From positions 1 through 54,539 of the forward strand of contig JAIETJ010000029.1 of NCBI GenBank assembly GCA_019745275.1: a DNA stretch of 54,539 nt, in the 5' to 3' direction. The stretch comes from Pseudomonadaceae bacterium. GTDB lineage: Bacteria > Pseudomonadota > Gammaproteobacteria > Pseudomonadales > Pseudomonadaceae. Made by a program: the position numbers and the translations under genes. The notes under the pieces are model-generated. The model saw only the letters and a list, made by a program, of their open reading frames with translations. It did not search any database and was not told the origin of the DNA. This document shows, piece by piece, positions 1 to 54,539 of this stretch. Numbering within the stretch: position 1 is the first letter of the stretch; the number at the start of each line of letters is the position of its first letter.

Positions 1-36
1 GCTCTGAATCAGGTCGTCCTGTTTGATCACGGTCAC
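1..36 (-). CDS. fumA: Class I fumarate hydratase, N-terminal fragment at window edge
   Basis: On the minus strand a GTG at 36-34 opens VTVIKQDDLIQS before the window ends, with AGAGGAG nine bases upstream. These twelve residues match, from memory, the conserved N-terminus of Pseudomonas class I (4Fe-4S) fumarase, the TCA enzyme that interconverts fumarate and malate. The neighbours that follow (divergent GGDEF protein, ferredoxin reductase, enoyl-CoA hydratase) are in the order found beside PA4333 in P. aeruginosa, which supports the call. Only the first twelve codons are visible, so catalytic residues cannot be checked. Confidence 0.72.
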   Translation of the reverse strand, partial: MTVIKQDDLIQS

Positions 37-275
37 GGTGGCGTGCTCCTCTTTATAATGGGTGGTGCCCAACGGTCATTATCAAAGGTTGCACCAGACC
101 ACGAGCCGGCGCGCTTTGAAGGTAAAAAACCAGCTCAATTAAGGCTCTCAGTATACCGCGCCGACCATTGCTGGCGCATCCTTACGCGCGCGAGTACCGA
201 TCTTGCGGCTGGCTGGGTTTTTACCTAAAGCCAGCGTAAAGTGATGGCTCTTTGCCCTGCTGGAATGGCCCATCG

Positions 276-1403
276 ATGAGCGCCCACAGTCGAAAATTTA
301 CCTCGCAGGCGTTGCAGCAGTTGCTGCTGAAACGCTTTGCCATGGCGTTTGCCTCCTATGTACTGACGATTGCCTTAGTCTGGCTGGCGGTGCTGGTTGA
401 CCTGTATCAGGGGGCGGCGTCGCGGGTGTTGATCGGAAGTGGCTTGGTATTGTTTAGTCAGTTGGTGATTTTTGTTTGGCTGCGCAGCGGCTATAACCTC
501 AAATTGCGTGACCCGAGCCTGACCGAAGCACAGGTGTTGTTAGGGGTGTGCTGGTTGACTTTTTTGCTCAGTAACATGGGCAGTGGACGCGGCACCTTGT
601 TAATGATTTACGTGTTGATTTTATTGTTTGGGGTATTTCAGCTTAAACCACGAGTGTTTGCCCGCTGCGCCGCGTTTGCCTTTTGCAGCTTTGCCGGACT
701 TAACCTATGGGAGGCCTACCAGCAGGAGTTGGCCGAGCCGGTGCAGGCGCTGCTGCAGGTCATCGCATTATTTGTTGTGTTGAGCTGGCTATACCTGTTT
801 GCCCGTTACATCCAGGGCTTAAGCCAAATCATGCGCAATCGGCGCTTTGCCTTGCAGGCGCACCAAGACACCCTGCGCGGCATGATGCGCCAGTTGGAGA
901 CACAAGCCTCGACCGACGAACTGACCGGATTATTTAACCGTAGGCACTTTTTACAATTGGCCGGGCGCGAGTTAGCCGCCTTGGCTCCGGGGCAGCAGCA
1001 TGGCTTAGCCTTGATCGATCTCGACTACTTTAAGCGCATCAACGATACCTACGGCCATGCGGTGGGCGACCGGGTGCTGCAAACCTTTGCTGCCGTGGCG
1101 CAGTCGTGTCTGCGTGATGGCGACATTCTTGCCCGCTATGGCGGTGAGGAGTTTGTGCTGCTATTACCCAACACCGATGTCGATCAGTTCAGTGCTTGCT
1201 GCGAGCGCTTGCGCGAAGCCTTTGCGCGGGCCGAGCCGGTGGGTGTGCAAGTGGACGGCTTGAGCTTGTCGGCCGGCATGACCTTATTGATCGCCGCAGA
1301 CGCGCTGGATGCAGCCTTATTGCGCGCCGACCAAGCGCTGTACCGGGCCAAACGTGATGGACGCAATCGCTGCGCTGCCGCCTGGGAGGGCAGTGGTGCC
1401 TGA
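276..1403 (+). CDS. Membrane-bound diguanylate cyclase (GGDEF), SadC position
   Basis: A protein of 375 residues that should make cyclic di-GMP from two GTP. Residues 20 to about 180 are a run of hydrophobic segments with little soluble sequence between them, so the sensor half is a membrane bundle. The C-terminal half is a GGDEF domain with DYFKRINDTYGHAVGD, the active-site motif GGEEF at 289-293 and an intact inhibitory site RxxD at R280-D283, which implies an active enzyme with product feedback. ATG 276 is preferred over an in-frame TTG at 252, although neither has a strong ribosome site. Its place between fumarase and the ferredoxin reductase is that of SadC (PA4332), but it is shorter than the SadC I recall (about 487 residues), so orthology is likely rather than shown. 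Confidence 0.85.
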   Translation: MSAHSRKFTSQALQQLLLKRFAMAFASYVLTIALVWLAVLVDLYQGAASRVLIGSGLVLFSQLVIFVWLRSGYNLKLRDPSLTEAQVLLGVCWLTFLLSNMGSGRGTLLMIYVLILLFGVFQLKPRVFARCAAFAFCSFAGLNLWEAYQQELAEPVQALLQVIALFVVLSWLYLFARYIQGLSQIMRNRRFALQAHQDTLRGMMRQLETQASTDELTGLFNRRHFLQLAGRELAALAPGQQHGLALIDLDYFKRINDTYGHAVGDRVLQTFAAVAQSCLRDGDILARYGGEEFVLLLPNTDVDQFSACCERLREAFARAEPVGVQVDGLSLSAGMTLLIAADALDAALLRADQALYRAKRDGRNRCAAAWEGSGA

Positions 1404-2337
1404 AGTTCGGGTGGGCACTGCACGGGTTAAGCTCGAGGCGAGCACGAACTTACTCGACGGCTTACTGGCGGCCGGTATCAAAGTACCGAACAGTTGTCGG
1501 GCCGGCAGTTGCCATGCCTGTTTAGTCCGCTGCCTGAGTGGCGAGCCGCTGGATGCGCAGCCCGACGCCTTGAGCACCGCCCAGCGGGCACAAGGTTGGC
1601 GTTTAGCCTGCCAGTGCCAAGTGCAGGGCGATCTGACTGTGCAGTTGTTTGATCCGGTCGCTGATGGGATTGCCGCGAGCATCACCGACTGCGCTTGGCT
1701 GAGTGCCACAGTGCTGCGTTTGCGCCTGTTGCCCGAGCGTCGGCTGCGTTATCAGGCTGGGCAACATATTGTGCTGTGGACCGCTGCGGGCATTGCCCGA
1801 CCGTATTCCATCGCCAGCTTGGCGGATGCCGACGACTGTTTAGAGTTTCATCTCGATTGCCGCCAGAGTGGCGCTTTTAGCGATGCCGCGCGCGGCTTTG
1901 CCCTTGGTCAAACGCTGCGTTTGGGTGAGCTGCGCGGCGGTGCGCTGCATTATGACTCTGAGTGGCAGGCGCGCCCGTTGTGGCTGTTGGCTGCCGGTAC
2001 GGGGCTGGCGCCGCTTTGGGGGGTGCTACGTGAGGCCTTACGGCAAGGTCATAGCGGGCCTATTCGGCTGCTGCATTTGGCCCATGATGCTGCTGAACAC
2101 TACCTCGCTGAACCATTGACGACGCTCTGTGCGCAGCACTCCAATCTGCAGGTGCAATTAGTCTGCACGGCCGAGCTGGCGGTGGCTTTGGCCGATCTGC
2201 GGCTTGTTTCACGGCAAACAGTCGCCTTACTCTGCGGCTCGCCCGCCAGTGTCGAGGCGTTTAGCCGGCATCTGTACCTGCTCGGCCTACCGCGCCAGCA
2301 AATGCTTGCCGATGTGTTTTTACCGCGCGCGCTCTAA
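1396..2337 (+). CDS. 2Fe-2S ferredoxin / FAD-NAD(P)H reductase fusion
   Basis: A 313-residue electron-transfer protein. Residues 1-85 are a plant-type [2Fe-2S] ferredoxin with the four ligands C34, C39, C42 and C72. They are followed by a ferredoxin-reductase FAD domain (flavin motif RPYSIAS, about residues 135-141) and an NAD(P) domain with AAGTGLAP. It probably moves electrons between NAD(P)H and a partner oxygenase or other acceptor that is not identifiable here. The start is GTG 1396, placed by GGGAGGG at 1384-1390; longer frames to 1309 would lie inside the upstream gene. It overlaps the cyclase stop by eight bases, so the two are translationally coupled. This matches PA4331. Confidence 0.85.
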   Translation: MPEVRVGTARVKLEASTNLLDGLLAAGIKVPNSCRAGSCHACLVRCLSGEPLDAQPDALSTAQRAQGWRLACQCQVQGDLTVQLFDPVADGIAASITDCAWLSATVLRLRLLPERRLRYQAGQHIVLWTAAGIARPYSIASLADADDCLEFHLDCRQSGAFSDAARGFALGQTLRLGELRGGALHYDSEWQARPLWLLAAGTGLAPLWGVLREALRQGHSGPIRLLHLAHDAAEHYLAEPLTTLCAQHSNLQVQLVCTAELAVALADLRLVSRQTVALLCGSPASVEAFSRHLYLLGLPRQQMLADVFLPRAL

Positions 2338-2373
2338 CCCGCTTGGTTAACGCGCCCTTTGTTGAGAGTAAGC

Positions 2374-3147
2374 ATGACTGAATTTGTACGTGTCGAGCGC
2401 GAAGCCGGCTTGCTGACCCTGTGCCTCAGTCGGCCAGACAAAAAGAATGCCCTGACCCGTGCCATGTACAGCGCCATGAGTGAGGCACTACTGGCCGCCG
2501 ACGCTGACTCCAGCGTGCGTGCGGTGCTGCTTACCGGTGGGGCTGAGTGCTTTACCAGCGGCAATGATGTGGCGGATTTTCTGCAAGCGCCACCGACCAG
2601 TCTCGACAGCCCGGTGTTTGCGTTTATGCGCGCGCTGTTTGAGCTGAAAAAACCCATAGTCGCCGCCGTCGCCGGGCCTGCCGTGGGCATTGGCACGACC
2701 TTGCTGCTGCATTGCGATTTGGTTTATGTCAGCCGCGACGCGAAGCTGAAAATGCCCTTTGTCAGCCTCGGCCTGTGCCCTGAATTTGGTTCCAGTTTGA
2801 TCTTGCCGCGTTTGCTCGGCCACGCTAAAGCCGCCGAACTGTTGCTGCTCGGTGAGGCATTTACGGGTGCGCAGGCGGCCGAATGGGGAATTGCCAATGC
2901 GGCGCTGGAGGATGGCCCGGCTACCTTGGCCAAGGCACGCGAGATGGCCCTGCGCTTTAGCCAGTTGCCGCCTTCGGCGGTCGAGGTGAGTAAGCGTTTG
3001 ATGCAAGCGCCGGGGCGCGAAGAGTTGCGTCGAGTGATCATCGAGGAGGGCGAACTGTTTGGCCAGCGCCTGCGCACGCCCGAAGCCATCGAAGCCTTGT
3101 CGGCCTTTATGCAGCGGCGTAAGGCGGATTTTAGTAAGTTCGGTTAA
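2374..3147 (+). CDS. Enoyl-CoA hydratase/isomerase family protein
   Basis: A 257-residue crotonase-fold protein. The oxyanion-hole segments are FTSGNDVADF (about 60-69) and AGPAVGIGTT (100-109). The motif LGLCPEFGSS carries one acidic residue, E137, at the position used by delta3,delta2-enoyl-CoA isomerases, while the second glutamate of classical hydratases is not obvious. An isomerase role in unsaturated fatty-acid breakdown is therefore as plausible as hydration. ATG 2374 is chosen because it begins at the conserved N-terminus; the ribosome site is weak (GAGAGTAAGC). It lies 36 bp after the ferredoxin reductase on the same strand and ends at a strong terminator. Orthologous position to PA4330. 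Confidence 0.85.
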   Translation: MTEFVRVEREAGLLTLCLSRPDKKNALTRAMYSAMSEALLAADADSSVRAVLLTGGAECFTSGNDVADFLQAPPTSLDSPVFAFMRALFELKKPIVAAVAGPAVGIGTTLLLHCDLVYVSRDAKLKMPFVSLGLCPEFGSSLILPRLLGHAKAAELLLLGEAFTGAQAAEWGIANAALEDGPATLAKAREMALRFSQLPPSAVEVSKRLMQAPGREELRRVIIEEGELFGQRLRTPEAIEALSAFMQRRKADFSKFG

Positions 3148-3172
3148 ACCCGTTTATGCCTATGTCACAGAT

Positions 3173-3206
3173 AAAAAAGGGCCGCTTAAATCAGCGGCCC
3201 TTTTTA
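3173..3206. terminator. Bidirectional rho-independent terminator
   Basis: GGGCCGCT (3179-3186) and AGCGGCCC (3193-3200) form a perfect 8-bp stem with a six-base loop, preceded by an A run and followed by a T run. It ends the cyclase/reductase/hydratase transcript and could also stop transcription arriving from the convergent pykA gene. Confidence 0.9.
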
Positions 3207-3246
3207 TTGGCTGTGCCTGCGTTGCTGGTTGAAAGTGCGCGGGCTT

Positions 3247-3361
3247 CGTAGGGTGCTGGTGAGCTTGCGAACCGCACCAATTTCACGACAACGAGCGTGC
3301 GCTTAACTCTCGCCGTATCTATTGGTGCGTTACGCCGCTGCGCGGCTAACACAGCCTACAA
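3247..3361. repeat. REP-like palindromic elements between convergent genes
   Basis: After CGTA at 3247 comes GGTGCTGGT (3252-3260), which can pair with ACCGCACC (3271-3278) apart from one bulged base. Further on, ATTGGTGCGTTACGCCG and CGGCTAAC (3321-3350) form a second imperfect stem ending in a CCTAC tail. The CGTAGGGTG...CACC layout resembles the palindromes that flank the RAYT gene near 53.5-54.4 kb, so these look like dispersed members of the same broad class. No gene is visible between 3148 and 3412. Confidence 0.5.
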
Positions 3362-3412
3362 AAACGCCGCCAACCACTAACGGGTGCATAGCCCTTTTAT
3401 TAGCAACTGCCG

Positions 3413-4864
3413 CTACGCCAATGGATCGCCGACATGCAGGATCTTCATGGTGTTGCTGCCGCCGATGGTGTGATAGCTGTCGCCTTTGGTCAAAATCACC
3501 CAGTCGCCTTGCTGCACGGCGCCGCGCTTGAGTAACTCATCCACCGCCGCTTGGCTGACTTTATCGGCCGGCAAAGTGGCGGGGTCGAAAGGTACCGTTT
3601 GCACGCCGCGAAACAAGGCGACCCGTGCTTGGGTTGCACGGTGCGGCGAGAAGGCGAAAATCGGCATCGAGGAGCGAATGCGCGACATGATCAGCGGTGT
3701 GTAACCGCTTTCAGTCAGGCAAATAATCGCCTTCACGCCGGGGAAGTGGTTGGCGGTGTACATGGCAGCCAAGGCAATGCTCTCGTCGCAGCGCTCAAAG
3801 CTCTCATCTAAGCGGTGGCGCGAGACCTTGTTGATCGGGTGTTTTTCCGCGCCCAAGCACACTCGGGCCATGGCTTTGACCGCTTCTACCGGGTAGGCGC
3901 CGGCGGCGCTCTCGGCGGAGAGCATGACCGCGTCGGTGTAGTCGAAGGCGGCGTTAGCCACATCTGACACTTCGGCGCGGGTTGGCATTGGGCTGCTGAT
4001 CATCGACTCCATCATCTGCGTGGCGGTAATCACCACCTTGTTCAGATGCCGGGCGTGGGCGATGATTTTTTTCTGGATACCAACCAGTTCGGCGTCGCCG
4101 ATTTCTACGGCCAAATCGCCACGGGCAACCATCACACCGTCACTGGCGCGGATTAAACCGTCGAGGGTTTCGTCGTCGGCCACCGCTTCGGCGCGTTCGA
4201 CTTTGGCGATCAACCAAGCTGTACCGCCGGCGGCATCGCGCAAACGTCGGGCTTCGTGCATGTCGTCGGCGTTGCGCGGGAAGGACACCGCCAGATAGTC
4301 GAGTTCCATCTCGGTGGCCAAGATGATGTCAGCGCGATCTTTGTCGGTCAGCGCTGGTGCAGTCAGGCCGCCGCCACGCCGGTTAATGCCTTTGTGGTCC
4401 GACAGCGGCCCGCCGATCAATACGCGACAGACTAACTCATCGGCCAACACCTGTTCGACGCGCATCTCGACTCGGCCGTCATCCAGCAATAACTCGTCGC
4501 CGGCTTTGCAATCGGTGATTAGGTCGGGGTAGTCGATGCACACCACTTCTTGGTTGCCGGCCTCGCGTGGGTGGCTGATGGAGAAGCGAAAGCTGTCGCC
4601 TTCTTTCAGTTCGATGCGCTTGTTGGCGAACTTGGCAATACGGATTTTAGGCCCTTGCAGGTCGCCGAGCAGGGCCACGAAACGCCCGTGCTTGGCGGCA
4701 ATCTCGCGCACCAGTAAGGCGCGAGCTTTATGTTCGGCAGGGCTGCCGTGGGAAAAGTTGAGTCGGGCGACATCCATGCCAGCTAAAATCAGTTGCTCCA
4801 ATACCTCTGGAGAATTGCTGGCGGGGCCCAATGTGGCGACAATTTTGGTACGGCGCAGGGTCAT
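3413..4864 (-). CDS. pykA: Pyruvate kinase
   Basis: A 483-residue protein of normal length that converts phosphoenolpyruvate and ADP to pyruvate and ATP, the last step of glycolysis. The N-terminus RRTKIVATLGPAS, the segment DGVMVARGDLAVEIGD, and TQMMESMI then PTRAEVSDVANA are hallmarks of the catalytic barrel; the allosteric C-domain runs to about residue 475. The start ATG at 4864 follows GGAGCC on the minus strand. It is convergent with the enoyl-CoA hydratase and lies 81 bp after the Usp gene on the same strand, the PA4329-PA4328 arrangement. No nucleotide change or truncation is apparent. Confidence 0.96.
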   Translation of the reverse strand: MTLRRTKIVATLGPASNSPEVLEQLILAGMDVARLNFSHGSPAEHKARALLVREIAAKHGRFVALLGDLQGPKIRIAKFANKRIELKEGDSFRFSISHPREAGNQEVVCIDYPDLITDCKAGDELLLDDGRVEMRVEQVLADELVCRVLIGGPLSDHKGINRRGGGLTAPALTDKDRADIILATEMELDYLAVSFPRNADDMHEARRLRDAAGGTAWLIAKVERAEAVADDETLDGLIRASDGVMVARGDLAVEIGDAELVGIQKKIIAHARHLNKVVITATQMMESMISSPMPTRAEVSDVANAAFDYTDAVMLSAESAAGAYPVEAVKAMARVCLGAEKHPINKVSRHRLDESFERCDESIALAAMYTANHFPGVKAIICLTESGYTPLIMSRIRSSMPIFAFSPHRATQARVALFRGVQTVPFDPATLPADKVSQAAVDELLKRGAVQQGDWVILTKGDSYHTIGGSNTMKILHVGDPLA

Positions 4865-4945
4865 GCAGAGGCTCCTTAGTTCAGTAATAAACTGAGGCTA
4901 CTACGCTGCGACCCTGTAGTCATTTTTGTCCGTCACTACTTTTTA

Positions 4946-5866
4946 TCAACCCTGGTGCTTTGCAGCGTGCGGCTTGAGCACTAAGACGTCGCACTCAACT
5001 GCTTCGAGCACGCGCTCGGCAGTGTTGCCAATCAGCGCATTGGCCAAGTGCCCGCGGCTAATGGCGCCCATCAGCAATAAACGTATGCCTTGCTCGCGGA
5101 CAAAGCGCGGGATTTCTTGCTCAGCAAAACCCGCGAGCTGGGTGCCTTGGTTTAGCGGTACTGCCGCCGCCGTCAGCAGTTGAGTAAAAGCTTGCTGATG
5201 CTGCTGCGCGCAGACCTGATTGTAATGGTCGTAGTCGTTGACCAGTTGGCTGTCGAATAGTAACGAAGCCGGCAGCGGTGGGTAACAGTGCAGGTAGTGC
5301 GCGGGCATCTCGCACAGGCGGCTTAATTGCTGGCTAGTGGCGATTAATTGCTGGTCCAGCGCGGCGGGTTTGTCGTCGCCATGTAACGGGTCGAGGGCCG
5401 CGCACAGGCTCGGTGTTGTCCAATTGCTGTGCTGCACCAACCACAAAGGTACCGGGCAGTGGCGCAATAACTGCCAGCTGCTATTGGCAAACAGCAGGCG
5501 TTTAATTGGGCTGTGGTGGTGGGCGGACTTAAATACGATGTCCGGCTGTAGCTCGCTTATGCGCTGCAAAATCACCTGCTCGGTGAGTTTGCCCCAGCGC
5601 ACTTGTACGCTGACCTCCAGGCCTTGCTCGCGCAGCACTTGCGCCGTGCTTTCAAGCTCGTTGTGCAATTGCAACAGCAGGTTGTTGCGACCGTCGGCTA
5701 AGGTGGCTTGGTCAAATAAGAAACTGTGTTCCAGCGCTGAGTTGTATTCGCACAGTAGCAATTCAATTTTTGCCCCGCTGGCGCGAGCCAGCCATTGCGC
5801 ACGCTGCAACGCCGGTTGTTGGGGCTGGGATGGGTCTATGACTACCAGTAACTGGCGCAGGTTCAT
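4946..5866 (-). CDS. Tandem universal stress protein (UspE-like)
   Basis: A 306-residue cytoplasmic protein made of two Usp folds: residues 1 to about 145 (start RQLLVVIDPSQPQ) and about 150 to 300. The second ends in LLMGAISRGHLANALIGNTA, close to the ATP-binding G-2x-G-9x-G(S/T) pattern. The first repeat lacks a clean copy of it (SAHHHSPIKRLLFANSSW), so only the second half is likely to bind nucleotide. Members help bacteria survive stationary phase or oxygen limitation. ATG 5866 has GAGGTGAG six bases upstream. Corresponds in position to PA4328. Confidence 0.88.
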   Translation of the reverse strand: MNLRQLLVVIDPSQPQQPALQRAQWLARASGAKIELLLCEYNSALEHSFLFDQATLADGRNNLLLQLHNELESTAQVLREQGLEVSVQVRWGKLTEQVILQRISELQPDIVFKSAHHHSPIKRLLFANSSWQLLRHCPVPLWLVQHSNWTTPSLCAALDPLHGDDKPAALDQQLIATSQQLSRLCEMPAHYLHCYPPLPASLLFDSQLVNDYDHYNQVCAQQHQQAFTQLLTAAAVPLNQGTQLAGFAEQEIPRFVREQGIRLLLMGAISRGHLANALIGNTAERVLEAVECDVLVLKPHAAKHQG

Positions 5867-5906
5867 GGCTGCTCACCTCGATTGGGCTAATAGGACTATT
5901 GCAACC

Positions 5907-5928
5907 CAAGCACCCTAATGGGTGCTTG
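5907..5928. terminator. Hairpin between lipoprotein and usp genes
   Basis: CAAGCACCC and GGGTGCTTG are a perfect 9-bp stem around TAAT. It lies downstream of the minus-strand Usp gene's start and upstream of nothing else on the plus strand, between usp (5866) and the lipoprotein stop (5963). A T run is lacking, so it is only a possible terminator or processing stem. Confidence 0.35.
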
Positions 5929-5962
5929 ACTTGGATCAGCCTAGCGCAAGGTCGAGCGCGCG

Positions 5963-6763
5963 TTAAGGTGCGGGGTTGTTCAATGCGTTATCGAGGTGTC
6001 TAGCGGCTTGATCATACAAGTCGCTGTCGGGGTATTGGCTGAGTAATTGGCGCAGGTAGCCGATGGCGGCATCACGGTCGGCCTGCGGGTTGTCGCTGGC
6101 CATGTTCATCAGTGCCAGTTGATACAGCGCCTTGGCTTTAATGTCCTCGGGTACGCCGCTGTCACCTAGCGCTAGCAGGTAGAGTTGCGAGGCTTCGCCG
6201 ACCCGATCTTTGAGCACCGCACGGCGCGACAGCATGGTCAGGTCGCGGTCCAAACTGGGTTTCTCCAGATTCAGCTCGCTGCTTGGCTGCCAGTGCACCA
6301 GTAGCTCTCGCGCGGTTTTTTGGATCGGCTCTTGGCTGCGTTGGTTAATGATTTGAATGCGCGCTTGCGCCCGCTGTGCGGCGAGGGTAGCGGGGAATTC
6401 ATTGGTGACTTGGTAAAGATAGTTAAGGGCTTTTTTGTCATCGCGATCGTCGTTGTAGCGGCTCATGTACACCAAGCCAATTTGATACAACGAGATTGCG
6501 CGAATTTGCCCACTGAAGTTTTTGTCGCGATAACCCGTCAAGTACAGCTCTTCGGCGCCTGCGCTTTTATTGTTGCGAATGGCTTGAGCGCTATAGGTCA
6601 GCAAGTCGCTTTCTTCTTCTACCGCCGCGCTCATACGGTTGGTTTTCATGGTCTTGTACTCGACCACGTCTTGGCCGCCGAGTTGGGCAATAAACAGTGG
6701 GGTGGTCGGCGAGCAGCCGCTGAGCAGGGTGAGGCTGAGCAGGGCAAAATAAACAGAACGCAT
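5963..6763 (-). CDS. Hypothetical lipoprotein with TPR-like repeats
   Basis: A 266-residue envelope protein. The signal peptide ends in the lipobox LLSGC with C17 as the lipidated residue. The rest is alpha-helical, with tetratricopeptide-like periodicity (RAISLYQIGLVYMSRY, KALYQLALMNMASDNP, AAIGYLRQLLSQYPDSD). Such repeats bind other proteins, and the YPDSDLYDQA ending resembles tol-pal accessory and BamD-type outer-membrane assembly proteins, though no specific family is recognised. The next gene downstream in the window, divergently oriented, is another short lipoprotein of similar character, which suggests a related role. Function unknown. Confidence 0.75.
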   Translation of the reverse strand: MRSVYFALLSLTLLSGCSPTTPLFIAQLGGQDVVEYKTMKTNRMSAAVEEESDLLTYSAQAIRNNKSAGAEELYLTGYRDKNFSGQIRAISLYQIGLVYMSRYNDDRDDKKALNYLYQVTNEFPATLAAQRAQARIQIINQRSQEPIQKTARELLVHWQPSSELNLEKPSLDRDLTMLSRRAVLKDRVGEASQLYLLALGDSGVPEDIKAKALYQLALMNMASDNPQADRDAAIGYLRQLLSQYPDSDLYDQAARHLDNALNNPAP

Positions 6764-6977
6764 GCAAACTCCAGTGCCAAGTTTCGATGGTTGGAGTCTA
6801 GCAGTGGCTTGTTATGGGTGGTTCGCTTGAGCAGCATTACCCATCGGAGGATATGCTGGGCTGCGGATCTAGAAACTGTTAGTCGTGAGTGAATTACCCT
6901 AGATTTCCTACAGAGCACCGGTGCACTGGAGAATTTTTGGCTGCGGTCGATACCCTGCACAGTTAAGGAGAAAACCT

Positions 6978-7346
6978 ATGCGTAGCTTGTTATTGCTCAC
7001 TGTCGCTGTGCTGCTGTGCGGCTGCACGCGTTTCATGGCGGACTATCACCTCGACAACGCCTATCGCTACTACTCCCAAGGTAACTGCAACCAGGTGAGC
7101 TTGGAGTTGTCGCAAGCCGAGCGACAGATTCGCGCGCGGCCGTACTTGCAGCCGGAGATCTCGCTGTTGCGTGGTCAGTGTTTGGAGCGCGACAATATGT
7201 TTGTCGATGCCGAGCAAACCTATCAGTTTATTGTTTCGCGTTATCCGGGCAGCGAGTATGCCTACCGGGCCAAGGCGCGCTTGAATACACTGGAACAACT
7301 GGGCCACTTGCGTCGCGGCGTTAAAGTTTCAGCGCAGGCGTTGTAG
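6978..7346 (+). CDS. Small TPR-type lipoprotein
   Basis: A 122-residue protein with signal peptide and lipobox LLCGC (C16). The mature part has a tetratricopeptide-like pair of helices (DNAYRYYSQGNCNQVSLELS; DAEQTYQFIVSRYPGSEYAY). ATG 6978 is preferred over an upstream in-frame start at 6921 because AAGGAG sits eight bases before it and the signal peptide starts here. It is divergent from the other lipoprotein at 6763 with about 215 bp between, enough for two promoters. No enzymatic motif; role unknown, probably an envelope scaffold. Confidence 0.8.
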   Translation: MRSLLLLTVAVLLCGCTRFMADYHLDNAYRYYSQGNCNQVSLELSQAERQIRARPYLQPEISLLRGQCLERDNMFVDAEQTYQFIVSRYPGSEYAYRAKARLNTLEQLGHLRRGVKVSAQAL

Positions 7347-7441
7347 TTTTCGTTAGCCTCCAGTGACCACGCGCCACTGGTCGACTCGTGCCAAGCGCGG
7401 TGCGTTCAGGGATATCCTTAATCATTACAGGGAGTAAATAC

Positions 7442-7864
7442 ATGCGGTCTTTTGTACTGTGCATCCTGCTGCTGCCGTCCATCGCCAGTGCCGAGATTTA
7501 TCGTTGGACCGATGCTAATGGGCAGGTGCATTTTGGTGAGGCGCCACGTGCGGGTGCCGTGCCGGTTGAGGTGAAACCTCAGGTCGTGCAGCAAGATGCA
7601 GCCGCCGCCGAGCGCCAGCAACGTAGTGAGCGTTTTTTCCAAGCACGCCGTGAAGAACAGCAGCAGGCGGCAGAAAAAAACCAAGAGCTGCGGGCTAAGA
7701 GCGCTCAGGAGTGTCAGCAATTGCGCGAGCAATATGCCCAGTTGGCGCAGGGCGGTACTTTTTATAAAGTCGATGCCCAAGGCGAGCGGCAGTACTACGA
7801 TGAAGCGAAAGTCGATAGCGCTCGCAGTCGCTTAAAAGAACGTTTGGCACAGCGCTGCAATTGA
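7442..7864 (+). CDS. DUF4124 domain exported protein
   Basis: A 140-residue protein with a signal peptide of about 18 residues (cleavage near IASA-EI), then the DUF4124 signature EIYRWTDANGQVHFGEAP, then a charged, glutamine-rich helical stretch (about 55-105) likely to form a coiled coil, and a short tail with YYDEAKVDSARSRL. ATG 7442 has an AGGGAG ribosome site. DUF4124 proteins are common in Pseudomonas and their function is unknown; the WTD...G.VHF signature is the visible family mark. Confidence 0.85.
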   Translation: MRSFVLCILLLPSIASAEIYRWTDANGQVHFGEAPRAGAVPVEVKPQVVQQDAAAAERQQRSERFFQARREEQQQAAEKNQELRAKSAQECQQLREQYAQLAQGGTFYKVDAQGERQYYDEAKVDSARSRLKERLAQRCN

Positions 7865-7958
7865 GCGCTGGAACGGCGTAAGAGCAATATTGATTGATGA
7901 CTGGCGGCTACAGCTTTGTGTGGCCATACTCAGGTTTTACTACTAGCGATTTGCCAGC

Positions 7959-8318
7959 ATGCGAACTCAGCGCAGTATCGACCGCCACCAGTTGCCGTAT
8001 TACCTCAAGGTGTTCAATCGGATTACCGACAAGCCAATGGGCAGTATTGGCAATGTGTCGTTGGATGGTTTGATGCTGATCAGCCAGTTGCCGATTTTGC
8101 TCAATGCTCGCTTTGACATGCGCTTGAAAATCCCCGGCCGCGACGGCCATCTGCACTTTGTCGACTTTCACGCCACCTGTCAGTGGTGCCGTGAAGATGT
8201 CACCCCCGGCAGTTTCGACTCAGGCTTTGCCTTGGTGGCACCGCCTGCCGACTACGTTGAGTTGGTCGACGCCCTGCGCTACTACTTCAGCTTTCGCACC
8301 ACCTCCGCTTCGGCGTAG
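7959..8318 (+). CDS. PilZ domain c-di-GMP receptor
   Basis: A 119-residue single PilZ domain. Both cyclic-di-GMP contact motifs are present: RxxxR as RSIDR at residues 5-9 and [D/N]xSxxG as NVSLDG about 24 residues later. It should therefore bind the second messenger and act as an adaptor. No output domain is attached. ATG 7959 is used although no good ribosome site precedes it. It lies a few kilobases from a diguanylate cyclase at 276-1403 and matches the PA4324 position. Specific target unknown. Confidence 0.85.
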   Translation: MRTQRSIDRHQLPYYLKVFNRITDKPMGSIGNVSLDGLMLISQLPILLNARFDMRLKIPGRDGHLHFVDFHATCQWCREDVTPGSFDSGFALVAPPADYVELVDALRYYFSFRTTSASA

Positions 8319-8334
8319 GTGGCGGTAACAGACC

Positions 8335-9666
8335 CTAGAGCACTCCAGCTTTTTTCCAGGCCAAATACTGGCTGACTAACTCCGGACCTAGCTCGCTGGG
8401 CAGTGCATCCAGCACCGGCACGCCGTTGGCGGCCAAGCGCTCGTGCAAGTTAGCGCGGGCATTGAGGTAGTCGACGCTGCCGCAATAAGCCAATGCCGTT
8501 TCGTAATCGTGCACTTGGGTGTGGCGCAGACTATCCAGCACTTCCTCGCGCAGGCTCACCAGTAACACCCGGTGCTGGCGGCTGAGACGTTTGACTGCGG
8601 CGAGCAACTCCTCGTCATCCTCATCGCGCAAATTACTCACCAGCACCACCAAGGCGCGGCGGCGTTGCCGGGTGAGGAGGTTGTTGATAGCCGCGCTGTA
8701 GTCGGCCGGGCGCTGGGTGCTTTGCAGGTCGTACACGCCATTGAGCAGGGTGCTCAGGTGTGCTTGGCCTTTTACCGGGGCAATAAAGCGTGGCTGCTCG
8801 CTGGCAAAGGTCGCCAAACCGACCGCATCGCCTTGGCGCAGGGCCACATAGCTGAGCAGCAGGCAGGCGTTTAGGGCATGGTCGAAATGCGCAAGGTCGC
8901 CATCTTGGCTGCGCATGCGCCGGCCGCAATCGAGGAGAAACACTATCTGCTGATCGCGCTCATCTTGGTACTCGCGGGCAATCGGTGTGCGTTTGCGCGC
9001 AGTGGCTTTCCAGTCGATCTGCCGCAGGGTGTCGCCGTCACGAAAGTCGCGCAGCTGGTGAAACTCCAAACCTAGGCCACGGCGCTGTTGTTGGCGTACG
9101 CCTAATTGGCTGAGCCAGTCGTCCACAGCCAGTAGTTGCGCGCCGTGAATACGGGCGAAATCGGGGTAGACCCGGGTTTGTCCGTTGACTTCGATCAGCC
9201 GGCGGGCGTGCCATAACCGCAGTGGGCTGGGCAGCGCCACCTCGCAACGGGCTAAGTTAAAGTGTCCACGGGCCAGCGGTCGCACTCGATAACTGCATTG
9301 GCTGTGGCGCTGCGGTTGCAACTCGATGCGCTGTGGTAAGTGCTCGAAGGCCATCGCCTCGGGCAGATGGTCGAACAGCTCAATGCGCACCGGATGCCGA
9401 TAATCGTGGTGAATCTGTAGCTGTACTTCGCTCCAGCGGCCTAGCGGTAAGTTACCGGCTAAGGTGCGCTGCAGGCGGGGCGAGGGCAGTTGCCGCAGCC
9501 ACAGCGCATCCAGCGCGGCGACCACTAGCAAAGCCAACAAAGCGCCGGCCCACAGCAAGCTAACACTGGCCGGCAGTTTCACCCCCAGTACCGGCAGGGC
9601 ACCCAGCACAATGGCGGCGGCCAGCAGGAACGCCAGCAGAGCCAGCAGTAGGCGAGAAGGCTTCAT
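8335..9666 (-). CDS. DUF58 domain membrane protein (vWA-like)
   Basis: A 443-residue protein. Two hydrophobic segments lie in the first 60 residues, followed by a beta-rich middle and the DUF58 core GLEFHQLRDFRDGDTLRQ, IDWKATARK and REYQDERDQQIVFLLDCG. The last begins a von Willebrand A-like fold in which the usual DxSxS metal site reads DCGRR, so metal binding may be lost. DUF58 proteins are standard partners of MoxR ATPases. Its ATG overlaps the MoxR stop by four bases (ATGA), making it the last gene of the seven-gene operon. It is convergent with the PilZ gene 17 bp away. Confidence 0.9.
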   Translation of the reverse strand: MKPSRLLLALLAFLLAAAIVLGALPVLGVKLPASVSLLWAGALLALLVVAALDALWLRQLPSPRLQRTLAGNLPLGRWSEVQLQIHHDYRHPVRIELFDHLPEAMAFEHLPQRIELQPQRHSQCSYRVRPLARGHFNLARCEVALPSPLRLWHARRLIEVNGQTRVYPDFARIHGAQLLAVDDWLSQLGVRQQQRRGLGLEFHQLRDFRDGDTLRQIDWKATARKRTPIAREYQDERDQQIVFLLDCGRRMRSQDGDLAHFDHALNACLLLSYVALRQGDAVGLATFASEQPRFIAPVKGQAHLSTLLNGVYDLQSTQRPADYSAAINNLLTRQRRRALVVLVSNLRDEDDEELLAAVKRLSRQHRVLLVSLREEVLDSLRHTQVHDYETALAYCGSVDYLNARANLHERLAANGVPVLDALPSELGPELVSQYLAWKKAGVL

Positions 9667-10760
9667 AGGCGCGGCGCGGCAACCTGATCGAGCAATTGCT
9701 GAAGCAATTGGTCAACCGATAGGCCTTCGATATCCAACTCAGGCGCCAAGCGCACCCGATGGCGCAATACCGCCAAGGCGCAACCTTTAATGTCATCGGG
9801 TAAGACAAAGTCGCCGCCGCGCAGCAACGCTCGCGCCCGGCCACAGCGCACCAGCGCAATTGAGGCGCGTGGTCCGGCGCCAATACTCAGGCCGGGCCAC
9901 GTGCGGGTGGCACGGGCCACGCGCACGGCGTAGTCGAGGACTTGTTCGTCCATGGGTAAGTCGCCGGCGATTTTTTGCAGCGCTAAGACGTCTTTGGCTT
10001 GCAGGAGGGTGCGCAGCGGTGTCACTTCGAGCATGTCAGCCTTGGTCGAGCGGGTCACTTGGCGGACTAAGTTCAGCTCGTCATCGGCCTGCGGATAATC
10101 CATCCGCAGCTTCAACATAAAGCGGTCAAGTTCGGCTTCTGGCAGTGGGTAAGTGCCTTCCTGTTCGATCGGATTTTGCGTGGCCAACACCAAGAACGGT
10201 AACGGCACAGGCAGGGCGCGGCCTTCCAAGGTGACTTGGCGCTCTTGCATCACCTCCAGCAGCGCCGCTTGGGTCTTGGCTGGAGCGCGGTTGATCTCAT
10301 CGGCCAGCAGCAGATTGGTGAACACCGGGCCTTTACGCAGCTTGAACTGCTCGGTTTGCAGGTCGTACACGGCATGTCCGGTGACGTCGCTGGGCATTAG
10401 GTCGGGGGTGAACTGAATGCGCGAGAACTCGCCGCCAAAGCAACTGGCCAAGGCCCGCACCAGCAAGGTTTTGCCCAGCCCCGGCACGCCTTCCACCAGC
10501 ACGTGACCACCGGCGATCAAGGCGGTGAGCAAGTCATCGATGACCGCGTTTTGACCGATCAACGCGCGTTGCAATTCTTGCCGCAAGGCTTGCGCGAGTT
10601 GACTGGCGCGCTGGCGTTGGCTGCTGGGGCTGACGGCGGCTGGTGTGGCTATAGGTTCTGCCGGTGCGACGCTGCTGGGCGCGGCCGGACTGGGCTGCTG
10701 GGCGGTCTCGGCGGATTCGCCTGGCTCGGTGTTAATGTGCACGTTGCTCTCATCGCTCAT
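9663..10760 (-). CDS. MoxR family AAA+ ATPase
   Basis: A 365-residue AAA+ chaperone-like ATPase. Residues 1-55 are a low-complexity, Ser/Pro/Ala-rich leader. Walker A is GVPGLGKT, Walker B LLADEINRA, sensor 1 ATQNPIEQEG, and the second-domain motif is GASPRASIALVR-like (here GAGPRASIALVR). MoxR proteins remodel partner proteins that carry vWA-type domains, here most likely the DUF58 protein encoded next. The start is ATG 10760, which overlaps the DUF4350 stop in ATGA; a longer frame reaching 10898 would run inside that gene and is rejected. Confidence 0.92.
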   Translation of the reverse strand: MSDESNVHINTEPGESAETAQQPSPAAPSSVAPAEPIATPAAVSPSSQRQRASQLAQALRQELQRALIGQNAVIDDLLTALIAGGHVLVEGVPGLGKTLLVRALASCFGGEFSRIQFTPDLMPSDVTGHAVYDLQTEQFKLRKGPVFTNLLLADEINRAPAKTQAALLEVMQERQVTLEGRALPVPLPFLVLATQNPIEQEGTYPLPEAELDRFMLKLRMDYPQADDELNLVRQVTRSTKADMLEVTPLRTLLQAKDVLALQKIAGDLPMDEQVLDYAVRVARATRTWPGLSIGAGPRASIALVRCGRARALLRGGDFVLPDDIKGCALAVLRHRVRLAPELDIEGLSVDQLLQQLLDQVAAPRL

Positions 10761-12040
10761 AGGAGATTCCTGAGGGTTTGCAGGTGGGCAACCTGGCGGG
10801 TGAATTCGCTGGCGGATAGCCGTTGTTCGGCTGGCGGACGCATCGCTTGCCCGATGGCACGCGGGGTTAAACGGGTTAGGCGGCCGAGTGCTTGCCATTG
10901 TTCGGCGACGGCCAAGCGTTCGAAACCGGGATGGCGGCGCCGGGCACGCTGTTGAATATCGCGTTGTAAGGCTTGCAATAAGCTGCGCTGGCCAGCATGC
11001 CGGAGTTGAAAGTCGGCGCTGCTGCGCAGGTGTTCAACTAACTGGCGGCGGCCATGGCTGGCGGGCTGCAGCAGCGGGCCTTGGCGCATACCGGCGGCCC
11101 ACAACGTGGCGGCAAGCAATAGGCTTAGGGCTAGCAACGCTTGCGGGAAGTGTTTCAGCAGCAGGCTGAATAGGTCATCACGGTCGGCGCGGTAGAGCAG
11201 GGTGACCTCGCTGTCTTGGGTCAGATACCAGAGCAGCCAAGCGTTGTCGTAACGGTCAATGTTGGCGTTTTGCCAAATCCAGTTATCGGTCAACACGGTG
11301 AGCAGGCCATCACCTTGGTCGAGTTGCAGCATGTGCGTGCTGTCGCTGCTATTGGCCCACGCGTGGGCCAGATCCTTACCGTCGTTGAGGTGAAACTCGG
11401 TATCGAAGTCGATATAGGCCGGCGCGTCTTCGTTTTCTAAGTACAGCTTGGTGAGCTCTGGGTACTGGGGTTTTTCGGGCTCGCCGGGCTGGGGTTTATC
11501 TGCATCGCTCGGCGCAGGCTGACTGTCGTTGTCGCTGTCAGGCTCGTCGGCCTCGGCCTCGTTGTCGGACGTTTTCTCGGCGCCGTTGTTGGTCTGCTCT
11601 TGCTGGTCTTCTTTGGCCAAGTCTTCTGTCATATGTTGCTCGATACCGAGCGGATCAAGCAGCAAGTCGCCGCTGGCGTGCTGGTCTTGGTCCCATATGC
11701 GTTCGGCGATTACGATCAAATGGCCACCGCTGGCGGTCCATTGCTGCACGCGGGCGGTTTGTTTGGGTGTCAGGTTTTCACGCGAGCCGAGCATGATTAA
11801 GGTCTGGCCCTTGCTCGGTAGGTTGGCCAGTACGTCTAGGCTGTCGGCGCGCTGCACCTTGCGGCCTTGCTGGCTAAGAAAGTGCTCGGCAGCCAGGTAC
11901 GGGTTGTTTTGCACCTCGGGCGCCGGGCCGTGCTTGAGGGTTTTTTGATAGGGCGTGGCAATGCTAAGCAAGTAGCTGCCGAGTAAACCGAGCAGCAAGA
12001 CAACGGCGGCGCCGAGATAGAAGCCGTAGCGGCGAGTCAT
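10757..12040 (-). CDS. DUF4350 domain membrane protein
   Basis: A 427-residue protein with an N-terminal membrane anchor (about 5-28), a DUF4350 region (NNPYLAAEHFLSQQGRKV, then LIMLGSRENL and GGHLIVIAERIW), and a second membrane segment near 300-318. An unusual acidic, repetitive stretch of Glu/Asp/Pro/Gln lies at about 140-195 and probably forms a flexible linker. The C-terminal 100 residues are basic and cytoplasmic. It overlaps its operon neighbours by four bases at both ends (12037-12040 and 10757-10760). Biochemical role unknown. Confidence 0.85.
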   Translation of the reverse strand: MTRRYGFYLGAAVVLLLGLLGSYLLSIATPYQKTLKHGPAPEVQNNPYLAAEHFLSQQGRKVQRADSLDVLANLPSKGQTLIMLGSRENLTPKQTARVQQWTASGGHLIVIAERIWDQDQHASGDLLLDPLGIEQHMTEDLAKEDQQEQTNNGAEKTSDNEAEADEPDSDNDSQPAPSDADKPQPGEPEKPQYPELTKLYLENEDAPAYIDFDTEFHLNDGKDLAHAWANSSDSTHMLQLDQGDGLLTVLTDNWIWQNANIDRYDNAWLLWYLTQDSEVTLLYRADRDDLFSLLLKHFPQALLALSLLLAATLWAAGMRQGPLLQPASHGRRQLVEHLRSSADFQLRHAGQRSLLQALQRDIQQRARRRHPGFERLAVAEQWQALGRLTRLTPRAIGQAMRPPAEQRLSASEFTRQVAHLQTLRNLL

Positions 12041-13635
12041 GGGCGCACCTGCGCACTGGCCGGCGGCGGATTAAACAGGCGGCGCCAGCCTTCACAGAGG
12101 CCACGTTTAAGATTGGCCGGTGGCAGTTGATGACCATAGGCAAGGTTCTGCCAGTGGCGGGTTAGCACTTGGGCGAAACGACTAAGCTCGGCTAGCTGCA
12201 ATTGTTCGGTCAGTTGCAGTACTTCACCCTCGGTGTGCGAGCCTTTTAAACGCAGTTGATAGTCGTGTAGCAGGCGGCTGAGCAGGGCGCGATAGAGCAA
12301 GCCCAAGGCTTCGCGGGGCTGCTCGGCCCATAGGTGTTCAGCGGCGCTGGCGATGTCGTCAGGCAGGCTCTCGGGGGCTACTTCAAGTCCAAACAGTTGC
12401 GTCGGCAGCGGCTTCTGGCGTTTTTTCGGCAGCTTGAGTCGGCTGCCAAAGGTGCGTAACCATTCACGGTAGCGCCACGCCAGTAGCGCCAGCGCGCTAA
12501 ACAGCACCGCCCACAAGAGTACTTCGAGGATCAGTGCAAACTGTGCGCCATGCTTGAGTAAACCCAGTTGCTCAAGTAACAGCTTAAGTTTGCTGAGTAG
12601 GTCTGTGCCGTCGCTATCGCTGGCTTTTTTGGTTTTTTTATCGTCGCCAAATTTCCAGCGAGTAACCTGTTGGCGATTCTCAAAGGGCGGCTGGTCGAGC
12701 AGTTGGGCGATGCTGCTGTGCGCGGCTTTGCTGCTCAGTGGCTGTTTAAGCAAGCGCTCGGCCTCGGGGCCGGCCGGGTCAAACTGTGGGATCGGGCAAC
12801 TACCGCTGGCGCCTGCGGCGAATGCGGGCGTTGCTGGCTGCAGGAGAAATAATCCGCAGGCCAACAGCAGGACATAACTGAGCCCACTCAGACGTTGGCG
12901 CAGGCGTCGAAACGCCAGTTCAAGATCCCAGGCTTCGAGGGCGCTGCGCCGGTTCAGGTACAGGCTAAAGCCGCAGGCCACGTAAATTGGCTCCCAAACA
13001 ATCAGCAGCAAGGCATAAAAACCGTTGTACACATGTGCCAGTAGCAGACTTTCGGCGCCGTCGGGAGATATCAGTTGGCTCCAATCCCAGTCACTTTTCA
13101 GTTGTTGCGGCAGGAGTAAATACAGCAGGCTAAACATGCCCAAATACAGCGCGGTTTCGACGCTTGAGCCAACAATCGTCAGCCACGTGGCGGGGCCAGT
13201 ATCGCGTTGGCCGAGGACGATCAGGCGCTGGCTGCGGGTTTGGCCGCTGAGGCCTTCGAGTTGCAATACCGGCAAGTCAAAGCTGCGGGTCACGCTGAGA
13301 CGTCGCCACGTCAGGCTGGCCAGCAATTGTGGTTTGAGTAGCCCGGGCAGGGCCTTGAAGGCTTGGCGCAAGGATGGCGTGGCGCCGAATATGGCTTGCG
13401 CCAAAATGTGCAGCGGCAGTCGCTCATACAGCGGTTTTAGCCACCAAAACAGCAGCATTGCAATGCTCGGATATTGCCAGAAAATCACGCTAAGCAGGAT
13501 GAATGCCGGCAAAGTCAGGAGCGCCCAACTGCAGCTCAAAAGACTCCGATGGCGGCGCGCCAAGAGCACCCCAAGGTCGAGTGCTTCCCAAGCGCTGCGC
13601 GGGCGGATGATCACGCTGGCATCGGTCAGGCGCAT
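12037..13635 (-). CDS. DUF4129 domain membrane protein
   Basis: A 532-residue protein. The N-terminal half is a multi-helix membrane region (hydrophobic stretches near 35-60, 170-190, 205-225 and 250-275), followed by a loop of about 90 residues, a strong membrane helix near 360-385 (EVLLWAVLFSALALLAW) and a cytoplasmic DUF4129 domain (AEHLWAEQPREALGLLYRAL, then LSRFAQVLTRHWQNLAYG). DUF4129 is usually linked to MoxR/DUF58 or transglutaminase-type envelope systems. ATG 13635 follows GAGGTGAG, which lies in the downstream copy of the tandem duplication described at 13644-13824. Confidence 0.85.
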   Translation of the reverse strand: MRLTDASVIIRPRSAWEALDLGVLLARRHRSLLSCSWALLTLPAFILLSVIFWQYPSIAMLLFWWLKPLYERLPLHILAQAIFGATPSLRQAFKALPGLLKPQLLASLTWRRLSVTRSFDLPVLQLEGLSGQTRSQRLIVLGQRDTGPATWLTIVGSSVETALYLGMFSLLYLLLPQQLKSDWDWSQLISPDGAESLLLAHVYNGFYALLLIVWEPIYVACGFSLYLNRRSALEAWDLELAFRRLRQRLSGLSYVLLLACGLFLLQPATPAFAAGASGSCPIPQFDPAGPEAERLLKQPLSSKAAHSSIAQLLDQPPFENRQQVTRWKFGDDKKTKKASDSDGTDLLSKLKLLLEQLGLLKHGAQFALILEVLLWAVLFSALALLAWRYREWLRTFGSRLKLPKKRQKPLPTQLFGLEVAPESLPDDIASAAEHLWAEQPREALGLLYRALLSRLLHDYQLRLKGSHTEGEVLQLTEQLQLAELSRFAQVLTRHWQNLAYGHQLPPANLKRGLCEGWRRLFNPPPASAQVRP

Positions 13636-13736
13636 TGTTGCTCACCTCGACCTGCGTAGGTGCAATAACCCGCAACTAACCGCAGCAGGCGGCCACCGAC
13701 AGCGAGCTTAACGCTGTTGCAGGTGCTAACGGCCAT
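13626..13736 (-). CDS. Putative 36-codon ORF: duplicated SpoIIM C-terminus
   Basis: On the minus strand ATG 13736-13734 opens a 36-residue frame beginning MAVSTCNSVKLAVGG that ends in TGA at 13628-13626. Twenty-seven of its codons align without gaps to the end of the upstream SpoIIM-like protein. GAGG lies eight bases before the ATG. The start overlaps the SpoIIM stop (TAG 13728-13726) and the stop overlaps the DUF4129 start (ATG 13635-13633), so it bridges the only non-overlapping junction in this part of the operon. It may be a coupling relay or simply a decayed ancestral 3' end; no product is proven. Confidence 0.35.
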   Translation of the reverse strand: MAVSTCNSVKLAVGGRLLRLVAGYCTYAGRGEQQCA

Positions 13737-13824
13737 TATCGGTACCTCGACCCGCACAGGTGAAATAAACCCCGACTAACAGCCACAAGCCACCCCCGAC
13801 AGCGAACTTAACGTTGCTGCTGGT
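13644..13824. repeat. Diverged 100-bp tandem duplication at spoIIM 3' end
   Basis: The 81 bases 13644-13724 and 13744-13824 align without gaps, offset by exactly 100 bp, with 63 of 81 identical by my count. Both start ACCTCGACC and end in CGACAGCGA.CTTAACG-type sequence. The left copy lies outside the SpoIIM-like gene and the right copy encodes its last residues. Because 100 is not a multiple of three, the copies are in different frames relative to the gene. Confidence 0.85.
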
Positions 13825-14706
13825 GTACGTCATCGACGACCAATAGGCCTCCACAAAAGCCGCTATCAGCAATAGCAGCATGGCCCCTGCGACTAGTTGC
13901 ACACTTTGCTTGGCCGCTAAGCGCAGGGCTTCACTGCGCGGCCAGCGGCCCGGTGCGATCAATGCCCAGCCGAGTTTTAGTCCGGCGGCGCCCGCCACGG
14001 TGATGGCGGTGAGTTCAAAGGCGCCGTGACCAATAACGAACGACCAAAAGGTCAGTCCGGAGCCTATTTGGCTTAAGTGTCCAGCCACGGCGCCGATCAT
14101 CAAACCGTTGAAGAATAAGAAAAACAAACTGCCTAGACCAAACAGCAGGCCGCTGGCGAAGGTCTGAAAGGCAATGCCGATATTGTTCATGATGTAGTAA
14201 CCGAACATCATCCAGTCATCACCCGAGTTGCGTTCGCCAAAGCGTCCCAAACGATGCGCGTCGGGGGCGTACATTGATTCCATCGAGTGCACTTGCTCGG
14301 GCGGCACTACGCTGTAGACCAGTTCAGGGAACAGATAAACCAGCAAGCCCATGCCCAGCAAACTGCCATAAAACAGCAGGCTGGCGCACAGCAGGCTGCG
14401 CCATTCGCGGCGCACTAATTGCGGCAGGCCGGTGAGTAAAAAGCCAATGGCGTTGGCGGCCAAGTGGCTGCGATGGCGATACAGTTGTTGATGACCGCGC
14501 ATCACCAGTTGTTGCAATTGTTCGACTAAGTGCGCGCTGTAGCCGCGCTCTTGGGCCAGCGCTAATTGTTGGCAAAGGTGCCGATAGCGGGCGGCAAAGT
14601 CGTGGCTGTGCTCGGGCTTGGCTTTGCCGCGCTCAAGGCCTTGCAGTTGCTCGCTGAAGGTTTGCCAGCTGGCTTGGTAGCGGCTTTCAAATAGGCTCTG
14701 TTTCAT
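13726..14706 (-). CDS. SpoIIM-like (stage II sporulation protein M) membrane protein
   Basis: A 326-residue membrane protein in a non-sporulating organism. A helical N-terminal region of about 100 residues (FSEQLQGLERGKAKPEHSHD...) precedes five or six membrane helices, including GLLFGLGSLFFLFFNGLMIGAV and the SpoIIM signature HGAFELTAITVAGAAGLKLG. Its ATG overlaps the RDD stop by four bases. The C-terminus (VKFAVGGGLWLLVGVYF) is duplicated just downstream, and the present stop TAG may be a consequence of that duplication. Such homologues recur with RDD, DUF4129 and MoxR genes; function outside sporulation is not established. Confidence 0.88.
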   Translation of the reverse strand: MKQSLFESRYQASWQTFSEQLQGLERGKAKPEHSHDFAARYRHLCQQLALAQERGYSAHLVEQLQQLVMRGHQQLYRHRSHLAANAIGFLLTGLPQLVRREWRSLLCASLLFYGSLLGMGLLVYLFPELVYSVVPPEQVHSMESMYAPDAHRLGRFGERNSGDDWMMFGYYIMNNIGIAFQTFASGLLFGLGSLFFLFFNGLMIGAVAGHLSQIGSGLTFWSFVIGHGAFELTAITVAGAAGLKLGWALIAPGRWPRSEALRLAAKQSVQLVAGAMLLLLIAAFVEAYWSSMTYTSSNVKFAVGGGLWLLVGVYFTCAGRGTDNGR

Positions 14707-15413
14707 GTTGGCCCCAGTAAGCCACGGGCAATGCCGTTGAGTTGGGCTTGCGCCTGTTCTGGCGGCACTTGCAGCGGCTCGGCCAGCAACTGCGCAACCT
14801 CACTGCAGCGGGCGCTGGACAGACCGCTTTGGCGTTCGGCAAAGGCCAAGATGGCGCGTTGTTCACTCAGGTTCATGCTGAAGGGTGCACGCAGCGGCTC
14901 AGCCTCAGGCAGTTCAGGGCGAGCAGCGGGGGTTTGTGCATAGACCACCAAGGTGCCGGCGGCTAAGTCGCCCAAGCGCTTAAAGGCCGGGTGGTTGAGG
15001 CTGCTGAGAATCCCCAAGCCATAGGCAAACGGTAGGAAATCGACAAAGCGTAATAGATTGCGCGTCAGCGAGGCTGCCCAGCCGACTGGGGTGCCATCGT
15101 CATGCACCACCCGCAAGCCGAGCCATTGTTTGCCCGGTGAGCTGCCTTGGTTAAGCACCTCAAACAACACCATGTACCACCAGGTAAGCATAAAGATGAC
15201 GATGGCGGCCAAGCCCTTACCTAACTTGCCGAGCAGCTCGAGCAGCAATAGCACAGCGAGCAACAGTAAACCGCGAATCGCTAGGTCAATAGCAAACGCC
15301 AGCGCCCGCGGCACCAAGCTGACCGGACGAAGGCTGAGGTCGATGCCCTCGGGAGTCTCCACTTTATAGCGGGTGTCCAACAGTTCAGTGGCGACACCGT
15401 TGGGCTGGGGCAT
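14703..15413 (-). CDS. RDD family membrane protein
   Basis: A 236-residue protein if ATG 15413 is the start (an in-frame ATG at 15440 is equally possible; neither has a clear ribosome site). Residues 40-140 hold three hydrophobic helices with the RDD marks PRALAFAIDLAIRG, GSSPGKQWLGLRVV and GTPVGWAASLTRNLLRFVD. The C-terminal 80 residues are soluble and helical. RDD proteins are small membrane proteins of largely unknown function, some linked to transport. It overlaps the SpoIIM-like gene by four bases and follows the BPSS1780-like gene by about 120 bp. Confidence 0.85.
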   Translation of the reverse strand: MPQPNGVATELLDTRYKVETPEGIDLSLRPVSLVPRALAFAIDLAIRGLLLLAVLLLLELLGKLGKGLAAIVIFMLTWWYMVLFEVLNQGSSPGKQWLGLRVVHDDGTPVGWAASLTRNLLRFVDFLPFAYGLGILSSLNHPAFKRLGDLAAGTLVVYAQTPAARPELPEAEPLRAPFSMNLSEQRAILAFAERQSGLSSARCSEVAQLLAEPLQVPPEQAQAQLNGIARGLLGPT

Positions 15414-15536
15414 TGCGGCGGGGGTAGGCGGCATCGGCAACTGGGGTCACATGATTGGCGAAACAAAGCCCGATGCTAGCGAGCAGCAGGCGTACAAGCA
15501 ACCGGGCGGTAACTTTACCCGGTACGACAACGCGCG

Positions 15537-16304
15537 TTATGCGGCGGCGGGTAATACCCCGAAAATGGTGCGATAGAGAATACCAGTGCTGATCATCCAC
15601 ATAGGCATGGTCCACACCAAGCCAATACCAAGGGGGATGGCGCTAAGGAGAATTATTAAACCGAGCAGCATTGCCCAACCAAAAACTTTGAACCAGTGCT
15701 GGCTGATCGCTTTGCGCGAGGTTTCCAGTGCTTGCCACGGTGATAGTCCGCGCTCAAGAACCAATGGCAAGGCCAGCGTATAGGCAAATGCCAAGTAAAT
15801 GCCGGGTAACAGCAATAGCAACATACCTGCGTAAACCATCACAGACATTAAAATGCCGGTAATGATTACCGGTATGGGGTTGTTAAAAGCGAGGAAGATT
15901 TGATTGAAATTAATCTCTTGTCCCGCGGCGCGGCGAATCCCGACCAGCATCAGACCGGCCAGTAAAGGGTAAGTCAGTACCGAGCCAAGAATGCCAATGG
16001 CAAACTGACTGGTGAACATACCGACTAAGTTGTCCTCTCCAGGCTCTAAGCCTACGAGGCCCAGAACGAAGCCCAATACGGTATTAACCAGCATGATGGC
16101 GGCGTAATAGAGCAAGAAACCGCCGATAAGAATGCCTTTGCTGCTGGCGACTAAACGCCACGACTCGCTGATTAGTGCGCCAACCTGAAAGTCGTAACCA
16201 CGGCTTAGTGCTTCTTCAATGCTGGGTACTTGTTCTGCTACCGCCGCCTCTTGCAGGTTGCTGACGGGTGCTGCGTAGGGGTTTTCGCTGGGGGTGGCGC
16301 TCAT
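15537..16304 (-). CDS. BPSS1780-like membrane protein
   Basis: A 255-residue inner-membrane protein. An N-terminal soluble stretch of about 55 residues (MSATPSENPYAAPVSNLQ) is followed by six hydrophobic segments, with GVRRAAGQEINFNQIF-like loop GIRRAAGQEI and SPWQALETSRKAISQHWFKV, features shared with BPSS1780 and YciC-type proteins. Function unknown. It is the first gene of the seven-gene minus-strand operon by position. ATG 16304 has a weak ribosome site. The family name is from recognition of overall layout, so the precise family is less sure than the membrane topology. Confidence 0.75.
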   Translation of the reverse strand: MSATPSENPYAAPVSNLQEAAVAEQVPSIEEALSRGYDFQVGALISESWRLVASSKGILIGGFLLYYAAIMLVNTVLGFVLGLVGLEPGEDNLVGMFTSQFAIGILGSVLTYPLLAGLMLVGIRRAAGQEINFNQIFLAFNNPIPVIITGILMSVMVYAGMLLLLLPGIYLAFAYTLALPLVLERGLSPWQALETSRKAISQHWFKVFGWAMLLGLIILLSAIPLGIGLVWTMPMWMISTGILYRTIFGVLPAAA

Positions 16305-16415
16305 TGGGACAGTCCTTGTGCAGAGTTTGCTAGCCGAGCAAGCATGCTAACGGCTCGCGGCGCTTACCAGCAAGGCGCAATGTTCGGTGGCGTGAACAGT
16401 GGGCTGGCCAAGTTT

Positions 16416-16441
16416 TGGCGGCAGTGACTACACTGCCGCCA
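16416..16441. promoter_or_regulatory. Perfect hairpin in the sbcB leader
   Basis: TGGCGGCAGTG (16416-16426) and its exact complement (16431-16441) pair as an 11-bp stem with loop ACTA, ending about 20 bases before the GTG start of sbcB and about seven before its GAGG ribosome site. No T run follows, so it is not a standard terminator. It could affect sbcB mRNA stability or ribosome access. Confidence 0.5.
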
Positions 16442-16460
16442 CTTCGATGAGGACATTCGC

Positions 16461-17891
16461 GTGACGGCCAGTATTTTTTGGTATGACTTTGAAACCACCG
16501 GGATTAATCCGCGTTGCGATCGGCCGCTACAAGTTGCCGGAATTCGTACCGATGAGGCCTTGAATGAAATTGGCGAACCGCTAAATATCTATTGTCAGCC
16601 CAGTGATGACATCTTGCCGCATCCCATGGCCTGCCTAATTACTGGCATTACCCCGCAGCGTTTGGCTGAACAGGGTTTCTCGGAAGCCGAGTTTATGACG
16701 CGCTTACACACGGAGTTAGTTGTGCCGGGGACCTGTGGCTCGGGTTACAACAGTTTGCGCTTTGATGATGAAGTGACCCGCTACAGTCTGTACCGCAACT
16801 TCTTTGAGCCCTATGGGCGTGAGTGGCAGGGTGGAAATACCCGCTGGGACTTAATTGATTTAGTTCGCTGTGCTTATGCCTTGCGTCCTGAGGGTATTAA
16901 TTGGCCGGAGCATGAGGGCCGGGTCAGCCTTAAATTAGAATCGTTGACCGCCGCCAATGGCATCGCCCATACCCAAGCGCACGACGCTCTGAGCGATGTA
17001 CGCGCGACCATTGCCTTGGCGCGCTTAGTGCGTGATAAGCAACCTAAGTTGTACGAATTTCTTTACCGGCAGCGCAGCAAAGCACGGGTTTTGGAGCAAA
17101 TTAACTTGCTGCAACCGCTGCTGCATGTTTCTGGTCGTTATTCGGCGGCGCGCCACTATATATCGGTGGTTTTGCCGCTGGCCTGGCATCCAACCAACCG
17201 TAATGCCTTGGTTGTCTGCGACCTGCAACTTGATCCGCAGGTATTGTTGCAGTTGGATGGCCACGCTTTGCGTGAGCGCTTGTACACCCGGCGCGAACAG
17301 TTGGCTGAGGGCGAATGGCCGGTGCCGCTAAAGTTGCTGCACGTTAATCGTTGTCCGGTATTGGCGCCGCTGTCGGTATTGCGCGATAGCGATAAACAGC
17401 GACTGCAACTGGATTTGGCCTTGTGCCAACAGCACGCCACTGTGTTGCGTGATAGCCAAGCTCAGTGGCAGAGCAAATTATCGACTATTTATGCCGAGGA
17501 AGACTTTGCCCCGCAGCAAGACCCCGAGCAGCAACTTTATGCAGGTTTTCTAGGTGATCGTGATCGGCGTTTGTGTGAGCAAGTACGCAAGGCCGAACCC
17601 GAAGACTTAGCTCGACCTATATGGCCGTTTGATGATGAACGTTTGCCGGAGTTGCTGTTCCGTTATCGTGCTCGCAATTTCCCCGCTACCTTAACGGCTG
17701 CCGAAGTTGAGCGTTGGCAATTATTCTGTAAGCAGCGTTTAAGTGACGCGCACTATGGTGCGCCAAACACCTTAGAGGCATTTACGCAGGCAGTAGAGCA
17801 GGCTTTGGTTGATGCGGGCCCTGATCAGCAGGCGTTGCTAGGGCACTGGCAGCACTATGCGCAGCAGTTGGCTACGCGTCTGGGAGTGTAA
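16461..17891 (+). CDS. sbcB: Exodeoxyribonuclease I
   Basis: A 476-residue 3'-5' single-strand DNA exonuclease acting in recombination and mismatch repair. The DEDD nuclease motifs are visible: FWYDFETTG (residues 6-14), GYNSLRFDDEV (about 94-104) and HDALSDVRATIAL (about 174-186). The SH3-like and helical C-terminal domains that follow complete the normal length. The start is GTG 16461 with GAGG eight bases upstream. It sits alone between the MoxR operon and mvaT, as PA4316 does, and ends in a strong shared terminator. Confidence 0.95.
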   Translation: MTASIFWYDFETTGINPRCDRPLQVAGIRTDEALNEIGEPLNIYCQPSDDILPHPMACLITGITPQRLAEQGFSEAEFMTRLHTELVVPGTCGSGYNSLRFDDEVTRYSLYRNFFEPYGREWQGGNTRWDLIDLVRCAYALRPEGINWPEHEGRVSLKLESLTAANGIAHTQAHDALSDVRATIALARLVRDKQPKLYEFLYRQRSKARVLEQINLLQPLLHVSGRYSAARHYISVVLPLAWHPTNRNALVVCDLQLDPQVLLQLDGHALRERLYTRREQLAEGEWPVPLKLLHVNRCPVLAPLSVLRDSDKQRLQLDLALCQQHATVLRDSQAQWQSKLSTIYAEEDFAPQQDPEQQLYAGFLGDRDRRLCEQVRKAEPEDLARPIWPFDDERLPELLFRYRARNFPATLTAAEVERWQLFCKQRLSDAHYGAPNTLEAFTQAVEQALVDAGPDQQALLGHWQHYAQQLATRLGV

Positions 17892-17909
17892 TTGGGTTTT
17901 TCCCAGGCA

Positions 17910-17942
17910 ATAAAAAACGCCAGCATGCTGGCGTTTTTTATT
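17910..17942. terminator. Bidirectional terminator between sbcB and mvaT
   Basis: CGCCAGCATGCTGGCG (17918-17933) is a perfect palindrome flanked by an A run on the left and a T run on the right, so it works as a rho-independent terminator on both strands for the convergent sbcB and mvaT transcripts. Confidence 0.95.
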
Positions 17943-17954
17943 GGTGGCTGACGC

Positions 17955-18326
17955 TTAGTCGAGCAGGGTAACCCAGCTTTCAACTAGGTCGGAGCCCCAC
18001 TTAGCTTTCCACTCTTTCAGAACTTTGTGATTGCCACCTTTGGTTTCAATCACGTCGCCAGTGTTCGGGTTTTTGTATTGCTTCATTTTGCGTGCGCGCT
18101 TGGTGCCGGTTTTGCCAACGCGGGCAACTTTGCCAGCCTTAGCTTGTGGATCAAGAATGGCGATGATGCTTGGCAGCGATTTTTGGTATTCAGCCATCAG
18201 CGCGCGCAGTTTGGTTTCAAACTCCAGTTCTTTCTTCAGGCCGTCGTTTTCCGACAGGCTTTTCAGATGGGCTTGCAGTTCTTTGATTTGTGCTTCGGTT
18301 GAACGGAATTCGTTAACTAAGGACAT
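17955..18326 (-). CDS. mvaT: H-NS family xenogeneic silencer MvaT
   Basis: A 123-residue nucleoid protein that binds AT-rich DNA and silences horizontally acquired genes in Pseudomonas. Residues 1-60 (MSLVNEFRSTEAQIKELQ...) are the coiled-coil oligomerisation region. The C-terminal domain holds KQYKNPNTGDVIETKGGNHK, the AT-pincer type motif of MvaT, and ends in KEWKAKWGSDLVESWV. ATG 18326 is the conserved start; a longer frame to 18374 is not family-like. The upstream DNA is distinctly AT-rich, which fits autoregulation. Matches PA4315. Confidence 0.97.
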   Translation of the reverse strand: MSLVNEFRSTEAQIKELQAHLKSLSENDGLKKELEFETKLRALMAEYQKSLPSIIAILDPQAKAGKVARVGKTGTKRARKMKQYKNPNTGDVIETKGGNHKVLKEWKAKWGSDLVESWVTLLD

Positions 18327-18679
18327 GGGATTTCCTGTGTTGTATTCGATGCGACGGGTTAGTAGTGTTGGCAATAATAGTCAGGCTAATAGAATCTGTA
18401 AATACATCAGTAAATTTATTATTAACTGATGTCCAGTTAGTTATTGGTCGTGCGGGGATTTAGTAACTAATTGTCGCTCGCTCGGTTGCTTTAGTCAGTT
18501 TGCTTAGGTGCTTGGCTTAATTGTTACTGTGTGTGGCATTCGCACGCTAAACACTATTGATCGCGCAAGACTCTGCACTTGTAGGCGCTGCCTGTGCTGG
18601 AAAAGACTGACGAGGACTACTGCAGTTTTGCTTGGCACTGGCTAGAATGGACCTCTTTGCAGTGCTTTTGGAGTTGTGT
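18327..18679. promoter_or_regulatory. AT-rich divergent promoter region of mvaT and purU
   Basis: This 353-bp gene-free stretch separates the divergent mvaT and purU genes. Around 18380-18440 it is much richer in A and T than the surroundings. ACATCAGT (18404-18411) and ACTGATGT (18425-18432) form an 8-bp inverted repeat around an AT-only spacer of 13 bases, and a further CCAGTTAG follows. TAGAAT at 18643-18648 is a possible -10 box for purU. An MvaT autoregulatory site is the obvious guess. Confidence 0.5.
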
Positions 18680-19531
18680 ATGCGCACTTTTCGGTTGGTT
18701 ATAGCCTGCCCGGACCGAGTTGGTATTGTTGCCAAGGTGAGTAACTTTTTAGCTACTTATAACGGCTGGATCACTGAGGCGAGTCACCATTCAGACAATC
18801 AGAATGGCTGGTTTTTTATGCGCCATGAAATTCGTGCAGACTCTCTGCCCTTCGATTTAGCGGGCTTTCGCCAGGCTTTTGCACCGATTGCCAGTGAGTT
18901 TGCCATGGAGTGGCAAGTCACTGATTCGGCACAAAAGAAGCGCGTGGTATTGATGGCAAGCCGTGAATCGCATTGTTTAGCCGATTTACTGCATCGCTGG
19001 CACAGCAATGAGTTGGATTGCGATATCCCCTGCGTAATTTCCAATCATGATGATTTACGCAGCATGGTCGAGTGGCACGGGATTGCTTTTCATCATGTGC
19101 CGGTTGATCCGCAGAATAAGCAACTGGCTTTTGCTGAAGTATCTCGCTTGATTGAAACCAGTCAGGCTGATGTCATAGTGCTGGCGCGTTATATGCAAAT
19201 TCTGCCGCAACAACTCTGTCAGGCCTTTGCCAAGCGGGTGATTAATATCCATCACAGTTTTTTGCCGTCCTTTGTCGGTGCTAAGCCCTATCACCAAGCC
19301 TCGTTACGTGGGGTTAAGTTGATTGGTGCCACCTGTCACTACGTCACCGAAGAATTGGATGCCGGGCCTATCATCGAGCAGGATGTGGCGCGGGTAACCC
19401 ATCGCGACAGCATCGAAGAAATGGTCCGCTTGGGTAAAGATGTTGAGAAAAGGGTGCTCGCCCGTGGTCTACGCTTACACCTAGAAGATCGGGTGCTGGT
19501 GCATGACAACAAAACCGTGTTGTTTGACTGA
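18680..19531 (+). CDS. purU: Formyltetrahydrofolate deformylase
   Basis: A 283-residue enzyme that hydrolyses 10-formyltetrahydrofolate to formate and tetrahydrofolate, balancing one-carbon pools. Residues 1-80 are an ACT regulatory domain (RTFRLVIACPDRVGIVAKVS). The C-terminal formyltransferase-fold domain has INIHHSFLPSFVGAKPYHQA and IGATCHYVTEELDAGPII, carrying the catalytic Asn, His and Asp. ATG 18680 is chosen because it begins the ACT domain; the upstream extension to 18632 is not conserved. Located beside mvaT as in PA4314. Confidence 0.96.
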   Translation: MRTFRLVIACPDRVGIVAKVSNFLATYNGWITEASHHSDNQNGWFFMRHEIRADSLPFDLAGFRQAFAPIASEFAMEWQVTDSAQKKRVVLMASRESHCLADLLHRWHSNELDCDIPCVISNHDDLRSMVEWHGIAFHHVPVDPQNKQLAFAEVSRLIETSQADVIVLARYMQILPQQLCQAFAKRVINIHHSFLPSFVGAKPYHQASLRGVKLIGATCHYVTEELDAGPIIEQDVARVTHRDSIEEMVRLGKDVEKRVLARGLRLHLEDRVLVHDNKTVLFD

Positions 19532-19572
19532 GCCCGTGATTGCGCTGCAGCAGCGCACTAAGGGAGCCGTCT

Positions 19573-19998
19573 ATGCCCAAGTCAATAAACGTGGCCGATT
19601 GCATGAACCGCCACCCGCTGACATTTCGCCCTGATACCGATTTGCTGCTAGCCATTGAGCAGTTGCTCAGCCATCGCCTGGCAGCCGCTCCGGTAGTTGA
19701 TGAGCATGCTCAGGTAGTTGGCGTGTTGTCGGCGGGCGATTGTCTGCGGGCTATTTTAGCCGCCACCTACCACGATACTGTTGGCGGCAGCGTGTGCAAC
19801 TATATGAGTAGTGATGTTGAGACTGTCAGGGCGCATGCCGATCTCAGTCAGGTGGCTGAGCGTTTTCTGCACGGCGCTAGGCACAGCTTGCCGGTGGTCG
19901 AGGATGGCCGTTTGCTGGGGGTAATCAGCCGGCATGATGTGCTCAAGGGCTTGCAAGCCTTTGCTCAGCCCGCGGCTAAGGCGCCAGCTCACGTTTAG
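19573..19998 (+). CDS. CBS domain pair protein
   Basis: A 141-residue protein consisting only of two CBS motifs (a Bateman module): about residues 5-60 (VADCMNRHPLTFRPDTDLLL...VVGVLSAGDCLRA) and 75-130 (YMSSDVETVRAHADLS...LLGVISRHDVL). Such modules sense adenosine nucleotides or act as small regulators. ATG 19573 follows GGGAG. It starts 41 bp after purU on the same strand and so may share its transcript. No effector domain is attached, so the target is unknown. Confidence 0.88.
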   Translation: MPKSINVADCMNRHPLTFRPDTDLLLAIEQLLSHRLAAAPVVDEHAQVVGVLSAGDCLRAILAATYHDTVGGSVCNYMSSDVETVRAHADLSQVAERFLHGARHSLPVVEDGRLLGVISRHDVLKGLQAFAQPAAKAPAHV

Positions 19999-20051
19999 GC
20001 CGCTGGCCGTACTCAGTTCTACGGGTGTGGACAGCCTTGGAGGTATAAGCC

Positions 20052-20270
20052 ATGCACGATCCGCTTGCACGAGGCAGTTCGCGTGCCCCGGCAACCTTGG
20101 GTGAAGGCTGTATCAGCCGCTATGACCCGGATGCCTTGAGCGCCGACAATGGCACCGAATTTGCCGATGCCGCTGCACTTTGGCGTCAGTTGCAGGCTGC
20201 ACCGCTGGTACAGGCTGATATCGAGCCTGTCGGTGCCGCACTGCGGCCTGAACCTTTACCTGCGCGCTAA
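20052..20270 (+). CDS. Small hypothetical protein
   Basis: A 72-residue frame with a convincing ribosome site (GGAGG eight bases before ATG 20052) and a start 53 bp after the CBS gene. The product is soluble, acidic in the middle (SRYDPDALSADNGTEFADAA) and has no signal peptide or membrane segment. A small conserved hypothetical gene lies in about this place in P. aeruginosa (PA4311 region), which supports it being real. No function can be offered. Confidence 0.55.
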   Translation: MHDPLARGSSRAPATLGEGCISRYDPDALSADNGTEFADAAALWRQLQAAPLVQADIEPVGAALRPEPLPAR

Positions 20271-20292
20271 GCTCAGCGGCTAGGCGCTGAGC
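20271..20292. terminator. Hairpin between convergent small ORF and chemoreceptor
   Basis: GCTCAGCG (20271-20278) pairs with CGCTGAGC (20285-20292) around six bases, directly after the stop of the small ORF. No T run follows, so termination is possible but not certain. Confidence 0.4.
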
Positions 20293-20305
20293 CTTGGCCG
20301 CGGGG

Positions 20306-22183
20306 TTAGATGCGAAAGCTATTAACCAATTGCTGTAAGCGTGTGGCTTGTTGCTGCAGGTCGTCACAGGCGCGCAGCGTCTCGTGCAGGTTTTCCACAC
20401 CATGTTGATTGAGTTGATTGATTTCGTGGATGTCGACGTTGAGCGACTCAACCACTGAGGTTTGTTCCTCGGTGGCGGTGGCCACGGATTGGTTCATGCC
20501 ATCGATTTCGCCGATGCGCTGGGTCACGCTGCCGAGCCGTTCACCGGCGAGATTGGCAATTTCGACACTTTCTTCACTGTAACGCTGACTCTCGGTCATG
20601 GTAGTCATGGAGTCACGTGAGCCGACTTGCAGTTCTTCAATCATTTGCTGAATTTCTTGCGCCGACTCTTGGGTGCGATGGGCGAGATTGCGCACTTCGT
20701 CGGCCACCACGGCAAATCCCCGTCCGGCTTCACCGGCGCGAGCGGCCTCAATGGCGGCGTTGAGAGCGAGCAAGTTAGTTTGCTGCGAGATACTCTTTAT
20801 CACCTCAAGTATCTGGCCGATATTCACGGTTTTACTATTGAGGTTTTCGATATTGCTACAAGAGGCGCGAATTTTGCCGGACAGTTCGCTCATCGCCCGA
20901 ATAGTTTTGCCTACTACCTCGCGACCATCTTCGGCCAGATGTCGGGCGTCCGAGGCTTCATTCGAGGCTTGGGCGGCGTTACGGGCGATTTCTTGGGCAG
21001 CAGCCCCCAGTTGATTGATTGCGGCGGCAACGCTGTGGGTGCGGTTGGCTTGTTCGTCGGAGTTGGCCATTGACGAGGTGGAGGCGTTAACCACCAGTTT
21101 GGCCACCTGATTAAGCTGGCTGGTGGTCGATGACACTTCGCGAATCGAGGCGTGAATGCGCTCGACAAACTGGTTGAACGAGCGTGCTAGGCGGCCAAAC
21201 TCGTCCTGTGACTGAATATCTAGGCGCTTGGTTAAATCCCCGTCACCCATGGCAATGTCGTGCATGGCTTTACCCATGGCGGCCAGTGGTTGCATCAAGA
21301 CCCGAATTAGCAGGCTGAGCAGTAAAATAATGCAGGTGACGGCAATGATGGTGGCGATGATTGCCGAGGCGCGAAACTTGCTTAGCATGGCGAAGGCTTT
21401 GCTTTTGTCGATGCTCAGGCCCACATGCCACTTCACCGATGGTAAGCCGTTGACTGGGCTAAAGGTGATCAGCCGGGTCTCGCCGTTTAGCTCAACCTCG
21501 CTGAGTTTGTTATTGATGCTAGGGGTGTTGTTGGGGAACAGTTCGCGCAGGCTCTTCATTACTAGGTTTTGGTCCGGATGGACCAAGATTTTGCCGTCAT
21601 CGCTGACCAAGAACGCATAGCCAATGCCGTTGAAATCCAACGAGTTAATGATTTTTACTAGGGTTTTTAAGCTTAAGTCGCCGCCGACCACGCCGGCTTT
21701 TTGTGCTGGGGTGGCGATGGTGATGATCAGCTCTTTGGTGGCGGCGTCTATATACGGCTCGGTGAGTGTGGTGCCGCCGGCGTTAACTGCATCTTTGTAC
21801 CAAGGCCGGCTGCGTGGGTCGTAGTCGGCAGGCATGGCTTCATTTGGGCGCATGATAAAGCTGCCATCACTGCTACCTACATAGGTGAATACAAAGGTTT
21901 TGGCTAGGGTGGATTGCTCGAGCAAATTGGCCACTGCCGTCGGTGCTGGATTACTGGTAACGGATTGGGTGACGCTCTCGACCAACAAAATACGCCCGGA
22001 TAACCAGTTTTGAATGTTATTGGCGGTGGCCGTGCCCATTTCGCTGAGGTAGCTCTCGAGGTCAGTTTTAATGGCGTTACGCTGTAAGTAATCGTTGTAT
22101 AAAGCGAACAGTGAAAAGGCGGTAATTACCACCAGTGAGGCGGCAAGCAAGATTTTTTGCCGAAACTGTAGGTTTATGGGCAT
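20306..22183 (-). CDS. Methyl-accepting chemotaxis protein, PctA/PctB type
   Basis: A 625-residue amino-acid chemoreceptor. It has a membrane helix at about 10-30, a periplasmic double-Cache domain to about 275, a second membrane helix near 280-302, HAMP, and a methyl-accepting signalling domain with the conserved hairpin tip ([20 protein letters not shown]). The amino-acid binding motif of dCache_1AA receptors is complete: Y121, R126, W128, Y129, Y144, D146 and D169. ATG 22183 ([15 protein letters not shown]) lines up with PctA. It lies at the PA4309/PA4310 position; only one receptor is found here where PAO1 has two adjacent. Ligands are probably L-amino acids. Confidence 0.92.
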
Positions 22184-22289
22184 GGCGTGGGTGTCCCTTG
22201 TGAGTGGGCTGCAGCTTTGCGCGAGCTGCATGGGTATGCTGTGGTTCTCGGCATGTATGTAGTAAAGCTTTAATTAGAGGAATGACCAG

Positions 22290-23789
22290 ATGCCTGTAAA
22301 AAACCCTTTGGTTATTGGTGCTGACCTGCTCGGTCAGCCCGTGGCGCAAGCATTGCGCATGAGCAACCGGCATGGATTGGTGGCGGGCGCGACCGGCACC
22401 GGTAAAACTGTGACCTTGCAGCGTCTCGCGGAAGCCTTCAGTGATGCTGGGGTAGCGGTGTTTGCCGCCGATGTAAAAGGCGACCTCTGTGGTTTGGCTG
22501 CAAGTGGTAATCCGCAGGGCAAAATCGCCGAGCGAATTGCTAGCATGCCGTGGCTCGCGCACCAGCCGCAGGCGTATCCGGTTACCCTGTGGGACATCAA
22601 CGGGCAAAGTGGTCATCCGCTGCGCACCACCTTGAGCGAGTTGGGGCCGTTGTTACTGGGCAATCTTCTAGAGCTGACCGACAGTCAGCAGGCGGCACTT
22701 TATGCAACCTTCAAGGTGGCTGATCGCGAAGGCTTGTTACTGCTGGATGTCAAAGACCTCAAGGCTTTACTCAATCATCTCACCGCTCATCCCGAACTGC
22801 TCGGCGAGGACCGCCCGCTGTTTACCAGTGCGTCTGGGCAGGCGTTGCTGCGCCGTTTGGCGACGCTTGAGCAGCAAGGTGTGGAGGCCCTGTTTGGTGA
22901 GCCGGCGCTGCAGCTAGAGGACATTTTGTGTCCTGAAGCTGATGGTCGAGGACGTATTCATTTACTCGATGCCAGCCGTTTGGTACATGAAGCGCCCAAG
23001 GTCTATGCGACTTTCTTGTTGTGGTTGCTGGCCGAGTTGTTTGAGCAATTGCCTGAGCGTGGCGATGCCGATAAACCCTTGCTGGTGCTGTTTTTTGATG
23101 AGGCGCATTTGCTCTTTGCCGACACCCCCAAGGTGTTGCAAGAGCGTTTGCAGCAAGTGGTGCGCTTGATTCGCTCCAAGGGCGTTGGGGTGTATTTCGT
23201 CACCCAGTCGCCGGCGGATTTACCCGACGAAGTGTTGGCTCAGTTGGGGTTGCGCATCCAGCACGGTTTGCGCGCCTTTACCGCCAAAGAGCAGAAATCC
23301 TTGCGCGCGGTGGCGGATGGTTTTCGGCCTAATCCGGCTTTCGATACCCTGAGCGTGTTGACCGAGTTGGGCATTGGCGAGGCGCTGGTCAGTACCCTTG
23401 AGGAGAAGGGCACGCCGGCGATGGTGCAGCGGGTGGCAATAGCTCCACCGCAATCGCGTATCGGTGCGTTAACCGCCGCTGAGCGGTCGCAGGTGCTGGC
23501 GCAGTCACCGCAGCGCGGACGCTATGAAAAGGCGATTGACCGTGAGTCAGCCTATGAAATGCTGCTCCAGCGCAACGCCAATTCTTCGTTGCCGCCTGCC
23601 GCCAAAGCGCCGGCAAATACAGCTGAACAAGCGGGTGCAGGCGGTGGCTTAGCTGATATGGCTGGCGACTTTCTCGGGAGCGTGGCCGGCCAAGCGATGA
23701 AGACGGCGGTGCGCCAAGCCGCCAACCAAATTGGCCGCGAGCTGGTGCGTGGTTTGCTGGGGTCGTTGCTGGGTGGCAAGCGCCGATAA
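22290..23789 (+). CDS. HerA-like ATPase, DUF853 (YjgR) family
   Basis: A 499-residue FtsK/HerA-fold ATPase. Walker A is GATGTGKT at residues 33-40; the Walker B region is LLVLFFDEAHLLF near 265-277, followed by IRSKGVGVYFVTQSPADLPD. The C-terminal 70 residues are Ala/Gly-rich and end in a stretch like a membrane-contact tail (RELVRGLLGSLLGGKRR). Members are widespread in proteobacteria; YjgR has no settled function. ATG 22290 follows AGAGG. It is a single gene divergent from the chemoreceptor. Confidence 0.9.
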   Translation: MPVKNPLVIGADLLGQPVAQALRMSNRHGLVAGATGTGKTVTLQRLAEAFSDAGVAVFAADVKGDLCGLAASGNPQGKIAERIASMPWLAHQPQAYPVTLWDINGQSGHPLRTTLSELGPLLLGNLLELTDSQQAALYATFKVADREGLLLLDVKDLKALLNHLTAHPELLGEDRPLFTSASGQALLRRLATLEQQGVEALFGEPALQLEDILCPEADGRGRIHLLDASRLVHEAPKVYATFLLWLLAELFEQLPERGDADKPLLVLFFDEAHLLFADTPKVLQERLQQVVRLIRSKGVGVYFVTQSPADLPDEVLAQLGLRIQHGLRAFTAKEQKSLRAVADGFRPNPAFDTLSVLTELGIGEALVSTLEEKGTPAMVQRVAIAPPQSRIGALTAAERSQVLAQSPQRGRYEKAIDRESAYEMLLQRNANSSLPPAAKAPANTAEQAGAGGGLADMAGDFLGSVAGQAMKTAVRQAANQIGRELVRGLLGSLLGGKRR

Positions 23790-23800
23790 GGTCTAGAGGG

Positions 23801-24015
23801 TTATCGCCAGCCGATTATCCAGCGTTGCTCATCGAGCAATACCTGCCAGTCCAGGCGCTCACTGCGTTTTGTCAGTAGCGCCTGTAACTCAAGCTGTTGT
23901 ACGCAGCCCTCATCATCGCAAAACAGTTCAGTGACCAGAAAGTGTTTTTCGCGATTCTGTGGCGCGCTGGCGGTCCACTTTGATAGCAATAATTTACTTG
24001 GATTGAGCTGGCGCA

Positions 24016-24016
<1 letters not shown>
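23801..24016 (-). CDS. TIGR02450 family small Trp-rich protein
   Basis: A 71-residue protein beginning MRQLNPSKLLLSKWTASAP and ending in DEQRWIIGWR, the usual shape of TIGR02450. Function unknown, but the family often travels with photolyase and LitR-type light-response genes in Pseudomonas. Its ATG shares one base with the TAA stop of the FAD-oxidoreductase (TAATG), so the two are coupled in one minus-strand operon. Too small for further inference. Confidence 0.85.
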
Positions 24017-25002
<986 letters not shown>

Positions 25003-25042
25003 TTATCTCCTATCTGTGACGCTAGGCTATCCTTTATGCGTA

Positions 25043-25073
25043 ACCTGTACAATAATGAGTTATCTGTATAGGT
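25043..25073. promoter_or_regulatory. Palindromic operator resembling a MerR/LitR site
   Basis: ACCTGTACA (25043-25051) and TGTATAGGT (25065-25073) form a 9-bp inverted repeat with one mismatch around a 13-base AT-rich spacer. It lies between the divergent FAD-oxidoreductase and TIGR01777-hemH operons. TGTACA/TGTATA half-sites are typical of LitR-type MerR regulators as I recall them. On the minus strand TTGTAC overlaps the inner half-site and could serve as a -35 box, with TAGCCT 17 bases on. Confidence 0.45.
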
Positions 25074-25255
25074 TTGCTTTTCGCTGCTGCTTAGCACGGT
25101 GAGTGCCTAAGTGCAGTAAAAGTGCTAGTCGCAGCCGCTGCGTGGCGTCACTGATCAGAGTAGCAGTCGCTCTGAGTTAGAAGCCTGTATTGGTCTAGTG
25201 TAACGCCTGAAAAGCGCCGAGACAGTTCGCTACACATCCATGCGAGGAACATATC

Positions 25256-26167
25256 ATGCACATATTGCTCACCGGTGGAACCGGCTTGATCGGCCGCCGC
25301 CTTTGCCGTTACTGGCTGACGCAAGGCCATCAGTTGACGGTCTGCAGTCGCCAACCACAGCGCGTGGCCGCCTTGTGTGGTAGCTCGGTGCGCGCCATCG
25401 GCACGCTTGCCGAGTATGGCGAGGGGCCGCTGGATGCCGTGGTTAATTTGGCTGGCGCACCGATCGCCGATCGCCCTTGGACGAGCAAGCGTAAAGCCTT
25501 GCTGCTGGCCAGTCGGGTGGCGCTTAGTGCGCAATTGGTGACTTGGCTCGACAGCCGAGCGCAACGTCCGCAGGTATTGATATCAGGTTCTGCGGTGGGT
25601 TGGTATGGCGATGGCGGCGAGCATGTTTTGACTGAAGCGTCGCCGGCCGTTGGCGACGACTTTGCCGCTCAGTTATGCACCGCCTGGGAGTTCGAAGCGC
25701 AGCAAGCGCAGGCCTTAGGTATTCGCGTGGTGATCGTGCGCACCGGCTTGGTACTGGCTAACGAGGGAGGTTTTTTAGCGCGTCTATTACTCCCGTTTAA
25801 GTTGGCGCTAGGCGGGCCAATAGGCAATGGTCGACAATGGATGCCGTGGATCCATTTAGATGATCAAGTTCGGTTAATTGACTTTTTAATCGGTCAAAAT
25901 AGCCTTATTGGGGTGTTCAATGCCTGTGCGCCGCAGCCCGTGCGTAACGCCGACTTTGCCCGTGCGCTGGGGCGCGTCTTGCATCGTCCGGCGCTGTTGC
26001 CAGCCCCCGCATGGTTGTTGCGCTTAGGTTTGGGTGAGCTGGCCGGTTTGTTGTTAGGTGGTCAACGCGCGCTGCCTAATCGGCTGCTGGCCGCTGGATT
26101 TGAGTTTACTTTTAATGATTTGCCATCGGCCTTGAATGATCTTCTTGGCCCTGAGGATGTTGCATGA
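25256..26167 (+). CDS. TIGR01777 family epimerase-like protein
   Basis: A 303-residue extended short-chain dehydrogenase-fold protein. The NAD(P)-binding motif [10 protein letters not shown] is at residues 6-15 and is followed by the TIGR01777 marks [24 protein letters not shown] and [14 protein letters not shown]. Substrate unknown; cell-division inhibitor SulA-like naming in older databases is not supported by the sequence. ATG 25256 follows GAGGAACATATC. The last bases overlap hemH (ATGA), so it is co-translated with ferrochelatase, which suggests a link to haem or tetrapyrrole metabolism or to light response. Confidence 0.88.
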
Positions 26168-27186
26168 CTGATCACGCCTTACTGTTAATTAATCTGGGTT
26201 CGCCGGCCTCGCCACAAGTGGCGGATGTGCGCAGTTATCTTAACGAATTTTTGATGGACCCTTATGTGATCGATTTGCCGTGGCCGCTGCGGCGCTTATT
26301 GGTGTCATTGATTTTGTGGAAGCGTCCTGCCGCTTCCGCCCATGCCTACGCGTCTATCTGGTGGCCTGAGGGCTCACCGCTGGTGGAAATCAGTCGGCGC
26401 CTGCAAACCTTGATGAAAGGCCAGTGGCGGCACGGCCCGGTGGAGTTGGCCATGCGTTACGGCGAGCCATCGCTCGACACAGTTTTACAGCGCTTGGCGG
26501 CGCAGGGCGTTCGCCGGGTGACCTTGGCGCCCCTGTACCCACAGTTTGCTGACAGCACCGTGACCACCGTGATTGCAGAAACCCAGCGGGTAGTGGCTGA
26601 GCGCAAGTTGGATCTGCAGTTTTCACTTTTGCAGCCGTTTTATCAGCAGCCGGAATACATTGAGGCTTTGGCCGAGAGCGCCCGTGCGCACTTGGCCCAA
26701 GGTTTTGATCACTTGCTGCTGAGCTTTCACGGCTTGCCCGAGCGTCATCTGCACAAGCTTGACCCGAGCGGGGAGTGTTTAAAAGGTCCGGATTGCTGCC
26801 GCACGGCCTCACCTGCGGTGTTGGCCAACTGTTATCGCGCTCAGTGCGTGCGCAGCGCCGAGTTGCTGGCGGCCAAGTTGGGGCTGCAACCTGAGCAATG
26901 GTCGATGTCGTTTCAGTCGCGTTTAGGTCGGGCTAAGTGGATCGAACCCTACACCGAGGCGCGCCTCACCGAGTTAGCCGGGCAGGGGGTGCAGAAACTC
27001 TTGGTCATGTGTCCGGCATTTGTCGCCGACTGCATCGAAACCTTGGAAGAAATCGGCATTCGCGGCCGCGAGCAGTTTCAGGCCGCCGGGGGCGGTGAGT
27101 TGCTGCTGGTGCCCTGCTTAAACGAGCAAGCAAGCTGGGGCGTTGCGCTCAATAAGTTGTGCGAGCGCGCGCCCTTGAGTCTATAA
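26164..27186 (+). CDS. hemH: Ferrochelatase
   Basis: A 340-residue enzyme that inserts ferrous iron into protoporphyrin IX, the last step of haem synthesis. The catalytic His is in [11 protein letters not shown] (H189) and the acidic patch is [17 protein letters not shown] cysteine-rich segment (C205, C211, C212, C223, C228) replaces the DPYxxxC loop of E. coli-type enzymes; I recall this as the usual Pseudomonas form, and it may bind an iron-sulfur cluster. Start ATG 26164 overlaps the previous stop. It is followed by convergent uraA. Confidence 0.95.
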
Positions 27187-27196
27187 ACTGGCGCAC

Positions 27197-27226
27197 GCGG
27201 ATGTGCTTCTGATAGCTCGCATCCGC
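27197..27226. terminator. Weak hairpin between hemH and uraA
   Basis: GCGGATG (27197-27203) pairs with CATCCGC (27220-27226) around 16 bases, between convergent genes. There is no T run, so it is only a possible transcription end. Confidence 0.3.
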
Positions 27227-27246
27227 GGTAGGGCTTAGCCGTGTGG

Positions 27247-28503
27247 TTAAGCCTTTTGGCGCCCCATCGCATGACCTGGCAGCAGTAAATTAAGCGCGAT
27301 GGCGACGATGGCGCAGAGGGCGATGCCCTTGAGGCCAAAGTCATCCGGCCCGGTGCCGCTGCCGATCAATACGCCGCCAATGCCGAACACTAAAGTCACC
27401 GAGACAATTACCAAGTTACGCGCCTCGCTGAGGTCGACCTGATGGCGAATCAGGGTGTTCATGCCCACTGCCGCGATAGTGCCGAACAACAAACAGAGGA
27501 TACCGCCCATTACCGGCACGGGAATGCTTTGTAGCAGTGCGCCGAATTTGCCGACAAACGCCAAGCTGATGGCAAACAGCGCCGCATAGGTCATGATTTT
27601 TGGGTTGTAGTTTTTCGTCAGCATTACCGCGCCTGTGACTTCGGCATAGGTGGTGTTCGGCGGGCCGCCAAGCAAACCTGCGGCGCTGGTGGCCAAGCCG
27701 TCGCCAAGCAAGGTGCGGTGTAAGCCGGGGCTTTTCAGGTAGTCGCGACCGGTCACGCTGCCCACCGCGATCACCCCGCCAATGTGCTCAATGGCAGGTG
27801 CCAGTGCGGCCGGGACGATAAACAGAATCGCCTGCCAGTTGAACTCCGGTGCGGTGAAATTCGGCAGCGCCAGCCAAGGTGCTGCGGCGATGGCTGCGGT
27901 GTCGACCACACCAAAGATCAACGCCAAGGCAAAGCCCACCAGCACGCCAGAGATGATTGGCACTAAGCGGAATATACCCTTGGCAAACACCGCCACTATC
28001 AAGGTAGTGAGCAGCGCGGGCATGGAAATCAGCATGGCGGTGCGGTAGGCAATCAGCTCGGTGCCATCACCACTCTTGCCCATGGCCATATTGGCGGCAA
28101 TCGGCGCCATGGCCAAGCCTATGGAAATGATCACCGGGCCGATCACCACCGGCGGCAGTAAGCGGTCAATAAAGCCGGTGCCTTTGATCTTCACGGCCAA
28201 ACCGAGAAAGGTGTACACGAAGCCGGCAGCTATGATCCCGCCCATGGTTGCCGCTAAACCGAACTGACCTTTGGCGAGAATAATCGGGCTGATAAAAGCA
28301 AAGCTGGAGGCGAGAAAAACCGGCACTTGGCGTTTGGTCACCAACTGAAATAACAAGGTGCCAAAGCCTGCGGTGAACAACGCCACATTGGGGTCGAGGC
28401 CGGTAATCAGCGGCATCAATACCAGTGCGCCGAACGCCACGAAGAGCATCTGTGCGCCGGCTAGTGCTTGGCGCCAGACTGGATCGTTAAATTCACTGGG
28501 CAT
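27247..28503 (-). CDS. uraA: Uracil:proton symporter
   Basis: A 418-residue inner-membrane permease of the nucleobase:cation symporter-2 (NAT/NCS2) family with about 14 membrane segments, many readable as Gly/Ala-rich hydrophobic runs. The family signature region includes PAALAPAIEHIGGVIAVGSV and LLGGPPNTTYAEVTGAV. It imports uracil for salvage by the product of upp, which lies two bases upstream on the same strand (start ATG 28503, upp stop 28506). The pair matches PA4647-PA4646. Confidence 0.93.
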   Translation of the reverse strand: MPSEFNDPVWRQALAGAQMLFVAFGALVLMPLITGLDPNVALFTAGFGTLLFQLVTKRQVPVFLASSFAFISPIILAKGQFGLAATMGGIIAAGFVYTFLGLAVKIKGTGFIDRLLPPVVIGPVIISIGLAMAPIAANMAMGKSGDGTELIAYRTAMLISMPALLTTLIVAVFAKGIFRLVPIISGVLVGFALALIFGVVDTAAIAAAPWLALPNFTAPEFNWQAILFIVPAALAPAIEHIGGVIAVGSVTGRDYLKSPGLHRTLLGDGLATSAAGLLGGPPNTTYAEVTGAVMLTKNYNPKIMTYAALFAISLAFVGKFGALLQSIPVPVMGGILCLLFGTIAAVGMNTLIRHQVDLSEARNLVIVSVTLVFGIGGVLIGSGTGPDDFGLKGIALCAIVAIALNLLLPGHAMGRQKA

Positions 28504-28505
28504 GT

Positions 28506-29144
28506 TCAGGCGTCTTTTTGTTTGGTGCCGAAAATTTTATCGCCGGCATCACCAAGGCCGGGAATGATGTAGCCGTGCTCGTTCAGGCACTGATCGATTG
28601 AGGCGGTGAAGATCATTACCTCGGGGTGAGCCTTGTGCACGGTTTGAATACCTTCCGGGGCGGCCACTAACACCATGGCGCGAATCTCTCTGCAGCCCGC
28701 ACGTTTTAGCAGGTCGATGGTGGCGACCATTGAACCGCCGGTGGCCAGCATCGGGTCGATGATCAGCGCTAGGCGCTCGTCGATTTCCGGCACCAGCTTT
28801 TCCAAGTAAGTGTGTGCTTCGAGGGTTTGCTCGTTACGCGCCACGCCCACGGCGCTGACCTTGGCACCGGGAATCAAGCTAAGTACGCCATCCAACATGC
28901 CGATACCGGCGCGCAGAATCGGCACTACAGTAATTTTCTTGCCGGCGATTTTTTCCACTTGTACCGCACCGCACCAGCCTTGGATTTCGATGCTTTCCAG
29001 AGGTAGATCGGCAGTCGCTTCGTAAGTCAGCAGGGCGCCGACTTCTTGCGCCAGTTCGCGAAAGTTCTTAGTGCTGATATCGGCGCGGCGCATCAGCCCT
29101 AGCTTGTGACGGATCAGGGGATGGCGAATTTCACGAACAGGCAT
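28506..29144 (-). CDS. upp: Uracil phosphoribosyltransferase
   Basis: A 212-residue salvage enzyme that joins uracil and PRPP to give UMP. Visible motifs are [15 protein letters not shown] (N-terminus), [10 protein letters not shown], the PRPP loop [12 protein letters not shown] and the uracil-binding C-terminus [20 protein letters not shown] 29144 (MPVREIRHP) is preferred to the in-frame ATG two codons upstream because it matches the family. First gene of the upp-uraA operon. Confidence 0.97.
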
Positions 29145-29230
29145 GGGCAAGGCTCCGGCGCTAGGATAAAGGCGGGGTTAGATTAAGCCGCCGCTGGACT
29201 AATTGCAGTCGTTGCGTGTGCAGCGCTAGG

Positions 29231-29294
29231 CTAGCAGCCTGTCGGGCTTAGGTCTTTCCCTCGCTACGGCCGCCTAAGGCCGACAGGCTGCTAG
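29231..29294. repeat. 22-bp near-perfect inverted repeat
   Basis: The 22 bases 29231-29252, beginning CTAGCAGCCTGTCGG, are repeated in inverted orientation at 29273-29294 with a single mismatch, separated by 20 bases. It lies between the divergent upp and hpt genes and has no T run. It resembles mobile or repetitive palindromes of Pseudomonas intergenic DNA rather than a terminator. Confidence 0.7.
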
Positions 29295-29377
29295 TTTACC
29301 TATTGCACTTGCTGCTTGTCCGATTGGTCAGTATCTTGCGGTGCTTTTTTATTGGCTTATTGCAGAGGAAATACACT

Positions 29378-29935
29378 ATGTCGGTTGATCTGGCACACAT
29401 CCGTCAAGTTATGGCTGAGGCCGATTGTCTGTACAGCGAAGCTCAGTTGGAGGCGGCCATTGATCGGGTAGCGTTGGCGATTAACGCCGAGTTGGCGGAG
29501 CGCAATCCGGTGGTGTTCTGCGTGATGAACGGCGGTTTGGTGTTTTCCGGCAAGTTGCTGACCAAGCTGAATTTTCCGCTGGAACAGTCGTACCTGCACG
29601 CTACGCGTTATCGCAATGCAACCAGCGGTGGCGAGTTATTTTGGAAGGCTAAGCCGGAAATCTCCTTTATTGACCGCGATGTGTTGATCATCGACGACAT
29701 TCTCGACGAAGGTCACACCCTCGGCGCGATCATCGATTTTTGTCGGCATGCGGGTGCTAGCGCGGTGCACACCGCCGTGTTGATCGATAAAACTCACGAC
29801 CGCAAAGCTCGCCCCGAGCTAAAGGCGGACTACGTCGGTTTGCATTGCATCGATCGTTATATCTTCGGTTACGGCATGGATTACAAGGGTTACTGGCGTA
29901 ATGCGGCCGGCATTTTTGCAGTTAAAGGCATGTGA
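29378..29935 (+). CDS. hpt: Hypoxanthine-guanine phosphoribosyltransferase
   Basis: A 185-residue purine salvage enzyme. The PRPP-binding loop reads VLIIDDILDEGHTLGA at about 112-127, and PVVFCVMNGGLVFSGKL is the upstream phosphate-contact loop; the C-terminus has IFGYGMDYKGYWRN. ATG 29378 has AGAGGAA upstream and is preferred to the extension to 29303. It is divergent from upp, giving a nucleobase salvage locus together with uraA. Equivalent to PA4645. Confidence 0.92.
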   Translation: MSVDLAHIRQVMAEADCLYSEAQLEAAIDRVALAINAELAERNPVVFCVMNGGLVFSGKLLTKLNFPLEQSYLHATRYRNATSGGELFWKAKPEISFIDRDVLIIDDILDEGHTLGAIIDFCRHAGASAVHTAVLIDKTHDRKARPELKADYVGLHCIDRYIFGYGMDYKGYWRNAAGIFAVKGM

Positions 29936-29937
29936 AA

Positions 29938-30423
29938 ATGCCAGCACTTAGCTTTCTCGACCAGCGGCTGTTTACCGATTTGGCCGCACACGCGGCGACC
30001 AATCCGCGCCTGCGTCAGCACCATAACCTGCATTACATGAGTGATCCTTGCCACCGTATGGTGGTGGGCTTGCAGCCGGGCAGCTATATTCCGCCGCATC
30101 GGCATTTGGCCGAGGATAAAGCCGAGACCTTGCTGGCGTTGCAGGGCTGTTTTGGTTTGCTGATCTTTAGTGAGGCGGGCGAGGTCGTGGAAAAGCGTTT
30201 GCTGCAAGCCGGTGGCGAGTGCGTTGGTGTCGATCTGCCGCCGGGGGTGTTTCATGCACTGGTGGTGCTGGCCGCCGATAGCTTGTTATTTGAGTGCAAA
30301 GCCGGGCCGTATCGGCCGATTACCGCCGCCGAGCTAGCGCCTTGGGCGCCTGTTGAGGGGGCGCCCGAAGTGCCGGCGTACTTGGCGTGGATGCAGGGGC
30401 AATTTATCCCCGGCGCTATTTAG
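29938..30423 (+). CDS. WbuC-family cupin
   Basis: A 161-residue cupin-fold protein. The metal site is readable as GSYIPPHRHLAEDKAETLLALQG (His, His, Glu pattern, about residues 42-64) and LPPGVFHALVVL supplies the second motif. WbuC-type cupins lie in O-antigen clusters in other species, but here the gene is next to hpt (start two bases after its stop), so the physiological link is unclear. ATG 29938 is used; a GTG two codons earlier is possible. Confidence 0.82.
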   Translation: MPALSFLDQRLFTDLAAHAATNPRLRQHHNLHYMSDPCHRMVVGLQPGSYIPPHRHLAEDKAETLLALQGCFGLLIFSEAGEVVEKRLLQAGGECVGVDLPPGVFHALVVLAADSLLFECKAGPYRPITAAELAPWAPVEGAPEVPAYLAWMQGQFIPGAI

Positions 30424-30479
30424 CGTTTTGCCAACTTAAACTGACGTACCCAGCTTGATCGACTTAGGCGCAGCGCGCT

Positions 30480-32204
30480 TTAGTCCTGCGTGGATGCCGC
30501 CGACAACCAGCGCAAGGCTTTGGCGCGGGCTTGCTGGTGGTTGTTAACGTAGGCCAGCAGGCCGTCTTCGCGCTTAATATGGGCCCGGCGTAATTTGCGC
30601 CGTACGCCTGGCGAGCTGCCCAGAAAAATCAGCCCCATCTGTTGTTTGCGATAGTCGCGCAGTACGTTGTCGAGCGCTGCCAGCGCGGTTAAATCAAGCA
30701 ACGGCACGGCACTGATGTCGACAATGACCACCTTTACCTCGGGGCTGAAGCGTCGCAGCGTACTGAGGGCTTTCTCCGCGGCGGCAAAAAACAGCGGGCC
30801 GCGAATGGCGTACATCAACACCTGCTCGGGCAGGTCTTTGAGGGCGTGGTGCTGGTCCTTGTTGACCGCCTCGGTGTCGGTTAATTCGCTCATGCGCTTG
30901 ATAAACAAAGCGCAGGCCAGCAGCAGGCCGACGCCAACCGCCAGCACCATGTCGAACAGCACGGTCAGAATCAGGCAGGTCAGCAGCACCAACACGTCAC
31001 TGCGTGGAGCGATGCGCAGGGTGTGCAGCACATGCGCCGGCTCGCTCATATTCCACGCCACCATCAGCAATAACGCCGCCAGCGCCGCCATCGGCAGATA
31101 ACTGAACAGCGGGGCCAATAATAAGATGGCCACCAGCACTACGCCGGCATGGATGATGGCCGCCAGTGGCGAGAACGCTCCGGCGCGTACATTGGCGGCG
31201 CTGCGGGCGATGGCGGCGGTGGCCGTGATGCCGCCAAATAGCGGGGCGATCAGGTTACCCAAGCCTTGGCCAATCAGCTCAGCATTCGGGTCGTGTTTGC
31301 TGCCGGTCATGCCGTCGGCCACCACCGCGCACAGCAGCGATTCAATCGCCCCGAGCATGGCGATGGCAAAGGCCGGGGCCAGCAGTTGGCGGATCAGCTC
31401 GAACGACAGTCGCAGTGGTTGACCATCGGCGGCTGGCAATTGCCAAGGCCAGGCAAAGCTCGGCAGGAACGGTGGAATGCCGGCATGGGTTACGCCGTCG
31501 AGGCTGTAGCTAAAGCGCTCGCCGAGGGTCGCCAGCGGTATGCCCAGATATTCGAGGGTCAGGCCGGCCAAGGTGCCGACCGCCAGTGCGGCCAAATGAC
31601 CGGGGACTTTCGGCACCCAGCGCGGCCAGATCAGCAATACCGCTAAGCTGATGGCACCGACTAAGGCATCGCCCATATGTGCGCTGGGCAGGGCGCTGAG
31701 CAATACCTGTAGTTGTTCCACGTAATGCAACGGCTGGCTGCTGAGGGTCAGGCCGAGCAGGTCTTTGAGCTGCAAGGTGGCAATCACCACGCCGATCCCG
31801 GCCGTAAAACCCAAGGTTACCGGGTAGGGCACAAACTCGATCAGCCGGCCGCAACGCGCCAGCCCCAGGGCAATCAGGATCAGCCCGGCGAGCATGCTGC
31901 ACAGCAACAGCCCGGCTAAACCATATTGTTGGGTGATCGGCAGCAAGATCACCACAAAGGCGGCGGTGGGGCCGGACACGTTAAAACGTGAGCCGCCCGT
32001 CAGGGCGATCAGAGGGGCGGCCACCAGTACGGTGTACAGGCCGTATTGCGGTGCCACCCCGATCGCAATGGCCAAGGCCATGGCCAGTGGGATGGCAATA
32101 ATGCCGACAGTGAGCCCGGCGGCTAAGTCGCCGCGCAAAGCGTTGAGCGAATAGCCGGCGTGCAGGGTTTGCCGCCAAGCGGCGAACAGCGGCGGTCGTT
32201 GCAT
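30480..32204 (-). CDS. SulP family anion transporter with STAS domain
   Basis: A 574-residue inner-membrane transporter. It has about 11 hydrophobic segments, with the SulP mark GVAPQYGLYTVLVAAPL-like sequence near 45-65, and a cytoplasmic STAS domain at about 455-560 (VKVVIVDISAVPLLDLTALAAL). SulP proteins carry sulfate, bicarbonate or dicarboxylates, and the substrate cannot be told from sequence. Downstream of ATG 32204 no operon partner exists. It is convergent with the cupin gene. Confidence 0.93.
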   Translation of the reverse strand: MQRPPLFAAWRQTLHAGYSLNALRGDLAAGLTVGIIAIPLAMALAIAIGVAPQYGLYTVLVAAPLIALTGGSRFNVSGPTAAFVVILLPITQQYGLAGLLLCSMLAGLILIALGLARCGRLIEFVPYPVTLGFTAGIGVVIATLQLKDLLGLTLSSQPLHYVEQLQVLLSALPSAHMGDALVGAISLAVLLIWPRWVPKVPGHLAALAVGTLAGLTLEYLGIPLATLGERFSYSLDGVTHAGIPPFLPSFAWPWQLPAADGQPLRLSFELIRQLLAPAFAIAMLGAIESLLCAVVADGMTGSKHDPNAELIGQGLGNLIAPLFGGITATAAIARSAANVRAGAFSPLAAIIHAGVVLVAILLLAPLFSYLPMAALAALLLMVAWNMSEPAHVLHTLRIAPRSDVLVLLTCLILTVLFDMVLAVGVGLLLACALFIKRMSELTDTEAVNKDQHHALKDLPEQVLMYAIRGPLFFAAAEKALSTLRRFSPEVKVVIVDISAVPLLDLTALAALDNVLRDYRKQQMGLIFLGSSPGVRRKLRRAHIKREDGLLAYVNNHQQARAKALRWLSAASTQD

Positions 32205-32441
32205 GGAAAGGCTCGCTGCGGAGTCGGTGCTTGATTATAAAACGGCGTGCTTGGCTGAACCGCGCTAATCGCAGTTTTTAACGCACCGCGAGCCAGCATT
32301 TGCGCCTGTTAGGCGCACACTTTTGGCGCTTTGCGTAGGTTATAGGTGGCCGGCCAAGGCTTGCCGGTGCGTGCGCGTTGAGCCCGGAGCGGGCCGAGGG
32401 GTAAACTGTCGGCCTGAAAAAACGATGCAGTGGAGCGAGTG

Positions 32442-32729
32442 ATGCGTAAAGACAAGAAACAGGTGATCGGCGAAGAGATTGCCGATGAGCCGATTAAGCT
32501 GTTCCTGGCCGTTGAGCCGGCTGATGCTACACCGCCGTCCTTGCACAAACTGATCAAGGCTTACCGTGGTCTGCGAGTGGATGACTTCGAGCGTTTTGTC
32601 GGTTTTTTTCTCGCCGCCGGTTTTGATCTGAACGCCACCGACGCCGACGGCCATGATTTTGTTGCCCTGATCGCCGACCAGCGTATGGCCGAGCCCTACA
32701 TTGATGTGATCAAGGCCGCCCGTGCTTGA
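32442..32729 (+). CDS. PA4642 family protein
   Basis: A 95-residue soluble protein starting MRKDKKQVIGEEIADEP, which I recognise as the PA4642 family of Pseudomonas. It has no known function and no catalytic motif; the C-terminal FERFVGFFLAAGFDLNATDADG resembles an ankyrin-like helix pair. ATG 32442 is preferred over the earlier in-frame start because GGAGCGAG precedes it. Its stop overlaps the GTG of the next gene. Confidence 0.85.
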   Translation: MRKDKKQVIGEEIADEPIKLFLAVEPADATPPSLHKLIKAYRGLRVDDFERFVGFFLAAGFDLNATDADGHDFVALIADQRMAEPYIDVIKAARA

Positions 32730-33342
32730 GTTACCCAAGCTATGCCGCGTCGCCGGGCTAACGCTGCTCTGCGGCGCTTTGCTGGGCGGTTGCAGCAGCA
32801 CCCGGCCGCCGACACAGCAAGAGGATGTATGCCTGATTTTTGCTGAGAAGCCCGAATGGCATGATGCCGCCGCAGACGCCAGCAAACGCTGGGGCACCCC
32901 GGTATTTGTGCCGATGGCGATGATGTATCAAGAGTCGAGCTTTCGCGCCGATGCGCGCCCGCCGATGCGTTATTTTCTGGGCATCATTCCCTATGGTCGG
33001 GCCAGCACCGCCTACGGCTATGCGCAGGTTAAGGATGAAACCTGGGCGGATTATCAGCGCCAAACGGGCAATAACTGGTCGAGCCGCGATGATTTTGCCG
33101 ATGCCATCGACTTTATGGGCTGGTACACCAGTAAAACCCAAAAGGTAAACGGTATTTCCAAATGGGATGCCTACAACCAATACCTCAATTATCACGAGGG
33201 CTGGGGTGGCTTTAGTCGCGGCAGTCACTTGCAAAAAGCCTGGTTGCTGCCGGTGGCGCGCAAGGTCGATGACCGCTCTAGACGCTATTCGATGCAGTAC
33301 AACGGCTGTAAAGACAACCTAGCCAGCAGTAGTTGGTTTTAA
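32722..33342 (+). CDS. Lytic-transglycosylase-like lipoprotein
   Basis: A 206-residue envelope protein with signal peptide and lipobox LGGC (C24). The mature part starts with a transglycosylase SLT-like fold: catalytic-type glutamate E71 in MMYQESSF, then ASTAYGYAQVKDETW and the NYHEGWGGF motif typical of such enzymes. It probably cleaves peptidoglycan at the outer membrane. GTG 32722 overlaps the PA4642 stop by eight bases and no other start is in frame nearby. Corresponds to the gene after PA4642. Confidence 0.85.
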   Translation: MLELPKLCRVAGLTLLCGALLGGCSSTRPPTQQEDVCLIFAEKPEWHDAAADASKRWGTPVFVPMAMMYQESSFRADARPPMRYFLGIIPYGRASTAYGYAQVKDETWADYQRQTGNNWSSRDDFADAIDFMGWYTSKTQKVNGISKWDAYNQYLNYHEGWGGFSRGSHLQKAWLLPVARKVDDRSRRYSMQYNGCKDNLASSSWF

Positions 33343-33763
33343 TCGGCTTAACTGAATTGAACTGCGTCGAAAGGTCGCGGTTTGCTTGGGTTCGACGGCG
33401 ATGCCGAGATAAATGTGATCAGTGGATGCTACTTACGCATTTATTGCGTTAAGCAATGCGTCATTAATGGTATCGTTCGCGCCGCAAAAATAACGCCCTT
33501 ATAGGGGCCTGTTCTGTGCAGAAATGGCAGCGTCGGGAGATATCCGGATGAGTGTCAATAAGCTGTTGAGCTGAAACCAGTCGCGTGTTTGTCTCCGGTT
33601 GTGGGGCTGGTTAAGGTGTATGCAGGGGGCTATTAGTTATCTGGAAGTTACCTCTTCCTGGCCCTAAATACGTCTGGCGGACAGTAACTATCGGTTGGTG
33701 CTGGCTCAACAAAGCGAGCCGCTCCAGCGTGATGCAGCAGATTTCGATTGTGGAGATGCGGTA
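33343..33763. other. 421-bp intergenic region upstream of mqo
   Basis: No coding frame with family features is visible. The stretch holds an imperfect stem at 33435-33461 (ACGCA ... TTGC, GTTAA, GCAATGCGT) and ordinary AT-moderate sequence. A short in-frame extension of mqo from 33695 lacks a ribosome site. The region probably holds the mqo promoter, but I cannot place its boxes. Confidence 0.4.
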
Positions 33764-35266
33764 ATGGCGCAAAACGATAACCAAGCAGTAGATGTGGTGT
33801 TGGTTGGGGCTGGCATCATGAGCGCGACGCTCGCCGTGCTGCTCAAAGAGCTGGATCCGGCGATTAAGCTGGAAGTGGTCGAGTTGATGGATGCCGGGGC
33901 GATCGAAAGCTCCAATCCATGGAACAACGCCGGTACCGGTCATGCGGGCTTGTGTGAGCTTAATTACACACCGCAAGCTGCCGACGGTTCAGTCGAGATC
34001 AAAAAGGCCGTTAGCATCAACGCCATGTTCGAGGAGTCCAAGCAGTTTTGGGCCTACTTGATCGAGAAGGGCACCTTCGGCTCTGCGCAAAGTTTCATTA
34101 ACCCAGTACCGCATCTCAGTTTTGTGCGCGGCGAAGAAGACATTGGTTTTCTTAAGTCGCGTTTTGCCCAGATGAGTCAGCACCATTGCTTCAATGGCAT
34201 GGAATATTCCGAAGACCGCGCCACCCTCGCGCAGTGGATGCCCCTGATGATGCCAGGCCGCGCTGACGATGAGCCGGTCGCAGCCACCCGCGCCCTCGGC
34301 GGCAGCGACGTTAACTTCGGCGCGCTGACTAATCAGCTGTTGCATTTTCTGTCTGAGCAAGACCACACCGAGGTTAAGTACTGCAACAAGGTCGTCGGCC
34401 TGGACCGCAGCGGTGACGGTTGGAAAGTCGCCATTAAAGACCTGAACAGCGGCGTAACCCGTAAAGTGCAATCGCGCTTTGTGTTCCTCGGCGCTGGCGG
34501 CGCGGCCTTGCCGCTGCTGCAGATGTCCGGTATTCCAGAGGGCAAAGGTTTCGGCGGCTTCCCGGTGAGTGGTCAGTGGCTGCGTTGCGATAACCCTGAA
34601 GTGGTCAGCCAGCATCAAGCCAAGGTCTACAGCCAAGCCGATGTCGGTGCGCCGCCGATGTCGGTGCCGCACCTAGATACCCGTATGGTTGAGGGGAAAA
34701 AATCCCTGCTGTTCGGGCCTTACGCCGGTTTTACCACCAAGTTCTTGAAGCACGGTTCGTTCCTCGACCTGCCGCTGTCGATTCGCCCGAGCAATATCTT
34801 GCCGATGCTGGCGGTAGCTCGGGATAACTTTGACCTGACCAAATATTTGGTTGGCGAAGTGCTGCAGTCGCAAGACCAGCGTCTGGAAGCCCTGCGTAAG
34901 TTCTACCCGCATGCCAAGGCCGAAGATTGGCGCTTAGAGACAGCCGGTCAACGCGTGCAGATCATCAAAAAAGACCCCAAGAACGGTGGCATTCTGCAGT
35001 TCGGCACCGAGTTGGTAGCCAGCGCGGATGGCAGCTTGGCGGCCTTGTTGGGCGCATCCCCAGGTGCATCGGTGACGGTTTCGATCATGCTTGATTTGAT
35101 CCAGCGTTGCTTCCCTGAGCAAGCCCGCTCCGAGCAGTGGCAGTCACGCTTGCAAGGCATCTTCAAGGCGAATGCCAAGACCCTAGAGACCGACGCTGAG
35201 TGCTACCGCAAGGTGCAGGCAGCCTCGGACCAAGTGCTGGGCCTTGGCCCGGTCGCGGCGGCTTGA
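33764..35266 (+). CDS. mqo: Malate:quinone oxidoreductase
   Basis: A 500-residue membrane-associated flavoprotein that oxidises malate to oxaloacetate and passes electrons to quinone, the TCA alternative to malate dehydrogenase. The FAD motif is [17 protein letters not shown] (residues 13-29); [20 protein letters not shown] is the Mqo signature. Length is normal. ATG 33764 is chosen with GGAG eight bases upstream. Orthologous position to mqoB (PA4640). Confidence 0.96.
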
Positions 35267-35282
35267 GCGTAACGCGTTGAAT

Positions 35283-35308
35283 AAAACCGCCCTTCGGGGC
35301 GGTTTTTT
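35283..35308 (+). terminator. Rho-independent terminator after mqo
   Basis: ACCGCCC and GGGCGGT flank the stable tetraloop TTCG, preceded by AAAA and followed by TTTTTT, starting 17 bases after the mqo stop. Confidence 0.93.
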
Positions 35309-35354
35309 ATTTTCGGCAATGGCTCGCGTGCGTAGCTCGTTATAGGCTGCAGTT

Positions 35355-35395
35355 GATGACGGATTGTTCGCTGCGCTCCTGAATCCGTCCTACGT
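35355..35395. repeat. REP-type palindrome related to the RAYT-flanking elements
   Basis: GACGGATT (35358-35365) and AATCCGTC (35382-35389) pair around TGTTCGCTGCGCTCC-like sequence and are followed by CTACG. This is the arrangement of the palindromes at 53477 and 54374, with two stem base pairs changed in a compensatory way. A partial extra copy of the right half (CTCCTGAATCCGTC) follows at about 35398-35411. Confidence 0.7.
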
Positions 35396-35553
35396 TTCTC
35401 CTGAATCCGTCAGACGTCCTGTGCAGTTGGGTCTTTGCGGCGGCGGGGTGGAACCCAATGCTTGGGCGTCGGTCAAAAACTGCCGTTGCTGTCAGCTGCG
35501 CAGCGCCCTCGTTATACTGTCGGCATTTGCCGTCCACCCTTGGAGAGATGAAC

Positions 35554-36138
35554 ATGCTGCATCGTCTGTTGTTCGGTTTGCTGACTGTTACCAGCCTGGC
35601 CCTCGTGGGTTGCGTACACAGTCCGCAGCAACTTAACCCGATCCCGACCCTGAATACCCCGCTGGTCGCGGTTGGGCATGGTCAGCCAGTGGTGGTGCGG
35701 GTGGTGGATGGGCGTAAATCGCAGGTGTTAGGCACCCGCGGCGGGTTGTATCCAGAGACCAGCACTATTACCGTCGCCAGCCAACAACTGTTGCCTAAGT
35801 TGCAGACGCAGGCCGAAACCGCCGTGCGCTTGCTGGGTTTCACTCCGAGTGGCAACGCTTACAACGCCCCGCAGTTGACCCTGACCTTGACCGAATTGAA
35901 GTACCAGTCACCCAAAGAGGGTTTGTATGTGACGGAGGCGACCATCAACGCTAAGTTTCGCGTCGATGGGCAGAACGCCACGCGTCGTTACAGTGGCCAA
36001 TACGGTGCTTCGTTGAATCAGCGCTTTGGGATGGCGCCGAATGATCAGACCAACAACAAATTGGTCAGTGATGTGCTCAGCGATGCCCTGAGCCGCGCCT
36101 TCAAAGACCCGAGTGTTAGCCAGTTGCTGGCCCAATAA
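35554..36138 (+). CDS. YajG family lipoprotein
   Basis: A 194-residue lipoprotein. The signal peptide ends in ALVGC (C20). The mature part is beta-rich and matches YajG-type proteins (VVVRVVDGRKSQVLGTRGGLYPE and LTLTLTELKYQSP). Function unknown; YajG relatives sit near peptidoglycan-recycling genes elsewhere. ATG 35554 is preferred over ATG 35548 because GGAG lies eight bases upstream of it. Located after mqo as PA4639 is. Confidence 0.88.
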   Translation: MLHRLLFGLLTVTSLALVGCVHSPQQLNPIPTLNTPLVAVGHGQPVVVRVVDGRKSQVLGTRGGLYPETSTITVASQQLLPKLQTQAETAVRLLGFTPSGNAYNAPQLTLTLTELKYQSPKEGLYVTEATINAKFRVDGQNATRRYSGQYGASLNQRFGMAPNDQTNNKLVSDVLSDALSRAFKDPSVSQLLAQ

Positions 36139-36182
36139 GCCCTACATTGGCGCTCGCCCAATAGCGCTTACACCGCTAAAAC

Positions 36183-36218
36183 AAAAACGCCCCGACTGGA
36201 TCGGGGCGTTTTTTTTTG
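36183..36218 (+). terminator. Rho-independent terminator after the YajG lipoprotein
   Basis: ACGCCCCGA and TCGGGGCGT form a perfect 9-bp stem around CTGGA, with five As before and a run of eight Ts after. It may also serve the convergent LysR gene on the other strand. Confidence 0.93.
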
Positions 36219-36246
36219 CTTGGATTTTAGTCGCGCGTGGCGGCGC

Positions 36247-37122
36247 TCAATCTTGCGCAGGGTTTTGGCTGGTTAATTGGCTCTCTAGCCAAGCGCAAAA
36301 GCGGCGGGTCAGTGGATTGTTGGCGCTGTCGTGGTGCACCAGTAAGGCCCAGTACGGGCCGGCGATGCGCTGCTCGGTGAGGGCGTGGAGCTGGCCGCTG
36401 GCACAGGCTGTTTGGCTGAGTAGTTGACTGACTAAGGCAATCCCCAGTCCGCTGCAGGCGGCGTCTAGCAGCAGCCCTGGGTCCGAGAAGTTTAGCCCGC
36501 TGCTCTGCTGGCCTACATCGGCGCCACCGGCCACCGTCCAATGGTTCCAATCCATTTGTCGCTCGCCATGCAGGGTGCAGCGCTGGCTAGGCGCTTGGGC
36601 CAGTACGTTGGGGTGACAGGCAGCAAATAACTGGTCGCGATACAGCGGGGTAAAGCTGCATTCGGCTTGTGCTGTGAGGTCGTCGCGCACCGCCAAATCG
36701 ATGGTTTGGCTGGCCATGTCCGGGGCCTCATCGCTGGTAAACAGCCACAGATCAACCTCTGGGTGCAGTTGGCGAAAATCACTTAAGCGCGGCAACAGCC
36801 AATGGCGGGCGAAGGCCGGAGTGGTGTTGAGAATCAGTTGATTAGGCTTGTGGTATTGATCGAGCCGGCGGATGCCCATGGCTAATTGCTGCAGCAATGT
36901 TTGGGTGGTGCTGAGCAAGTCGTGGCCGGCATCCGTGAGGCTGACGCTGCGTCCGTTGCGCTCAAACAGCGGCTGCTCAAGGTAGGCCTCGAGGCTGCGA
37001 ATTTGCTGGCTGATGGCTGACTGGGTGAGGTGCAGTTCATCCGCCGCTTTATGAAAACTGCCCAGCCGGGCGGCCGCTTCAAAGCCGCGCAGGGTGTTCA
37101 ACGGTGGCCAGTGTTTGAGCAT
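36247..37122 (-). CDS. LysR family regulator (GcvA-like)
   Basis: A 291-residue transcription factor. The winged helix is at residues 10-65 (LRGFEAAARLGSFHKAADEL, LTQSAISQQIRSLE), followed by a periplasmic-binding-protein-like effector domain with the GcvA-type DLAVRDD...AECSFTPLY run. It is divergent from aguB with 191 bp between, so by LysR custom it should control the downstream agmatine cluster in response to a pathway compound. That is inference from position. The P. aeruginosa aguBA cluster uses a TetR-type regulator (AguR) instead, so control here would differ. Confidence 0.88.
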   Translation of the reverse strand: MLKHWPPLNTLRGFEAAARLGSFHKAADELHLTQSAISQQIRSLEAYLEQPLFERNGRSVSLTDAGHDLLSTTQTLLQQLAMGIRRLDQYHKPNQLILNTTPAFARHWLLPRLSDFRQLHPEVDLWLFTSDEAPDMASQTIDLAVRDDLTAQAECSFTPLYRDQLFAACHPNVLAQAPSQRCTLHGERQMDWNHWTVAGGADVGQQSSGLNFSDPGLLLDAACSGLGIALVSQLLSQTACASGQLHALTEQRIAGPYWALLVHHDSANNPLTRRFCAWLESQLTSQNPAQD

Positions 37123-37313
37123 GTCTGATAAGCCTCACTAATCATTTATCGGCTAAATCTATCGTTTGTTACGGCATTTTTACAGGCTTAGCATGATTGT
37201 CATGGCCGCCTTGGCGGTTTTCAGTGAACACAATGACTTAACTGAAAGGCCTTTGTCATGCAGCAGCACCTTTCCCAGCACGCACAGCTAGCAGTTAATA
37301 CGGCGGTGAGCCT
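37123..37313. promoter_or_regulatory. Divergent lysR-aguB control region
   Basis: This 191-bp gene-free stretch separates the divergent LysR gene and aguB. It is AT-rich near 37138-37185. On the lysR strand TAACAA and ATAAAT at a 16-base spacing could be a promoter. I cannot point to a convincing T-N11-A operator. Confidence 0.35.
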
Positions 37314-38222
37314 ATGAGTTTGCTGACTGTCGCCACCACCCAGATGCCTTGCACTTGGGATCTTAAGGCTAATCTTGAGCAAGCCGAGCAACTGGTGCGC
37401 GATGCCGCCGCTGAGGGCGCGCAGGTGATTTTGCTGCAAGAGTTGTTCGCCACCCCGTATTTTTGCATTGAGCAAGACCACAAACACTTGGCGCTGGCTG
37501 AGCAATACCAGCAGAGCGCAGTGCTCAAACGCTTCGCCGCTTTGGCTAAAGAGCTGGGTGTGGTGTTGCCGCTCTCTTGGTATGAGAAAGCCGGCAATGC
37601 CTACTTCAACTCCCTGAGTATGGCCGACGCCGACGGTCAGCTGCTCGGGGTGTATCGCAAGACCCATATTCCCAACGCCATTGGCTACCAAGAAAAAGAG
37701 TATTTCAGCCCCGGTGACACTGGTTTTCGCGTTTGGGACACCGCCTTCGGGCGCTTGGGCGTGGGCATCTGCTGGGATCAGTGGTTTCCTGAAACGGCGC
37801 GCTGCTTGGCCTTGATGGGCGCTGAAGTGTTGTTGTTTCCGACCGCGATTGGCTCTGAACCCGGCGCGCAAGCGCTGGACTCCCGTGACCATTGGCAAAT
37901 GACCATGCGTGGCCACGCCGCCGCCAACATCTTGCCGGTAGTGGCGGCTAATCGGGTCGGTCGCGAGGTAGCCACCACTGATGCGGGTCTGGCGATGGAG
38001 TTCTACGGCTCCTCGTTTATCAGCGATCAGCACGGCAAGTTACTGGCCGAAGCCGACCGCGATTCGACCGCTGTGCTGCTCCACACCCTCGACCTTGCAG
38101 CCATACGTGCCGAGCGCCTGAGCTGGGGTATCTATCGCGACCGTCGGCCCGAGATGTACGGCCCACTGCTAACGCTGGACGGTCAAACCATTAATGCTCG
38201 TTGGAAAACTCAAGGAATTTGA
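37314..38222 (+). CDS. aguB: N-carbamoylputrescine amidase
   Basis: A 302-residue nitrilase-superfamily enzyme that hydrolyses N-carbamoylputrescine to putrescine, carbon dioxide and ammonia. The catalytic triad is E43 (LLQELFAT), K116 (YRKTHIPN) and C153 (GICWDQWFPE). No signal peptide, so it acts in the cytoplasm. The start ATG follows GGTGAGCCT. Its product completes the agmatine deiminase pathway, whose first enzyme is the exported protein at 39468. Divergent from a LysR gene and followed two bases later by the binding protein gene. Confidence 0.94.
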   Translation: MSLLTVATTQMPCTWDLKANLEQAEQLVRDAAAEGAQVILLQELFATPYFCIEQDHKHLALAEQYQQSAVLKRFAALAKELGVVLPLSWYEKAGNAYFNSLSMADADGQLLGVYRKTHIPNAIGYQEKEYFSPGDTGFRVWDTAFGRLGVGICWDQWFPETARCLALMGAEVLLFPTAIGSEPGAQALDSRDHWQMTMRGHAAANILPVVAANRVGREVATTDAGLAMEFYGSSFISDQHGKLLAEADRDSTAVLLHTLDLAAIRAERLSWGIYRDRRPEMYGPLLTLDGQTINARWKTQGI

Positions 38223-38224
38223 TC

Positions 38225-39331
38225 ATGCACGCCACGTCGAAAATATTGTTCTGCTCGCTAGCCTTGGCTGTTAGCGCGGCCATGCCGGTCGCTCAAGCGG
38301 CTGAGGATAAAACCCTGCACCTGTTCAACTGGGCTGATTACTTCGCCGAGGACACCATTGCTAAGTTCACCGCCGAAACCGGTATTAAGGTGACCTACGA
38401 CGTAATGGACAGCAGCGAGACGCTGGAGGCCAAGATGATGTCGGGCCACAGCGGCTACGACCTGATCTTCCCCGGCGACACCGTGAGCGAGCGCTTGATG
38501 CGCGCCGGCGCCTTGAAAGAACTGGATAAAACCCAGCTGACCCATCTGGCTGATATCGAGCCGGGCTTGCAGAAGCTGCACGCCAACTATGTGCATGCCA
38601 ACAAAGCCACAGTGCCTTACACCTGGGGCACCATTGGCCTGACGTACAACGTCGACATGATCAATAAACGTATGGCGGATGCGCCGGTGAACAGCCTCGA
38701 CATGCTGTTTAAGCCGGAGCTGGCAGCCAAGTTCAAGGACTGCGGCATTTCGATTATCGACTCGCCAGACGAAGTGTTGGCCGTAGTGCTCAACTACCTC
38801 GGTCGTCCGGCGCGCAGTGGCGAGCCAGAAGACCTCAAGGCCGCCGAAGAAGTACTGATGAAAATGCGCCCGTTTGTGACCAAGTTTCAGTCGCAACCGA
38901 CCACCCAATTGGTCAATGGCGATCTGTGTTTGTCGCTCGGTTACAGCGGTGACATGACCCAGTCACAACGTGCTGCCGCGTCGGCAGGAAAGAAAATCAA
39001 CTTCGCTTACCGCATTCCGAAAGAAGGCAGCACCGTGTGGATGGACACCATGGCCATCCCCGTGGATGCCAAGAATCCGGCCAACGCTTACGCCTTTATT
39101 AACTTTGTGATGCGCCCTGAAAACATGGCCGCCATCAGTAACTTCACCGGCTACCCAACTTCCAACGCCAAGGCTCGCGCCAACGTTGACCCGCTGATGA
39201 CCGGCAATCCAGATATCTACGTGGCTGAAGAAACCTACGGGCGGCTGATTCAGGGCCAAGACATCCCGCAAAAAACCATGCGTGCGCGCATGCGGACTTG
39301 GACCAAGTTCAAAACGGCCAAAGTTAACTAA
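38225..39331 (+). CDS. Polyamine-type ABC transporter substrate-binding protein
   Basis: A 368-residue periplasmic protein of the PotD/PotF/SpuD family. Signal peptide to about residue 25 (cleavage near AQAAED), then LFNWADYFAEDTIAKF and YDLIFPGDTVSERLM, typical of this family. No permease or ATPase genes follow, so it must work with a transporter encoded elsewhere or bind ligand for other purposes. A polyamine-binding protein also accompanies the P. aeruginosa agmatine genes (PA0295 region). Here N-carbamoylputrescine or agmatine are the plausible ligands. Confidence 0.9.
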   Translation: MHATSKILFCSLALAVSAAMPVAQAAEDKTLHLFNWADYFAEDTIAKFTAETGIKVTYDVMDSSETLEAKMMSGHSGYDLIFPGDTVSERLMRAGALKELDKTQLTHLADIEPGLQKLHANYVHANKATVPYTWGTIGLTYNVDMINKRMADAPVNSLDMLFKPELAAKFKDCGISIIDSPDEVLAVVLNYLGRPARSGEPEDLKAAEEVLMKMRPFVTKFQSQPTTQLVNGDLCLSLGYSGDMTQSQRAAASAGKKINFAYRIPKEGSTVWMDTMAIPVDAKNPANAYAFINFVMRPENMAAISNFTGYPTSNAKARANVDPLMTGNPDIYVAEETYGRLIQGQDIPQKTMRARMRTWTKFKTAKVN

Positions 39332-39467
39332 TCGCCCTCGGCCGTCTACTGGCGGCCGAAACAGCGGGTGGCGGTAACACAGGGAGCAGTTCGCCAGTGA
39401 CGGCGAGGTGGGGCGCTGAATTCTCGGCGTTCTAAGGCAATGCAATCATTAGAGTTGAGATAAACGC

Positions 39468-40592
39468 ATGTCTACACGTCGTGGTTTTATTAAGCAGATG
39501 TCTGCTGTCGCTGGGTTAGGGGCTGTGGCTTCGATGGGGTTAGGTTTGAATGCGCAGCAAGTGCGCGCCGCCGTGGCGGGTAGCTGGTACATGCCGGATG
39601 AGAACGAACTGCAAGAGCGGATCTTCCTGTCGTTCGGTGCCACCGCCGCGACCTACCAAGACTGGGCGACTCCGGTAAACAACACGGTCGCGCTGCTGGC
39701 TAAAACCATCGCCAAGTACCAGCCAGTCACAGTGCTGTGCCGGCCGGCGCAGTTGGCGCTGGCCAAGAGCAAGTGCGGCACTACCAATATCAAGTTCATC
39801 ACCGTGGCGCTGGACGACATCTGGATGCGCGACTTCGGTGGCTGCTTTGTGGTCGATGATCAAGGCGGTCGTGGCCTGGTGGACTTCAACTTCAACGGTT
39901 GGGGCAACAAGCAAACTCACGCCAACGACACCTTGGTGGCCGATGAGCTGAGCTACCAGACCAATGCCACCTATATCAGCAGCCAGCTGACGGGTGAGGG
40001 CGGCGGCATTGAAATTGACGGCTTCGGCACGGCGATCATGACCGAGAGCTGCTGGGTCAACAGTAATCGCAACCCGGGCATGAGCCGCGCACAAATTGAG
40101 GCCGAGCTGAAGGCTAATTTGGGCCTGCGCAAGATCATCTGGTTGCCGGGCATCAAGGGCAAGGACATCACCGACGCTCACGTCGACTTTTACGCCCGCT
40201 TCGCTTCCAAAGGCGTGGTGATCGCTAACCTCGACAACGACCCCAAGTCGTATGATTACGCCGTTACGCGAACCCATTTAGAGATTCTCAAGAACGCCAC
40301 CGATGCCGATGGCAACAAGCTGCAAGTATTCACTCTGCCGCCACCGCTGACCAAGCGCAGCAACGTCTATACCCAGAACAACCCGGACTTCGCTCCCGGC
40401 TATATCAACTACCTGCCGATCAATGGTGCGGTGATAGTGCCGCAGTTTGGCGACACCGCCGCCGACAAATTCGCCAAAGATTTGCTCACCAAGCTGTATC
40501 CGGGCCGCGTGGTGGTGCAGGTGAATATCGACCCAATCGCGGCTGGCGGTGGTGGTATTCACTGTGTGACCAAGAACCTGCCAGCGGTGTAA
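39468..40592 (+). CDS. Tat-exported agmatine deiminase
   Basis: A 374-residue agmatine deiminase (agmatine to N-carbamoylputrescine and ammonia). Residues 1-35 form a twin-arginine signal (TRRGFIKQ, then a hydrophobic run ending QVRAA), so the enzyme should be folded in the cytoplasm and exported. The guanidine-modifying catalytic set is complete: D122 (WMRDFGG), H238 and D240 (TDAHVDF) and C366 (GGGGIHCVT). The normal AguA of Pseudomonas lacks a leader. It is 136 bp after the binding protein and ends in a strong terminator. A Tat-bearing paralogue is, as I recall, known in the agu2 cluster of some P. aeruginosa strains. Confidence 0.9.
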   Translation: MSTRRGFIKQMSAVAGLGAVASMGLGLNAQQVRAAVAGSWYMPDENELQERIFLSFGATAATYQDWATPVNNTVALLAKTIAKYQPVTVLCRPAQLALAKSKCGTTNIKFITVALDDIWMRDFGGCFVVDDQGGRGLVDFNFNGWGNKQTHANDTLVADELSYQTNATYISSQLTGEGGGIEIDGFGTAIMTESCWVNSNRNPGMSRAQIEAELKANLGLRKIIWLPGIKGKDITDAHVDFYARFASKGVVIANLDNDPKSYDYAVTRTHLEILKNATDADGNKLQVFTLPPPLTKRSNVYTQNNPDFAPGYINYLPINGAVIVPQFGDTAADKFAKDLLTKLYPGRVVVQVNIDPIAAGGGGIHCVTKNLPAV

Positions 40593-40605
40593 AAAAGTCG
40601 CTCCT

Positions 40606-40630
40606 GAGGGGCGCTGAGCCCCTCTTTTTA
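40606..40630 (+). terminator. Rho-independent terminator after the agmatine deiminase
   Basis: GAGGGGC (40606-40612) pairs with GCCCCTC (40618-40624) around GCTGA and is followed by TTTTT. It separates the aguB/binding-protein/deiminase transcript from the porin gene. Confidence 0.9.
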
Positions 40631-40675
40631 GTGGTGTCGTGGTACTGGGGCGCTGGGTTGGTTCAGTGGTACTCA

Positions 40676-40701
40676 GCGGTACGCCGGTCAGGGCGTACCG
40701 C
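40676..40701. repeat. Perfect 10-bp palindrome
   Basis: GCGGTACGCC (40676-40685) and its exact complement (40692-40701) surround GGTCAG. There is no T run. GTACGCC/GGCGTAC resembles the inner palindromes near the RAYT gene, but the match is short. The rest of the 299-bp gap 40593-40891 shows nothing else beyond the terminator above. Confidence 0.45.
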
Positions 40702-40891
40702 AGGGCCAGAACGTGCGTTGCTGGTGGAGCGCTAAGCCGGTCAGTGCCAGCCAATTCCAGTCGCGACGCCGCTGTTTTTATTCGCTGTAGTTACGCCCAC
40801 ATACCACACGTTCGTCGCTCCTGTTGGCGCTGAATTGAGTGTTGGCAAGTCGTGATGAGTCCGTTTTCACCCTCAATAATAAGGAATACCC

Positions 40892-42365
40892 ATGCACATT
40901 AAGACCTCTAGCGCTTTGGCGCTGGCTATCTCGCTGGCCAGCCTGCAGATGGCTTACGCCGCTACTGATGACGTGGCTGTCGAGCAATTGGCCAAAGGCC
41001 TGGGAGACTCCACTCAAGGTCAGTCGAAAGGTTTTATTGAAGACAGCACCTTGAGCGTGCTGAATCGCAACGTGGCGATTAATCGCAACTTCAAAAATAA
41101 CAATAACGCCGCCGCGAATGCCGAGAATGGTGTTAACGATGGCGTTAACACCAATCAGGGTTCCATCAATGAGTGGGGCCAAGCGGCCATGCTGACCTTC
41201 ACCTCGGGCTTTACCCAGGGCACTGTCGGCTTTGGTGTGGATGCCTTTGCCAATGGCGCGGTGCGTCTGACGGGCGGCGCGGGTACCGGTGGCACGGGTG
41301 GGGTAGGCGGGGTTAACGTATTTCCGGGCAGCAATAATTGCGATGACCTAACCGGCAGCTGTCAGGGTGAAGACAGCTATGGCCTGGCCGGTGGCGCGGT
41401 CAAACTGCGGGTTTCCGAGACCGAACTGAAGGTCGGTAACCTGCAGCCGAGCAGTCCGGTGTTTGGCTACAGTGATCTGTACCTGATGCCACAACATTTC
41501 ACCGGTGGTCTGCTGACCAGTAATGAGATCGAAGGCTTGGCCCTGCAAGGCGGTCACTTCACCTCGGGTAACGCGGAAAACAGCACCAACCAAGATGGCA
41601 ATTTGGGCACCACCTACGGCCAGACGGCGTTCAATCGCGCCGACTTTATCGGTGGCGATTACAGCTTCACTGACACCTTGCTGGGTGGCGTACATGCCTC
41701 CAACTATGAAGATGTGTGGAAGCAGTACTACCTGACCCTCAGCCATAGTTTGGCGCTGGGCGAAGAAACTGCATTGAATAGCTCTGCCAACTACTACAAA
41801 ACCGATGACAGCGGTGATGCCAAAGCCGGCAAGATCAACACCGATGCCTACAGCATGTCGCTGGCGTTGGTCGCCGGCGCACACACCTTCACCTTGGCTC
41901 ACCAGCGTGTTAACGGCAACACGCCGTTCGACTATCTCGGGGTGGAAACCGGCGACGGCAAGTTCAACCCGGCCGGCTCCATTTGGCTGGCCAACTCCTC
42001 GCAGTTCGCCGACTTTAACGCCCCCGGTGAAAAGTCTTACAAGCTGCAATATGACCTCGACGCCAGCAGCTTCGGGGTGCCGGGTTTGAGCTTTATGGCC
42101 CGCTACGTCAAAGGTACGGGTGCCGACGGCACCCATGCCGATGCCAACGGCGCTTATGCCCTCTATAACAGCCTGGAAGATGGCCAAGAGTGGGAAGCGG
42201 GATATTCAAGTGGCTTACGTGCTGCAAGACGGCCCAGCTAAAGACCTGTCCTTTACCCTGCGCCAAGCCACCTATCGCGGTAATGGCGAGATCAACGCCA
42301 CTAACTCCGGTACTGACAACGATGAGATTCGTTTCATCACCTCCTACCCGCTGGATATTTTGTAA
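40892..42365 (+). pseudogene. OprD-family outer-membrane porin, frameshifted
   Basis: A porin of the OprD family: signal peptide to about residue 23 (LASLQMAYAATDD), then typical lines such as GFTQGTVGFGVDAFANGAVR and LKVGNLQPSSPVFGYSDLYL. The reading frame from ATG 40892 runs off after EDGQEW to a stop at 42241. The expected continuation RDIQVAYVLQDGPAKDLS is in the next frame from 42198 and ends SYPLDIL at 42365. One extra G at 42197 (GAAGCGG for GAACGG) explains this. It is either a real inactivation or a sequencing error. It follows the agmatine genes and would be their natural outer-membrane channel. Confidence 0.85.
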
Positions 42366-42433
42366 GCGCCATTGGCCGGCTCACGCCTTCAGGGGTGGGC
42401 CGCTCGCCCGGCCTTAGCGTTGTGAGTCAGCAC

Positions 42434-43204
42434 ATGAAAGTTACCGTTTGTCAGTGGGACAGTCGCCCCGAGATGTTCGCGGCGCAATTGCAGGCGTTGA
42501 CCGCGCATTGCAGCGCTACCGGCAGCGAGTTACTGGTGCTGCCGGAAATGCCCTTCGATGACTGGCTGGCGGCGAGCAATGCCGTCGATAGCCAGCGTTG
42601 GGCACTGTCGATTCAACGCCACCTAGAATCTTTAATACGCTTGTCTGACTTAACCTCGGCCAGCGTTTTTGCCTCTCGGCCAGTCCTTGATGCAGCCGGC
42701 ATCGCTCGTAATAGAGCCTTTTACTGCAATGCAGTGGACGGTTTGGTGGATGCCCATGATAAAGCTCATCTACCCAATGAAGACGGCTATTGGGAGGCGC
42801 AGTGGTATCAGTCTGGGGCGTCAGAACTCAATGTGGTGCAGGCGGGTGCTTGTCGCGTGGGCCTGCTGATTTGCTCCGAACTGTGGTTTCTTGAACATGC
42901 CCGTCGCTACGGCCAGCAGCGGGCGCAGCTGTTGTGTGTGTCACGCGCTACGCCAAGCCTAGGTGATGACGTGTGGCTGGCGGCCGGGCAGACCGCCGCC
43001 GTAGTCGCTGGGGCGTATTGCCTGTCGTCCAATCAATATCGCCCCGAGGGCGTGCTGCCAAGCATGGCCGGCAACGGCTGGGTGATTGATCCAGACGGCA
43101 CGCTACTAGCCACCACCACGGCCGGTGAGCCATTCGTTACCGTCGAGATTGATCTTGAATATGCCGATGCCGCCAAGCTCAGCTACCCGCGTTACCTGAC
43201 CTAA
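42434..43204 (+). CDS. Carbon-nitrogen hydrolase (nitrilase superfamily)
   Basis: A 256-residue cytoplasmic amidase-type enzyme. The Glu-Lys-Cys set is present as E38 (VLPEMPFDDW), K110 (HDKAHLPNE) and C147 (LLICSELWF). It differs enough from aguB to act on another amide or carbamoyl compound; the substrate is not known. The start ATG 42434 has a poor ribosome site, and the frame could begin a few codons upstream. It lies between the porin and a DUF2860-like barrel in the same orientation, so co-expression is likely. Confidence 0.85.
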   Translation: MKVTVCQWDSRPEMFAAQLQALTAHCSATGSELLVLPEMPFDDWLAASNAVDSQRWALSIQRHLESLIRLSDLTSASVFASRPVLDAAGIARNRAFYCNAVDGLVDAHDKAHLPNEDGYWEAQWYQSGASELNVVQAGACRVGLLICSELWFLEHARRYGQQRAQLLCVSRATPSLGDDVWLAAGQTAAVVAGAYCLSSNQYRPEGVLPSMAGNGWVIDPDGTLLATTTAGEPFVTVEIDLEYADAAKLSYPRYLT

Positions 43205-43241
43205 GTACAGCCTCCATCACTCAGAGTTGCAGAGAAATACC

Positions 43242-44210
43242 ATGAAGAAGTTGCTATGCGTGGCCCTCAACAGTGCCATGATTTTCACCGTCCAGGCCTA
43301 TGACCAGATTCCGGCTGCGCAGGGCTTCGCAGGCTCCTTGACCCTTGCCGTCGACAGCTCCTCGAGCAAAAGTAATACCAGTGGAGATAAGTTCATCGAC
43401 TCGCTGAACAGCTCGGCTAAGAGCGACAGTGGCACTGAGCTTGCTCCTGGCTTCGAGCTGTCTTACACCTTTACCGGCACGCGCACCCAGTTGTTCGCTG
43501 GCACTGAGCACGGTGACCGGGGCGACCTAGGTGCTGGTATTCGTCAGGCTGTGGGTAGCTTGGGCAATCTGCGCGCCAGCTTGCTGCTGCCCGCCGGCGA
43601 AGAAGTGTGGCAAGACCCTTACGCGGTTGGGGTTGAACGCGACGACACTAAGACCAGCGGCACCGGCATGATTCTCGGCTGGGAGCATATCTTCGAGTCA
43701 GACTTCGATATCACCTATAGCCAGCACTCCATCGAGTTGGACGACGAGCGCAGCGGCACCGCGCTCGGGCTGACTCCGGCGCAACGGGCGCTGCTCAGCC
43801 GTGAAGGTGACGAGAAGACGCTGGCGGTCAGCTATCACTGGGTGCCATCCGACGACCACTTGATCATTCCAACCCTGAGCCATGTCAATCAAGACCTAGA
43901 TGGCGGGGCCATGGCGATGGACGGCATGCAGTTCAATCTGGACTACACCTACCTAGGCCTGCAGGACTGGGAACTCGGCGCCAACCTGATGCGCTCGACG
44001 CTAAAGAGTGACGACGTCAATCCGATTTTCGGTCAGAAGCAAGATCTCGATAGCTACGCCTTGGGCCTAGAAGCCACCTACCTACGGCCATTTAATTTGC
44101 CGGACTGGGAGCTGAGCGCAGGGCTGCACTACAGCAAAGAAAACAGCAACATCAAGTTCTATGAGGGCGAAAGCACAGGCATGGATGTAGCCCTGACCTA
44201 CACTTTCTAA
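43242..44210 (+). CDS. DUF2860-like outer-membrane protein
   Basis: A 322-residue exported protein. The signal peptide is MKKLLCVALNSAMIFTVQA. The mature part has alternating beta strands, and the last residue is Phe after MDVALTYTF, a classical outer-membrane barrel ending. It looks like the DUF2860 family (FAGSLTLAVDSSSSKSNT, then LAPGFELSYTFTGTRTQLFAGTE), which has no defined function. It may be a second channel for the substrate of this cluster, beside the broken porin. Confidence 0.65.
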   Translation: MKKLLCVALNSAMIFTVQAYDQIPAAQGFAGSLTLAVDSSSSKSNTSGDKFIDSLNSSAKSDSGTELAPGFELSYTFTGTRTQLFAGTEHGDRGDLGAGIRQAVGSLGNLRASLLLPAGEEVWQDPYAVGVERDDTKTSGTGMILGWEHIFESDFDITYSQHSIELDDERSGTALGLTPAQRALLSREGDEKTLAVSYHWVPSDDHLIIPTLSHVNQDLDGGAMAMDGMQFNLDYTYLGLQDWELGANLMRSTLKSDDVNPIFGQKQDLDSYALGLEATYLRPFNLPDWELSAGLHYSKENSNIKFYEGESTGMDVALTYTF

Positions 44211-44454
44211 GGTTTTTAGAGTTATCCGTTAACGGCTGCACGCTGGTGCTGAAGGGCCTGTAGCCGTTATGGGGTGACAATGAATTATCGCCGTCACGTT
44301 CACCCCGGCCGCAAAAGTACGTTTAACCACTAACGCAGGCATGACTTCTCATTGGCGCGCGGTACTGCACTGAGCCATCGCCAAGGAAGATTTAGTTCGT
44401 CACTAAAGAACCGAGGCCAAGTCGGTCTGCCGCGACTCTCAAGAGGATATTTTT

Positions 44455-46119
44455 ATGCGCGTTCCCCCATCTATTAGTGGCTTGTTGCTGTTGGCCAGCG
44501 CCGTCGCCGTGGCTGCCGAACCCAGCACCACGCTGTTGCATAACGGCAAAATCTACACAGTGAATGCCCAACAACCGTGGGCCAGCGCCATGGTTATCGA
44601 TGAGGATGGCAGCATTGTCGCCATCGGAGATGACGATGATGTGGCTGAGTACGTTGATGATGAAACCGAGAAAGTCGATCTCGAAGGTCGCTTGGTATTG
44701 CCCGGCTTTCAAGACACTCACGCCCATGTGCTGGACGCTTCATCCGAGGCCCAGGGCGGTTGCGAGCTAACCCCGCAGGATGATGTGCCGCAATGGCTCA
44801 AAGCCCTTAAAAGCTGCAACAGCGAGGCGCAAGACGAGTGGCTGCTGGGTTCCGGCTTTGGTTTGCGTACCTTACTGGAGGCCAAGCAAACTCCGCGCGA
44901 ACTGCTCGATGGCATCATCAGTGATCGTCCGGTAGCGATCATGGAGGAGACTTCGCACTCTTACTGGCTTAATTCCAAGGCGCTGGAATTGTCCGGTATC
45001 GATACCGATACGCCGAACCCCGCGGGCGGCATTATCTTGCGTGATAACAGCGGCGAGGCGACTGGTTTGGTACTGGATAACGCTGGTGATCTGGCGTTGG
45101 ACAAAGCCTTGCCGCCGTCCAAGGCGCTTGAAGAAATCTATTACCAAGCGGTATTGGCCGGGCAAGATGAACTGGCCAAAAATGGCATCACCTCAGTGGC
45201 CGATGCGCGGGTATTTTGGCGCCGTGGGCATTATGAAGCATGGGAGAAGGCCGCGAAGAAGGATGAACTCAAGGCCCGCACCGTGCTGGATCTGTGGGCC
45301 TATCCGACGCTGGATGATGATGAGCAACTGGCTGAACTTAAGGGCATGTATGACCCGGGCAACGATGACAGCTTACTGCGCGTTACCCAGATTAAGTTCT
45401 ACGTCGACGGCATCATCCACAACACCACTGCACGCTTGCAAAAACCCTACGATGAAAGCTTGCCGGGTGTCGACCCCAAGGGCCTGTACTACTTTAGCCC
45501 TGAGCGTCTTGAACGCTACAGTCGTGAATTGGCCAAGGCCGGTTTCGATATGCACATTCATGCCATTGGCGATCAAGCGGTCAGCGATGCCCTGGATGCC
45601 ATCGAAGCCACTGACGGTCAGGGCCGGCATCGCATTACCCACGTCGAACTGGTGGATAACGATGATATCCCGCGCTTCAAACAGCTGAATGTAATTGCCG
45701 ATTTCCAACCGAGCCCGTACTTCACTCCGTCGTTTCTGAAAGACAACGAGCCGGCCATCGGCAAGCGCGCCTATCAAATGCTGCCCATACGCGCGCTCTA
45801 CGACAGCGGCGCACGGGTGACCTTAAGCTCGGACTGGGACGTAAACCCCTTGTCGCCCTTGGGCATCATGCAAAACGCCCTGAGCCTGGGAGAGCGCAGC
45901 CTGCCGAACCTTGAGGCTGCCGTTAAAGCCTACACCCTGGATGCGGCGTACACCCTGCGCCAAGAGAAAGACACCGGCTCGCTGCAAGTGGGCAAGCAGG
46001 CCGACTTGGTGGTGCTCGATCAAAATATCTTCGAGTTACCGGTTAAACAAATCGGCAAAACCAAGGTGCTCTGGACCCTGCTCGGGGGCGAAGAGACCTA
46101 TCGAGATAAATCTTTTTAA
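44455..46119 (+). CDS. Exported YtcJ-like amidohydrolase
   Basis: A 554-residue metal-dependent amidohydrolase. A signal peptide (SGLLLLASAVAVAAEP) marks it as exported. Metal and catalytic motifs are GFQDTHAHVLD, IKFYVDG, DMHIHAIGDQ, THVELVD and SSDWDVNPLSPL. Relatives hydrolyse amide or carbamate bonds of small molecules. ATG 44455 follows AAGAGGATATTTT. Last gene of the agmatine-associated cluster; substrate unknown, plausibly an amide, carbamoyl or acylated amine related to its neighbours. Confidence 0.88.
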   Translation: MRVPPSISGLLLLASAVAVAAEPSTTLLHNGKIYTVNAQQPWASAMVIDEDGSIVAIGDDDDVAEYVDDETEKVDLEGRLVLPGFQDTHAHVLDASSEAQGGCELTPQDDVPQWLKALKSCNSEAQDEWLLGSGFGLRTLLEAKQTPRELLDGIISDRPVAIMEETSHSYWLNSKALELSGIDTDTPNPAGGIILRDNSGEATGLVLDNAGDLALDKALPPSKALEEIYYQAVLAGQDELAKNGITSVADARVFWRRGHYEAWEKAAKKDELKARTVLDLWAYPTLDDDEQLAELKGMYDPGNDDSLLRVTQIKFYVDGIIHNTTARLQKPYDESLPGVDPKGLYYFSPERLERYSRELAKAGFDMHIHAIGDQAVSDALDAIEATDGQGRHRITHVELVDNDDIPRFKQLNVIADFQPSPYFTPSFLKDNEPAIGKRAYQMLPIRALYDSGARVTLSSDWDVNPLSPLGIMQNALSLGERSLPNLEAAVKAYTLDAAYTLRQEKDTGSLQVGKQADLVVLDQNIFELPVKQIGKTKVLWTLLGGEETYRDKSF

Positions 46120-46147
46120 CCTCAGAGGCGTGCGTCACTGTGGCAAA

Positions 46148-46187
46148 ATCGGCTGACTCAGTGCTGCGCTGAGCTTATTCAGCCGAT
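46148..46187. terminator. Branched hairpin between convergent genes
   Basis: ATCGGCTGA (46148-46156) pairs with TCAGCCGAT (46179-46187), and CTCAG with CTGAG inside it. The stem lies between the amidohydrolase and the convergent cyclase. No T run is present, so it is a probable but unusual transcript end. Confidence 0.45.
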
Positions 46188-46193
46188 GGTTGG

Positions 46194-48242
46194 TCAACGC
46201 TGGATGCCGCTGGCAGCGGGGGCCTGGTGCCAGTTGCTGCGGCCGAGTCGTTTGGCGGCGTACATGGCCAAGTCGGCGGCCTTGACCAACTCGGCCACGC
46301 TGTCGCCGTGCGCTGGGGCCCAGGCCAGGCCAATACTGGCGCTGCAGTCGAGTCTGGTCTGCTCATGCATAAATGGCTGGTTCAGGGCCTGCAGAACTTT
46401 TTCGGTAATTCGTTCGGCGTCTTCCTGTGCATGCAGGCTGTTGAGGATGATGGTGAACTCATCACCGCCTAAGCGTGCCACTAGATCTTCGGCGCGCACT
46501 TGCTCGCGCAGGCGTTGCGCCACTTGGCACAGCAGCCAATCGCCCACAGCGTGACCGTAGGTGTCGTTAATCGGTTTGAATCTATCCAAGTCAATAAACA
46601 GCAAACCGAGCAGGGGGCCGCTGCTGTGTACATTTTTGAGGCGCCGCATCAGTTCGATTTCGAACAGTGAACGGTTGGCTAGGCCGGTTAGGGGGTCCTT
46701 CTCGGCCCGTAGCCGCAGGTCATGCTCACGCAGATTTTGAAAGTGGGTGCGCAATGAGCGCTCAATTAACTGGGTGGCGGCAATCAAGAAATTCAGCTCT
46801 TCGCTGGCGCTCAGTGCCTCGCTGTTGTGCGCTTCGACGCACACGGCGCCGAGGTGTGAGTCGACATGAAAAGGCAGAATTAGACCGTGATGCTGCGGGC
46901 TTTGAAACTGGCAGGTGAGCAAGCTAGGCAGGCCGGCGCTGCGTTCGGTAAGGGCTTGCTTGAGTTGTTCGGGGCACATGCCAATGGGGCTAACGCTTGA
47001 ACTGCGCAAACAGTCAAAGCTCTGTCCGTCTTCGCTTGAGAGCCACAGGCTCCACGCATCCATTGAGGTGCCGGCGGTTAACGAGCCGGCCATAACGCGA
47101 AATAATGCAGCGGTATCGCCATGGGCGACGGCGTCGTCGGTGGCGATCTGCACCAGCAGGGCATTCAATTCGCGCTGCCGCTCACCGGCGCTGCGCCGCT
47201 GCTCGAAGTGTTGTTCGAGTTGGTCGAGCATGGCGTTGACCGAACGGGCCACTTGCGCGATTTCATCGCTGCCGTGCACGGGCAGACGTTGCCGGTTACC
47301 ACCCTGTGCGCCTATGCCAATAAGTCCTCGGCTCAGCTGTGATAGGCGCTTTAGGGCCACCGCGTGGAGCGCGGCAAAGGTCGCGCCGCCAAACAGTAGT
47401 AGGGCGATAAGGGTGAAGCCAAGCAGTGTGCGGGCGGTGGCTAGGCCTTCGCGGTAAGTATCGCGCGGCATGCTGACGTGCATCAGCAGGGCGGGGCTAC
47501 CGTTGAGGTCGTTGAGCAGCGAGTAGGACGATGCTGTGTATTCGTCATCGCTGCGTAACCACAGTGCTTGATGGCTCAGGGCTGTGAGCACCTGGGGTTC
47601 GATGGTTTCGCTGCCGGGGCCTTGTAAGGCGCTAAATTGCAGGTTCAGTTTGATTTGTTTGCCTAAGCCGTGGACGGCGTCTTGGTCGACGTCCCTGAAG
47701 ATCACCAGCGTGCCTACAGACGCATGCACAGCGTTGCTGTCGGTGATCGGGCTGCTGACTAACATTAGTGTGCGCCCTTGAATGGTCAGAATGCCTTGCT
47801 GGCGAGCATCGGCAGGCTGACTGGCGAGATTAGCCGCGATACCCTGCCGCAGTGCGCTAGAGGTTTTAATGGGCTTGTGGCTGGTGCTATCAAGACTGAG
47901 TTGGGCCTGCAGTTGTTGCTGCTGGTCAAAGAGCAATATGCCGTCAAGATGCAGATTAATGAGCGTTTCTGGGGTTAAGTTAGCGGCGATAAACGCTGAG
48001 TTGTGGTCCTGCATATAACGGTAAGTGTCGTCCCAGGCGCTGTAGTCGCGGCCTAAGCGGCTAAGGTTGTCGAGTTCGGCGTTAATGGCCTCGAGCAGTC
48101 GCTGATGATTTTGCTGCTGCTGGGCTTGTTCTAGGGCGACGAAGCGGTTGAGTACCTGGCTGTATATAGCCCACGCGAGTACCGCGCTAAGGATCAGCAT
48201 CGGCAGAACTAAAACCAGTGCAATTTTACTGTTCAGACGCAC
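46194..48242 (-). CDS. CHASE4-HAMP-GAF-GGDEF diguanylate cyclase
   Basis: A 682-residue membrane sensor cyclase. TM helix at about 8-28, periplasmic CHASE4 domain (about 45-255; mark RDYSAWDDTYRYM), second TM near 268-290, HAMP, a GAF-like region at about 360-500, and a C-terminal GGDEF domain. The active site is GGDEF at 592-596 and the inhibitory site RxxD at R583-D586 is intact. There is no EAL domain. It makes cyclic di-GMP on an external cue that cannot be named. Convergent with the amidohydrolase. Confidence 0.9.
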   Translation of the reverse strand: MRLNSKIALVLVLPMLILSAVLAWAIYSQVLNRFVALEQAQQQQNHQRLLEAINAELDNLSRLGRDYSAWDDTYRYMQDHNSAFIAANLTPETLINLHLDGILLFDQQQQLQAQLSLDSTSHKPIKTSSALRQGIAANLASQPADARQQGILTIQGRTLMLVSSPITDSNAVHASVGTLVIFRDVDQDAVHGLGKQIKLNLQFSALQGPGSETIEPQVLTALSHQALWLRSDDEYTASSYSLLNDLNGSPALLMHVSMPRDTYREGLATARTLLGFTLIALLLFGGATFAALHAVALKRLSQLSRGLIGIGAQGGNRQRLPVHGSDEIAQVARSVNAMLDQLEQHFEQRRSAGERQRELNALLVQIATDDAVAHGDTAALFRVMAGSLTAGTSMDAWSLWLSSEDGQSFDCLRSSSVSPIGMCPEQLKQALTERSAGLPSLLTCQFQSPQHHGLILPFHVDSHLGAVCVEAHNSEALSASEELNFLIAATQLIERSLRTHFQNLREHDLRLRAEKDPLTGLANRSLFEIELMRRLKNVHSSGPLLGLLFIDLDRFKPINDTYGHAVGDWLLCQVAQRLREQVRAEDLVARLGGDEFTIILNSLHAQEDAERITEKVLQALNQPFMHEQTRLDCSASIGLAWAPAHGDSVAELVKAADLAMYAAKRLGRSNWHQAPAASGIQR

Positions 48243-48653
48243 GTTACTGCGGCCTCCGTTGAGCTGCGTTAAGGGGCGCGGGTGCTTATCAGAGCATAGA
48301 CGGTTGCGCTGTGATTGCCGTCGGCGCTGAGCATCTGAGCGCCTAGGTTTGTATTCGGGCAGGGCGGTGCACCATCTGCGGGCGCAATGCCATGTTTTGG
48401 CGCACGTAAAGTGCTCTCCAAACGCACCTAACCCTCAGGCAGCGGCCAAGCAATCCTCGCCGAGGCGCTAAAATGGTCCATGGTCAAGGTGTCTGTGGCG
48501 CTTTGCTGGTGCTCGGCGGGCAGGGTTTGCGTGGCTTTGGACGAAACGGCGCGATTTTTGCTGATAGGGGGTTAGCCCTGCGTCCGCTGCGTATTGATCG
48601 CGCTGGCGCACAACCTCTTAACGCTGCCCAGACAGCGATCAGTAGGACACAGC
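48243..48653. other. 411-bp intergenic region before the molybdoenzyme operon
   Basis: Between the divergent cyclase and molybdoenzyme genes no supported ORF is seen. Short open frames in it lack ribosome sites and family features. I found no clear Fnr box, molybdenum-cofactor riboswitch fold or sigma-54 site by eye. It presumably holds both promoters. Confidence 0.4.
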
Positions 48654-50900
48654 ATGATCTTTGGCCGCAAACACCGTAAGCCGATTGCCATCCCCGCGAA
48701 AACCGTTAAAGAGTGGAAATACACCACCTGCAATTACTGCTCGACTGGCTGCGCCATCGAGTTGGGTCTGGGCGAGGACGGTCGTATCGTCACCAGTCGC
48801 GGGCATGCCGGCGCCGACGTTAATCGCGGCAAGCTGTGCATTAAAGGTCTGCTCGAACACGAACTGTTTGAATCGCCGGGACGCGGCACAGTGCCGCTTG
48901 CGCGTGACAAGGCCCATCTGCCGTTCCAGCCGACCAACTGGGACAGTGCACTGGATACCACTGCGGCCAAGATCAAAGAAATCCAACAGAAATACGGCCG
49001 CGATGCCTTCGCGGTGGTGTCCACCGGCCAGCTGCTCACCGAGGAGTTTTACACCCTCGGTAAATTGGTGCGTGGGCAGATCGGCACCAATAACTACGAC
49101 GGAAACACCACCCTGTGCATGGCCTCGGCGGTGTCCGGCTATAAGCGCTCGTTTGGCTCGGATGGCCCGCCGGGTTGCTACGACGACTTCGAACACACCC
49201 ATTGTTTGATGGCGTTTGGCTCGAATTTGCCCGAGCAACACCCGATCATCTACTGGCGCTTAAAAGAGGCGCTGGAGAAACGCAGCTTCCCGCTGATAGT
49301 GGTCGATCCACGGGTGACCATGCTGGCGCAGTTCGCCGACATTCACTTGCCGATTACCCCGGGCACCGACTGCGTGCTGATCAACGCGATGATGTACGTG
49401 ATCTTCGATGAAGGCTTGCAAGACGATGCCTACATCGCCGCGCACACCAACGGCATCGACGAGCTGCGCGCGCTGGTAGCCGACTACAACCCGAAGACCG
49501 CGCAACACGTGTGCGGCATCGACGAAGACCGCATCCGTACCGTGGCGCGTATCTACGCCAGGGCACCGACGGCCATGAGCATCTGGACCATGGGCATCAA
49601 CCAGTCGACCCATGGCTCCGATGGCGTAGTCAATATCAACAACCTCAATCTGGTCACCGGCAATATCGGTATTCCCGGCGGCACCAGTTTGTCGATCACC
49701 GGCCAGTGCAACGCCATGGGCACCCGCGAGTGGTCGTCCTGCTCGGGCCTGCCCGGTTACCGCGCGCTGGAAAAAGAAAAAGACCGCAACACAGTCGCGG
49801 ATTTTTGGGGCATCGATCCCAGCTTCTTCCCGGCCAAGCGCGGCCTAGCGCAGACCGACATCTTCCCGGCCATCGAGACCGGCGAAATCAAGGGCATGTG
49901 GCTGGTGGCGACCAATCCCATGACCTCGATGGCCAACCAACCACGGATTCGCAAGGCCATGGAGAAGCTGGAATTTCTGGTGGTGCAGGACGTCTATTCG
50001 GACGTGGAAACCACCCAGTACGCCCATGTGTATTTCCCCGCCGCCGTGTGGGCCGAGAAGGAAGGCTGCCACACCAACACCGAGCGCCGGGTCAACCTGA
50101 CCCGCAACGTGTTGCCGCCTTTCGCCGACTCAAAACCGGATTTCTGGATCTTCAACCAGATGGCCAAGCGCTTCAGCGAACGCAATAAAATCCACTTCCC
50201 CGAGACCGCCGAAGGCGCGTTCGAGGAGATGCGCGAGTTGTCCAAGGGCAAGGGCCGCACCCTGGATATTTCCGGCATGAGCTACGACCGCATCGAGGCC
50301 GCGCGCGGTATCCAATGGCCGTACAGCGAGGCGCAAGCGCAACTGGACGAGGCCGCCATCGGCCCGGTGCTGAGCTTTGATATGCAGCGCCGCCAGGACT
50401 TTATCGGTGCGCGGCGCTTGTACACCGATGGACATTTCCAGACCGACGATGGCCGCGCCAAGCTGATTCCGGTGCGCTTCTTCAACAACAACGAATGCCC
50501 AGACACTGAGTACCCGTTCTGGCTCAACTCCGGGCGGGTGGTCGAGCATTTCCACACCCGTACCCGCACCGGCAAAATCGGCAACTGCAACAAGTTCAGC
50601 CCCACGCCTTATATGGAGATGAACCCGGACGCCGCGCAAGAGCTGGGCATCGAACACCAAAGCTATGTGCGCTTGGTTAGCCGGCGCGGCGATGCGGTGG
50701 TGATGGTGCAGCTGACCCAGCGGGTCGGTCGCGACATGTTGTTCGTGCCGTTCCACTTTCACGATTGCGTTAACCGCCTGACCTTGGGCCTGCTCGACCC
50801 GCATTCACGCCAGCCGGCGTTTAAGCAAAATGCGGTGCGTGTGGAGTTGATTGACCAGCAAGAAGCAGCGCGTTTAAACCTCGAACGCCGTGCGTTCTGA
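48654..50900 (+). CDS. Molybdopterin oxidoreductase, catalytic subunit
   Basis: A 748-residue enzyme of the nitrate-reductase/formate-dehydrogenase superfamily. The N-terminal [4Fe-4S] site is C26, C29, C33 and C62 (CNYCSTGC); the molybdenum ligand is probably C155 in NTTLCMASAVSGYKRSFG, the pattern of NapA-type enzymes. FHTRTRTGKIGN belongs to the C-terminal cofactor domain. There is no twin-arginine leader, so catalysis is likely cytoplasmic. ATG 48654 with AGGA upstream is preferred to 48594. Substrate cannot be told; nitrate, sulfite or another oxyanion are all open. Confidence 0.9.
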   Translation: MIFGRKHRKPIAIPAKTVKEWKYTTCNYCSTGCAIELGLGEDGRIVTSRGHAGADVNRGKLCIKGLLEHELFESPGRGTVPLARDKAHLPFQPTNWDSALDTTAAKIKEIQQKYGRDAFAVVSTGQLLTEEFYTLGKLVRGQIGTNNYDGNTTLCMASAVSGYKRSFGSDGPPGCYDDFEHTHCLMAFGSNLPEQHPIIYWRLKEALEKRSFPLIVVDPRVTMLAQFADIHLPITPGTDCVLINAMMYVIFDEGLQDDAYIAAHTNGIDELRALVADYNPKTAQHVCGIDEDRIRTVARIYARAPTAMSIWTMGINQSTHGSDGVVNINNLNLVTGNIGIPGGTSLSITGQCNAMGTREWSSCSGLPGYRALEKEKDRNTVADFWGIDPSFFPAKRGLAQTDIFPAIETGEIKGMWLVATNPMTSMANQPRIRKAMEKLEFLVVQDVYSDVETTQYAHVYFPAAVWAEKEGCHTNTERRVNLTRNVLPPFADSKPDFWIFNQMAKRFSERNKIHFPETAEGAFEEMRELSKGKGRTLDISGMSYDRIEAARGIQWPYSEAQAQLDEAAIGPVLSFDMQRRQDFIGARRLYTDGHFQTDDGRAKLIPVRFFNNNECPDTEYPFWLNSGRVVEHFHTRTRTGKIGNCNKFSPTPYMEMNPDAAQELGIEHQSYVRLVSRRGDAVVMVQLTQRVGRDMLFVPFHFHDCVNRLTLGLLDPHSRQPAFKQNAVRVELIDQQEAARLNLERRAF

Positions 50901-50918
50901 TCGGCCGGGAGCCAGATT

Positions 50919-52916
50919 ATGTTGACTAAAGATTCCGAGAACACCCCAGCCGGCGGTTGCAACGAGCAGTGGCACAGCCCGATTCAGTTCGTGCCGGCCG
51001 CCGCCAGCAGCGACGCGAGCATCTGGGAAGTGCGCACCGAGGAGCAGCCCTATGCTTTTCTCAGTGACAAAGAAGTGGCCGACAGCAACCGCTACGGGCA
51101 GAAGATCGATCTGCTGGACTTGACCGAGCACAAGCTGCCGCTCGGTCGTTCGCTGTTTATCAACGAGAACCCGGCGGTCGGCAGCAACCCTAATCGCAAC
51201 AAGCAGCATGGCTTCTTCTTCACCGCCGACAACTGCATCGGTTGCCACGCCTGCGAGGCGGCCTGCAGCGAGAAAAACAACAACCCGGCGCACCTGGCGT
51301 TCCGCTCCGTGGGTTATGTCGAGGGCGGCAGCTACCCCGACTACAAACGCATGAACATCTCCATGGCCTGCAACCATTGCGATGACCCGGTGTGCCTGAA
51401 AGGCTGCCCGACCCGCGCCTACACCAAACACGTCGAATACGGCGCGGTGTTGCAAGACCCGGAAACCTGCTTCGGCTGCGGCTACTGCACCTGGGTTTGC
51501 CCGTACAACGCGCCGCAGTTGGACCCGGTCAAAGGTCAGGTATCCAAGTGCAATATGTGTGTCGATCGCTTGGAAGTGGGCCTCAAACCGGCCTGCGTGT
51601 CGGCTTGCGTCGGCAATGCGCTGGACTTTGGCGTGATCGAAAACATCCCGGCCAACCGCGAGCAGGCGCGGGTAGAAATCCCCGGCTTCCCGTCGCCGGA
51701 AATTACCCAGCCGAACATTCGCTTCCAGCAAATCAAACAGCTGCCGGACGAGATGACCCGCACCGACTCCATGCCGGTCAAGTATCACAAGGACGCCAAG
51801 GGCCGTTATCGCCCGGCCATCGACCAGAAGCAGGGCAAAGCCAAACACTGGAACTTGGCCCGCTTAAGCTCGAAAGAAAACCCGCTGGTTCTGTTCACTC
51901 TGGCCACTCAAGCGGCGGCTGGCGCTTTCGCCTTGGCGTTCCTCGGTGCGCAATTGGGCTTGGGCGAGTTCCTGCGCTTTAGCCAATCACTGCTGTATGT
52001 GCCGCTGGCCGGTCTGTGCTTTTTGATGGTGGCGTTCGGCTTGTTTATGTCGACCATGCACCTGGGCAAACCTAAGCGTTTCTACCGTGGCTTTAACAAC
52101 CTGCGGCACTCACCGGTCTCCCGGGAGGGCTTGGGCATCGCGATCTTTATGGCGACCCTAGGCCTGCATATCCTGTTCAGCTTGCCGGCCAATGGTCTGG
52201 TGCAAACACTGTTTAGCGCGCTGTTTGGCACTGAGATCGCAAGCTTGATTGCGCCTGCCACCAGCGCCAGCTTGGCCACGGTGTTTGGTGCGCTGGCGGT
52301 GCCGTCCAGCCTGATCGGTCTGTACTACATGAACCGTTGCTACCGGATTAAAGCGCGGCCGTTCTGGAATCACTGGCAGGTCGGCACGGCATTCTTCGGC
52401 AGCATGTTCTCGCTCGGCGCGCTGGTTAGCGCACTGGTGATGATCCCAACGCTGGCCTTGCTGGGTGAAAGCTATCAAGTGGCCCTGCAAGTCAGCGCCG
52501 TGGTGCTGACCCTCGGTTTAGCCGCCGAGGCCATCGGCCACTGGGCGCATGCCAAGGCCATGGGCAGCGTAGAGAACGAGGGCGGGGCGTCGTACTACAT
52601 CCAGAGCACCACCTTCGGCAAAACCTTTATCCTGCGCAATGTGCTGTTGGGCCTGAACCTGCTGCTGGCCTCGGGCTTGCTGGCCAGCTTGTGGCTGCTG
52701 GATAACGCCGGGCTGTTTAGCCTGCTCGGCTGGGCGCTGGTCGGTAGCGTGCTGGTGCTGACCAGTCTGGTTAGCCGCGCACTCTTCTATGTGCTGGTAA
52801 TCCCGACCACCATGCCCGGCGCGTTCTTCTGGAAGAACAAAGGCTTCGAGCAGCACGCCCGCGACATCGGCTTGGCCAATATGCCGCAAGTCGGCGTGGC
52901 GCAGTTGCGGCATTGA
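50919..52916 (+). CDS. Fused 4Fe-4S ferredoxin / DmsC-type membrane anchor
   Basis: A 665-residue protein that joins two usual subunits. Residues 1-100 are a soluble extension of unknown role. Residues 106-230 hold four cysteine groups (C106/109/112/116, C151/154/159/163, C184/187/190/194, C211/214/226/230), fitting four [4Fe-4S] clusters of a DmsB-like protein. From about 325 onward there are eight hydrophobic segments, DmsC/NrfD-like, with GLFMSTMHLGKPKRFYRGF. It should link the molybdoenzyme to the quinone pool. It starts 18 bp after the catalytic gene. The fused form is less common than separate subunits. Confidence 0.88.
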   Translation: MLTKDSENTPAGGCNEQWHSPIQFVPAAASSDASIWEVRTEEQPYAFLSDKEVADSNRYGQKIDLLDLTEHKLPLGRSLFINENPAVGSNPNRNKQHGFFFTADNCIGCHACEAACSEKNNNPAHLAFRSVGYVEGGSYPDYKRMNISMACNHCDDPVCLKGCPTRAYTKHVEYGAVLQDPETCFGCGYCTWVCPYNAPQLDPVKGQVSKCNMCVDRLEVGLKPACVSACVGNALDFGVIENIPANREQARVEIPGFPSPEITQPNIRFQQIKQLPDEMTRTDSMPVKYHKDAKGRYRPAIDQKQGKAKHWNLARLSSKENPLVLFTLATQAAAGAFALAFLGAQLGLGEFLRFSQSLLYVPLAGLCFLMVAFGLFMSTMHLGKPKRFYRGFNNLRHSPVSREGLGIAIFMATLGLHILFSLPANGLVQTLFSALFGTEIASLIAPATSASLATVFGALAVPSSLIGLYYMNRCYRIKARPFWNHWQVGTAFFGSMFSLGALVSALVMIPTLALLGESYQVALQVSAVVLTLGLAAEAIGHWAHAKAMGSVENEGGASYYIQSTTFGKTFILRNVLLGLNLLLASGLLASLWLLDNAGLFSLLGWALVGSVLVLTSLVSRALFYVLVIPTTMPGAFFWKNKGFEQHARDIGLANMPQVGVAQLRH

Positions 52917-52944
52917 TTGAGACCCGCGCGGCGGTAGTGATTTT

Positions 52945-53002
52945 GTAGGAGGGGCTTTAGCCGCGACCCTGTTGTGGCCATCGCGGCTAAAGCCCCTCCT
53001 AC
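52945..53002. repeat. REP pair with perfect 22-bp arms
   Basis: The 22 bases 52945-52966 (starting GTAGGAGGGGCTTTAGCC) are exactly complementary to 52981-53002, with 14 bases between. This is the classical Pseudomonas GTAGGAG...CCGCGA REP palindrome, in the 165-bp gap between the membrane-anchor gene and the small gene. Confidence 0.92.
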
Positions 53003-53081
53003 GGATTCTGCGCCACGCATAAATCGGCGCAGGGCAGGGCGCCGGTGAACCGTTGCCGGGTACATATTCTGGAATTTGACC

Positions 53082-53462
53082 ATGCAGTTACAAGATTTAC
53101 TGGGTAAAACCTGTGTCATCGGCCTGAGTTACTTCGGCCTAGAGGGTGAGCTGCTCAAGCAAAGCCAATGCTGCGGTACGGTCATTTTGGTCGATAAGGA
53201 GCAGGGCATCTCGGTGCAGTTGCAACACCGCGATCCGACGGTGACGCAGCCGATCTTTATCCTCCCGCCCAATTTGGACGCTTGGTTTCGCGCCGCCCCC
53301 GGCCATTACCGACATGCCGAAACCGGCATGGACATGCTCAATCCAGAATTTCTGGTGACCTGGGACATCCACCGCACCCAAGGCAACGCCGCCGAAGGTC
53401 AGCATGAATGGTGGGAGTGGCTGCCCAACACCGCTGCGCCGCAGGTTGGCAGCGGCGAGTAG
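53082..53462 (+). CDS. Small hypothetical protein after the molybdoenzyme genes
   Basis: A 126-residue soluble protein starting MQLQDLLGKTCVIGLSYFG, with GTVILVDKEQGISVQLQH, a proline-containing FILPPNLDAWF and a Trp-rich C-terminus (NPEFLVTWDIH, WWEWLP). The beta-rich pattern resembles small Sm/KOW-like barrels, but I do not recognise a family. ATG 53082 has GGAATT upstream. It may be a chance neighbour, because a REP pair separates it from the molybdoenzyme operon. Confidence 0.65.
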   Translation: MQLQDLLGKTCVIGLSYFGLEGELLKQSQCCGTVILVDKEQGISVQLQHRDPTVTQPIFILPPNLDAWFRAAPGHYRHAETGMDMLNPEFLVTWDIHRTQGNAAEGQHEWWEWLPNTAAPQVGSGE

Positions 53463-53476
53463 GTCGCGCAGGCGGA

Positions 53477-53605
53477 CGTAGGGCGGACTCAGGAGCGAAG
53501 CGAACAGTCCGCCATCGGTAGCGAATTCTCGGCCAATGTGCGGCGAAAACCGCTGCCATCGGTTACCGCGTATTGGTGTACTGCTTGCGGCGAGTACACC
53601 CTACG
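53477..53605. repeat. Left REP pair of the RAYT unit
   Basis: Outer palindrome: GGCGGACT (53482-53489) with AGTCCGCC (53506-53513), preceded by CGTA. Inner palindrome: GGTGTACT (53575-53582) with AGTACACC (53593-53600), followed by CTACG. Both types recur in inverted orientation to the right of the transposase gene. Confidence 0.85.
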
Positions 53606-53718
53606 TCGGATGTTCACCATACGTCTGTTGGGCGTGCGGCTTACGCGTTGCATTAATGGCGTGCCGGTTTAGCTCGTCTACCCTTGCCCTACACCTACCG
53701 CGTCATGGATGACTGCGC

Positions 53719-54252
53719 ATGTCGGACTACCGGCGTATCTGGTGCCCGGGCGGCACCTATTTCTTTACCCATACCTTGCTGCGGCGGCATGACAACGACC
53801 TGCTCATCCGTCATGTCGAGTTATTGCGCGAGGCGGTACGCATCGTGCGGCGCAGTCATCCCTTTGCGATTCATGCCTGGGTGGTGCTGCCTGAACATCT
53901 GCATTGTGTGATCGAACTGCCGCCCGGCGATTGCGATTACGCCACCCGTTGGCGGCTGATCAAGTTAATTTTCTCCCGTAGTTTGCCGGTTGCTGAACCG
54001 CGCTCGTGGCTGCAACAACTGCGGCGCGAGCGCGGCATCTGGCAGCGACGCTATTGGGAACATCAAATTCGCGATGCCGAGGATCTGCGTCGGCACCTCG
54101 ACTATGTGCACATCAACCCGCTTAAACATGGCTTGGTTGAGCGGGTCGGCGATTGGCCATATTCGACTTTTCACCGGCAGGTGGCACAAGGGCGGTATCC
54201 GGTCGATTGGGCGGGTGGGGTAGATGATGTCGAGATGCCTTTTGATGAGTAA
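53719..54252 (+). CDS. REP-associated tyrosine transposase (RAYT, Y1 family)
   Basis: A 177-residue IS200/IS605-like single-strand transposase. The HUH metal motif is in VVLPEHLHCVIELP (H-L-H), and the catalytic tyrosine is probably in RRHLDYVHINPLKHGLVE. RAYTs are single-copy, domesticated-type transposases that act on REP palindromes; this one is flanked on both sides by such elements. ATG 53719 has no strong ribosome site. The gene appears intact. Confidence 0.92.
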   Translation: MSDYRRIWCPGGTYFFTHTLLRRHDNDLLIRHVELLREAVRIVRRSHPFAIHAWVVLPEHLHCVIELPPGDCDYATRWRLIKLIFSRSLPVAEPRSWLQQLRRERGIWQRRYWEHQIRDAEDLRRHLDYVHINPLKHGLVERVGDWPYSTFHRQVAQGRYPVDWAGGVDDVEMPFDE

Positions 54253-54283
54253 GCGATGAACCTAGGGTGTGCTCGTGTTGTAG

Positions 54284-54410
54284 GGTGTACTCGCCGCAGG
54301 CAGTACGCCAAGTGACGGTGTAATTGGTGGGCTGTTAGCTTCACTCAACGGCGGGCTGTTAGCTTCGTTCATTGGTGGACTGTTCGCTTCGCTCCTGAGT
54401 CCACCCTACG
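54284..54410. repeat. Right REP elements of the RAYT unit
   Basis: GGTGTACT (54284-54291) with AGTACGCC (54302-54309) is the mirror of the inner left palindrome. GGTGGACT (54374-54381) with AGTCCACC (54398-54405), then CTACG, mirrors the outer one, with a C-G pair of the stem changed to T-A. Three 24-base tandem units (54326-54349, 54350-54373, 54374-54397) lie between and into it. Confidence 0.85.
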
Positions 54411-54519
54411 TCCACCCAGCGTCCACCCTGCGTCAATGTCGAATCAAGGCTTCTGTGCGCCGGCTCAAGGCTAAATCTGCGACAATCGCGGCCCTGATAA
54501 ATTTGCCCGCGATGACCTG

Positions 54520-54539
54520 ATGACCGATACCGCTGCCGT
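54520..54539 (+). CDS. Start of an unidentified gene at window edge
   Basis: ATG ACC GAT ACC GCT GCC opens at 54520 (MTDTAA) and continues past the window. An ATG at 54512 meets a stop at once and is rejected. Too little is visible to name it. Confidence 0.3.

Follow-up and report, generated by a model that had tools for sequence, protein, structure and literature searches.

Introduction

In the account of rayt gene context given by Nunvar et al. (2010, PMC2817692), rayt is always flanked by two inverted REPs, and the E. coli gene has BIME-2 elements, with Y and Z2 REPs, on both of its sides; the same passages describe the palindromes as kept, 'suggesting selection for complementary mutations'. 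HH heterodimers and REPtrons have been described (PMC3733652), and compensatory changes have been reported in REPINs (PMC3116915). For the E. coli enzyme, the sections of PMC8266576 on TnpA-REP describe cleavage that needs both GTAG and a bulge, and regard mobility of the gene itself as being without evidence.

Here we analyse a window consisting of a whole 54.5-kb contig (C10), whose source genome (G000) comprises 3.6 Mb in 154 contigs and is 86% complete. We propose that the window very probably carries a REPtron, in which a domesticated IS200/IS605-like RAYT gene lies between inverted copies of its own heterotypic BIME substrate.

Organisation of the locus

The elements of the locus follow one another in the order type 1 (+), type 2 (-), rayt (+), type 2 (+), type 1 (-). 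The left type-1 REP (53478..53513, + strand; DNA fold z -2.41), made up of a GTAG tag and an 8-bp stem with a GCGAAGC loop tip, forms the left BIME together with the left type-2 REP (53575..53604, - strand; z -4.40). The rayt gene (53719..54252, + strand) encodes a 177-aa protein. To its right lie the second type-2 REP (54280..54309, + strand; z -2.46) and the inverted type-1 REP (54374..54409, - strand; z -2.47), the two parts of the right BIME, separated by two 24-nt iterations of the type-1 loop and 3' arm (54326..54373, - strand), which were delimited by repeat family and unit search. GTAG precedes all four rayt-flanking hairpins, each on its own strand, and points outward. The outer arms are contained in a 44-nt inverted repeat (93% complementary) and the inner arms in a 32-nt repeat (94%); each 30-36-nt pattern has two matches in the window at <=3 mismatches, where 100 shuffles gave a mean of 0.00.

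A third type-1 copy (35358..35393, - strand; z -2.35) is solitary, sits between mqo and lipoprotein genes and belongs to subfamily 1b, defined by T-A at pair 7. Read on the GTAG strand, the stems are GGCGGACT/AGTCCGCC in the left type 1, GGTGGACT/AGTCCACC in the right type 1 and GACGGATT/AATCCGTC in the third copy; left and right differ by one paired change, and the third copy adds two further paired changes.

These stem letters and paired changes are as given for all three copies in a preliminary description of this DNA, whose order of elements at 53477-54410 is likewise borne out by coordinates and strands, far above chance. The location it gave holds, with each side drawn one base too wide. 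Of the two nested pairs in which it arranged the palindromes, the inverted symmetry stands, and the nesting gives way to a reading with one BIME per side, which fits better. The GTAG tags, the convergence of type 1 and type 2 into one element and the 24-nt iterations at 54326-54373 are absent from it.

Elsewhere in the window, a single ORF (50919-52916) joins 4Fe-4S DmsB-like and DmsC-like membrane parts (Pfam) and is preceded by an ORF (48594-50900) assigned by eye as molybdopterin-oxidoreductase-like. A tRNA scan of the window found nothing.

The RAYT protein

Judging by profile and structure matches, the product of 53719-54252 is a REP-associated tyrosine transposase (RAYT/TnpA-REP), an IS200/IS605-like Y1 HUH transposase of the REP-associated kind. 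The ORF matches the NCBIfam equivalog NF047646 at 196.9 bits (cut-off 80; E 1.4e-58), and the nearest solved chain is 4er8 (E 1.5e-52), with the HUH motif (H60-L-H62) and the tyrosine aligned, Y129 falling on Y115 of 4er8; the identity first proposed for this gene is thereby upheld. Pfam Y1_Tnp scores 20.2 bits, under its cut-off of 23. On the question of RAYT group 2, the class that is E. coli-like with imperfect REPs, versus group 3, the comparison covered solved chains, among which 4er8 is the best match and the only one at E<=1e-3, and the hairpin fold, which shows an interruption above the lower stem. The genome holds a second RAYT (contig C113, 7482-8398; L002 1315-2231) that is 66% identical to the RAYT of the window and is flanked on both sides by two other REP types, one of them with 11 matches.

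Dispersal of the palindromes in the genome

The preliminary description had named rarity or absence of the palindromes outside this locus as what would count against it. The 36-nt type-1 pattern has 43 matches in G000, with none in the control. A curated set of equal size was reached separately, from 53 core matches for which tag and layout were required: a rule against missing or shifted tags removed nine, and one more, in C142, was taken out by hand as a chance match; C16:41208, among those removed by the rule, may be a truncated REP. Searched more loosely, the 16-nt type-1 loop core (<=2 mismatches) occurs 61 times, against five for the reversed control, nine of the 61, all with two mismatches, having been left out of the curation. 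With the arms fixed and the loop free, 49 matches were obtained (control 0), which by eye sort into 42 with the type-1 loop, five like the REP of the second RAYT and two variants in contig C39. The latter (26909-27044 and 28817-28852) are diverged type-1 variants with altered loops, perhaps an older subfamily, and one of them has iterated arms and a type 2. The type-2 pattern has 17 matches (control 0) and a shorter type-2 core has 22, none with three mismatches (control 2). The set thus comprises GTAG palindromes, dispersed copies and inverted pairs, as in REPs and BIMEs, at a copy number that is low for REPs. A literature text search with the type-1 string returned unrelated matches only.

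By mechanically called ORFs, 34 of the 43 type-1 sites overlap no ORF of at least 150 aa, and none of the 31 sites with both neighbours lies between divergent ORFs. This placement would suit hairpins that serve mainly as host regulatory elements (terminators, mRNA stabilisers or protein-binding sites) and flank rayt by chance, and such roles are attributed to REPs elsewhere in passages of PMC2817692. Of the 398 genomes in the genus, however, 366 have no type 1; the four REPs at rayt share the GTAG-outward symmetry, and an Rfam scan of the window at the gathering threshold gave no match. We hold a mainly regulatory role to be improbable. A secondary regulatory role could accompany the REPtron.

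Type 1 and type 2 as one composite element

Type 1 and type 2, standing face to face, are better read as a heterotypic BIME, with an inverted copy on the right of the gene. Downstream of subfamily 1a (C-G at pair 7), a convergent type 2 is present at 23 of 31 copies, starting after 7-98 nt; for subfamily 1b the figure is 1 of 12, one of the 12 being cut by a contig end (Fisher p 1.2e-4 for the difference within G000). A type 2 placed upstream or in the same orientation was seen at none of the 43 type-1 copies of G000. Conversely, positional comparison places all 22 type-2 cores within about 100 nt of a type 1 with which they are convergent, and the locus is therefore a BIME, rayt and an inverted BIME, that is, a REPtron. 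The idea that type 1 and type 2 are independent families was dropped, since both go together.

The layout extends to eight other genomes, where 12 of 20 chosen type-1 sites have it and none of the 20 has a type 2 upstream. The difference between 1a and 1b in type-2 pairing fails outside G000, a 1b copy of G401 having a type 2. We also considered whether the second RAYT, the arms of whose REP are similar, is the one to which subfamily 1b belongs: in G000, 1b mostly goes without type 2, yet the G401 copy has one, and only 2 of the 12 copies adjoin the REP of the second RAYT, as judged by eye. In locus L235 of G401 (7178-8347), units bearing type 2 are arrayed beside rayt about every 134 nt, in a BIME-2-like manner.

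Hairpin fold, tag and loop

On the GTAG strand, the five copies in the window have DNA fold z scores of -2.35 to -4.40. Two complements that were tested fold about equally well (z -2.85 and -3.54), and folding therefore does not choose the strand; for the entire 130-nt BIME on the right, folding does not surpass expectation (z -1.48). Across 147 rows (43 of our own and 104 from other genomes among the matches listed), the type-1 tip reads GCGNAGC, the three bases on either side of N differing in at most four rows each. The centre base is C in 79 rows, A in 50, T in 16 and G in 2, a count biased by search patterns that left N free; the loop-free search also shows N varying. The d(GCGNAGC) fragment is an unusually stable DNA mini-hairpin. 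Type 2 has a GCC-GNA-GGC tip in 15 of 17 matches. A GNA triloop as a general feature of RAYT-associated REPs was seen by eye in several loci, not in all, and is kept here for types 1 and 2 only.

Covariation of the type-1 stem

Among 31 distinct G000 copies with eight stem pairs each (248 cells), 97.2% of the cells pair and 21 are changed on both sides; 17 are non-Watson-Crick, 10 of these being wobble and seven unpaired. The covariation score is 0.287 against 0.135 when shuffled, with 0 of 500 shuffles as high and the best slid version reaching 0.059. Stem changes left unpaired in other copies had been named at the outset as what would speak against the hairpins, and these scores instead show that the stems covary. 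Of the five covariation measures computed, two do not exceed shuffles in these 31 copies: double-change pairs (3 against 2.7) and further pair types (6 against 5.6).

The covariation falls on three of the eight pairs. Among all 43 copies, pair 2 is G-C in 31, T-A in six, A-T in one, C-G in one and A.C in four; pair 3 is C-G in 25, T-A in four, T.G in 13 and A.G in one; and pair 7 is C-G in 31 and T-A in 12, with no intermediates. For other genomes, the stem set holds 104 rows, distinct per genome, drawn from 135 among the matches listed and representing 31 genomes. Here 777 of 832 stem cells are Watson-Crick, where shuffling gave a mean of 719 and a maximum of 734. Among the same listed matches, T-A appears at pair 3 in 10 genomes and at pair 7 in six, G-C at pair 6 in seven genomes and C-G at pair 5 in one; the alternatives at pair 2 occur in none of these 31 genomes and were seen in G000 alone.

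The preliminary description had concluded from the compensatory changes that the folded form is selected. The paired changes are real; the conclusion is too strong, because hairpin-templated (quasi-palindrome) correction also yields paired changes, and the covariation supports the folded form without proving selection. That the paired changes arose by such correction, rather than through selection as RAYT substrates, and that the REPs are fossils, is to our minds possible, if on the unlikely side. The strict alternation of C-G and T-A at pair 7 in our own 43 copies fits it. So does a site in contig C116 of G000 (1b) that is orthologous, at 82.6% over 2 kb, to one in C615 of G350 (1a): the C-G and T-A states therefore both occur at one place, the one in one species and the other in the other, whether through mutation or through replacement. 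The intermediates point the other way, both those at pairs 2 (A.C, 4 of 43) and 3 (T.G, 13 of 43) and those at pair 7 elsewhere (one T.G and one C.A in the 104 other-genome rows among the matches listed). Nor does correction explain why conservation of GTAG, a tag that is not part of the palindrome, equals that of the stem.

Iterated loop-plus-arm units

Behind the type-1 3' arm, 16 of the 43 copies in G000 carry extra tandem units of loop and 3' arm, amounting to 23 units where mononucleotide shuffles lead one to expect 1.7. The first unit is 19-24 nt long, mostly 21 or 24 nt. The iterated arms agree more closely with the 5' arm of their own copy than with 5' arms elsewhere, to a degree equalled by 3 of 5000 shuffles; this match also favours hairpin-templated correction. 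At C33:5825, C62:6173 and C141:4513 the better partner for the 5' arm is a distal arm and not the proximal one. In the near relative G350, two of 10 sites examined, out of 19, have a clear iterated unit, the match at L227 being doubtful; at the 20 chosen sites in eight other genomes there were none. Literature on RAYTs, BIMEs and REPtrons, in searches that were not aimed at such arms, yielded no iterated arms.

Strand slippage between the arms is the plain cause of these units. A more tentative and rather improbable proposal is that type 1 is here a multi-armed hairpin, in which one 5' arm with tandem loop-plus-3'-arm units could form alternative hairpins of different size. If true, stem mutations might then harm the REP less, or the position of RAYT cleavage might move.

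Association of RAYT and REPs across genomes

Of 398 genomes in the genus, 32 contain type 1 and 31 the RAYT (E<=1e-60), with both present in 24; eight genomes have type 1 without a RAYT match and seven the RAYT without type 1. The p of 1e-25 for this co-occurrence is indicative only, as the genomes are related and not independent. In a tree of 48 hand-chosen RAYT loci, one supported clade has type 1 or type 2 within 1 kb in 10 of its 12 rows, two of the ten flagged rows (L083 and L168) being the same sequence (identical over 3,528 nt). Clade rows L070 and L086 are unflagged, L070 having diverged GTAG hairpins of similar make, and the flagged row L185 falls outside the clade. Type-1 and type-2 REPs thus flank mainly one RAYT clade. 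Of the 388 genomes that lack this RAYT clade, 23 carry 1-19 type-1 copies (19 in G350), and G243 has a clade RAYT and no type 1; the link between RAYT and type 1 is therefore not strict.

Mobility of the unit and of the REPs

The preliminary description had also suggested that the roughly 930-bp symmetric unit is one transposing entity. In G000 this rayt exists in one copy (in an assembly that is 86% complete) against 43 copies of type 1; the other RAYT, at 66% identity, has REPs of its own, and dispersed near-identical copies of the whole unit, as an autonomous insertion sequence would show, were not found in this genome. The copies that have multiplied are type-1 REPs and BIMEs without rayt, and we conclude that the multiplying entity is the REP/BIME and not the 930-bp unit.

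It is very unlikely, in our estimate, that BIME, rayt and inverted BIME move in one piece as a transposon. The symmetric ends invite such a reading, and, except for 31 nt that match C113, the flanks of the window's rayt have no counterpart at related RAYT loci. Furthermore, the C113 locus of G000 (L234, 3927-11892) and L235 of G401 have collinear flanks on both sides and RAYTs of different clades, so RAYT exchange at one location does happen. A search for filled and empty sites of the unit, covering 57 genomes for the left neighbour gene and 10 for the left flank, found no orthologous flank: the gene is present in two genomes, one of them G000 itself, and the flank has a single match, of 63 nt, in one genome. 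Against movement of the whole stand the single copy in G000 and the shared flanks kept by several related loci, as under vertical descent: upstream DNA is common to L164, L165, L166 and L070, downstream DNA to L165, L071 and L169, and L071 and L169 share both. In G223 (L231, 1680-4306), 1,314 bp with rayt are duplicated exactly in tandem, in reality or through the assembly, and no REPs bound this copy; PMC8266576, where it deals with tnpA-REP, reports no evidence of mobility.

At the site orthologous to 35358, neither G350 nor G261 has this REP: the intergenic region of G350 contains another GTAG hairpin, and that of G261 contains none. REPs therefore come and go there.

The REPtron model and comparison with known systems

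Taken as a REPtron, the locus might work as follows. In single-stranded form, the GTAG strand would fold into tagged hairpins at type 1 and at type 2, as fold prediction and stem covariation suggest and as presumably occurs in vivo. RAYT would recognise the tag together with the lower stem and the irregularity that follows upward, and would use Y129 to cleave near the hairpin. This step is modelled on what has been published on the biochemistry of E. coli TnpA-REP, and the residues that align are present here. The excised or copied REP or BIME would then be joined elsewhere, mostly between genes, which is consistent with the 43 scattered type-1 copies and with presence and absence between species at one site. 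The rayt gene would stay single-copy and not be amplified, as is seen in G000, and the symmetric 930-bp layout would be a source copy with its substrate on either side rather than a transposon that amplifies itself.

The locus extends the two-class BIME-plus-RAYT layout of E. coli to a Pseudomonas RAYT clade. Its natural stem variants (43 copies and 104 rows from 31 genomes) are ready substrates for testing which pairs the enzyme needs, and GCGNAGC with a free centre base predicts which property of the hairpin is kept. The location with RAYTs of different clades in two species is additionally a place to study the exchange of 'domesticated' genes.

Among described systems, the E. coli REPtron (tnpA-REP/yafM), as presented in parts of PMC2817692 and PMC8266576, shares with this locus a RAYT with HUH/Y1 residues, dispersed REPs, two classes of GTAG-tagged imperfect-palindrome REPs and BIMEs on both sides; it differs in its stem and loop sequences, in the iterated loop-plus-arm units found here and in copy number, about 43 type-1 copies standing against several hundred REPs in E. 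coli. The HH heterodimers of GTAG REP families, as outlined in PMC3733652, likewise set two different REPs head to head with a variable spacer. The REPINs of P. fluorescens SBW25, in the portions of PMC3116915 that describe them, resemble our elements in being inverted REP doublets, the likely mobile unit, and in showing compensatory changes, whereas ours join halves from two different classes across a variable spacer of 7-98 nt. With the IS200/IS605 family (IS608, ISDra2) the locus has in common a Y1 HUH transposase and hairpin substrates; unlike that family, it has inverted REPs on both sides, a gene that is not multiplying and a Y1_Tnp match under the cut-off. The locus is thus a further example of a known arrangement, to which the iterated arms add an odd local twist.
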